A stretch of 36,051 nt of DNA from assembly GCA_002787235.1 (NCBI GenBank), contig PCWG01000018.1, positions 1 through 36,051 on the forward strand. The letters are read 5' to 3'. The translations under genes were made by a program, and so were the position numbers. Of this stretch, positions 1-36,051 are shown piece by piece. The notes below the pieces were generated by a model. It was not told where the DNA came from. It searched no databases and was given only the letters and a program-made list of their open reading frames with translations. Each line of letters begins with the position of its first letter. Position 1 is the stretch's first letter. Source of the DNA: Nitrospinae bacterium CG11_big_fil_rev_8_21_14_0_20_45_15 (lineage in GTDB: Bacteria > Nitrospinota > Nitrospinia > Nitrospinales > VA-1).

Positions 1-644
1 ACATGCATGCACTCATTGACCAGAGCGAAAGCAGAAGTGGAGTTCGTTAGACTTTCGGTGATGGATTTATATTTATGAAACTCCTCCCTCAACACCACAA
101 AGCGAATGGCCTTGATGATGTGCGGGCGCAGAAGTTCCATGATGCGGACTTCCCGCAGGGTGAACGGCTCCAAACAAGGTTGCAGACGGTGAATTCCTAC
201 CCCAAGGTTCGGTTCAGGGCGGTCGACCGCCGCTATCACACCAGTGATATTGTGCAAATATGATAAATCGTCCTGTTCGTATTCGGGATGTTCCCGGATC
301 ATTAAGGATATTTCCGATTCGAGTTCGTTAATATCATGGTCAACTCCATAAGCCACTACAGGCCTGTTGCTGTTAATCGCGGTAATGCTAAGTTGATTAT
401 AAGGAAGCAGGTTTTTAAAAGTTTTGACTGAGGAGTCTTTTATATTAAAACCCTCGATAATCTGGAAATCCAGAATGTCACGGTCCCACATAAGAAAAAC
501 TCCGCCTTGCGCGTCCACTAGCTTCAAAATGTTCTGCTCGAAAATTTGTTTCACTTCCGTGACGCACTCACAGGAGTATAGCTTGTCAATGATCGCTAAG
601 ATTGTTTGGTAATCACTTTCCGGCAACGATACATTTTCGTTCAT
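1..644 (-). CDS. LuxR-family regulator paralogue, N-terminal part (cut by window edge)
   Basis: Reading the minus strand from the ATG at 644 gives 214 open codons with no stop before the window edge, so the C-terminal part is missing. The visible part aligns by eye with the N-terminal half of the neighbouring regulator (641-1771). Shared stretches include an N-terminal NEx-V-LPExDY, RPVVAYGVD, and REVRIMELLRPH. The missing end therefore probably carries a LuxR-type helix-turn-helix, but that is inference. The start ATG overlaps the TGA of the upstream gene in an ATGA (641-644), which suggests translational coupling. The N-terminal half probably senses a ligand or partner (GAF-like or a related fold). 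The ligand cannot be told from the sequence. Confidence 0.75.
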   Translation of the reverse strand, partial: MNENVSLPESDYQTILAIIDKLYSCECVTEVKQIFEQNILKLVDAQGGVFLMWDRDILDFQIIEGFNIKDSSVKTFKNLLPYNQLSITAINSNRPVVAYGVDHDINELESEISLMIREHPEYEQDDLSYLHNITGVIAAVDRPEPNLGVGIHRLQPCLEPFTLREVRIMELLRPHIIKAIRFVVLREEFHKYKSITESLTNSTSAFALVNECMH

Positions 645-1771
645 GACGCTTGTCCCTTATATAGGGCGGCTATCAGCTCGGCGCGCGAATGTATGCCAAA
701 TTTACGATAAATATTTTTCATATGCGTGTTGACAGTGTGCGGACTGACAAACAATCGGGCCGCGATCTCCTTTTCAGAAAATCCTTCCTTAATTAAAAAG
801 ACCAACTCGGTCTCCCGGCTTGTCAGTCCGGCTTCCTGCATTGCCAGATTCAATTTGGAAAGAGGCTCCGTCGTCGGCTTTAGTTTCAAAAGGAGAGTCA
901 GCGTGTCCTCTTGATTTTTCAGTTGGAGACGAACCAGCTCCAGACGAAAAGACCCTAGTGCCGTGGTGTAAAAAAACATCCCAGGTTCGACGTTGTCTAT
1001 TTTATAAGGCGGGTCATATTGGGAAATGATCCGATTCAACAACGAATACAAATCGTCGGGAATTGATTGTCCCTGTTTGAGGCATATCTGATGCCGAAAG
1101 GATTCGGTACAAAAAATAATCTTTCCCTGAACTCCGATCATAGCGGTCGGCGTTAAGGATTTCCCAACGGTTTCTTTCAGCAGAGATTTGTATTGAGTCA
1201 ATTCCTCAGTCAATAAAATGGTTTTGATAGTTTGCAGAAGGTGGGGCCGCAATAATTCCAGGATTCTCACCTCGCGGAGAGTGCATATTTGGTCATCATG
1301 AGGTGGATACCAGTGTACAGCAACTCCCAGGGTCGGGTTTGGCAGGTCGAGAGCGACCAGTCCGTGAACCACCCCGGCCGATAGAATGGATGGATCCTCT
1401 CTATGGTACTGGAGATTCTCTGAGAAGAACCGGTCAACAGCCTCGTTTCCCTCCTCCCTGGAAACATCTACATCGTAAGCAATGACCGGACGTCCGGTTT
1501 CAAGGATTTTGCGAGCCAGCGGGTCGTATGGGATAAAGTCCTGAAACATGCGAAGGTCCGACTCGCCAATCCCGAAACTGTCAATCACCTGGGGACACTG
1601 AATATCAGGATCGGTCCATCTATACAGTCCTCCCTGAGCTTTGAAAATGGAGCTGATGCAGGAATGAAAAGTTTCCTTTAATTCCTTGCGTGAAGTGCAA
1701 CGGTAAAACTTTTCAATCACACTCAGGATGGAAAGGTAGTCTTTCTCCGGCAATAAGACTTCGTTATTCAT
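641..1771 (-). CDS. LuxR-family transcriptional regulator
   Basis: This 376-residue protein ends in a clear LuxR/GerE-type DNA-binding domain (about residues 316-372). It has the pattern LTSRETEL, then SEKEIAARL, then SPHTVNTHMKNIYRK, where the second helix is the recognition helix. The first ~200 residues show no receiver-domain aspartate pattern, so it is not an ordinary response regulator. They look like a globular sensory domain shared with the next gene downstream. A GAGG stands about 10 bases before the ATG. The stop overlaps the next start (ATGA), so the two paralogues form one operon transcribed leftward, away from the stand-alone HTH gene at 2127. Target genes are unknown. Nearby surface-protein genes are possible targets. 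Confidence 0.85.
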   Translation of the reverse strand: MNNEVLLPEKDYLSILSVIEKFYRCTSRKELKETFHSCISSIFKAQGGLYRWTDPDIQCPQVIDSFGIGESDLRMFQDFIPYDPLARKILETGRPVIAYDVDVSREEGNEAVDRFFSENLQYHREDPSILSAGVVHGLVALDLPNPTLGVAVHWYPPHDDQICTLREVRILELLRPHLLQTIKTILLTEELTQYKSLLKETVGKSLTPTAMIGVQGKIIFCTESFRHQICLKQGQSIPDDLYSLLNRIISQYDPPYKIDNVEPGMFFYTTALGSFRLELVRLQLKNQEDTLTLLLKLKPTTEPLSKLNLAMQEAGLTSRETELVFLIKEGFSEKEIAARLFVSPHTVNTHMKNIYRKFGIHSRAELIAALYKGQAS

Positions 1772-2126
1772 ATTGAATGAACCTCAGAAAAGATTTCTAC
1801 CGGTCATCATGAAAATGAAGCAAGCATCCGAAGTGCAAGGCGAAAGTTTCGACTGAATTGTGACCTAAAATAATGTATGGCCTTCGCTATAACTTTGGCA
1901 CCCCAATTTATTTAAATAACGATATTTTGTAAAGCAAAAACAGGAAAAACCCTACAGGTGATAGGAAAAATACCGTAATCACGGGATATTATTTTTTCTC
2001 CCAATAATTTATCTTTCGGGAAGGTAGAAATAATTTTATGTCTAACAATTTTTAATATGGGATTTCGCAATTAATTAAAGAAGGATCAGCCTTGCAGGTT
2101 GAAACTGAAATCGGCAAAAAATTTCA
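1772..2126. other. Intergenic region between divergent regulator genes
   Basis: These 355 bases are AT-rich and hold no credible gene. They must carry the promoter of the leftward LuxR operon and that of the rightward HTH gene. A short dyad CCGT-AATC-ACGG lies at 1973-1984 and a CCTA...TAGG dyad at about 1951-1965. Either could be an operator, but both are short. A GAAGGA at about 2080 sits well for a TTG at 2092. That TTG would open a 14-codon reading frame ending at 2136 and overlapping the ATG of the next gene. Confidence 0.4.
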
Positions 2127-2390
2127 ATGGCTCTAGCAAATCCCGGTGGGAGAAGGAAGGTTGAAATTGTGCAATGGGTAGAGCATTTACAAAAAAAAGG
2201 AGTTACCCCCCGGCAGATGGAGGTCATCCATGAAGCACTCAAAGGGCTCAGCGAAAAGGATATCGCGGCCCGGCTTTCGATCAGTCCAACAACGGTGAAC
2301 ACGCATTTGAAAAACATCTACCGGAAACTCGGGGTCAACTCACGTTTGCAACTATTTGCGAAAATGAATGATGGCAACCATCGGTTCTAA
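2127..2390 (+). CDS. Stand-alone LuxR-type helix-turn-helix protein
   Basis: This 87-residue protein is little more than a LuxR/GerE DNA-binding domain. It has VTPRQMEV, then LSEKDIAARLSISP, then TVNTHLKNIYRKLG, closely matching the C-terminus of the LuxR protein encoded divergently at 641-1771. It has no room for a sensory domain. It may be a constitutive DNA binder, a partner of the full-length regulators, or the relic of a larger gene that lost its front. The ATG has no good Shine-Dalgarno of its own. The purine-rich GAAGGA at 2080 fits a short overlapping frame starting TTG at 2092, so the gene may be translated by coupling. Confidence 0.7.
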   Translation: MALANPGGRRKVEIVQWVEHLQKKGVTPRQMEVIHEALKGLSEKDIAARLSISPTTVNTHLKNIYRKLGVNSRLQLFAKMNDGNHRF

Positions 2391-2444
2391 TTGAAGTATG
2401 AACATTTCAAACAGGGCAAGCTTTTAGCAGGAGCAAGTGAATTT

Positions 2445-2792
2445 ATGAGCGAGCAAAATGAAAAAATAAAATTTCTCGGCAATTTCTGCAAAGAACACTG
2501 CCAGCCCGTTTTGGGAAAGTCATTCCCGTTTTTTGCTGAAACTTTGGTTTGGAAAGGCACCGCCATCCGGTCTTTGATTCAGTCCGTGCCTCACTTGGCG
2601 GGCCGGTTCTTCAAGTCCGTCGATAAAACCCTGTCCAAACACCTGCGGGAGACCTCTTGCCAGATTTCCTCCCTGATCGAAGAGGTCCCGCAGGTGAAAC
2701 GATTGCAGGCCTTCAACACCAGATTCATTCTGAATGGGAAATTTCCATTCTATAGTTCGAGAGGAAGAAGAGCCCAAAGGAGAATTGCATAA
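2445..2792 (+). CDS. Hypothetical protein, 115 aa, basic C-terminus
   Basis: I do not recognise this protein. The frame is open from a TTG at 2391, but I prefer the ATG at 2445 because GCAGGAG ends about 11 bases before it. The product is about 115 residues, mixed polar and hydrophobic, without signal peptide or clear membrane span. Two cysteines sit near the start in FCKEHC. The end is arginine-rich (SSRGRRAQRRIA). The middle (about residues 40-90) looks helical and amphipathic. It follows the small HTH gene by 54 bases on the same strand and could be co-transcribed with it. Confidence 0.5.
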   Translation: MSEQNEKIKFLGNFCKEHCQPVLGKSFPFFAETLVWKGTAIRSLIQSVPHLAGRFFKSVDKTLSKHLRETSCQISSLIEEVPQVKRLQAFNTRFILNGKFPFYSSRGRRAQRRIA

Positions 2793-2852
2793 ACCTTAGG
2801 TTGCTTTAAACAGAAATTTACAGGATCACTTTTTTAAAGGGGAAGGAAAGTC

Positions 2853-4631
2853 ATGCGAATAAAAAAATTACTAAAAACAGGTTTGTGTTCATTATTTTTT
2901 TCATTGTTTCTTACAGGATCGGCATTCGCTACAACGATGATTGATGCAGGAGCCTATCAGGGTGTGTATTCCATCTCTGGAGTTGGGACCTGGTCAGCAA
3001 TAACAACACCAACAAATACATTATCATTGCCTGCGAATACCTATGTTCTTACCATACAAAATAGCCGATTTTATTTTGATGTCGACGCGAGCGGGAATGT
3101 CAGCAACAACATTGCCAGCCCCAGTAACAACACCGATTCCCTCATCCTTTCCGGCAATACCATCACCTTCAAAAACACAGCTGTAAACATTGACGCAGGT
3201 GCTTACGAAGGCGTTTATTCCATCAATGGGTGTTGTACTGTTTCTGCTCCAGCGTCCCCGCTAAGAACCCTGACGCTGGTTCCGGGAGTCAACACCTATT
3301 CTCTTGGCATACAAAATAGCAGATTTTACTTTGATATCGATGCCGCCGGGAATGTAAACAACAACGTTGCCAGCCCCAGCACCAACACGGATACCCTCAT
3401 TCTTTCCAGCAATACGATCACCTTTAAAAACACAGCTGTAAATATTAACGCAGGTGCCTATGAAGGCGTTTATTCCATCAATGGGTGCTGTACCGTTTCT
3501 GCTCCAGCGTCCCCGCTAAAGACCGTGACGCTGGTTCCGGGAGTCAACGCCTATAGTCTTGGCATACAAGAAAACAGGTTTTACTTTGATATCGACGCTG
3601 GTGGGAATGTTGGCAATAATGTTACCAGCCCAGGCCCCAACGAAGAGGCTTTTGGTCTTTCGACCAATACCATTACTTTTTTTAATTCCGATATCTTGAT
3701 CGAGCCCAATAATACTTCAATTCCTTGGGGCTTAACTGGTATAGGTGGTACCAAAATCGGACCACAAACATTCACATTGGTGGACGGGGTCACTTATAAA
3801 ATTGCTAACTTAAGTACATCCCCCTACATCAAAGAGCCTTTTAAAGTATTTCACCCCTGTGGAATATTTACGGGCAATCCAGATAACCCAAATGTCCTTG
3901 TTGTTGCCGACGATTCTTTCACCATTACATGTTTCGATTCGACCCCGCCGGACGCCGACGCAGATGGCATCCCGGATGCAAACGACAACTGCCCCAACAT
4001 CGCCAATTCAGACCAGTTGGATCAGGACATTGATGGAATTGGCAATGCCTGCGACAATGATCTGGATGGTGATTTTGTCAATAACAACGTGGACAATTGT
4101 CCTTCTCTGGCGAATCCCGACCAGGCGGACGCGGATGGTGACGGCGTTGGAAATATTTGTGATGGCGATGATGACAATGACAGCGTCAACGATGCTACCG
4201 ACAATTGTCCATTGACGCCAAACACAGACCAGGCGGATGGAGACGGCGACGGTCTGGGAAATGCTTGTGATCCCGACGATGATAATGATGGCGTTGCCGA
4301 TGAGGTGGATAATTGCCCCAACACATCCAATGCCGATCAGGCAGATTTAGACATGGATGGAATTGGCAATGCCTGTGATGGTGATTCCGACGGCGATGGC
4401 ATCATCAACGATGTCGATCAATGTCCGGCAACTCCTGCGGGTTCGTTGATCACTTCTGGAGGTTGCAGTGGATCGGAGTTCATCGAGCTTACCTGCAAAC
4501 CAGAGAACTTCGTGAATCACGGATCGTTTGTGAGCTGTGTGGCTCATACCGCTAACGACTTGGCGGGTCAAGGCGTTATCACTCCAAAGGAGAAAGCCCG
4601 GTTTGTAAATCAAGCGGCTAAAAGCAAGTAA
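2853..4631 (+). CDS. Secreted repeat protein with thrombospondin type-3 calcium-binding region
   Basis: This 592-residue protein starts with a signal peptide (lysines, hydrophobic core, cleavage after SAFA near residue 26). Three homologous repeats of about 83-85 residues follow, starting near residues 29, 112 and 197. Each opens with xIDAGAYxGVYSI and contains RFYFD(V/I)DAxGNV. The second and third copies also share a CC pair. Residues about 367-530 are a thrombospondin type-3-like region: repeated DxDxDGxxDxxDNCP and GNxCD motifs whose aspartates bind calcium in known relatives. A cysteine-containing C-terminal stretch ends in a lysine-rich tail. No membrane anchor or barrel is visible. GGGGAAGGAAAG gives a strong ribosome site, and a terminator follows. 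It probably acts at the cell surface or in the matrix. Confidence 0.85.
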   Translation: MRIKKLLKTGLCSLFFSLFLTGSAFATTMIDAGAYQGVYSISGVGTWSAITTPTNTLSLPANTYVLTIQNSRFYFDVDASGNVSNNIASPSNNTDSLILSGNTITFKNTAVNIDAGAYEGVYSINGCCTVSAPASPLRTLTLVPGVNTYSLGIQNSRFYFDIDAAGNVNNNVASPSTNTDTLILSSNTITFKNTAVNINAGAYEGVYSINGCCTVSAPASPLKTVTLVPGVNAYSLGIQENRFYFDIDAGGNVGNNVTSPGPNEEAFGLSTNTITFFNSDILIEPNNTSIPWGLTGIGGTKIGPQTFTLVDGVTYKIANLSTSPYIKEPFKVFHPCGIFTGNPDNPNVLVVADDSFTITCFDSTPPDADADGIPDANDNCPNIANSDQLDQDIDGIGNACDNDLDGDFVNNNVDNCPSLANPDQADADGDGVGNICDGDDDNDSVNDATDNCPLTPNTDQADGDGDGLGNACDPDDDNDGVADEVDNCPNTSNADQADLDMDGIGNACDGDSDGDGIINDVDQCPATPAGSLITSGGCSGSEFIELTCKPENFVNHGSFVSCVAHTANDLAGQGVITPKEKARFVNQAAKSK

Positions 4632-4636
4632 GTGAC

Positions 4637-4682
4637 AGGGAGGGAAGCTCCTGTAATGGGAGCCTCCCTTCTTACCTTTTTA
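4637..4682 (+). terminator. Rho-independent terminator after the TSP3 repeat gene
   Basis: A GC-rich hairpin forms from AGGGAGG and GCTCC on the left and GGGAGC and CTCCCT on the right, with a small internal bulge and a TGTAAT loop. The downstream side reads TTCTTACCTTTTT. It begins five bases after the stop of the repeat protein and separates it from the STN-like gene. Confidence 0.8.
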
Positions 4683-4705
4683 ACGTTGCTAATAATGTGA
4701 TCCAC

Positions 4706-5185
4706 ATGGGTAGATTATTCAGACACGCAATCGCAATATCTCTTCTTTCCTCGATTTTTTCAGGACAGGGTTTTGCCGAAACAGTGCCCGGTCACTCCCG
4801 GAATATTTCTCAGATTGGGGAAACTGGAGTATTTGAAAATCAGGAAGGAGTTCGAGTTTATTACATCAATCGCCTGCTCCAGGATGTATTACAAGAGATT
4901 CAGGGTAAAACCGGAATCCAATTTAAATTACAGGAAGAAGTGAAAAAAATTTCCATTACGGCTGACGTCAGGGCCTCCGATTGGGAGTTGGCTCTGGATC
5001 GTTTGTTCATGGACTACAACACAATAAAGTTTTGGGATGGTCAATCCAATTTGAGCCGGATTCATGTTTTAGGACAAGGACGTTCACAACCATCTTCCCA
5101 CTTTAAACCGGAAGTGACCCTGGCTCCCAAAAGGGAGAAAGCAGTCTGGAAATGTTTTTCCCTTTCAGGCCAACGGAAATGCTGA
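4706..5185 (+). CDS. Small exported protein with secretin/TonB N-terminal (STN)-like domain
   Basis: The product is about 159 residues (162 if the in-frame GTG at 4697 is used). A hydrophobic N-terminus (AIAISLLSSIFSGQGFAE) looks like a signal peptide. Residues about 50-125 resemble the short STN domain found before secretins and TonB receptors: INRLLQDVLQEIQGKTG, then a strand KISITADV, then a helix SDWELALDRLF. There is no secretin or beta-barrel domain, so it is an orphan periplasmic module. A CF...KC pair closes the protein. It stands between the TSP3-repeat gene and the methyltransferase unit. It could be an accessory of a secretion or pilus system, but no other component is in the window. 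Confidence 0.6.
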   Translation: MGRLFRHAIAISLLSSIFSGQGFAETVPGHSRNISQIGETGVFENQEGVRVYYINRLLQDVLQEIQGKTGIQFKLQEEVKKISITADVRASDWELALDRLFMDYNTIKFWDGQSNLSRIHVLGQGRSQPSSHFKPEVTLAPKREKAVWKCFSLSGQRKC

Positions 5186-5272
5186 CTTGATTCTTGGTAT
5201 CGATATTTTCTTAATTAAGGAAAATTTTTAGCGAAGTTTTGCGTGAAACAAATGCGCTACAGGAGAACTGGC

Positions 5273-5443
5273 GTGGACCTGAAGTTGATTAAAACAGAAG
5301 AGGATTTGCAGTCCACCCTCTACGCTATGCAGGTTACCGGCAAGCTTTACGCCGATATGATCCAAGGCGCGTTTGACCAAGTGGATAACCGAAAGGACCG
5401 GGGCGTCGTCTCCAGTGCGGAGAAATATTTAAAATTGGAATGA
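5273..5443 (+). CDS. Small hypothetical protein, 56 aa, coupled to methyltransferase
   Basis: The frame is open from a GTG at 5243. The best start is the GTG at 5273, because CAGGAG lies seven bases before it. The 56-residue product is polar and probably helical (IKTEEDLQSTLYAMQVTGKLYADMIQGAFDQ). It has no membrane span, cysteine pair or known motif. Its TGA overlaps the ATG of the methyltransferase gene (ATGA at 5440-5443), so the two are translationally coupled. Its role is unknown. It could be a carrier, chaperone or regulatory partner of the enzymes that follow. Confidence 0.55.
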   Translation: MDLKLIKTEEDLQSTLYAMQVTGKLYADMIQGAFDQVDNRKDRGVVSSAEKYLKLE

Positions 5444-6192
5444 ATAGTGAGTTAGAGGATGAAAAAATCATGATGGATTGGACTTGTTATTCTCATTCAT
5501 ACGACTTAATGGCGGAAAACAATCCTGCATATCAGGAAATCCTAGATTGTTATGCCAAAACGATATCACAATTAAATTTAAATACGAGTTCGGTCGTCGC
5601 AGACATTGGAGGAGGTACCGGAAATTTCTCGATAATGACGGCAAAGGTATATCCAGATTGCCGTGTATTGTATTACGACTTCAATTCGACAATGCTTCGG
5701 TTTGCAAAAGATAAGGCCGTAAAAGAAGGAATTCGAAATATTGAATTTGGTATTCATGATTTTGACCTATGCCCGTCAAATTCTCAAAAATTCTCTTTAA
5801 TTGTATGCATTCATTCAATTTATACGATGAAGAACCCACTAGGCTTAATAAAATTGATTTATGAAATGCTGTCTCCAGGAGGACATGTTTTTGCCTGTGA
5901 TCTTGGTCGTACGCTCAATATCATGGATTGGACAAAATATATTTTCAGTTCCTTGAGAGGAACCCATGGAATGGTTCACGCATTGAAAATATTACTTAAA
6001 GGGAGGGAAGTCGCTCGTGCCAATTATGATATTTCAAAACTTCAAAAATCTGGGCAATTTTGGCTACATGAATTGGATGATTTTATCTATGCCTTCACAA
6101 ATTGTGGCTTTGAAATCGGGGAGGCAAAAAAAATGTATCGAGGATACAGCGATCTAGTATTTGCCCAGAAGCCTATGTTAAAGGGAAATTGA
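5440..6192 (+). CDS. Class I SAM-dependent methyltransferase
   Basis: This 250-residue protein has the Rossmann glycine motif of class I methyltransferases, VADIGGGTGNFS (residues 53-64). An acidic residue ends strand 2 (YYDFN, about 79), and SPGGHVFACDLG is the usual post-motif region. The opening MDWTCYSHSYDLM resembles small-molecule methyltransferases of the UbiE/Methyltransf_25 kind. The C-terminal third (RGTHGMVHALKILLKGREVARANYD) is family-specific, and I cannot name the substrate. The start overlaps the preceding small gene. The stop is followed five bases later by the acyltransferase fusion, so the three form one unit. The DNA is visibly AT-richer than the housekeeping genes to the right, which suggests horizontal transfer. 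Confidence 0.8.
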   Translation: MNSELEDEKIMMDWTCYSHSYDLMAENNPAYQEILDCYAKTISQLNLNTSSVVADIGGGTGNFSIMTAKVYPDCRVLYYDFNSTMLRFAKDKAVKEGIRNIEFGIHDFDLCPSNSQKFSLIVCIHSIYTMKNPLGLIKLIYEMLSPGGHVFACDLGRTLNIMDWTKYIFSSLRGTHGMVHALKILLKGREVARANYDISKLQKSGQFWLHELDDFIYAFTNCGFEIGEAKKMYRGYSDLVFAQKPMLKGN

Positions 6193-6196
6193 TGCT

Positions 6197-7333
6197 GTGA
6201 AAAAATATATGCAAGCAACATGTAAATCATCTGAAGTTATTATTTCCAAGGCAGAAAACGAAGAAGAGAAGATGATGATTTATCATCAAAGATACCAAAT
6301 AACCGTTGAGGAAATGTTGCAAAACCAAAAATGGGCCAACCATCAGGAAAAGTTCATTAAAGATGATTTGGATGATAGTTCCGACATTTATTATGCTCAT
6401 GTAGATGGAGAAATTATAGCGAATATGAGAATAACTTGGGGTGCTTTGAAATTACCTGACAATGCCGAATATGTGTACGGAGTTTCAAAATTTTCCAGAT
6501 ATCTTTTAGAGGAAATATGTTTTACCAATAGGCTTATGGTCGTAAAGGAATGGCGGAACTCCATGGTATTGGGAATGCTATTAAAATATGCCTTCAAGAA
6601 TGCCGTGGTTCGTGGTATTCGGTTGGATTTGACTTTTTGTACTCCAGGGTTGGTTGGGTTATATGAATCGCTTGGATATAGAAAATTTAAAGAAAATGTA
6701 ATATTCCCAGATATTGGTTTTCGGGTGCCATTGGCGTTTTTGACTAGAGATATAAACTATCTAAATAAAATAAAATCCCCTTTTCTTCGTACCGCTAAAA
6801 GCTTGACGGTTGAAAATGATTCTGGGAACTGGTTTAAAGAAACATTTCATTATGTCGCCGAAATGGAATCGGATTTTATTTTATCGAACAGAATCCTTAA
6901 AGCAATTAATTTATTCGATGGATTCAATGATGGTGAGCTCCAAAAAATAGTGGATTCTTCCAGTTTCTTAAAAATTGAAAGTCGACAGACTATCATTCGA
7001 GAGGGTGATGCGAGCAATGATTTGTTTGTTGTTTTGGAAGGGCAGGCAGAACTCATATTGAAATCCGGAAATCAAAGGCCTGTGGTTGAGATGCTTTCCG
7101 TTGGAGATGTATTTGGTGAATTGTCGTTTCTGATTTCTGTCAGGAGCCCTTTGGAGGTTAGAACATTGACGCCAATAAAGGTTTTGGTGGTAGATAAAAG
7201 TATTTTACAAAAAGGAATAAAAAGATTTCCTTATATAGGGGTTAAGTTGATGCATAACTTATCAAAAATTATTTGTCAAAGACAATTTCAACAGATTGGT
7301 TCTTTATCGCTTTGTTTTGAACGTGGGATTTGA
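6197..7333 (+). CDS. Acyltransferase (GNAT; LuxI/FeeM-like)-cyclic-nucleotide-binding domain fusion
   Basis: This 378-residue protein has two domains. Residues about 12-185 have a GNAT-like layout: IYHQRYQITVEEM at the front, YYAHVDGEIIANMRI as paired strands, EICFTNRLMVV, then GLVGLYESLGYRKF near the end. The arrangement recalls N-acyl amino acid synthases and LuxI-type enzymes, which take acyl groups from acyl-ACP. Residues about 235-365 are a Crp/cNMP-type beta-barrel: FDGFNDGELQKI, REGDASNDLFVVLEGQAEL, then GDVFGELSFLISVRSP at the phosphate-binding cassette. No helix-turn-helix follows. A nucleotide might therefore switch the acyltransferase, but this is inference. GTG at 6197 is chosen because AAAGGGA precedes it; ATG at 6209 is an alternative. 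The DNA is AT-rich like the previous gene. Confidence 0.75.
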   Translation: MKKYMQATCKSSEVIISKAENEEEKMMIYHQRYQITVEEMLQNQKWANHQEKFIKDDLDDSSDIYYAHVDGEIIANMRITWGALKLPDNAEYVYGVSKFSRYLLEEICFTNRLMVVKEWRNSMVLGMLLKYAFKNAVVRGIRLDLTFCTPGLVGLYESLGYRKFKENVIFPDIGFRVPLAFLTRDINYLNKIKSPFLRTAKSLTVENDSGNWFKETFHYVAEMESDFILSNRILKAINLFDGFNDGELQKIVDSSSFLKIESRQTIIREGDASNDLFVVLEGQAELILKSGNQRPVVEMLSVGDVFGELSFLISVRSPLEVRTLTPIKVLVVDKSILQKGIKRFPYIGVKLMHNLSKIICQRQFQQIGSLSLCFERGI

Positions 7334-7777
7334 TGCTGGTAGCGTTGTCATGACACGAATCCAGATTGTGCAATGCTTCAAGGCTTGGCAAAAATCTCTT
7401 AAATGCTTGCAGTCCTTAAAAAAGGATCGATGCAAAATTGCACCGAATAGATCATTTGAATTTTCAGCCCGTTAAATTGGCTTGGTGAGAATCTTGGGTA
7501 ATCTTGGGTATAGGAAGTTGAATCTGATGGGCCTCTGATTTTCTATACACCTTGCGACTTCATTTTTTTATGTCCTTCTCATAGAGTCAAGAGTTTTTCA
7601 AAAAAGAAATTAAAATTCATAAAAAGTCGATCCTGAAAAACAGAAGTTTCTCAGGAACAGGGTTGGGAGATGATTGTGTTTTTTTATGCGGCGGTCGGCT
7701 GTGTCAAGGGCTGACTACCAAACCTGTCGTTGGCTACCGCGACTGGAATTACAGTCGTGCATGTATTAGGAACCTGT
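7334..7777. other. Long AT-rich intergenic region with repeats and hairpins
   Basis: No credible gene is seen in either strand. It contains an exact tandem 10-base duplication (ATCTTGGGTA at 7491-7500 and 7501-7510). An imperfect hairpin at 7632-7655 has CCTGA/TCAGG outer and AAAC/GTTT inner pairs. A compact GC-richer stretch at about 7690-7757 has several pairable segments: CCAA/TTGG around 7718-7734 and CGACTG/CAGTCG at 7740-7757. No clear terminator follows the acyltransferase gene. The last 100 bases probably regulate the collagen-like gene. Confidence 0.4.
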
Positions 7778-7806
7778 TTGACAGTTGATTAACTTTTATT
7801 TCAAAT
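7778..7806 (+). promoter_or_regulatory. Candidate sigma-70 promoter of the collagen-like gene
   Basis: TTGACA at 7778-7783 is a perfect -35 box. Seventeen bases later stands TCAAAT (7801-7806), a weak -10 box. The expected transcript would start about ten bases before the ATG at 7823, leaving room for the GGAG ribosome site. The inverted repeat CGACTG/CAGTCG (7740-7757) just upstream could be an activator or repressor site. Confidence 0.45.
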
Positions 7807-7822
7807 CCGAATGGAGAAAATA

Positions 7823-9091
7823 ATGAAAACCTTTACGAAAAATCCATATGTAATTTTTTACATGAGTTTTATATTTTTATTCCTTCAATTTGCGAGTGCT
7901 GTTTTAGTTGATCACTCAGCTTGGACCAACATTGCTTTTGCAAAAGACAATGACAAAGATAAAGACAGTGACAAAGAATTAAAAGGCAACAAACTACTGA
8001 TTCAAGCTGTACAAGACTTGCAAGGACAAACCGCCGATCTTCAAAATCAAATCAATAACATCGAGTTAACCCCCGGACCACAAGGCCCTGCGGGTCCACA
8101 AGGTCCCGTTGGTTTGACTGGAGCCACAGGACCGCAAGGTCTTCCCGGCAACAATGGGACCGATGGTGCAACCGGTCCTCAAGGTCCGCAAGGACCTGCC
8201 GGTCAAGACGTTGACCCTGCCGTGTTAGCGGCTTTGCAAGCCAATATTGTTACGTTACAGAATCAGGTTGCGGCACTCATCACACAGAATGCTACTCTGC
8301 AAACCCAGGTCAATGCCCTCTCCAATATCAACACGGTGGCATTGACCACCGATGTGAGCGACCTCAAAAACCGCCTCACGGGTGTCTCTCGTAATGGTAA
8401 CACCCTGTTGTTCTCCGGCATGAACTTGCAGGTAGTCAGCGGGTCTGGGGCAACCGATGGAGTCGTCAATGGCCTGGGCAATGTGATCGTCGGTTACGAT
8501 GAGAACATGGGGGCTACCGAGTCGGCGCAATTGTCATTTGCGCCAGGAAAAACGGGCTCACACAACCTTGTCGTCGGAATGGGTCACAGTTATCTGGGGT
8601 ACGGTGGGTTGGTGGTCGGGCATTCCAATGCTATAGGTACGGTAGATGGTGCGGGCGTGGTGACTGGAAATTTTTCATCAGTGACAACGGGCTATATGAA
8701 CCAGGCCACAGGGGAATATGCCTCTGTAAATGGTGGCGCATACAACAAGGCGTCTAATATGGCGGCTACCGCTACAGGCTATAACAATACCGCTTCGGGA
8801 CCCTACTCCAATGTCAGTGGTGGACAATCTAATACTGCCCAAGGTAGTTATTCCTCAATCAGCGGAGGAGCCAATGGTTTTGCCAATGGAGATTACGCGT
8901 CTATAAGTGGTGGAAATTTGAACACTGCCGGTGGATATGCGACTTCCATTGCAGGGGGAATTTATAATCTAACGACAGGAACATATTCTGTCATCTCTGG
9001 AGGAGGATATAACTTATCTTCGGGATTTGCATCTACTGTAGGTGGGGGATATCAGCAAGCGGCATACCTCCAATGGCACGCTGTCAATTGA
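7823..9091 (+). CDS. Collagen-like surface protein with trimeric-adhesin head-like repeats
   Basis: ATG at 7823 is chosen over ATG at 7811 because GGAG lies six bases before it, giving 422 residues. The N-terminus is a long hydrophobic export signal. A short coiled coil ([19 protein letters not shown]) leads into about 15 Gly-X-Y triplets ([19 protein letters not shown] and on), then a second coiled coil. From about residue 190 come head-like repeats in the style of YadA/Hia adhesins, with units such as [24 protein letters not shown] about every 14-16 residues. The protein stops inside this region. No C-terminal beta-barrel anchor is visible, so it is either secreted or truncated. It is probably a trimeric surface or matrix protein. 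Confidence 0.8.
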
Positions 9092-9154
9092 GAATGGCAT
9101 CCGGTGGAGCCGGCATTGATGATTCCCGTTCAATCATCCTTTGATAACTAAAAA

Positions 9155-9182
9155 GTCGGAAGAGGAACACACCTCTTCCGAC
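9155..9182. terminator. Perfect 11-bp hairpin after the collagen-like gene
   Basis: GTCGGAAGAGG pairs perfectly with CCTCTTCCGAC around an AACACA loop. The plus-strand tail (ATTTGATT) is a weak U-run, and the minus-strand tail (TTTTAGTT) is slightly better. It probably ends transcription of the collagen-like gene, perhaps in both directions. Confidence 0.65.
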
Positions 9183-9320
9183 ATTTGATTCCTGACGGAA
9201 TGATTGCGAGTTTTAGAATTCCATAGAAACCGTGGGAATACTCGACAGCTTGCGAAGCTTGCATCATTCTATTGCTTAATCCTGTCACTGCTAAAGAGAA
9301 GATTTCTTCTCTAAATAAAA
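9183..9320. other. Short gene-free spacer between two hairpins
   Basis: No convincing gene is present. The minus strand has an open frame of about 61 codons, but it starts with TTG, has no ribosome site, and runs through both flanking hairpins. A small AGAGAA/TTCTCT hairpin lies at 9294-9311. A small RNA ending at the strong terminator just downstream is possible, but I found no good promoter. Confidence 0.25.
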
Positions 9321-9359
9321 TCCCACCTGTCAATCATCCGGCGGCAGGTGGGATTTTTT
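9321..9359 (+). terminator. Strong Rho-independent terminator, possibly bidirectional
   Basis: TCCCACCTG pairs with CAGGTGGGA around a 15-base loop, followed by six T residues. The A-rich left flank (AAATAAAA) allows the stem to lengthen and gives a U-run for the minus strand too. It lies about 230 bases past the collagen-like gene, beyond another hairpin, so what it terminates is unclear. Confidence 0.75.
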
Positions 9360-9483
9360 ATGCTTCCTGTTGGACAAAGGAACCCAAGTGCAGATAATCA
9401 GGTCTGTCTTTCATCCCAATTGCACAAATCATCAATATTTCAGCAAAAAGTGGGACAGGAGTGGGACTATTAAATATTAATAG

Positions 9484-9514
9484 AAAAAGGGTTGCGAAGA
9501 AAACTTCACAACCC
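9484..9514 (-). terminator. Rho-independent terminator of the tRNA-Thr gene
   Basis: On the minus strand GGGTTGTGAAG pairs with CTTCGCAACCC around TTTT, with one mismatch in 11 pairs. Five T residues follow directly. It lies about 15 bases past the tRNA 3' end, as expected for a monocistronic tRNA transcript. Confidence 0.85.
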
Positions 9515-9528
9515 CTTATATTTTAAGA

Positions 9529-9600
<72 letters not shown>

Positions 9601-9626
9601 TTGTATCTTCTGATTTTGGACTCGGC

Positions 9627-9655
9627 ATTAAAACCGTTTTCCAGAGAAAAATCAA
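9627..9655 (-). promoter_or_regulatory. Sigma-70-type promoter of tRNA-Thr
   Basis: On the minus strand TTGATT (9650-9655) and TTTAAT (9627-9632) are separated by exactly 17 bases. The start point would fall about 20 bases before the tRNA 5' end, a usual leader length for processing by RNase P. Confidence 0.65.
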
Positions 9656-9958
9656 CTTTTATCTTTATTTATTTGCGGATGTTGCTCTTGCTTTTGTTTG
9701 CGGCTTTCTTCTGATGCTTTTAATCGGAAAGCATTGGGTTAAATTTGACAGGTCTATGTATTTCAGCTATTTTTATATGTTCTCATGGTAGCTTTTATGC
9801 TTGAGAAATTTTATAAATTTAATATTTGCTTGGTCTTGCCGGGTGTTTGCGCTTTCTTTAACAATACACGATTTTTGGGGTATGTGTATTGTAATGGTTC
9901 TCAAGCTTGGTGAGTCGCAAAATAAGATATATTCAATTGTCAGGGGTTTGCGAAAATT
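9656..9958. other. Leader region upstream of ilvB with a 9-bp dyad
   Basis: No gene is seen. The region is AT-rich up to about 9830. ACAATACAC (9861-9869) and GTGTATTGT (9884-9892) form a perfect 9-base inverted repeat around a 14-base loop, ending 66 bases before the ilvB start. It could be an operator or a leader hairpin. No U-run follows, so it is not a standard attenuator. I see no leader peptide rich in branched-chain codons. Confidence 0.4.
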
Positions 9959-11761
9959 ATGAATTCTCCAAAAAACGTTAAGTCAAAAAAGCCGGATTCC
10001 AAGAAGGCGAAGGCGGGTACAAAACAACCGATCATGAAGGGGCGCGACATCATTGTACGTGCTTTGGAAAATGAAGGGGTGGAAGTGATCTTTGGTTACC
10101 CTGGTGGCACGTCTATGGAGATTCATCAGGGTCTGACTTTGAGTAAGAAGATTCGTATGGTTTTGCCGCGTCACGAACAAGGGGGCTCTTTTGCGGCAGG
10201 GGGATATGCGCGCGCTACGGGTAAAATCGGGGTGTGTATGGCGACTTCTGGTCCGGGGGCAACTAATTTGTTGACGGGGATCATGGATGCGAAGATGGAC
10301 AGCATTCCTCTTCTTGCGATTACGGGGCAGGTTCCTTCGACTGTTTTGGGAAGCGATGCGTTTCAGGAAACGGACATCATGGGTGCGACCTTCCCGTTGG
10401 TGAAGCACAGTTATATGATTGATGATATCAATGATATTCCGCGTGTGGTTCATGAGGCGTGCATCATTGCGACGACGGGGCGACCGGGGCCTGTTCTCAT
10501 TGATATTCCTAAAAATATTCAGCAACAGGAAACGGTTCCTGATTTCAACGTTACTTTCGATTGTCCGGGTTACAAGCCAAATCTTACGCCTTCGATGTTT
10601 CAGATCAAAAAGGCAATTCACGCGATTAAGGAATCGAAACGTCCGATCATTTATTCAGGCGGGGGCATCGTTTCCAGTGAGGCTTCAAAGGAACTGCGCG
10701 CTTTTGTTAAAAAGACGGGGATTCCTATCACGACAACGGTTATGGGGCTTGGGACTTATCCTTCGGATGGTCCAAATTCGCTCCGAATGCTGGGAATGCA
10801 TGGTGCGGTTTACGCCAATATCGCGATGAATCATGCCGATCTCATCATCGCTTTGGGGGTTCGCTTCGATGACCGGGTAACGGGCAAGCTGTCGGAATTC
10901 TGCAAGAATGCGAAAATCATCCATGTCGATCTGGACCCGGCGGAAATCAACAAAAATATCATCGCGGATATTCCCATTCAAGGGGATGTCCGGCAGGCTC
11001 TGAAAATGATGAATCAAGGTGTCGAGATGAAAACAGACATCAAGCCATGGGTCAAGCGGGTCAATGACTGGAAAGAGGAGTTCCCGCTTCGCTACGATTT
11101 GCATGAGAACGATATTGTTCCGCAGAACGTGATCTGTGAGTTGCGTAAACTTGCTGATCGGGATGCGGTGGTTTCTGTCGGCGTGGGTCAACATCAAATG
11201 TGGACGGCGCAATTCTGGGATTTCTATGAGCCGCGTCAATGGCTTTGTTCTTCTGGTTTGGGGGCGATGGGCTTTGGTTTGCCTGCGGCTATGGGGGCAC
11301 AGGTTGCTTTGCCTGACCGACAGGTTATCAACATAGACGGTGACGGTTGTTTCTTGATGAACATTCAGGAATTGCAGACTTGCAAGATCGAAAACATCCC
11401 TGTCAAAAACGTGGTGTTGAATAACGCGCATCTGGGGATGGTCGCGCAATGGGAAGACCGGTTCTATAAATCGCTTCGTGGTCACACTTATTTGGGCGAT
11501 GCGAACTTTGCTGAAATCGCACATGCTTTCGGTGTTAAGTCAGAGAGTATCAGCAAGCCAGAAGAAGTCATTCCCGCGCTCAAGAGAATGTTGAAGCACA
11601 AGGGACCTTACGTTCTGGATGTCAAATATCCTTACAATGATGAGAGCAGGGGACATGTTATGCCGATGATTCCTTCCAATCATACCTATCTCGATACCTG
11701 CCTCAATGAGTCGCAGTCTTTACGGGATTACTGGAAGGGCAAGGGCATTCTTGAGGATTGA
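9959..11761 (+). CDS. ilvB: Acetolactate synthase, large (catalytic) subunit
   Basis: This enzyme condenses two pyruvates, or pyruvate and 2-oxobutyrate, in branched-chain amino acid synthesis, using thiamine diphosphate and FAD. The 600-residue protein has the order expected of the family. The N-terminal domain has FGYPGG and the catalytic glutamate in PRHEQGG (E73). MATSGPGATNLLTGI and the central FAD-associated domain follow. The C-terminal domain has GDGCFLMN, the thiamine-diphosphate/magnesium motif near residue 460. A lysine-rich extension of about 25 residues precedes the domain. The regulatory subunit gene ilvN and ilvC are not adjacent, which is unusual for a biosynthetic ilvB. The next gene on the same strand begins 70 bases later and is an unrelated glycosyltransferase. 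Confidence 0.93.
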   Translation: MNSPKNVKSKKPDSKKAKAGTKQPIMKGRDIIVRALENEGVEVIFGYPGGTSMEIHQGLTLSKKIRMVLPRHEQGGSFAAGGYARATGKIGVCMATSGPGATNLLTGIMDAKMDSIPLLAITGQVPSTVLGSDAFQETDIMGATFPLVKHSYMIDDINDIPRVVHEACIIATTGRPGPVLIDIPKNIQQQETVPDFNVTFDCPGYKPNLTPSMFQIKKAIHAIKESKRPIIYSGGGIVSSEASKELRAFVKKTGIPITTTVMGLGTYPSDGPNSLRMLGMHGAVYANIAMNHADLIIALGVRFDDRVTGKLSEFCKNAKIIHVDLDPAEINKNIIADIPIQGDVRQALKMMNQGVEMKTDIKPWVKRVNDWKEEFPLRYDLHENDIVPQNVICELRKLADRDAVVSVGVGQHQMWTAQFWDFYEPRQWLCSSGLGAMGFGLPAAMGAQVALPDRQVINIDGDGCFLMNIQELQTCKIENIPVKNVVLNNAHLGMVAQWEDRFYKSLRGHTYLGDANFAEIAHAFGVKSESISKPEEVIPALKRMLKHKGPYVLDVKYPYNDESRGHVMPMIPSNHTYLDTCLNESQSLRDYWKGKGILED

Positions 11762-11831
11762 TCGGTATTTACGGACGGTCTCCTGTCATCAGTTTGTATC
11801 ACTCTATGATATTCCCTGACGGTGAGGATTG

Positions 11832-13514
11832 ATGACAGAAAATGTTCTCAAAGGGCATTGGCGATATTTGATTTACTTGCCCGTATTGACAGGATTTGTT
11901 TTGTTTTTCTGGGCTTCTCTGCATACGGATCTGTCCAAGCGTGAAGCACGGGAAGGCATTCCTGTCCTGCGCATGCAGGAAAATAAAAGCTGGTTGATTC
12001 CACGCATTGACGAAAACACCATACGTACCAAACCACCGCTCTGGCACTGGCTGGCCTGGGCAAGTACAGAAGTCGCTGGCACCCATGAAACCACGCTGAG
12101 GTTCCCTTCTGTTTTGGCGGGAACAGGAAGCGTCGCTCTGACGGTCTGGTTCGGCTTGCGCCTGTTCTCCCCTCTCACAGGATTTCTTTCCGGTTTGCTT
12201 TTGGCCTTGAGCTGGCGGACGATTTATCTCTCCTCCCATGCACGCATCGATATGTTGTTTGCATTTTTTACGACCGCGAGTCTGGCATTGTTGTGGAAAC
12301 TTTGGGCCGAAGAGAATTCTCAAATGAGGCGGCGATACACCTGGTTTGCAGGTGCCGCTTTATCCGGTGCGGTGCTGACAAAGGGTCCGTTGGGTCTGCT
12401 TTTTCCTTTGATGACGATGGCGGGATTTTCGTGGCGTACGCGGGCGGGGTGGCGTGCATTGCCTTGGAAGCCACTCATCGGAATCCCACTGGCGGTTGCA
12501 GGAATGTGGGCCGGGGCGGCAATTTGGGAAGGGGGACCGGCTTTTCAACAAATGTTGTATCAGGAACTTGTGGGACGGTTGACGAGCAGTGAAGCGATTC
12601 AGGTTCATCATGAGCCCTTTTATTTTTATATTCCCAGAATTTTAGTGGACCTCGCACCTTGGGGTTTCTTTCTCCCACCGGCGTTATGGTACGGTTGGAC
12701 GCATCGACAAAAAGAATTGCCGTGGCTGTTCCCGGCTTTGGCTTTTAGTCTTCTATTCATTTTTTTGTCCCTGTTGTCCGGCAAGCGCGGTGATTATTTA
12801 TTGCCCTTGTATCCGTTTGCGGTCATCATTGTCGCTGTTTATTTTATTGAAGGAATGGGGAAAGTTTCTTCCTGGTTCTGGAAAATACCTGCAGGGGTAT
12901 TGGCCTTTTGCATGGTAGTTTTTGCTGTTATTTTAGCGACTCCCTTGTATTTCCATGAACTGGACCCGGAAACCCAACTTCGATTTTTATCGGCCAGGGA
13001 TCGTTGGAGTGTTGGGTTCCTGTTAAAAAATCACTTACCCGGCGCATGGTTTCTTGCCTCCAGTTCCCTTGTGATGTTGATTTGTGCCGGGCTGTCCATG
13101 GCGAGTATCCTGCGCAATAAAGGCCGACAACTCATCGGAATCACAAGCTTCTGGTTTCTTGCCACCGTGTCATTTGTGATGGGTCCGCTTGCTCAAGCCA
13201 TCGACGACCAAACGACATTGAGACCTTTTGCTAAAGAAGTATTGAAGTTCGCAGGCGACCGCCCTTTGTACCATTATGGTGAACCGCGCGAAAATTTATT
13301 ATATTATCTGGACAGATCATTACCCACTTTAGTGGATGACGAGATATTGACTGAATTGCAAAAACCGTCACATCCCTTGTTGCTTGGGAAAAACTCAGTT
13401 CGCCAGCATTTGTTGGATTTATCATCTGAATTGGAAGTGGTGCTGGATTCGAGGCAACCGTTCAAAGGCTATAGTTTATTATCTCTAAAATCTCAGAAAG
13501 AGAACCCATTTTGA
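11832..13514 (+). CDS. GT39/ArnT-like membrane glycosyltransferase
   Basis: This 560-residue integral membrane protein resembles the ArnT/PMT superfamily (dolichyl- or undecaprenyl-phosphate-sugar glycosyltransferases). The first periplasmic loop has DLSKREAREGIPVLRM, the family's acidic-R-E-A-R signature. It is followed by TKPPLWHWLAW, the family's conserved KPPL-type segment, and HARIDMLFAFF. About a dozen hydrophobic spans follow, then a soluble C-terminal domain of about 110 residues. It probably transfers a lipid-linked sugar to lipid A or another envelope acceptor. ATG at 11832 is preferred to the adjacent TTG at 11829; GGTGAGG precedes it. Its stop overlaps the start of the next membrane protein gene (TTGA), so the two are coupled. 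Confidence 0.82.
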   Translation: MTENVLKGHWRYLIYLPVLTGFVLFFWASLHTDLSKREAREGIPVLRMQENKSWLIPRIDENTIRTKPPLWHWLAWASTEVAGTHETTLRFPSVLAGTGSVALTVWFGLRLFSPLTGFLSGLLLALSWRTIYLSSHARIDMLFAFFTTASLALLWKLWAEENSQMRRRYTWFAGAALSGAVLTKGPLGLLFPLMTMAGFSWRTRAGWRALPWKPLIGIPLAVAGMWAGAAIWEGGPAFQQMLYQELVGRLTSSEAIQVHHEPFYFYIPRILVDLAPWGFFLPPALWYGWTHRQKELPWLFPALAFSLLFIFLSLLSGKRGDYLLPLYPFAVIIVAVYFIEGMGKVSSWFWKIPAGVLAFCMVVFAVILATPLYFHELDPETQLRFLSARDRWSVGFLLKNHLPGAWFLASSSLVMLICAGLSMASILRNKGRQLIGITSFWFLATVSFVMGPLAQAIDDQTTLRPFAKEVLKFAGDRPLYHYGEPRENLLYYLDRSLPTLVDDEILTELQKPSHPLLLGKNSVRQHLLDLSSELEVVLDSRQPFKGYSLLSLKSQKENPF

Positions 13515-14395
13515 CCTCTATCGCGCCCTGGAAGAAAAATACAGGACTCATTCTCAAACTGCTGATCCTTGCAGATTTTGTGGGTTTGTTCTTTATTTAT
13601 TTACGCACCGAGTTTCATCTCGATATTTTCCCGTTTCTTGGCAACCGGCTGAATACACTGCTGGCACTGGTTTTGATAAAAACTTTTATTCTGGGGCGGG
13701 TACTGCCGGACTGGGGAGATCGCTGGATGGCTCGGCTGGACAACTGGGTATCCACGGTGCCCAAGCGTTATTATTTGTTGGCAGGTTTGCTTGGGACGGA
13801 AGTTTTCCTAGAAATCATGTGGTTTCTTTATCCCGAAAATTTTATGTGGAACCTCAATGCCGAAAAAGGATATGGCACTCATTTTTCGACGATTCAATTG
13901 TATGTAGTGGGATTGACCGTTTTGTTGTGTGCACGACTGGAGGGCAAAGACGCAGAGTTTAAAGCAAAGGCCCCATGGTATCTCCTGGCATCGATGTATT
14001 TCTTCATCGGTATCGATGATTGTATCGGGATTCATGAAAACTTCATCAAATGGTCGCAGAGCATCGCCCCCAAGGCAAATGCCTTTCATTTCATCCATGA
14101 ATGGTTGTGGTTTTACGGACCTTTCATAGCCGCTATGGTTGTATTCCTCGTATGGTTTTTTTTGAAGCGATTCAAGGAAACGCCAGGGGCATTGATTGTC
14201 AATTTTCTTGCACTCACCCTATGGATTGGTGTTTTGACATTGGAAGGATTGGCTAAAAATGTAGTGGACCCGACCGGTCTCGACGAAAGCAGGATTTTGA
14301 TTGGTATGGAAGAAGGGTTCGAGATGGTTGGCGCAACGTTGTTTCTTTTCGGATACGGACAATACCTCATCCATGCCCGAAGAAAAAAACAATAG
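13511..14395 (+). CDS. Multi-pass membrane protein of unknown function
   Basis: The 294-residue product has about eight hydrophobic spans. I do not recognise the family. Conserved-looking polar residues sit inside or next to membrane spans: GIDDCIGIHENF (about residue 175), FHFIHEWLWF (about 195) and GMEEGFEMVGA (near the end). Together they could form a metal site. The start is TTG at 13511, overlapping the glycosyltransferase stop in a TTGA. The first in-frame ATG lies some 70 codons inside, after two spans, so the TTG is the credible start. The coupling suggests that it works with the glycosyltransferase, perhaps in handling its lipid-linked donor or acceptor. The end of the gene carries the terminator of the convergent gcvPB operon. 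Confidence 0.6.
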   Translation: MTSIAPWKKNTGLILKLLILADFVGLFFIYLRTEFHLDIFPFLGNRLNTLLALVLIKTFILGRVLPDWGDRWMARLDNWVSTVPKRYYLLAGLLGTEVFLEIMWFLYPENFMWNLNAEKGYGTHFSTIQLYVVGLTVLLCARLEGKDAEFKAKAPWYLLASMYFFIGIDDCIGIHENFIKWSQSIAPKANAFHFIHEWLWFYGPFIAAMVVFLVWFFLKRFKETPGALIVNFLALTLWIGVLTLEGLAKNVVDPTGLDESRILIGMEEGFEMVGATLFLFGYGQYLIHARRKKQ

Positions 14396-14420
14396 GCCAT
14401 CGGAATTAACCCGATGGCCT
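14383..14420 (-). terminator. Rho-independent terminator of the gcvPB operon
   Basis: AGGCCATCGG pairs perfectly with CCGATGGCCT around a 7-base loop. On the minus strand it is followed by ATTGTTTTTTT. The U-run lies inside the last codons of the convergent membrane-protein gene. The plus-strand tail has no U-run. Confidence 0.85.
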
Positions 14421-14469
14421 GCAGTACGCAAATCTTTCCAATGTTCAGCTCAGAAATATTTGAATTGAC

Positions 14470-15978
14470 CTAACCCGCGTCTGTTGTTCGTTCCCATCGC
14501 AGAATAGGGTTTCTCGCGGCCTGAGTTTCATCGGGACGGGAGACGAACGCACGTTCGGGAGAGTCATGGTAGCGGTGTGTATCCTGTTTTCCCTTTTGCG
14601 AAATTTCTATCATTGCTGAAATAAATTCATCGAGCGTTTCTTTTGATTCGGTTTCGGTCGGTTCGATCATCAAAGCATTTTTGACAATCAGAGGGAAGTA
14701 AACGGTCGGCGGGTGAAAGCCATAATCGATCAAAGCTTTCGCAATGTCCATCGTGCTGACGCCACCCTGATTCTTATCGTTGAAGATACACTCGTGCAGA
14801 CTGGCATCGGGGTAGGGCAGGTGGTACTCTTTTCTTAACTTGGCCTTAATGTAGTTTGCGTTTAGAACGGCCATCTCTGCCGTTTCAGGAATGCCTTCCT
14901 TTCCGAGAGAGCGGATGTAGGCATAGGCGCGCAGAAGAATTCCAAAATTTCCATAAAAGTTTTTTAGCCGTCCGACACTTTTTTCGCCTTCTTTTTTCAG
15001 GCGGAATCCACGACTGGTTTTTTCCACCATGGGTAATGGCAGGTAAGGCTCCAGAGTTTTATTAACACCTACTGGGCCTGCGCCGGGTCCACCGCCGCCA
15101 TGAGGGGTCGAAAAGGTTTTGTGCAGGTTGAAATGCATGACATCGACGCCCATTTCTGCGAATCTTGTTTTCCCCATCACCGCGTTGAGATTGGCTCCAT
15201 CGCAGTACACCAGACCGCCTTTTTTGTGGACGATTTCGGTGATTGCCAAAATGTCTTTTTCGAACATTCCCAGCGTGTTGGGATTGGTCAGCATGATCCC
15301 TGCGGTGTCTTCATCCATCAATTGCTCGAGCTTAACCAGATCGATCAGACCATTGGGTCCGGAGCGCAGAGTAATAGAACGGTAACCGCACAGGGTTGCG
15401 CTTGCGGGATTGGTCCCATGTGCGGAGTCGGGCAACAGAATTTTAGAGCGTTGATCATTGCGTTCCTGATGATAGGCATGGATCATCAACATCCCCGCGA
15501 GTTCTCCCTGAGCACCTGCTGAGGGTTGCAGACAAACGGAAGACATGCCGCTGATTTCCTTCAGGTATTCTTGCAACTCAAACAGAATTTCCAAATTCCC
15601 TTGTGCCAGTTCTTCCGGCAGGTAGGGATGAGACCCGCTGAAGCTGGTGCGACCGGCAAGTTGATCGTTTATTTTCGGATTGTATTTCATGGTGCACGAA
15701 CCCAAAGGATAAAAATTGGAGTCGATGCTGAAATTCCATTGCGAGAGACGAGTGAAGTGTCTCACCACTTCGAGTTCGGAAAGTTCAGGAAATCCATCAA
15801 TGGGTTCTCTGATTTCGCTGGCAGGCAAGAGGTCACTCAAATCCGTTTCGGGGACGTCGCAGGCGGGCACTTTGCAGGCTCTTCTTCCTGCCGAACCGAG
15901 TTCAAAAACGAGACCTTCATTAAAAGCCAGACCCTTGCGAGCGGGACCTGTTTGAGAGTTTGTGGATGCTTCGTTCAT
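14470..15978 (-). CDS. gcvPB: Glycine dehydrogenase (decarboxylating) subunit 2
   Basis: This is the C-terminal-half subunit of two-part P protein in the glycine cleavage system. With GcvPA it decarboxylates glycine using PLP and passes the aminomethyl group to lipoyl-GcvH. The 502-residue protein carries the PLP lysine in FNLHKTFSTPHGGGGPG (K287). It also has LGSCTMKYNP, LLPDSAHGTNPASA and MLTNPNTLGMFE, all typical of GcvPB. Length is normal for the family. The start overlaps the stop of the upstream heptosyltransferase (ATGA), and CAGGAA precedes it. gcvPA, gcvT and gcvH are not in the window. Its place at the end of an envelope operon is therefore odd, probably reflecting shared transcription rather than shared pathway. 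Confidence 0.94.
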   Translation of the reverse strand: MNEASTNSQTGPARKGLAFNEGLVFELGSAGRRACKVPACDVPETDLSDLLPASEIREPIDGFPELSELEVVRHFTRLSQWNFSIDSNFYPLGSCTMKYNPKINDQLAGRTSFSGSHPYLPEELAQGNLEILFELQEYLKEISGMSSVCLQPSAGAQGELAGMLMIHAYHQERNDQRSKILLPDSAHGTNPASATLCGYRSITLRSGPNGLIDLVKLEQLMDEDTAGIMLTNPNTLGMFEKDILAITEIVHKKGGLVYCDGANLNAVMGKTRFAEMGVDVMHFNLHKTFSTPHGGGGPGAGPVGVNKTLEPYLPLPMVEKTSRGFRLKKEGEKSVGRLKNFYGNFGILLRAYAYIRSLGKEGIPETAEMAVLNANYIKAKLRKEYHLPYPDASLHECIFNDKNQGGVSTMDIAKALIDYGFHPPTVYFPLIVKNALMIEPTETESKETLDEFISAMIEISQKGKQDTHRYHDSPERAFVSRPDETQAARNPILRWERTTDAG

Positions 15979-17069
15979 TCTGAAATTCCTGCTGAGCTTG
16001 GGTTGGAAGTGGGATGAAGGAGTTGATCGATCGCGTCGAGAACGATCTCTGGCGCAAGTGTTTCAGTGCCTCTTTCCTCCAGAATAATATGACGATTGCC
16101 GAAGGGACCCCAGCGGCGAATTTCCCCATGTTTGAAGATGACTAACGTGGGGGTCTGCGTTGCTGAAGCCAAGTGCATGATGCCAGTATGATTGCAAAAA
16201 AGCAAACGGCTTTTTGCAATCAAGGCGGCTAATTTTTTAATGGAAAGGGCTGGCAGAATCCAGGGTTTTCGATGCATATTTTTTGTTGCGAATTGCACTT
16301 CATCGGCTTCACCGGGGCCGACGATGAAAGCGATTTGGGTTGCATCGTTTTCGAGTAATTTTTCGACGACGGCAATGAATTTCTCTGGTGCCCAACCCCA
16401 TTCCCGCACGCGTGATCCCATCTTCATCAGAATGAGCGGTCGTTGCGAATCGTACCCGAATGATTTCAACAATTCGTCTGTCGAGTTTTTTTCATCCGTG
16501 CTGAAATAAATTTGAGGTTGTTCGACAATCTCAGGAACAGACAGAACTTTCAATAATTCCAGATTGTTCAGAATCTCGTGCCGGGGTTTGCTTTCGGGAT
16601 TGGCATGGACATCCTGCAACCAGCTATTTTCTTCATGCAGGTATCCCGCTTTGTAGGTGGCACCCGAAAGCCAGGCCATTACCGAAGCACCCGCACTGAA
16701 TTTTTTATTGAGCGTCAAAGCCAGATCAAAACTTCTTTTGTTCAGGCAGTCTGCCAGGAGCCAGGGGCGTCGGGGATCGTAGCCCAAAACTTCATCGACA
16801 AAAGGATTGTCATTGAAGATTTGAGCATAGGCCTTGTTGACCAATGCCACCGTTTGAATATGAGGGAAAGATCGCTTGATAGATTCGTAAACTGGTATGG
16901 AAAGCACCACATCGCCTAAACGATCGGGACGGATGACGAGTGCCGATCGAATGTTTTTCCAATCGATCGGGAAAGTGGGTTTTTTCCGTAGGCGACCGGC
17001 GACACGCCCGAATGTTTTCCAGCCCATCGATTTAGAGCAAGAACCCATTTTTTTCAAATACGATGCCAT
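15975..17069 (-). CDS. Glycosyltransferase family 9 (heptosyltransferase-type)
   Basis: The 364-residue product is a GT-B enzyme of family 9, which adds heptose from ADP-heptose to the LPS inner core. It has the N-terminal VIRPDRLGDVVLSIPV loop and LILMKMGSRVREWGWAPEKF at the start of the second domain. FCNHTGIMHLASATQTPTLVIF, the nucleotide-sugar-binding segment, follows. The usual GNDSGPMHLA is altered to CNHTGIMHLA, and the sugar specificity is not certain. About 45 basic residues precede the domain, perhaps for membrane contact. ATG at 17069 is chosen over the neighbouring TTG at 17072. It lies 11 bases after the Trm112-like gene and overlaps gcvPB by four bases. Confidence 0.87.
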   Translation of the reverse strand: MASYLKKMGSCSKSMGWKTFGRVAGRLRKKPTFPIDWKNIRSALVIRPDRLGDVVLSIPVYESIKRSFPHIQTVALVNKAYAQIFNDNPFVDEVLGYDPRRPWLLADCLNKRSFDLALTLNKKFSAGASVMAWLSGATYKAGYLHEENSWLQDVHANPESKPRHEILNNLELLKVLSVPEIVEQPQIYFSTDEKNSTDELLKSFGYDSQRPLILMKMGSRVREWGWAPEKFIAVVEKLLENDATQIAFIVGPGEADEVQFATKNMHRKPWILPALSIKKLAALIAKSRLLFCNHTGIMHLASATQTPTLVIFKHGEIRRWGPFGNRHIILEERGTETLAPEIVLDAIDQLLHPTSNPSSAGISE

Positions 17070-17080
17070 CAAATTTCCGA

Positions 17081-17251
17081 TTATTTCAAAGGTTCCGCTT
17101 CATGGATCAGCATGATCGGGATATCGTCCTGAATGGGATATTGGAGTTCACATTCAGCGCATATCAAACCGTCTTCCTCTTCGCTGAGAGTCAAATCGCC
17201 CTTGCATTGCGGGCAAACCAGTATGTCCAACAGTTCTTTGTCAAAAGCCAT
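17081..17251 (-). CDS. Trm112-like/UPF0434 (YcaR-type) small protein
   Basis: A 56-residue protein is encoded between the two heptosyltransferases. It starts MAFDKELLDILVCPQCKG and continues to CAECELQYPIQDDIPIML. The CPxC...CxxC pairs and the YPI.D.IPIML ending are the signature of the UPF0434/Trm112-like family. In E. coli a relative (YcaR) lies next to lpxK and kdsB, so an envelope context is usual. AGGTGAG ends six bases before the ATG. Spacing is nine bases from the upstream gene and 11 to the next. Zinc binding by the four cysteines is likely, but the role in bacteria is not settled. Confidence 0.85.
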   Translation of the reverse strand: MAFDKELLDILVCPQCKGDLTLSEEEDGLICAECELQYPIQDDIPIMLIHEAEPLK

Positions 17252-17260
17252 GTGCTCACC

Positions 17261-18343
17261 TCATGAGGTTTGGGGTTGGGGAGATAAATTACTCGGTAGC
17301 ATTTTTTCGGCACGGGCGAGAACATCCTCCACTGCGATAGAATTCATACATTCATTGGTTCCAAGAGGACACGTTCTTTTCCAGCAAAAACTGCATGTCA
17401 GGCGTTTGAATTCCGTTTGAGTATGCGCCCCGAACGGACCATTGCGTGCCGGATTGGTTGGTCCAAACAAAGCGAGACTGGGGATTCCAAGAGCCGCACT
17501 CAAATGCAGAGGACCGGAATCGTTGCCGACAAAAAATGCCATTCGCCGATACAGCGCAATGGATTCCACTATGGTGGTGGGTGGCGCGATCCAGCAGTTT
17601 TGTTTCATCGTCTCGGCAATCTGCTGAACCATTTTCTCTTCCCCCGGTCCCCAAGTCAATAGAACAGAAAGTCCCAGTTGAGTTGTGAGCCCATCGGCCA
17701 GGGCAGAAAATTTTTCCAGTGACCAGCGTTTCGATTCAAAACCGGCACCGGGGTTGACGGCCACGACAGGATTGTTGAGCAATTGAGTATGTGATTGAAT
17801 GAAACGGTTGATTTTTTCATCGGCGGATGTTGATTGCGGAAGAATGAAGTCGTAGCGCAAATTTGCACAAGGAATGGCGGTTTGAAGCACCTGCAGGTTT
17901 GCCGATACCACATGACAGTCGGGATTGATCCTCGGGGCTTTATTATTGTTGAATAAACTGCTGATGGCTTCTTTACAGTTTGCGGTGGAAAATCCCACAC
18001 GTCGCGAAGCACCGGATGCATAAGAAATGACCCCACTTTTGATGAGACCATGCAGATCGAGCACGATATCAAATTTGCGCTTGCGTATCTGCCGGAATAT
18101 TTTAAAAATTTCGCGTATGGAGTTTGAGTCAATCTCTCGCCGCCAACGTTTGGTGTTAACGGGGATGATTTCATCCAGGGCAGGGTGACCTTCGATCAGA
18201 CATTGAAAGCGTTCCTCGATCATCCATGCAATGTGAGCGTTGGGATGATTCGCGCGCAAGGTCTCGAGAGTGGGAAGCGTGTGCACCACATCCCCAAGGG
18301 CACTCATTTTCAACAGCAGTATTTTTGGAGAACCCATTATCAT
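17261..18343 (-). CDS. LPS heptosyltransferase (GT9, WaaC/WaaF type)
   Basis: This is a canonical 360-residue GT9 heptosyltransferase. It has ILLLKMSALGDVVHTLP at the acceptor-side loop and VVAVNPGAGFESKRWSLEKF between the domains. FVGNDSGPLHLSAALGIPSLALFGPTNP is the ADP-heptose-binding segment. SALGDVVHTLP near the start favours the heptosyltransferase I (WaaC) group, but I leave the symbol empty. The ATG at 18343 overlaps the PAP2 gene stop (ATGA); ATG at 18337 is an alternative. A cluster SFCWKRTCP near the C-terminus recalls the cysteine-containing LTCxFC.xxxCP of many family members. It acts at the cytoplasmic face of the inner membrane on Kdo2-lipid A. Confidence 0.9.
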   Translation of the reverse strand: MIMGSPKILLLKMSALGDVVHTLPTLETLRANHPNAHIAWMIEERFQCLIEGHPALDEIIPVNTKRWRREIDSNSIREIFKIFRQIRKRKFDIVLDLHGLIKSGVISYASGASRRVGFSTANCKEAISSLFNNNKAPRINPDCHVVSANLQVLQTAIPCANLRYDFILPQSTSADEKINRFIQSHTQLLNNPVVAVNPGAGFESKRWSLEKFSALADGLTTQLGLSVLLTWGPGEEKMVQQIAETMKQNCWIAPPTTIVESIALYRRMAFFVGNDSGPLHLSAALGIPSLALFGPTNPARNGPFGAHTQTEFKRLTCSFCWKRTCPLGTNECMNSIAVEDVLARAEKMLPSNLSPQPQTS

Positions 18344-18891
18344 CGTGCACCAGTTTTCTGCAAAATGATCAAGTATAGTTTATAGCCCAAATACCCCATC
18401 ACAGAACCCAGCACCGCACCGCCCAAAATATCCGAGGGATAATGCACACCGAGATAAACTCGGGAGTATCCAACCAGAAGCGCGAAAGTGTAAACTAGAA
18501 GAATCCAGTTGCGAAAGCATAACGTTCCCAACAAGGCAAAAGCGAAAGTATTGCTGGCATGGTTGGAGGGGAAAGAAAAACTGTTTGAGCAGTTGGTAAT
18601 GTGATTTAGAGACTCAAGTACGTGGCAGGGTCGAGGGCGAGCGATCCATTCCTTGAAAATATGATGACTGACCCAGTCGTTCATGCCAACGGCAATTCCT
18701 CCGACAATTAAAAAGACCAGCCCACGCAGGCGATAGGTCCAGAGAATGAGGATGGCAAGCAACATTCCGGCGGCGACGAAATTTCCCTTAATGGAAATAA
18801 ATTCCATAAATTTGCCAAACATTCGGTCCTGAAGATGGGTTTGGACCCAATGGATGATTGATAGATCCATTTCCATAAATGAAGAAGGCAT
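18340..18891 (-). CDS. PAP2-superfamily membrane phosphatase
   Basis: An integral membrane acid phosphatase of the PAP2 type (undecaprenyl-pyrophosphate or lipid A phosphatases). The three motifs are present: KEWIARPRP, PSNHASN (the catalytic histidine motif), and SRVYLGVHYPSDILGG. About five membrane spans surround them. The frame extends to a TTG at 18948, but an ATG at 18891 (MPSSFMEMD) gives the length usual for the family. Two more ATGs lie 15 and 21 bases further in, and no ribosome site decides between them. It is the first gene of the minus-strand envelope operon. With heptosyltransferases behind it, recycling of undecaprenyl carrier or lipid A dephosphorylation is likely. Confidence 0.85.
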   Translation of the reverse strand: MPSSFMEMDLSIIHWVQTHLQDRMFGKFMEFISIKGNFVAAGMLLAILILWTYRLRGLVFLIVGGIAVGMNDWVSHHIFKEWIARPRPCHVLESLNHITNCSNSFSFPSNHASNTFAFALLGTLCFRNWILLVYTFALLVGYSRVYLGVHYPSDILGGAVLGSVMGYLGYKLYLIILQKTGAR

Positions 18892-19023
18892 GGCAATTGA
18901 GGTGAAATTATCCTGAAAATTCAGGCAGAGTTTGACTTTGACTGGCAAAGCGATTAAAAAGTGGCAGGGAGGGACATTTCCGGCCCATAATTATAAAATG
19001 CAATTATATATGATCTCTTATCA

Positions 19024-19701
19024 ATGAATAAACCTAAAAGGCGAGCCATTATTTTATTTGCCAAAGATCCAGTGTGTGGCCGGGTTAAAACTCGCCTGGC
19101 ATCCCTGCTGGATGAAGAGACCACATTGAAATTGTATTTGCATTTTTTGACAGCCGGATTGTCTTTGTTGGAATCGGTTCAGGGAGCCGACCGCTTCATT
19201 GCCGTTGCTCCCCCCCTGACTTCCGAGTATTTTCAGTCCAATCCCAGACTCGCAGCATTTGCAATCTTCACCCAGGAGGGCGACGATCTTGGACAGCGCA
19301 TGCGTCAAGCATTTGCCCAGTGTTTTGAAGACGGTTATGAACGCGTGGTGATTGTGGGAGCAGACAGTCCGAGCCTTCCCGTCGAGTATGTCCAGCGCGC
19401 ATTGGATTCAGACCAGGCCTTGACCCTCGGACCCGCCGTTGACGGGGGGTATTACCTCATAGGGATGGGTCCGCAAAGGGTAGAAATTTTCGAGAATGTC
19501 CATTGGGGAACCGGATCGGTCCTTTCCGATACCGGAGCCAATGCCCGGAGGGAAGGAGTTGAAGTTGAATTATTGCCAGTGTGGTACGATGTGGATCGAC
19601 CCGAAGATTTGCGCTTTTTGAAAACACATATGGAATTGAGCAGGGACTCGAAAGAGTCTGCGCAGACTTTATTGAAATTTTTAGAGACATTAGAACTATA
19701 A
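19024..19701 (+). CDS. DUF2064/TIGR04282-type GT-A glycosyltransferase-like protein
   Basis: The 225-residue protein has the GT-A nucleotidyl/glycosyl-transferase fold of the DUF2064 family. The opening ILFAKDPVCGRVKTRLA includes the nucleotide-binding loop. RVVIVGADSPSLP is the metal-site region, then LGPAVDGGYYLIGM, and FENVHWGTGSVL ends the core. Family members are annotated as arsenosugar-biosynthesis glycosyltransferases when next to arsenic genes, but no such gene is here. The start ATG has no good ribosome site. The gene ends 22 bases before hisD, so the two probably share a transcript. The substrate is unknown. Confidence 0.82.
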   Translation: MNKPKRRAIILFAKDPVCGRVKTRLASLLDEETTLKLYLHFLTAGLSLLESVQGADRFIAVAPPLTSEYFQSNPRLAAFAIFTQEGDDLGQRMRQAFAQCFEDGYERVVIVGADSPSLPVEYVQRALDSDQALTLGPAVDGGYYLIGMGPQRVEIFENVHWGTGSVLSDTGANARREGVEVELLPVWYDVDRPEDLRFLKTHMELSRDSKESAQTLLKFLETLEL

Positions 19702-19723
19702 AAACCGGACGAAATCATAAATC

Positions 19724-21025
19724 ATGAAAATAGTAGCATTTGATCAGCCAGAATTTGCAAAAGAGATGAATGCAGTCGTGCACCGACTGGAAATGAACTT
19801 TTCGACTCAGGACGAGACCGTCCGAACCATATTGGATAAAGTTCAAAAAGAGGGGAATGCGGCACTGCTGGAATTCACCCGGCGTTTTGACCGTTACGAA
19901 GTAGCACTGGAAGATTTGCGCGTCAGTCCAGAAGAAATCAAGTCTGCCTATACAAAACTGAGTTCAGAAGAAGTCGAAGCCCTCAAACAGGCGGCAGAGA
20001 ATATCCGAGTGTTTCACGAGCGGCAAAAGCCCGAATCCTGGACAATTCAATCCAATGGCATCAAATTAGGTCAAAAAGTGAGCCCGCTAGAGACGGCGGG
20101 TATCTATGTTCCCGGTGGGAAGGCCTCCTATCCCTCATCCGTCTTAATGAACGCGATTCCCGCCAAAGTCGCAGGCGTGAAGAAGATCGTCATGTGCTCC
20201 CCCTGTCCCGATGGGCAAATGAGTTCCCACGCCCTCGTGGCCGCCGATCTGGCTGGAGTCGATGAAATTTACAAAGTTGGCGGGGCTCAGGCCGTAGCCG
20301 CCATGGCATTTGGAAATACCATCATTCCTCGCGTAGATACCATTGTCGGACCCGGCAATATATATGTAGCACTTGCAAAAAGGATGGTATTTGGGATCGT
20401 TGGCATTGATATGGTAGCAGGTCCCAGCGAAATCCTGATCGTTGCCGATGCCGGTGCCAGAGCAGATTACATTGCCGCCGATCTGTTGTCACAAGCCGAG
20501 CATGATGAAGAAGCCGTGCCCATTCTGGTGACGCCATCCAAAGCATTGGCGGAAGCCGTGTTAGAAGAGCTGGAAGTCCAAAAAAAACAGTTGAAACGCC
20601 AGGACATCATCGAAGCCTCATTGAGCAATCGGTGCCTGCTGTTTGTTGTGGAAACCCTGGGACAAGCAGTCGAGTGGGCCAATAAAATCGCACCCGAGCA
20701 TTTGGAATTGGCTATCGAGGACCCCGAAGCCTGGGTAGACAAGATCAACAATGCCGGAGCCATTTTCATGGGACGATATACACCCGAAGCTATCGGAGAC
20801 TATATGGCAGGGCCAAATCATGTCTTGCCGACCAGTGGCACAGCCCGGTTTTCATCCCCATTGGGAGTGTATAACTTTATAAAAAGAACCAGTTTGATAT
20901 CCTATACACAGGCGGCTCTGAAAGAATCATCAAAAACCGCACAATTATTAGCAAATATGGAACATTTGGACGGCCATGCCAACGCAGTGAGAATAAGGAC
21001 AGAAGATTCAATCAGCAAGAAATAA
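19724..21025 (+). CDS. hisD: Histidinol dehydrogenase
   Basis: Catalyses the last two steps of histidine synthesis, oxidising L-histidinol to histidine with two NAD+. The 433-residue protein matches the family in length. It has GIYVPGGKASYPSSVLM, TIVGPGNIYV and VAGPSEILIVAD. The zinc ligands are Q257 and H260 (SQAEHDEE), D359 (AIGDYMAGPNH) and H418 (HLDGHANAV). The catalytic pair E325-H326 lies in APEHLELA. All key residues are present. No other his gene is nearby. It is followed by a 500-base gene-poor region and has no obvious terminator hairpin right after its stop. Confidence 0.96.
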   Translation: MKIVAFDQPEFAKEMNAVVHRLEMNFSTQDETVRTILDKVQKEGNAALLEFTRRFDRYEVALEDLRVSPEEIKSAYTKLSSEEVEALKQAAENIRVFHERQKPESWTIQSNGIKLGQKVSPLETAGIYVPGGKASYPSSVLMNAIPAKVAGVKKIVMCSPCPDGQMSSHALVAADLAGVDEIYKVGGAQAVAAMAFGNTIIPRVDTIVGPGNIYVALAKRMVFGIVGIDMVAGPSEILIVADAGARADYIAADLLSQAEHDEEAVPILVTPSKALAEAVLEELEVQKKQLKRQDIIEASLSNRCLLFVVETLGQAVEWANKIAPEHLELAIEDPEAWVDKINNAGAIFMGRYTPEAIGDYMAGPNHVLPTSGTARFSSPLGVYNFIKRTSLISYTQAALKESSKTAQLLANMEHLDGHANAVRIRTEDSISKK

Positions 21026-21531
21026 GAAAAAAGTAGCAGAATAGCAATTTTGGCCTAATATTTTGATGAAGTTGGGAATGGTTTCATAAAGTAGCCTCTG
21101 GTTGCAGTAAATGCCCAAAGACAAAGTAATGACAATATTTTGAGCCTGAGTTGGTGATTAGGTGTAATCGTTGATTATGTATAGATTGAAGGCCAAATGA
21201 AAAGCTTCTGAAAACTGATTGGACTTGACATATAGGGTATTGTCGTGATAAAAACTCCGATCATTTTGTTCCGTGGTCGTGCGTCTTTTGTGTCTTTTTT
21301 AGTTATCAGGCCATAGTATATAAACCATTGAATTCAATGAATTTTATGTTGTTTTGTTGCTAGAAAATGGCTCTGATATGATGCAGACTCATGAAGTTAA
21401 GTGATTTTACGGTTGCTATTTTCTCTATTTTGGAGAAAAATGACCCCGCTTATTAAAAATAATTAAGAATTGTGCGTTTTCTGTTTATAGCGTTTGTATA
21501 TCCATAATATTTTTAGTTACTAGAGTTGAGA
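21026..21531. other. Long AT-rich leader/promoter region before the respiratory cluster
   Basis: No credible gene fills this stretch. A 21-codon frame at 21391-21456 (MKLSDFTVAIFSILEKNDPAY) has no ribosome site. A perfect 14-base palindrome CATTGAATTCAATG lies at 21326-21339, just after TATATAAA. A possible promoter has TTGACA at 21225-21230 and TAAAAA about 18 bases on, which would give a 5' leader of over 300 bases. Such a leader before a major respiratory operon could be regulated. Confidence 0.4.
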
Positions 21532-21582
21532 ATGAACAAAGTTCCCCAGTTTTTTAAAGATCCTAATACGGAGGTCAAGGAC

Positions 21583-23562
21583 ATGTTTGGGAAAACAATC
21601 AGCAAGAAGTACGGTGCAATAACCGTTGCGTTTCTGCTAGCGTTTGCAGTTTATCTGCTACCTGGTGCAGTAACCGATGCGTTTGCAAAAGAGGCGTTCG
21701 CTGAACAAGTGTTCGCTGAAGAAGCATTTGCAAAAGAAGTAATGGCGGAAGAAGCTGTCGAAGGTGAAGGCGAGCCCAAGATTGAATGGGGTCAAGACGT
21801 ATTCTACAAGGACTGGGAAGGTAACCCGCTTAAGGGTCCCATCAGCGGAGCACCCGCCCCAGAGCTTGGAGAGAACGATTATAATCACTATGAGTTTGCT
21901 CCCAGCCGAATCATCATTTGGGTAGCGAACCAACAGCATCTCTACTTCGGTAGTTTTGTTCTGGCGGTTCCGATTTTCTGTATGCTCATTGAATTTGTGG
22001 GCATTCGATCTCGCGAGTCCGATCCAGTTATGGCAGACAAGTATGACAAGCTGGCTCATGACTTGATGAAAGTCAGTTTGACCGCTTACTCCTGGACCGC
22101 TATTCTTGGTGGTATCCTTCTTTTTACATTCATCACACTGTTCCCAGGGTTCTTTAAGTACATGGCGACGATCTTCCGTCCTGTTATGCACGTATACGCC
22201 CTGATGTTTCTTGCCGAGTCAGGCGTTCTTTACGTCTACTATTACGGTTGGGATAAGATGAACAACGACCCCTTCTTGAAGTGGGTTCATTGTAGTTTGT
22301 CTGTATTGCTCAACTTGATTGGTACAGTTCTTATGTATCTTGCCAACTCTTGGGCGACATTTATGCAAGCTCCCGGCGGTATTGACGAAAAAGGTCAATT
22401 TCTGGGAAATATCTGGCACGTCATTCATTCCACCTTGTGGAATCCGGTTGGCGTGCATCGTATCCTGGGTAACATCGTTTTCGGCGGTGGTATCGTAGGT
22501 GCGTATGCAGCTTATCATTACCTCACAGCAAGAAATGCAGAAGAACGAGCGCATTATGACTGGGTTTGTTATGTTGCTATGTTTATCTGTATTTTCGGCT
22601 TGATTCCTCTTCCTTTCGCAGGTTACTGGTTGATGAAGGAAGTGTATGCATTCCGTCAGCAAATGGGTATCACCCTGATGGGTGGCATCATGGCTTGGTT
22701 GTTCATTATCCAGGCCGTTATGATCGGACTGCTTTTCTTCGCGGCAAACTCATATCTGCACAATGGTATGGCGCGAGTAAAAGGTTCGCATCGTTACATG
22801 AAGTATTGTAAGTACATGATTCTCCTGTTGATCGTATGTTTTACAATGTGGATGACTCCTCATACGATCGTTATGACACCAGCAGAATTGAAAGTCATGG
22901 GTGGCGCGCAACATCCAGTTGTAGGTCACTTTGGAGTTATGTCCGCCAAGAACACGGCGGTTAACCTGATGATCACATGTACCGCGCTCTGCTTCGTGTT
23001 GTATCAACGAGCGAACAAGAAGATCAACGTTCCGTGGGCAACCATTGGCAACTGCTGGATTGCAGCTATCTTCGTTGGTGCGGCACTCAATATCATTTAC
23101 TTGGGCGTTTATGGTTATTTCCTCCCCGCTAACCAGCGTGTAGGACTTTCCGTTCCTCAGGTTTCCAGTACTTTGACCGCATTGTTTGCGGGCGTTGCAA
23201 TCAATATCTCTATGTTTAAAGACTCAGAGTCTTATGGTGATATTGAATGGGGAACGCAATCAAAAGTAGGAACGTATGCAATCTTCCTGCTGGCGATTTC
23301 CTTCACCTGGTTGATGGGCCTCATGGGTTACATTCGATCAGCGGTCCGCTTGTTCTGGCATGTTACCGAGGTTCTGCGAGACAACTCGGTAGACGCTTAC
23401 ACGCTGACAATTGGTGAAGCTGGAAAGATGTTGAGCTTCAATACCCTGTTTGTATGGACACAATTTGTAATCGTGTTCTGGGTAGCTAGTCTGACTGCGA
23501 AGAAGGCCACTGCGGAGAAAGCTCCCGATGGCGTTCCAGTGCCAGCCCAGCAACAGCAGTAA
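21583..23562 (+). CDS. Cytochrome bd-like oxidase subunit I (CydA-like), no CydB
   Basis: Earlier in-frame starts exist (TTG 21526, ATG 21532). A perfect GGAGG stands eight bases before the ATG at 21583, giving 659 residues. An N-terminal hydrophobic stretch ends in AFAKEAFAEQVFAEE, an unusual AFAxE-like repeat. The core resembles CydA: QHLYFGSFVLAVPIF (first haem histidine region), FLAESGVLYVYYYGWDKM (compare the CydA FFGWD segment), NSWATFMQAPGG, and further spans. No cydB follows; c-type cytochrome genes follow instead. Nitrospira and Nitrospina carry comparable bd-like proteins proposed as terminal oxidases. Electrons may come from cytochrome c rather than quinol, but this is inference. 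Confidence 0.82.
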   Translation: MFGKTISKKYGAITVAFLLAFAVYLLPGAVTDAFAKEAFAEQVFAEEAFAKEVMAEEAVEGEGEPKIEWGQDVFYKDWEGNPLKGPISGAPAPELGENDYNHYEFAPSRIIIWVANQQHLYFGSFVLAVPIFCMLIEFVGIRSRESDPVMADKYDKLAHDLMKVSLTAYSWTAILGGILLFTFITLFPGFFKYMATIFRPVMHVYALMFLAESGVLYVYYYGWDKMNNDPFLKWVHCSLSVLLNLIGTVLMYLANSWATFMQAPGGIDEKGQFLGNIWHVIHSTLWNPVGVHRILGNIVFGGGIVGAYAAYHYLTARNAEERAHYDWVCYVAMFICIFGLIPLPFAGYWLMKEVYAFRQQMGITLMGGIMAWLFIIQAVMIGLLFFAANSYLHNGMARVKGSHRYMKYCKYMILLLIVCFTMWMTPHTIVMTPAELKVMGGAQHPVVGHFGVMSAKNTAVNLMITCTALCFVLYQRANKKINVPWATIGNCWIAAIFVGAALNIIYLGVYGYFLPANQRVGLSVPQVSSTLTALFAGVAINISMFKDSESYGDIEWGTQSKVGTYAIFLLAISFTWLMGLMGYIRSAVRLFWHVTEVLRDNSVDAYTLTIGEAGKMLSFNTLFVWTQFVIVFWVASLTAKKATAEKAPDGVPVPAQQQQ

Positions 23563-23600
23563 TTTAAATTGAGTTGAATTCTTTCAGGTTGTTTGAGCCG

Positions 23601-23630
23601 TGGCCTGCCCTTTGAAATAAGGGCAGGCCA
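23601..23630 (+). terminator. Strong 12-bp hairpin between cydA-like and cytochrome c genes
   Basis: TGGCCTGCCCTT pairs perfectly with AAGGGCAGGCCA around TGAAAT. Only three T residues follow (TTTCGG), so it may act as a partial terminator or as a 3' stabiliser of the first message. Either would set the first gene's expression apart from the genes downstream. Confidence 0.6.
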
Positions 23631-23732
23631 TTTCGGACAAAGTCTGAAGGACGGTTTTACAGTTTGAAGGAATCTAAATAATTTGCGAAATTCGGTTTTA
23701 TTATCAAGGTCTTTTAAGGAGAGGAGTTAGGA

Positions 23733-25079
23733 ATGCTACCAGAACAGCATGATATCCTTTGGACTTACCTGACAATCATGTTTTCGTTATTCTCGTTTTA
23801 TGTATTCATGAATGTTGTGATGCATTGTCGAGAACGCGGGAATTTGAACGGTAAGCTATGGGGGTCGATTTTTGGGGCGGGTGCTATTGTTAATATTATG
23901 TTGACGTCACACATAATGGATCTTGTGCAACAGGAACAAATGGCCGCCATTCCATTACAGGTGGTTGTAGTGTTGTCCACGATGTTTGTGTGGGGGGTTT
24001 TTCTTAAGGGTGAAGGTTTGCAGGATTCGTCACCTCCGATTGTACGTGGAGCCTTCTTTTGGACAACCGTATCCCTTCTTTTGGCAGGGTATACCAACTG
24101 GTTGCCCCAGCAAAGAAGTGATCCGCCGCCAAAGGCAGCAGCTATCAGTGGCGATATCACCATGGAGCAATATGTAGAGATGGGTCGAATCATTGTTTTC
24201 GGTGCAAAGGAAGTAGCAGGACAAAAGTCAATTGGTAAAGGCCAGTGTCCGCTTTGTCACACCTTTGATCCCGGTGATAATATCGGGCGATGTCCCAATC
24301 TGTTTGGTGTAGAAGAACGTGCCGCGCAGAAAAAGGATGAAGATCGATATAAAACTTCTCCTGTGGCCATTGGCGAAAAAGATCCGGCAACGGGTGTTGT
24401 AAAAGGTAAGCCAATGGAAATAGACGAGGCCTATCGACGTGGAGGAAGTGAAGACTTTATTGCAGAGGATTATCTGCGTGAATCTTTAATGTGTCCTTCC
24501 TGTTATGTAGTAACCGGCTATGGTAAAGATGGCGATACCAAAAGCCCGATGCCTGTGATCAATAAGCCTCCAATCAGTTTGACTCCGGTTGAACTCAACG
24601 CAGTTATTGCCTGGTTGCAGTCAAAGGATACGCCTGGCGATTTTGCTAAAGTAACCGTTCCTCTCCCAAGTGCAGAGTCTTCTGCACCAGCTAAAAATGA
24701 GAGTGCCGATGACGAGGAAAAACCAATATTTGTGACCGGAAATGAGTCGGTTCCAGATATGATCAATACCTTGGGTTGTCCGCTTTGTCACACCATTCCT
24801 GGTGTTGAGGGAGCCGTAGGAACCTTGGGTCCAGTCTTGCATGAGAAGACCAACGCACCCAATCGTATTAAAGATCCTAACTATAAAGGTAAGGCGACAA
24901 GTACGAAAGAGTACGTCAGGGAATCCATTCTCAATCCAAGTGCCTATGTTGTATTCAATGAAGAGGCCGGAGAACCATTTCCTGATGGTCTGATGCCAGG
25001 TGATTTTTCAAACAAACTGTCCGTTCAAGCCATTGATAAGCTTGTGGACTTTATTAGTGAAACGCAAGCTGAAGGTTAA
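23733..25079 (+). CDS. Membrane-anchored di-haem cytochrome c
   Basis: The 448-residue protein starts with about four membrane spans (residues about 8-30, 43-63, 72-91 and 105-123). A periplasmic part follows with two haem c motifs, CPLCH at 172-176 and CPLCH at 349-353. Each opens a cytochrome c-like domain, with probable distal ligands in SPMPVI- and DGLMPGD-type segments. A CPSCY at about residue 250 resembles a haem motif but lacks the histidine. AAGGAGAGGAG precedes the ATG. The next gene starts nine bases after the stop. It probably passes electrons to or from the bd-like protein in the inner membrane. Confidence 0.82.
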   Translation: MLPEQHDILWTYLTIMFSLFSFYVFMNVVMHCRERGNLNGKLWGSIFGAGAIVNIMLTSHIMDLVQQEQMAAIPLQVVVVLSTMFVWGVFLKGEGLQDSSPPIVRGAFFWTTVSLLLAGYTNWLPQQRSDPPPKAAAISGDITMEQYVEMGRIIVFGAKEVAGQKSIGKGQCPLCHTFDPGDNIGRCPNLFGVEERAAQKKDEDRYKTSPVAIGEKDPATGVVKGKPMEIDEAYRRGGSEDFIAEDYLRESLMCPSCYVVTGYGKDGDTKSPMPVINKPPISLTPVELNAVIAWLQSKDTPGDFAKVTVPLPSAESSAPAKNESADDEEKPIFVTGNESVPDMINTLGCPLCHTIPGVEGAVGTLGPVLHEKTNAPNRIKDPNYKGKATSTKEYVRESILNPSAYVVFNEEAGEPFPDGLMPGDFSNKLSVQAIDKLVDFISETQAEG

Positions 25080-25088
25080 GGAGCCGTC

Positions 25089-26063
25089 ATGAATAAAACG
25101 TTGTTGAGTTTGATAGTATATGTGGCGACGCTGGGCGTTTTCCACAATGTGCTATTTCCCATCTTCACGCCTAAAGAAATAGGCATGGTGATGAATCGGT
25201 ATGTGTATTACTTGATTATGGTTTTGACTGTAATCTTCTTGCATTTGATAATGAAATTGAAGCCTACAATGGCTTTTAGGGGACTGATGGTGTGGACCCT
25301 GGGATTTTATTTTTACAAATTTATCCTGTTTCCACCCGTACCATGGACCCTCTTTATTACTTACATGATGTTGTGGTCGATCGGAACTTTCCTGTATATC
25401 AGCCAGGATCCGATTACCTTTCGTGAGTTCAGAGAGCCCATCGTAAAGACAATTGTTGGCGAATATAAATTCGCTCAAATTCTTGTCTTCACCTTGATGC
25501 CCTTTTTGGTAGGTTTTGGTACCTATAAGGCGCTTTATCCGACCTTTGAGGAGCCCGTTGAGTTGAGAACAGTTCATCCTGCGCCCCCTGCAACGACCAA
25601 GGTTCATGGTAAAACCTATGCGTTGGAAGGTTTGCAGAATCCATTCCGTATTGCAGAGCAGGATGACTATCAAGATAGTTTTCCTTTTCTCGATGCAGAC
25701 AAGTCTGAATATATGCGACATATAACAGACGGTGGATCACTGTTCTTTCAGAATTGTCATTACTGTCATGGTGATCAGTTGAATGGTTTGGGTATGTTCT
25801 CCCATGTGTTCAACCCGACTCCAGCTAACTTTGTTGACCCAGGTACGATTGCTATGTTGAGAGAATCTTTTCTCTTCTGGCGGGTTTCCAAAGGTGGCCC
25901 AGGACTTCCAAATGAATCTACTCCATGGTCATCGGCTATGCCCCCATGGGAAGAGCATTTGAAGACTGACGAGATCTGGAAGATCATCCTGTTTGAATAC
26001 TGGTATACAGGATGGCATCCAAGAACATTCGATGGTGAGTCTTCAATCACCCTGAAAGAATAG
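25089..26063 (+). CDS. Membrane-anchored mono-haem cytochrome c
   Basis: The 324-residue product has several membrane spans in its first 165 residues (TLLSLIVYVATLGVF, YVYYLIMVLTVIFL, GLMVWTLGFYFYKFILF, and two more). A periplasmic domain follows with one haem c motif, CHYCH at residues 223-227, and a likely distal methionine in WSSAMPPWEE. The end, TDEIWKIILFEYWYTG, is the usual last helix of a class I cytochrome c. GGAG lies five bases before the ATG, and the gene follows the di-haem cytochrome by nine bases. It is part of the same electron-transfer complex, probably co-translated. Confidence 0.85.
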   Translation: MNKTLLSLIVYVATLGVFHNVLFPIFTPKEIGMVMNRYVYYLIMVLTVIFLHLIMKLKPTMAFRGLMVWTLGFYFYKFILFPPVPWTLFITYMMLWSIGTFLYISQDPITFREFREPIVKTIVGEYKFAQILVFTLMPFLVGFGTYKALYPTFEEPVELRTVHPAPPATTKVHGKTYALEGLQNPFRIAEQDDYQDSFPFLDADKSEYMRHITDGGSLFFQNCHYCHGDQLNGLGMFSHVFNPTPANFVDPGTIAMLRESFLFWRVSKGGPGLPNESTPWSSAMPPWEEHLKTDEIWKIILFEYWYTGWHPRTFDGESSITLKE

Positions 26064-26117
26064 TTCTAACTCAATTTTAAAAACGGTTATTAAAAACCTA
26101 CTTAATAATGGTGAATC

Positions 26118-27872
26118 ATGTTTCATAATTTCAATTACAAAAAGCCCCTTGCAGCGTTGTTGGCTTTTACTGTGAGTCTTGGAATGTCGGTAAGTGTTTA
26201 TGCCGCCACTCCGGATATAGTAAAAAAAGACGTGCTTGAATTGGGCAAAAAGACCTACTTCAGACGTTGTGTCTGGTGTCACGGAGTCGAAGGCGGTGGA
26301 GATGGCCCCTCGGCGGATAGATTGTTCACACGACCAAGAAACTTCAACCAAGGTACCTTCAAGATCCGAACGACGGATTCTGGACACTTACCGATGGAAG
26401 AAGACTTGATTAAAACAGTTACGAACGGACTTCCTGGTTCAGCTATGCCCGCATGGGGTGAAGTTTTGAAGAAGGAAGAAATAGTTGCAGTCGTAAACTT
26501 TGTTAAAACATTGGTCCAGGATCGAAGTTTTGATGACGTTGAGGACGAAATAGTAGAGGTACAAGACTTCGGTAGCAACCCTTGGGGCACCAAGGGACCC
26601 TATCATTTAGGAATCCCACAAGAAGCGATTGATCAAGGTAAAGAAATCTTTATCAAGAACAAATGTTTCGAGTGCCATGGTGGTGAAGGTCGTGGCGATG
26701 GTAACCCAACGATGAAAGATGACTGGGGATTCCCGATTGTGGCTGCAGACTGGCAACAATGCTGGAACTTCCGCGGTAGTCGTCGGAATGCTTACGATCC
26801 ATTCAACGTAGTAAGAACGATTAATACGGGATTGAATGGTACGCCGATGCCTAACTTTAAGGATCAGATCAATCAAGAAGACAGATGGAAGATTGCGGCT
26901 TTCGTAAACTCCCTTTGTCCTCGAAAAAATATCGATCCTTTGGCCAACAAACCGGTTAGTGACTTTTTGATCAGTTCAGAATTCACAGCAGGACCCGTTG
27001 CCAAAACGATTGATGATCCGATGTGGACTGTGCCAGATTCTGATACCAAGATCACTGGCTGGCAGGATGATGAAGCTTACAAGGAAGAATGGGGAGCTGT
27101 TAACCGCCCCAGGAAAAACTATGTAGCTATGGCTGGTCAGATCACTCGTGGTAAACGAAACTTTGACCCTAAAGTAGACAATCTTTGGGTCACTTCTCGC
27201 TGGAGTGAAGAAGAAAATGCAGTTTACTATCTGGTTGAATATCACCTCCGATTTCTCTCCAACGATCCTGAATGGAAAGAAATGGTTGGTATTCAATGGC
27301 CTGCAAAACTGCAAGACCTCTTCGGTGCAGAAAAACCCTATTTCATCTATGGCGACTCTAAAAAGCCGGTCCATGTTTGGAGAGCGGACTTTCTGCCTGT
27401 AAATTACAAACCAACCAATGCGCCTAACCCAGAAGGATATAAGTTAGACGTGAAGGTTACAGAATTGAACGCACACGGCTTTGAAGATGTTAAGGTCCGT
27501 GAGAACCCTGTTGTAGAAGTGGTAGACTCTATCTACAAACAAGGTCGCGTAAAAATTCTTTTCCGACGTGCATTGACCACTGAAAATGCGGATAAACTGG
27601 AAGTTCAAATTCCGGCTCAAAAATTTATCCCTATATCTTTCATGCAGTGGTCGGGTCGAGACCATGAGAAGGACGAACACATGGCTATTTCGACTTGGTT
27701 CTACACCATTCTTAAACCTCAGATTCCGAATTCAATTTATGTGAATGCGGTTATCATGGGTTGTGTGTTTGCGGGTTTCCAAGGCTGGTTGATGTGGATG
27801 ACGCGCCGCACAAGAAAAATGTATGACGACGGAGTTGTTCTCAGGGATCGATTGCCTGATCAACCGTCCTAG
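26118..27872 (+). CDS. Di-haem cytochrome c fused to ethylbenzene-dehydrogenase-like haem-b domain
   Basis: The 584-residue protein has a signal peptide (cut after SVYA near 29), then two cytochrome c domains with CVWCH (51-55) and CFECH (183-187). Likely axial methionines are in GSAMPAWGE and GTPMPNF. From about residue 280 a beta-rich domain resembles EB_dh-type haem-b subunits, the gamma subunits of ethylbenzene dehydrogenase-like and nitrite oxidoreductase-like enzymes. A single C-terminal span (about 538-560) anchors it. In Nitrospira/Nitrospina such proteins are candidates for NxrC or related electron carriers. Here it closes the bd-like cluster, so it may link nitrite oxidation to the oxidase. 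That is inference. nxrA and nxrB are not in the window. Confidence 0.82.
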   Translation: MFHNFNYKKPLAALLAFTVSLGMSVSVYAATPDIVKKDVLELGKKTYFRRCVWCHGVEGGGDGPSADRLFTRPRNFNQGTFKIRTTDSGHLPMEEDLIKTVTNGLPGSAMPAWGEVLKKEEIVAVVNFVKTLVQDRSFDDVEDEIVEVQDFGSNPWGTKGPYHLGIPQEAIDQGKEIFIKNKCFECHGGEGRGDGNPTMKDDWGFPIVAADWQQCWNFRGSRRNAYDPFNVVRTINTGLNGTPMPNFKDQINQEDRWKIAAFVNSLCPRKNIDPLANKPVSDFLISSEFTAGPVAKTIDDPMWTVPDSDTKITGWQDDEAYKEEWGAVNRPRKNYVAMAGQITRGKRNFDPKVDNLWVTSRWSEEENAVYYLVEYHLRFLSNDPEWKEMVGIQWPAKLQDLFGAEKPYFIYGDSKKPVHVWRADFLPVNYKPTNAPNPEGYKLDVKVTELNAHGFEDVKVRENPVVEVVDSIYKQGRVKILFRRALTTENADKLEVQIPAQKFIPISFMQWSGRDHEKDEHMAISTWFYTILKPQIPNSIYVNAVIMGCVFAGFQGWLMWMTRRTRKMYDDGVVLRDRLPDQPS

Positions 27873-27898
27873 TCGACATTAGTAAACAGGTACAGGAA

Positions 27899-27926
27899 AG
27901 CCCGCCGTGAGGCGGGCTTTTTTTTT
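27899..27926 (+). terminator. Strong Rho-independent terminator of the respiratory cluster
   Basis: AGCCCGCC pairs perfectly with GGCGGGCT around GTGA, followed by nine T residues counting the last of the stem. It begins 26 bases after the last cytochrome gene. Confidence 0.95.
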
Positions 27927-28048
27927 GTTTTAATTTGTAAGATTTGACACAACGGAGTGAATGAAAAGTTGATGCGTCCAATGACAAATTCAAACGAAAC
28001 AGTTGCACCACTGGAATAGAATTTTTAAGTTATAGGGGGCTCTGTATG

Positions 28049-29311
28049 CTATTGAGTATGAATGAGGTGGAGGCGTAGCAAGTTTAAAGCGGCTTGGGCA
28101 GATCTTTCTTTATTGATGCATCTGTCATCGTGAAAGAGAAATCGTTTGGCATAAGTGTTGTTTTCGCTCGATACACCTATATAGACCAAACCTACAGGTT
28201 TTTCAGCGGTTCCACCCCCGGGGCCGGCTATACCGGTGGTGGATAACCCCAAGTGGGTTCCCGCATTTTTTCTAACTCCTAATGCCAATGCCTTGGCGGT
28301 TTCTTCACTGACTGCACCGTGCTCGATGAGTGTTGATTCTGGAACATGCAGAAGTCTCATTTTTGCCGCATTTGAATAGACTGTAATGCCTTCCATAAAA
28401 TAGGTTGAGCTACCAGGAACTTGAGTAAGGCGATGACCGATCAAGCCACCAGTGCAAGATTCGGCAACGGCAAGGGTGTGTTTCTTTTTTAATAATAATT
28501 TCCCAACACATTCTTCCAGTGTTTCTTCGTCGTGAGCATAGATGTTTTCTCCTAAAAATGGAGTCAACAAGTTTTCAGCAGTGAGAAGTTTCTTGTGGGC
28601 GTTTTCAAGCGATAGATCGACGCTGGACAGACGAATATTGACACCGTAATATGAGGGTAAGGACGCAATGGTTACGGCTTTCTCTAGCTCCTCAACGCTT
28701 CCGATACGATTCCATATTTCTGATTCGCTCATGCCTGTGGTTTTTATAAGTCTATGAACGATGCAGGTATTATTTTCCTTTGCAAGTTGTGGGTGTATGT
28801 ATTTATCATACAGATGCTTCATTTCCAGAGGAACTCCAGGCAGTGCATACATACGTTTGCCATCACGATTATAAAGCAAGCCGGGTGCTGAACCCTTTTC
28901 ATTGTAAAGCGGTTCACAAATTGAGGGTATTTCTGCCTGACGTTTGAACCGCTCGGTCATAGATTTTCCGCGTTTTTGCAAGATACGTTCTAAATTGGCA
29001 AGGGCCCCCGCATCAAGGGTCAAGCTGGTTTTAAAAAGATCGACCCATACATTTTTAGTGATATCATCATGGGTTGAGCCCAGTCCTCCCGTAGTGATTA
29101 CGATATCCACTCGGTCCAATGCGGTTTTCAGGCAGTCTTTGATTGCCTCGTGGTCATCACCAACAGAAGTGATGCGACAGACATCGATGCCAGTTTCTTG
29201 CAGGCGGGTTGATAGAAAACGTGAATTACTGTCAACGATCAAGCCACTGACAACTTCGTTTCCTATGGAAACAATTTCCGCTCGTCTCATATTTTTAATT
29301 TTGTCGAACAT
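28049..29311 (-). CDS. cinA: CinA-family protein (NMN amidohydrolase-type)
   Basis: The 420-residue protein has both CinA domains. The N-terminal MoCF-like domain has IVSIGNEVVSGLIVDSNS and ITTGGLGSTHDDITK. The C-terminal domain (from about 260) has AVAESCTGGLIGHRLT, with the catalytic serine of the nicotinamide-nucleotide amidase, and TGIAGPGGGTAEKPVGLVYI. Relatives deamidate NMN in pyridine-nucleotide salvage and hydrolyse ADP-ribose. Length and order are normal. An ATG at 29290 (MRRAEIVSIG) is an equally possible start. It is transcribed alone, divergent from the TPR gene. Confidence 0.93.
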   Translation of the reverse strand: MFDKIKNMRRAEIVSIGNEVVSGLIVDSNSRFLSTRLQETGIDVCRITSVGDDHEAIKDCLKTALDRVDIVITTGGLGSTHDDITKNVWVDLFKTSLTLDAGALANLERILQKRGKSMTERFKRQAEIPSICEPLYNEKGSAPGLLYNRDGKRMYALPGVPLEMKHLYDKYIHPQLAKENNTCIVHRLIKTTGMSESEIWNRIGSVEELEKAVTIASLPSYYGVNIRLSSVDLSLENAHKKLLTAENLLTPFLGENIYAHDEETLEECVGKLLLKKKHTLAVAESCTGGLIGHRLTQVPGSSTYFMEGITVYSNAAKMRLLHVPESTLIEHGAVSEETAKALALGVRKNAGTHLGLSTTGIAGPGGGTAEKPVGLVYIGVSSENNTYAKRFLFHDDRCINKERSAQAALNLLRLHLIHTQ

Positions 29312-29350
29312 GATTTTTAAAATTTAAAGTGATTAGAAAATTTCTATTAG

Positions 29351-29368
29351 ATTATTCTTTAGAATAAT
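29351..29368. promoter_or_regulatory. Perfect 18-base palindrome between cinA and the TPR gene
   Basis: ATTATTCT-TT-AGAATAAT is an exact dyad in the 113-base gap between the divergent genes. It is AT-rich and placed where an operator could affect both promoters. No U-run follows, so a terminator is unlikely. The binding protein is unknown. Confidence 0.4.
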
Positions 29369-29424
29369 ACGCTAACTGAAGAAGGGTCTGAAATTATTAA
29401 TATCCCCAACCTTGAATATTCTTT

Positions 29425-29889
29425 ATGAGTTTTTTACAAGACAAGCTGAATGATTTGAAACATGAAGACCCCGAACGTCGAGCTCTGGCGACTCAGGCAT
29501 TATGGAAGATGTGGTATCAGGAGGCCGGAGAATCTGGCGAAAAAGAAATACATATTGGTGTCGCTTTAATGGAGTCGGACAACTTATTACTCGCGGAAAA
29601 ACATTTTCTTAAAATGATAGAAGACTATCCAGAGTTTTCAGAAGCGCAAAACAAATTAGCAACTGTTTTGTATATGTTGGGCAAGTACCATGAAGCGATA
29701 ACAAGTTGCAAAAAGGTAACACTTAATAATCCAAACCATTTCGGTGCCTGGAATGGAATGGGTCTTTGTCAGTTTCAGTTAGGACACTTTGACGAAGCCA
29801 TTGTAAGCTTCCAAAAAGCTTTGGAGATTCAACCCTACGCTGAGGGGAATGCACACTACATTGCCCGTTGTCGTGGAAACTTGAATTGA
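29425..29889 (+). CDS. Tetratricopeptide-repeat protein
   Basis: This 154-residue protein is built mainly of TPR helices. Three repeats are visible from about residue 45: LLLAEKHFLKMIEDYPEF, EAQNKLATVLYMLGKYHEAI with NNPNH, and AWNGMGLCQFQLGHFDEAI with LEIQPY. The charged N-terminus (LNDLKHEDPERRALATQAL) is helical and has no signal peptide, so it is probably cytoplasmic. TPRs bind partner proteins. No partner can be named. No clear Shine-Dalgarno precedes the ATG. The MFS transporter gene follows 92 bases later on the same strand. Confidence 0.8.
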   Translation: MSFLQDKLNDLKHEDPERRALATQALWKMWYQEAGESGEKEIHIGVALMESDNLLLAEKHFLKMIEDYPEFSEAQNKLATVLYMLGKYHEAITSCKKVTLNNPNHFGAWNGMGLCQFQLGHFDEAIVSFQKALEIQPYAEGNAHYIARCRGNLN

Positions 29890-29981
29890 TAGCAATCCGA
29901 TGATTATATATTAAGACATGCTTCTCCAGAATCAAATGATCGAGATGGAGAAATTATTGAAATATTTGTTGAGGTAAAAGT

Positions 29982-31211
29982 ATTTTAGACACAAGTCAAT
30001 CTTTTGAAACCAAACCGGTAGATGAAGTTTATGCGAAGACCTACCGGTTTGATTTATGGCGCGGTGCCTGCGATGGAATTTTGGCTACGGGTGCGCAAAC
30101 CTTTTGTCTGTTCATTGCGATCCGATATTATGATGCCAGTGAAGGTGTGAAATCTGCCATTGCCTCAGCACCCTTTTTAGGCATGTTTTGTTCCCTCCTT
30201 CTCGTTCACTACCTTTCTTCTGGTGGATGGAAAAAATCAACTTGTGGGGCAATTCCCTCCCTCATTACGGGAGCAGGATTGGTTGTTGCCGCATGCGCTG
30301 ATTCTGTCGGAATTTTTGCTTTATGTGTGGTAGCGGCCTACTTGTCTCGAAGTGCCTTGATTCCTTTTGTAACGTCTATTTATAAGGACAATTACCCACA
30401 CTCGAAGCGCGGTGTATCGATCTCTAAGCCATTGATGACAACGGTTGGAGTTTCAGCAGTTTTTGGATTTGGAGGATCTCTGATTCTGGAATCGGATATC
30501 GGTCATTTCCGATGGTTGCTTCTTATATTAGGGATCGCAGGATTTGTGAAGGCTTGGGCAGTTTATTCGATGCCGTCTCAGCCGATAGAAAAAACAGCTC
30601 ATAAAAACCCTTTTGGGAATTTGAAATATTTATTCCTGGACCCTTCATTTGGTTATGTATTGCTGACCTGGTTCATCATGGGGTTTGCCAATTTGTGGAC
30701 CCTTCCTCTGAAGGTGGATTATGTTGCCTCGGCTAAATATGGAATTGAAGCCTCAGCTTTTATTGTGGCACTCATTACTACTATTATTCCCGATACTTTT
30801 CGTTTTCTATTCATACCTTTTTGGGCAAAGTTGTTTGACCGGATGAATTTTATTGTGTTGCGGATTGTATTGAATTTGACGTTTGCTTTGGGAATCGGAT
30901 TATTTTTTATCAGTAAAAATTTGATTGTCATAGGCATCGGTTCTGCACTCATTGGGTTTTCATTTTCAGGAGGGTATATAGCGTGGAGTCTATGGGTCAC
31001 GCGATATGCGCCACCGGGCAAGACCGCGGCTTATATGTCCGTGCATGTCTTTCTGACGGGAGTGAGAGGAACCCTGGGACCGATTATCGGTTATTGGACA
31101 GCATCAAAAATAGGGACGGTCAACATTGGTATTTTATCTTCTGCGATGATGGTTTTTGCTTCAGTGATGTTGATTCCAGAAATTAAAAAAATTCGAATTT
31201 CAGAGAGTTGA
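29982..31211 (+). CDS. MFS-type transporter, probable ATT start
   Basis: The product has about 11-12 hydrophobic spans and the general look of a major-facilitator permease (DLWRGACDGILATGAQTF at the first span, GMFCSLLLVHYL, later GYIAWSLWVTRYAPPGKTAAYM). The substrate is unknown. The first ordinary start codon in frame, TTG at 30081, lies inside the first span. The frame stays open back to 29973, and the only start-like codon there is ATT at 29982, six bases after GAGGT. That start gives about 409 residues with a polar N-terminus ending in the conserved-looking RFDLWRGA. A 10-codon frame (MEKLLKYLLR, 29945-29977) ends on the same GAGGT, so coupling is possible. A sequence error is the alternative. 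Confidence 0.65.
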   Translation: MLDTSQSFETKPVDEVYAKTYRFDLWRGACDGILATGAQTFCLFIAIRYYDASEGVKSAIASAPFLGMFCSLLLVHYLSSGGWKKSTCGAIPSLITGAGLVVAACADSVGIFALCVVAAYLSRSALIPFVTSIYKDNYPHSKRGVSISKPLMTTVGVSAVFGFGGSLILESDIGHFRWLLLILGIAGFVKAWAVYSMPSQPIEKTAHKNPFGNLKYLFLDPSFGYVLLTWFIMGFANLWTLPLKVDYVASAKYGIEASAFIVALITTIIPDTFRFLFIPFWAKLFDRMNFIVLRIVLNLTFALGIGLFFISKNLIVIGIGSALIGFSFSGGYIAWSLWVTRYAPPGKTAAYMSVHVFLTGVRGTLGPIIGYWTASKIGTVNIGILSSAMMVFASVMLIPEIKKIRISES

Positions 31212-31409
31212 TTTTATTTAAACCCGTTTGTGAAAGACTGTAGAAGATCCATCGTGCGGCAGTGACGGTGCTGATAGAATCTACCGATAGTTGTTTTAAA
31301 ACTTTAATTGTTATTGCTAAAATAGAAGGCGATAGAGTTAAAACCCACAGGAAGACTCGATGGCTGAATGACTCTGGCCCACGGGCCTCAGTTCTTGCCG
31401 GAAGATATA

Positions 31410-34400
31410 ATGACTGATAAAAATAGAATTCTACATTCTATCGATGCATTGTTTTCCGAATTAGAAGGCAAGGTGTCACCTCTAGTTTTTCAATTCTTCA
31501 AAGTTCTGCGAGAATTTTATGAATCTGATGAAGACCTCTCTGCACTCTCAGAGATCCGCATTGATGAAATTCTGGAACGTTTAAAATCACTCGACCCCAC
31601 CATCGAGTCAGCCAGTTTTAGTAATGAATCCTTGAGGATTTCACTCAACGATTCATTACTGGAATTGTCCAAGATTGGCAAAAATCCCTTTGCCATTGCC
31701 GTTGGGCCTAAAAATACCTTCATCGCTCAGATAAGAAATGTTCCCGCCAAAGAAGAGCCTGAAGCAAGAAGAGTTTTCAAAACTTCTGAAATAACTTTTA
31801 ATCTGCCAGAAGAACTTCGACGCCAATTTGAGGAACAAGTCGAACTCCTGAAAAAAGAAGAGGAGAAAACCAATCAAAAGGTTCGCGAACTTTTGAAAAA
31901 GGAAGCTGAACTTGAGGCTGAAAAAAATCGTATCGAATCTGAAAGTCTGAATTTTCAAGCGGACTTTAAGGAAGAGAGCAAAAAATTATCTGAAAAATTT
32001 GAAGAAGAACGCAAACAAGCCAATGCTGAGATTTCTAAACTCAAAAAAAGTTTGGCAATTGCTCAGGATCTGGAACAGGAGCTTTTAGGGAAACATAAAA
32101 AAAGTCTGGATGAGTTTGTTGAGAGCCGTTCAAAAATGGAAGAAAGTTTCTCCACTCATGAGCGTGTGTTCCAAAATAAGTTTGCCGAAATGACACGATT
32201 GATGGAAGCACTATCCAAGAGTGAGAAGGAACTCTCTCAGAAAGTAACAAATGACCGACAAAGATTATCCGCTCGCGATCGAATTTCGAGCGAAACTTTA
32301 GAGGAAGCCCAAGCGAAATTAAAGTCTTTGAGTGCAGACTTGGAAGGATTGAGAAAAGATCGGAAAAATATCAGGGCTCGTTACAAAGAAGACGTTGAGG
32401 CAAAGAAAAAAGAATTGGATAAAGAGTTTACGCGTCGGTCGGAATATCATTTACGTCGGATTGATGAATGGGAAGAGGAAGAGAATCGCTTGAATCGAGA
32501 AAACGAACATCTGCGAGTCCGAGAGCAGTCTCTTTCGGTTGAAATCAAATCAAAAACCGATGAGCATTTCAAAGAACGCCAGGCCACTCTGGATCAATTG
32601 GAAGCAAAACTTAAAAAAAGTCAGAAAGAAATTCTTAAGCAGGAGCGCGAAGTGGAGCGTGACAAAGAAGGTCTTAAAATGCTGTTAAAGCAAGTTCGGG
32701 GAAAGACCATTGATCCTGAAATTTTAACGCCAATATTAAAGGATCAGGAAAAAATTACGCGCAGAAAAAAGAAAATTTTAAAAACTATTGAAGATACTGA
32801 GAAACTGGCTCGCGGTGATGTGGATGAGAAAATTCAAGCGATCGAAGCTGAGAAGCAAAAGGCTTTTTCTAAATTGGATCCTATTTACGAGGAATTGGAA
32901 TCCGAACGCAAGCGCTTGATGAAGAAGGAATCTGTCTTGGTCAAACGGGAAAAGGAAGAGTTGGAACGATTGAATCAGGAATACGAAGAATTGAAGGGCA
33001 CTTTTGAAGTTGATCAGATTGAAAAAGAAATGAAATTAGATGAAAGAGAGGATCAACTTTTTGAAGAAGAAGAAGAAATTTTTCAGACCCGGGATAAGCT
33101 TTTAAAGGAAGAAGCCCAAATTGTTAAAAAACGAATGGACAATGATGCGGCGATAGAGTCTGAGCTTGAGGAAATGCTGGGGATCAAATCGGCCACTTTG
33201 GCAAACCAATCAGAAATCAATTCATTTCTTGAGAATTTTCAGCAAACTTACTCGGACATCATTGATGTGCAACAGCAGGATTATGAGACGTTTAAATCCC
33301 GCATTTCAGAGATAGAAAACATTGCCTCGAAAGTTGCTGAAAGCTTGAAGGAACATGAAGCTCAATCCAGAGAAATTTTTACGGCAAGTGAAGAGGCTTT
33401 GAAAGAACGACTGGAAAAGAAAGAAGAGCTGGCGGCTCGATTGGAAAAAGATCTACGTGCGAAAATGAGTGAGTATAAGTCTCATATGGAAGATTTGACT
33501 CGTGTTAAAGAGGACATCGCCAGGGAAGGGGAGAGCCAGAAAAGAGAGCTTTTGGAAAGCGTGTCACATTACGAAGATAAACTGCAAGACTTGGGACAGG
33601 CTTTCGAAGAGCTGTCCACAGCATTCCATAAAGAAAAAGAGAAGGGGCGCATTGAAATCAAGGAAGAGACCGATGAACGGAAGCCTCTGGAGTTTGATGC
33701 GGCACTTGCTCAGGCAGAGTGGCCTTTGGCTGTTCGTCACAGGTTAGGAAATATTTCTCAGGGAGAGCATCCCCCTCATATTGAAGAATACATCTACAAA
33801 TTGTCTGATACCTGGACTTTATGGGTTCCTGTGAAACCGGGGAAGTTTCAAATGGGATCTTCCCGTCCCAAAGACTATGCACCGCAGAGCATGGAGTCTA
33901 TTGCGAAGCCATTCAGGATCATGAAGTATCCCGTCACGAATGTTGAATTTTTTCGTTTTATTGCTGAAACGAATTACAAAACGGATGTTGAGGGGGGAAT
34001 TGGCGGGGTTGCTTTTGTACGTGGAAATTCTAAGAAAAATGAGAGCTTCAGTAATCCCGCTCTGCAAGCTGTGGAATCGGCATTTTGGTTACAGCCCGAT
34101 GGATTTTCTGAATCTCTCTATGGCAAGTACAACCACCCTGTGACTCAGGTAACATGGAGGGATGCTCAGGCCTATTGCCAATGGAAAAGTGAACAGTTGG
34201 GGCAGAAGGTACGACTCCCCACTGAAGCCGAATGGGAATACGTGGCTCGTAATTTCGGCGAGGCCAGTACGGAGGACTTTTATTGGTCGAAAGAAGAAAT
34301 TCCGCAACATTGTAATATCGAGGAGACGGGGATTGGAGATACAACGCCCGTTGATCATTTTCCCGAAAGCGAACTCATTGGCGGGAGCTGTGATCTTTTT

Positions 34401-34586
34401 GGAAATGTTTTTGAGTGGACGGCGGACACAAAGGTTACCTCCCGGATACATGTGTTAGAACAAAAGTCAGTACGTGGAGGCAGTTTCATCACCCCAGCCA
34501 GTTTGATCGCCCCTTGGCGTCGATATTCTTTTGCGATCAATTATGGAGCGGCATTTTTAGGGTTTCGTGCCGTCATGGAAGACTGA
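31410..34586 (+). CDS. Long coiled-coil protein with C-terminal FGE-sulfatase (SUMF1-like) domain
   Basis: The frame opens at ATG 31368, but ATG 31410 has GGAAG five bases before it. The product is then 1058 residues. After a helical head (about 1-120), residues about 125-790 are almost wholly charged and rich in E, K, L and Q, as in an uninterrupted coiled coil. The last ~255 residues are a formylglycine-generating-enzyme/C-type-lectin-like fold: WVPVKPGKFQMGSS, KYPVTNVEFFRFIA, NHPVTQVTWRDAQAYCQWKS, RLPTEAEWEYVAR, DLFGNVFEWTAD, SVRGGSF and FLGFRAVMED. The catalytic cysteine pair of true FGE is not evident, so a binding or structural role is likely. No signal peptide is seen. Confidence 0.82.
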   Translation: MTDKNRILHSIDALFSELEGKVSPLVFQFFKVLREFYESDEDLSALSEIRIDEILERLKSLDPTIESASFSNESLRISLNDSLLELSKIGKNPFAIAVGPKNTFIAQIRNVPAKEEPEARRVFKTSEITFNLPEELRRQFEEQVELLKKEEEKTNQKVRELLKKEAELEAEKNRIESESLNFQADFKEESKKLSEKFEEERKQANAEISKLKKSLAIAQDLEQELLGKHKKSLDEFVESRSKMEESFSTHERVFQNKFAEMTRLMEALSKSEKELSQKVTNDRQRLSARDRISSETLEEAQAKLKSLSADLEGLRKDRKNIRARYKEDVEAKKKELDKEFTRRSEYHLRRIDEWEEEENRLNRENEHLRVREQSLSVEIKSKTDEHFKERQATLDQLEAKLKKSQKEILKQEREVERDKEGLKMLLKQVRGKTIDPEILTPILKDQEKITRRKKKILKTIEDTEKLARGDVDEKIQAIEAEKQKAFSKLDPIYEELESERKRLMKKESVLVKREKEELERLNQEYEELKGTFEVDQIEKEMKLDEREDQLFEEEEEIFQTRDKLLKEEAQIVKKRMDNDAAIESELEEMLGIKSATLANQSEINSFLENFQQTYSDIIDVQQQDYETFKSRISEIENIASKVAESLKEHEAQSREIFTASEEALKERLEKKEELAARLEKDLRAKMSEYKSHMEDLTRVKEDIAREGESQKRELLESVSHYEDKLQDLGQAFEELSTAFHKEKEKGRIEIKEETDERKPLEFDAALAQAEWPLAVRHRLGNISQGEHPPHIEEYIYKLSDTWTLWVPVKPGKFQMGSSRPKDYAPQSMESIAKPFRIMKYPVTNVEFFRFIAETNYKTDVEGGIGGVAFVRGNSKKNESFSNPALQAVESAFWLQPDGFSESLYGKYNHPVTQVTWRDAQAYCQWKSEQLGQKVRLPTEAEWEYVARNFGEASTEDFYWSKEEIPQHCNIEETGIGDTTPVDHFPESELIGGSCDLFGNVFEWTADTKVTSRIHVLEQKSVRGGSFITPASLIAPWRRYSFAINYGAAFLGFRAVMED

Positions 34587-34666
34587 GGATACCTTGCATC
34601 CATTTGTAAAAACTGATATATACAAAAGGACTATAGTAGTAAATTTAAATTTTGGATGGAGAAATC

Positions 34667-35200
34667 ATGCCAGCAGAGAATAAAAATGCTTTGGTAAGCA
34701 TTGTGATGGGAAGCGATTCTGATTATGACATCATGGCAGAAGCGGCTTCCATATTAAAAGCCTTTGATGTTCCTTATGAAATTCTGGTTACGTCTGCACA
34801 TCGATCCCCTGAACGTACTCGCAAGGAAGTCAAAAGAGCCACCCGTGAAGGGGTTCAGGTTTTTATAGCTGGAGCAGGTGGGGCGGCCCATCTTGCAGGT
34901 GTTATTGCCGCAGAGACAATCTTGCCTGTCATTGGTGTTCCCATTGCGGCCACTCCATTGAATGGTTTGGATTCTCTGTTATCCACCGCGCAAATGCCGG
35001 GTGGTGTGTCGGTCGCTTGCATGGCTATTGGAAAACAGGGCGCACGTAATGCGGGTGTCTTGGCTGTGCAGATTCTGGGTCTTTCCGATCCCAAAATATC
35101 TGCCAAATTGCTTCGTTATAAAAAGGATTTAGCTTTGGAAGTCCAACGTAAAAGCAAAAAACTTCACGTGGCCCATGCCCAAAAAGGTCAGAAGAATTAA
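34667..35200 (+). CDS. purE: N5-carboxyaminoimidazole ribonucleotide mutase
   Basis: Class I PurE converts N5-CAIR to CAIR in purine synthesis. The 177-residue protein has SIVMGSDSDYDIM, the catalytic histidine segment LVTSAHRSPERT, FIAGAGGAAHLAGVIA, and GVPIAATPLNGLDSLLSTAQMPGGVSVA, all diagnostic. The ATG at 34667 has GGAG close upstream; an in-frame TTG at 34652 is less likely. A basic tail of about 30 residues (KKLHVAHAQKGQKN) extends past the usual end and overlaps the start of the next gene. purK is not adjacent. Confidence 0.95.
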   Translation: MPAENKNALVSIVMGSDSDYDIMAEAASILKAFDVPYEILVTSAHRSPERTRKEVKRATREGVQVFIAGAGGAAHLAGVIAAETILPVIGVPIAATPLNGLDSLLSTAQMPGGVSVACMAIGKQGARNAGVLAVQILGLSDPKISAKLLRYKKDLALEVQRKSKKLHVAHAQKGQKN

Positions 35201-35846
35201 GGTTGAAGGTCCTGCCCAGCTTTCCGCGCATTTCCCTCTCATTCAGTCCACTTTGAAGAGCGGGGGGCTCATTGCCTTTCCGACAGATACTTTTTATGGC
35301 CTGGGGGCCGATCCTTTTCAGGAAAAAGCCATTCAAAAAGTTTTTCAGCTTAAAAAAAGGTCGGCAGGAAAGCCCCTCATTGTATTGGCATCCAACCGGG
35401 AACAAATAGCAAAATTGGCGGAAGATATCTCGGAAAATGCAGAAATTTTGATGAAACGTTTCTGGCCGGGTCCTTTGACATTGGCACTCAAAGCGAAAGA
35501 TACTTTATCTACTTTGTTGACCGCTGGAGGCAAGACTCTGGGTGTTCGCATTCCCGGGAATTCACTGACCTGCGCATTATTGGAAGGGGTGGGACCTTTG
35601 ACTGCCCCCAGTGCCAATCCGAGTGATGAAAAAGCACCTGCCAGTGCAGACGAGGTCGCAAATTATTTTGGTGAGGAACTGGATTTGATCATTGACGGTG
35701 GTGAGACTCCAGGTGACAAGAGTTCTACTCTGCTGGATATGACGACTCATTCTCCGGTATTGCTTCGCGAAGGTGCCGTATCAATTGCGGATTTAGAGTT
35801 GGTTTTAGGTGTTCCCTTGCACAAAACTTTGGATATCAAACAATGA
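35175..35846 (+). CDS. L-threonylcarbamoyladenylate synthase (Sua5/YwlC/YrdC family)
   Basis: Makes the threonylcarbamoyl-AMP used to form t6A37 in tRNAs reading ANN codons. The 223-residue protein has the YrdC fold motifs IAFPTDTFYGLGADPF, KKRSAGKPLIVLAS, RFWPGPLTLAL, GVRIPGNSLTCALL and LTAPSANPS. It lacks the long C-terminal domain of Sua5 and is closer to the short form. The ATG at 35175 lies inside the end of purE, a 26-base overlap, and its own stop overlaps the next ATG. The three genes are thus tightly coupled. A later start would remove only the basic N-terminal residues. Confidence 0.92.
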   Translation: MPKKVRRIKVEGPAQLSAHFPLIQSTLKSGGLIAFPTDTFYGLGADPFQEKAIQKVFQLKKRSAGKPLIVLASNREQIAKLAEDISENAEILMKRFWPGPLTLALKAKDTLSTLLTAGGKTLGVRIPGNSLTCALLEGVGPLTAPSANPSDEKAPASADEVANYFGEELDLIIDGGETPGDKSSTLLDMTTHSPVLLREGAVSIADLELVLGVPLHKTLDIKQ

Positions 35847-36051
35847 TTTATGGGACAGGACTGGATATTATAGAAATTGCTCGTATCGAGCGATCGCTTG
35901 AAAAATATGGCGCAAAGTTCGAACAACGAATATTTACACCGACCGAAATTGCCTATTGTCGCTCTAAAGCGGGCATGGGCAAACACTTTTCTGCACGTTT
36001 CGCTGTTAAAGAAGCGGTATTAAAAAGTATGGGAATGGGAATGGATAAGGG
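35843..36051 (+). CDS. acpS: Holo-[acyl-carrier-protein] synthase, N-terminal part (cut by window edge)
   Basis: The frame starts at ATG 35843, overlapping the previous stop (ATGA), and runs open to the edge for 69 codons. IYGTGLDIIEIARIE carries the metal-binding aspartate (D8). FTPTEIAYC and HFSARFAVKEAVLKSMG carry the second conserved acidic residue (E57). Together these identify AcpS, which moves phosphopantetheine from CoA to the acyl carrier protein. The C-terminal half is outside the window. Confidence 0.93.
   Translation, partial: MIYGTGLDIIEIARIERSLEKYGAKFEQRIFTPTEIAYCRSKAGMGKHFSARFAVKEAVLKSMGMGMDK

Follow-up and report, generated by a model that had tools for sequence, protein, structure and literature searches.

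A FeeM-like acyltransferase–cNMP-binding fusion and its linked methyltransferase in a Nitrospinae bacterium: a candidate acylation and methylation pathway

The window analysed here, a stretch of 36,051 nucleotides from a Nitrospinae bacterium, encodes an acyltransferase fused to a cyclic-nucleotide-binding-type domain beside a SAM-dependent methyltransferase. Which genes belong together at this locus, what might they make, and how might the product be controlled? In the explanation that we put forward, an acylation is followed by a methylation, a cNMP-binding-type domain (cNBD) gates the acyltransferase, and the genes arrived as a lateral cassette; taken as a whole, we hold it slightly more probable than its negation. 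That acylation and methylation belong to one pathway is, judging from gene content and gene order, likely.

Gene layout and unit membership

An earlier note on this DNA had described three ORFs at the locus, and all three are present where it had put them. They and the parts of ORF3 discussed below are as follows (window positions).

5273..5443, plus strand: ORF1, 56-aa protein; start GTG at 5273, stop at 5441-5443
5440..6192, plus strand: ORF2, class I SAM-dependent methyltransferase of the FeeM-linked clade
6197..7333, plus strand: ORF3, acyltransferase-cNBD fusion of 378 aa with a GTG start; domain order as in protein P0008 of genome G394
6341..6724, plus strand: FeeM-like GNAT domain of ORF3; residues 49-176 match PF21926, and the whole domain spans approximately residues 1-215
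6893..7273, plus strand: cNMP_binding domain of ORF3 (PF00027), residues 233-359
7103..7159, plus strand: phosphate-binding cassette of ORF3, GDVFGELSFLISVRSPLEV, placed by alignment with the cNBDs of other loci

ORF1 is preceded by a Shine-Dalgarno sequence, AGGAG, at 5261-5265. The start and stop arrangement had been part of the case for one functional unit. The ATG of ORF2 at 5440 does share ATGA with the stop of ORF1, whereas the gap between ORF2 and ORF3 is 4 bases in length and not 5, as had been given. The ATGA start of ORF2 is itself uncertain, since a further in-frame ATG at 5470 has GAGG ahead of it.

The 56-residue ORF1 had also been counted as a member of the unit. No relatives of ORF1 were found in 77 genomes of the phylum, and no match was obtained in Pfam, NCBIfam, PADLOC or PHROGs. 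Its GC3 is 0.63, compared to 0.34 for ORF2, 0.32-0.34 for ORF3 and a range of 0.40-0.55 across the remaining window genes sampled. Because of the lack of relatives and the different base composition, ORF1 is probably an unrelated neighbour, and the functional unit probably consists of two genes, ORF2 and ORF3. A three-gene unit is therefore unsupported. The earlier note had named, as an outcome that would speak against it, three genes that never occur together in relatives; this is what was found for ORF1 only, whereas the ORF2-ORF3 pairing recurs. ORF1 was also considered as a truncated FeeM N-terminus; the likeness was by eye only, and the candidate was rejected.

Large secreted-looking proteins are encoded on either side of the ORF2/ORF3 pair (window 2853-4631 and 7811-9091), with thrombospondin type 3 repeats in one flank and a collagen-like stretch in the other. 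A gene for a LuxR-type (GerE) regulator is located ∼3.5 kb upstream of the pair on the minus strand (window 641-1771); nothing ties this regulator to the pair.

The acyltransferase domain and its methyltransferase partner

The N-terminal domain of ORF3 had been read as a GNAT-like domain of LuxI/FeeM character. Its best Pfam match is FeeM (PF21926, N-acyl amino acid synthase), with an E-value of 1.6e-5; the score is 25.2 bits for the domain alone and 23.5 bits for whole ORF3, below the gathering cut-off of 27 bits. The remaining weak Pfam matches are all GNAT in nature, including Acetyltransf_5, which FeeM outranks, and the LuxI family Autoind_synth (PF00765) is absent from the Pfam families listed for ORF3. 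Residues R32, D56, D59, R78 and R112 are invariant across ten aligned rows, ORF3 and nine FeeM-type sequences. The best match and these five positions support the FeeM/LuxI character proposed for the domain.

Like FeeM-type synthases, among them NasY of stieleriacine producers, ORF3 thus has PF21926 as its best match and shows the R32, D56xxD59, R78, R112 pattern. Different from them, it stays under the family cut-off, lacks the Asp/Glu that other FeeMs carry three residues before R112 and possesses a C-terminal cNBD. Comparison of a profile of the linked FeeM proteins with the ORF3 domain was non-significant (Prob 1.3), in a shallow comparison that did not separate the domain from a general GNAT either. 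AlphaFold models of whole ORF3 and its first domain, based on 4- and 3-row alignments, have pLDDT values of 43 and 37, and because these models are poor, the fold is unproven. A GNAT protein of a Salmonella plasmid was rejected as the nearest relative of the ORF3 domain, as 28% identity with an E-value of 2e-4 is too weak, and its neighbours differ. On that plasmid (CP152067.1, L026:4929-8129), GNAT, ThiF-family and SAM methyltransferase genes are consecutive, recalling the stieleriacine clusters.

ORF2 matches Pfam Methyltransf_31 (PF13847) with an E-value of 3e-16; it shares 38% identity with a protein encoded on a Sulfitobacter plasmid and contains the conserved motifs DW..Y...YD, D.G.GTGN and YRGxSD. 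Its NCBIfam matches spread across UbiE, BioC, Tam and ArsM, so its substrate is unreadable from the sequence. A defence-system reading, suggested by PADLOC mads_2 on ORF2 and Pycsar TIR effectors on the cNBD, was discarded, as these matches stem from shared domains.

A FeeM-type gene adjoins the ORF2-type methyltransferase in all 14 loci found, which lie in three phyla (13/13 besides the window; genome samples were partial). The loci include the window, Sulfitobacter plasmids, Deinococcus, Thalassococcus and Rhodobacterales HKCCSP123, the last two coming from a genome contig scan, and seven loci from family and phylum samples (genomes G358, G219, G319, G133, G191, G682 and G452). The best relatives of ORF2 are located on the Sulfitobacter and Deinococcus plasmids, where the adjoining genes match FeeM PF21926 with E-values of 2e-35 and 7e-26, respectively. 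In G452, a stretch of N interrupts the FeeM-type neighbour, of which the legible portion has a weak FeeM match (E=0.0013). The FeeM-linked methyltransferases, including ORF2, form one clade with an SH-aLRT of 98 in a quick tree (12/12 linked rows). None of the 52 other methyltransferase loci from the contig scan, some of them on short contigs, has a FeeM-type neighbour at an E-value of 1e-3. Since all 14 related methyltransferase loci adjoin a FeeM-type gene, the ORF2-ORF3 pairing is more than chance.

ORF2-type methyltransferases are rare, with 6/298 genomes of the Thalassococcus family and 3/349 Pseudomonadota; in Planctomycetota and Myxococcota samples, which held no positive control, none was found at E≤1e-30. 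The methyltransferase and FeeM of G358 form one ORF of 499 aa, for which a lost stop codon or an assembly error is possible. At another locus, ∼1.5 kb upstream of a methyltransferase-FeeM pair, a gene encodes a cNMP-binding protein that stands alone and has a hydrophobic N-terminus (L029:5660-6337). On a second plasmid of Sulfitobacter OXR-159 (L025:4635-6381), an IS256 transposase lies directly ahead of a shortened methyltransferase copy, followed by intact acyltransferase and kinase genes.

Convergent methyltransferases and the site of methylation

A FeeM scan of 398 Pseudomonadota identified two further FeeM-cNBD fusions, in genomes G394 and G557. The G394 fusion is of the same domain order as ORF3 (FeeM E=1e-24; cNMP E=3e-21) and shares an ATGA overlap with a leucine carboxyl methyltransferase family gene (E=8e-31). 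The G557 fusion (L164:9405-10382) is of the reversed order, cNBD-FeeM, and overlaps a gene of the fatty acid hydroxylase family. On the Loktanella salsilacus plasmid NZ_CP072993.1 (L165:7646-8742), a gene annotated in the record as acyl-homoserine-lactone synthase matches FeeM with an E-value of 1e-37, against 2e-5 for Autoind_synth; it overlaps a gene for a membrane methyltransferase of PEMT/ICMT type, which the record of a second plasmid names as isoprenylcysteine carboxylmethyltransferase family. Applied to the 30 top FeeM loci from the 398-genome scan, the ORF2-type model recovered only the two known pairs.

FeeM is hence joined to three unrelated methyltransferase families, the ORF2-type, the leucine-carboxyl-methyltransferase and the ICMT-like family, which speaks for methylation of the acylated product. 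Carboxyl methylation gives two of the three their names, so methyl esters are favoured, a family name being something other than a tested function. The earlier proposal that the methyltransferase acts on the acylated product gains, at the level of gene arrangement, from the conserved pair, the one in-frame fusion and the two convergent pairings, which suggest such a link.

Two other FeeM-type proteins carry additional parts. In a 642-aa protein (genome G381, L149:891-2819), a weak match to class V aminotransferases comes after the FeeM-type domain. A 440-aa protein (genome G705, L152:1337-2659) matches FeeM strongly (E=6e-45), and its C-terminal part is PilZ-like by eye; Pfam gave it no name.

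With regard to substrates, site of methylation, direction of control and signalling role, we infer the following scheme. The N-terminal domain of ORF3 would take a fatty acyl group from acyl-ACP or acyl-CoA and attach it to the amino nitrogen of an amino acid or a similar amine, as FeeM does. Using SAM, ORF2 would then methylate this product, with the carboxyl group as the most likely site, so that an N-acyl amino acid methyl ester would result. The cNBD-type domain of ORF3 would gate the acyltransferase on a small ligand, be it cAMP, cGMP or another. For the product to be a carboxyl methyl ester is a fair possibility, somewhat short of even.

The methyl group may instead go elsewhere, to the ring of N-acyl tyrosines by C- or O-methylation, as in the stieleriacines, or to nitrogen. 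In the Stieleria clusters, methyltransferase, ThiF and nitroreductase genes accompany that for an N-acyl amino acid synthase, and the clusters give rise to N-acyl dehydrotyrosines methylated on the ring (PMC7293339, PMC12479983). Like these clusters, the window links a FeeM-like domain to a methyltransferase gene, and ORF2 has UbiE-like matches. However, the loci inspected showed neither a ThiF nor a nitroreductase gene next to the pair, and the two unrelated methyltransferases joined to FeeM belong to families named for carboxyl methylation (LCM and ICMT). We therefore consider methylation at these other positions unlikely.

If the carboxyl is methylated, the pairing bears on NAMEs, the chemistry expected of a FeeM and a carboxyl methyltransferase, and such a pair is present on the Loktanella plasmid. 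According to a 2024 study, candidate genes for the NAME synthase had yet to be found (PMC11580390). As a hypothesis, the FeeM-methyltransferase partnership is a candidate source of marine NAME lipids, the L. salsilacus strain not being a documented NAME producer; FeeM together with a methyltransferase in Sulfitobacter, Thalassococcus and Loktanella provides a concrete NAME synthase candidate.

Ligand control, roseobacter operons and origin

The C-terminal domain of ORF3 matches cNMP_binding (PF00027) with an E-value of 4e-14 and a score of 52.8 bits (cut-off 27.5), and no helix-turn-helix was found in ORF3 with Pfam; the description of a Crp-type barrel without a DNA-binding domain is thus borne out. 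Among solved structures, its best matches are PKA regulatory subunits, with E-values down to 2e-15. In the cassette, FGELSFLISVRSPLEV, the Glu is kept, Ser is located at the position where most aligned cNBDs carry the phosphate-binding Arg, and the Arg sits one residue early. The cassette of the G557 fusion is also missing the phosphate-binding Arg.

Control by a cyclic nucleotide, as first suggested for this protein, is plausible, with a class III cyclase present in the host genome, but it is weakened by the displaced Arg. Because the binding cassette is atypical, a ligand other than cAMP or cGMP was considered. Regulation of the ORF3 acyltransferase by its cNBD seems to us a little better than an even call, whereas regulation by canonical cAMP or cGMP can be proposed only tentatively. 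FeeM-cNMP-type fusions in both domain orders suggest that a small ligand can directly switch N-acyl amino acid synthesis; a limited literature search found no published account of such fusions.

A fusion of this kind could also acetylate protein lysines under the control of a ligand, as mycobacterial PatA (Rv0998) does, with the methyltransferase as a chance neighbour or a protein-modifying enzyme. MtPatA is a cNBD-GNAT enzyme under cAMP control, so the design is established (PMC4964394). Like PatA, ORF3 joins a cNMP-binding domain to a GNAT-type acyltransferase; its N-terminal domain also matches general GNAT families weakly, and the NCBIfam model ActPatMycb56 matches its cNBD. Different from PatA, in which the N-terminal cNBD is followed by the GNAT domain, ORF3 has the reversed order, a FeeM-like type of acyltransferase with FeeM as its best Pfam match, and a displaced cassette Arg. 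The NCBIfam match (NF058543) covers the cNBD only and scores 21.7 bits, where the cut-off is 460. PatA acts on protein lysines, whereas ORF3 gave no sign of a protein substrate, and the methyltransferase clade always occurs with FeeM-type genes. Such a protein-modifying role is improbable.

The preferred reading, a ligand-gated synthase of a methylated acyl product, has a close parallel in the methyltransferase-FeeM-kinase operons of roseobacters (Sulfitobacter, Thalassococcus and relatives), in which a methyltransferase of the same clade has a FeeM-type neighbour in the same direction. Different from ORF3, the roseobacter FeeM is stand-alone (fused to the methyltransferase in one genome), with a kinase gene next to the pair; the acyltransferase of the window instead carries a sensor-type domain within the same protein, and no kinase or other receptor gene adjoins ORF2/ORF3. 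Where roseobacter loci were examined closely, a membrane sensor histidine kinase gene accompanies the pair, and in several of them response regulators are nearby. Relatives of this kinase adjoin a LuxI-type synthase in Sulfitobacter pontiacus and the FeeM gene in Loktanella salsilacus. These operons look like signalling operons. A system that in roseobacters would signal through a dedicated histidine kinase, and whose synthase would carry its own ligand-sensing domain in the organism of the window, is on balance doubtful.

Aminolipid pathways employ N-acyltransferases, and the ORF3 domain matches Acetyltransf_5 weakly, but with the higher-ranking FeeM match, no second acyltransferase gene nearby, and the sensor kinase and response regulators of the roseobacter loci, it is more improbable still that the pair makes an acyl-amino-acid membrane lipid, an ornithine-lipid-like aminolipid with a methylated head group, rather than a signal.

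As for origin, no relatives of the ORF3 domain were found in viral contigs, and ORF2 had no matches in phage records at E≤1e-10. The base composition of ORF2 and ORF3 is odd relative to the sampled neighbours. Among the 77 genomes of the phylum, the acyltransferase domain of ORF3 matches its own genome only; its absence from the other 76 suggests lateral acquisition, and ORF2 and ORF3 were probably acquired together as a cassette. In two relatives, other genes occupy the region upstream of the ilvB-like gene.
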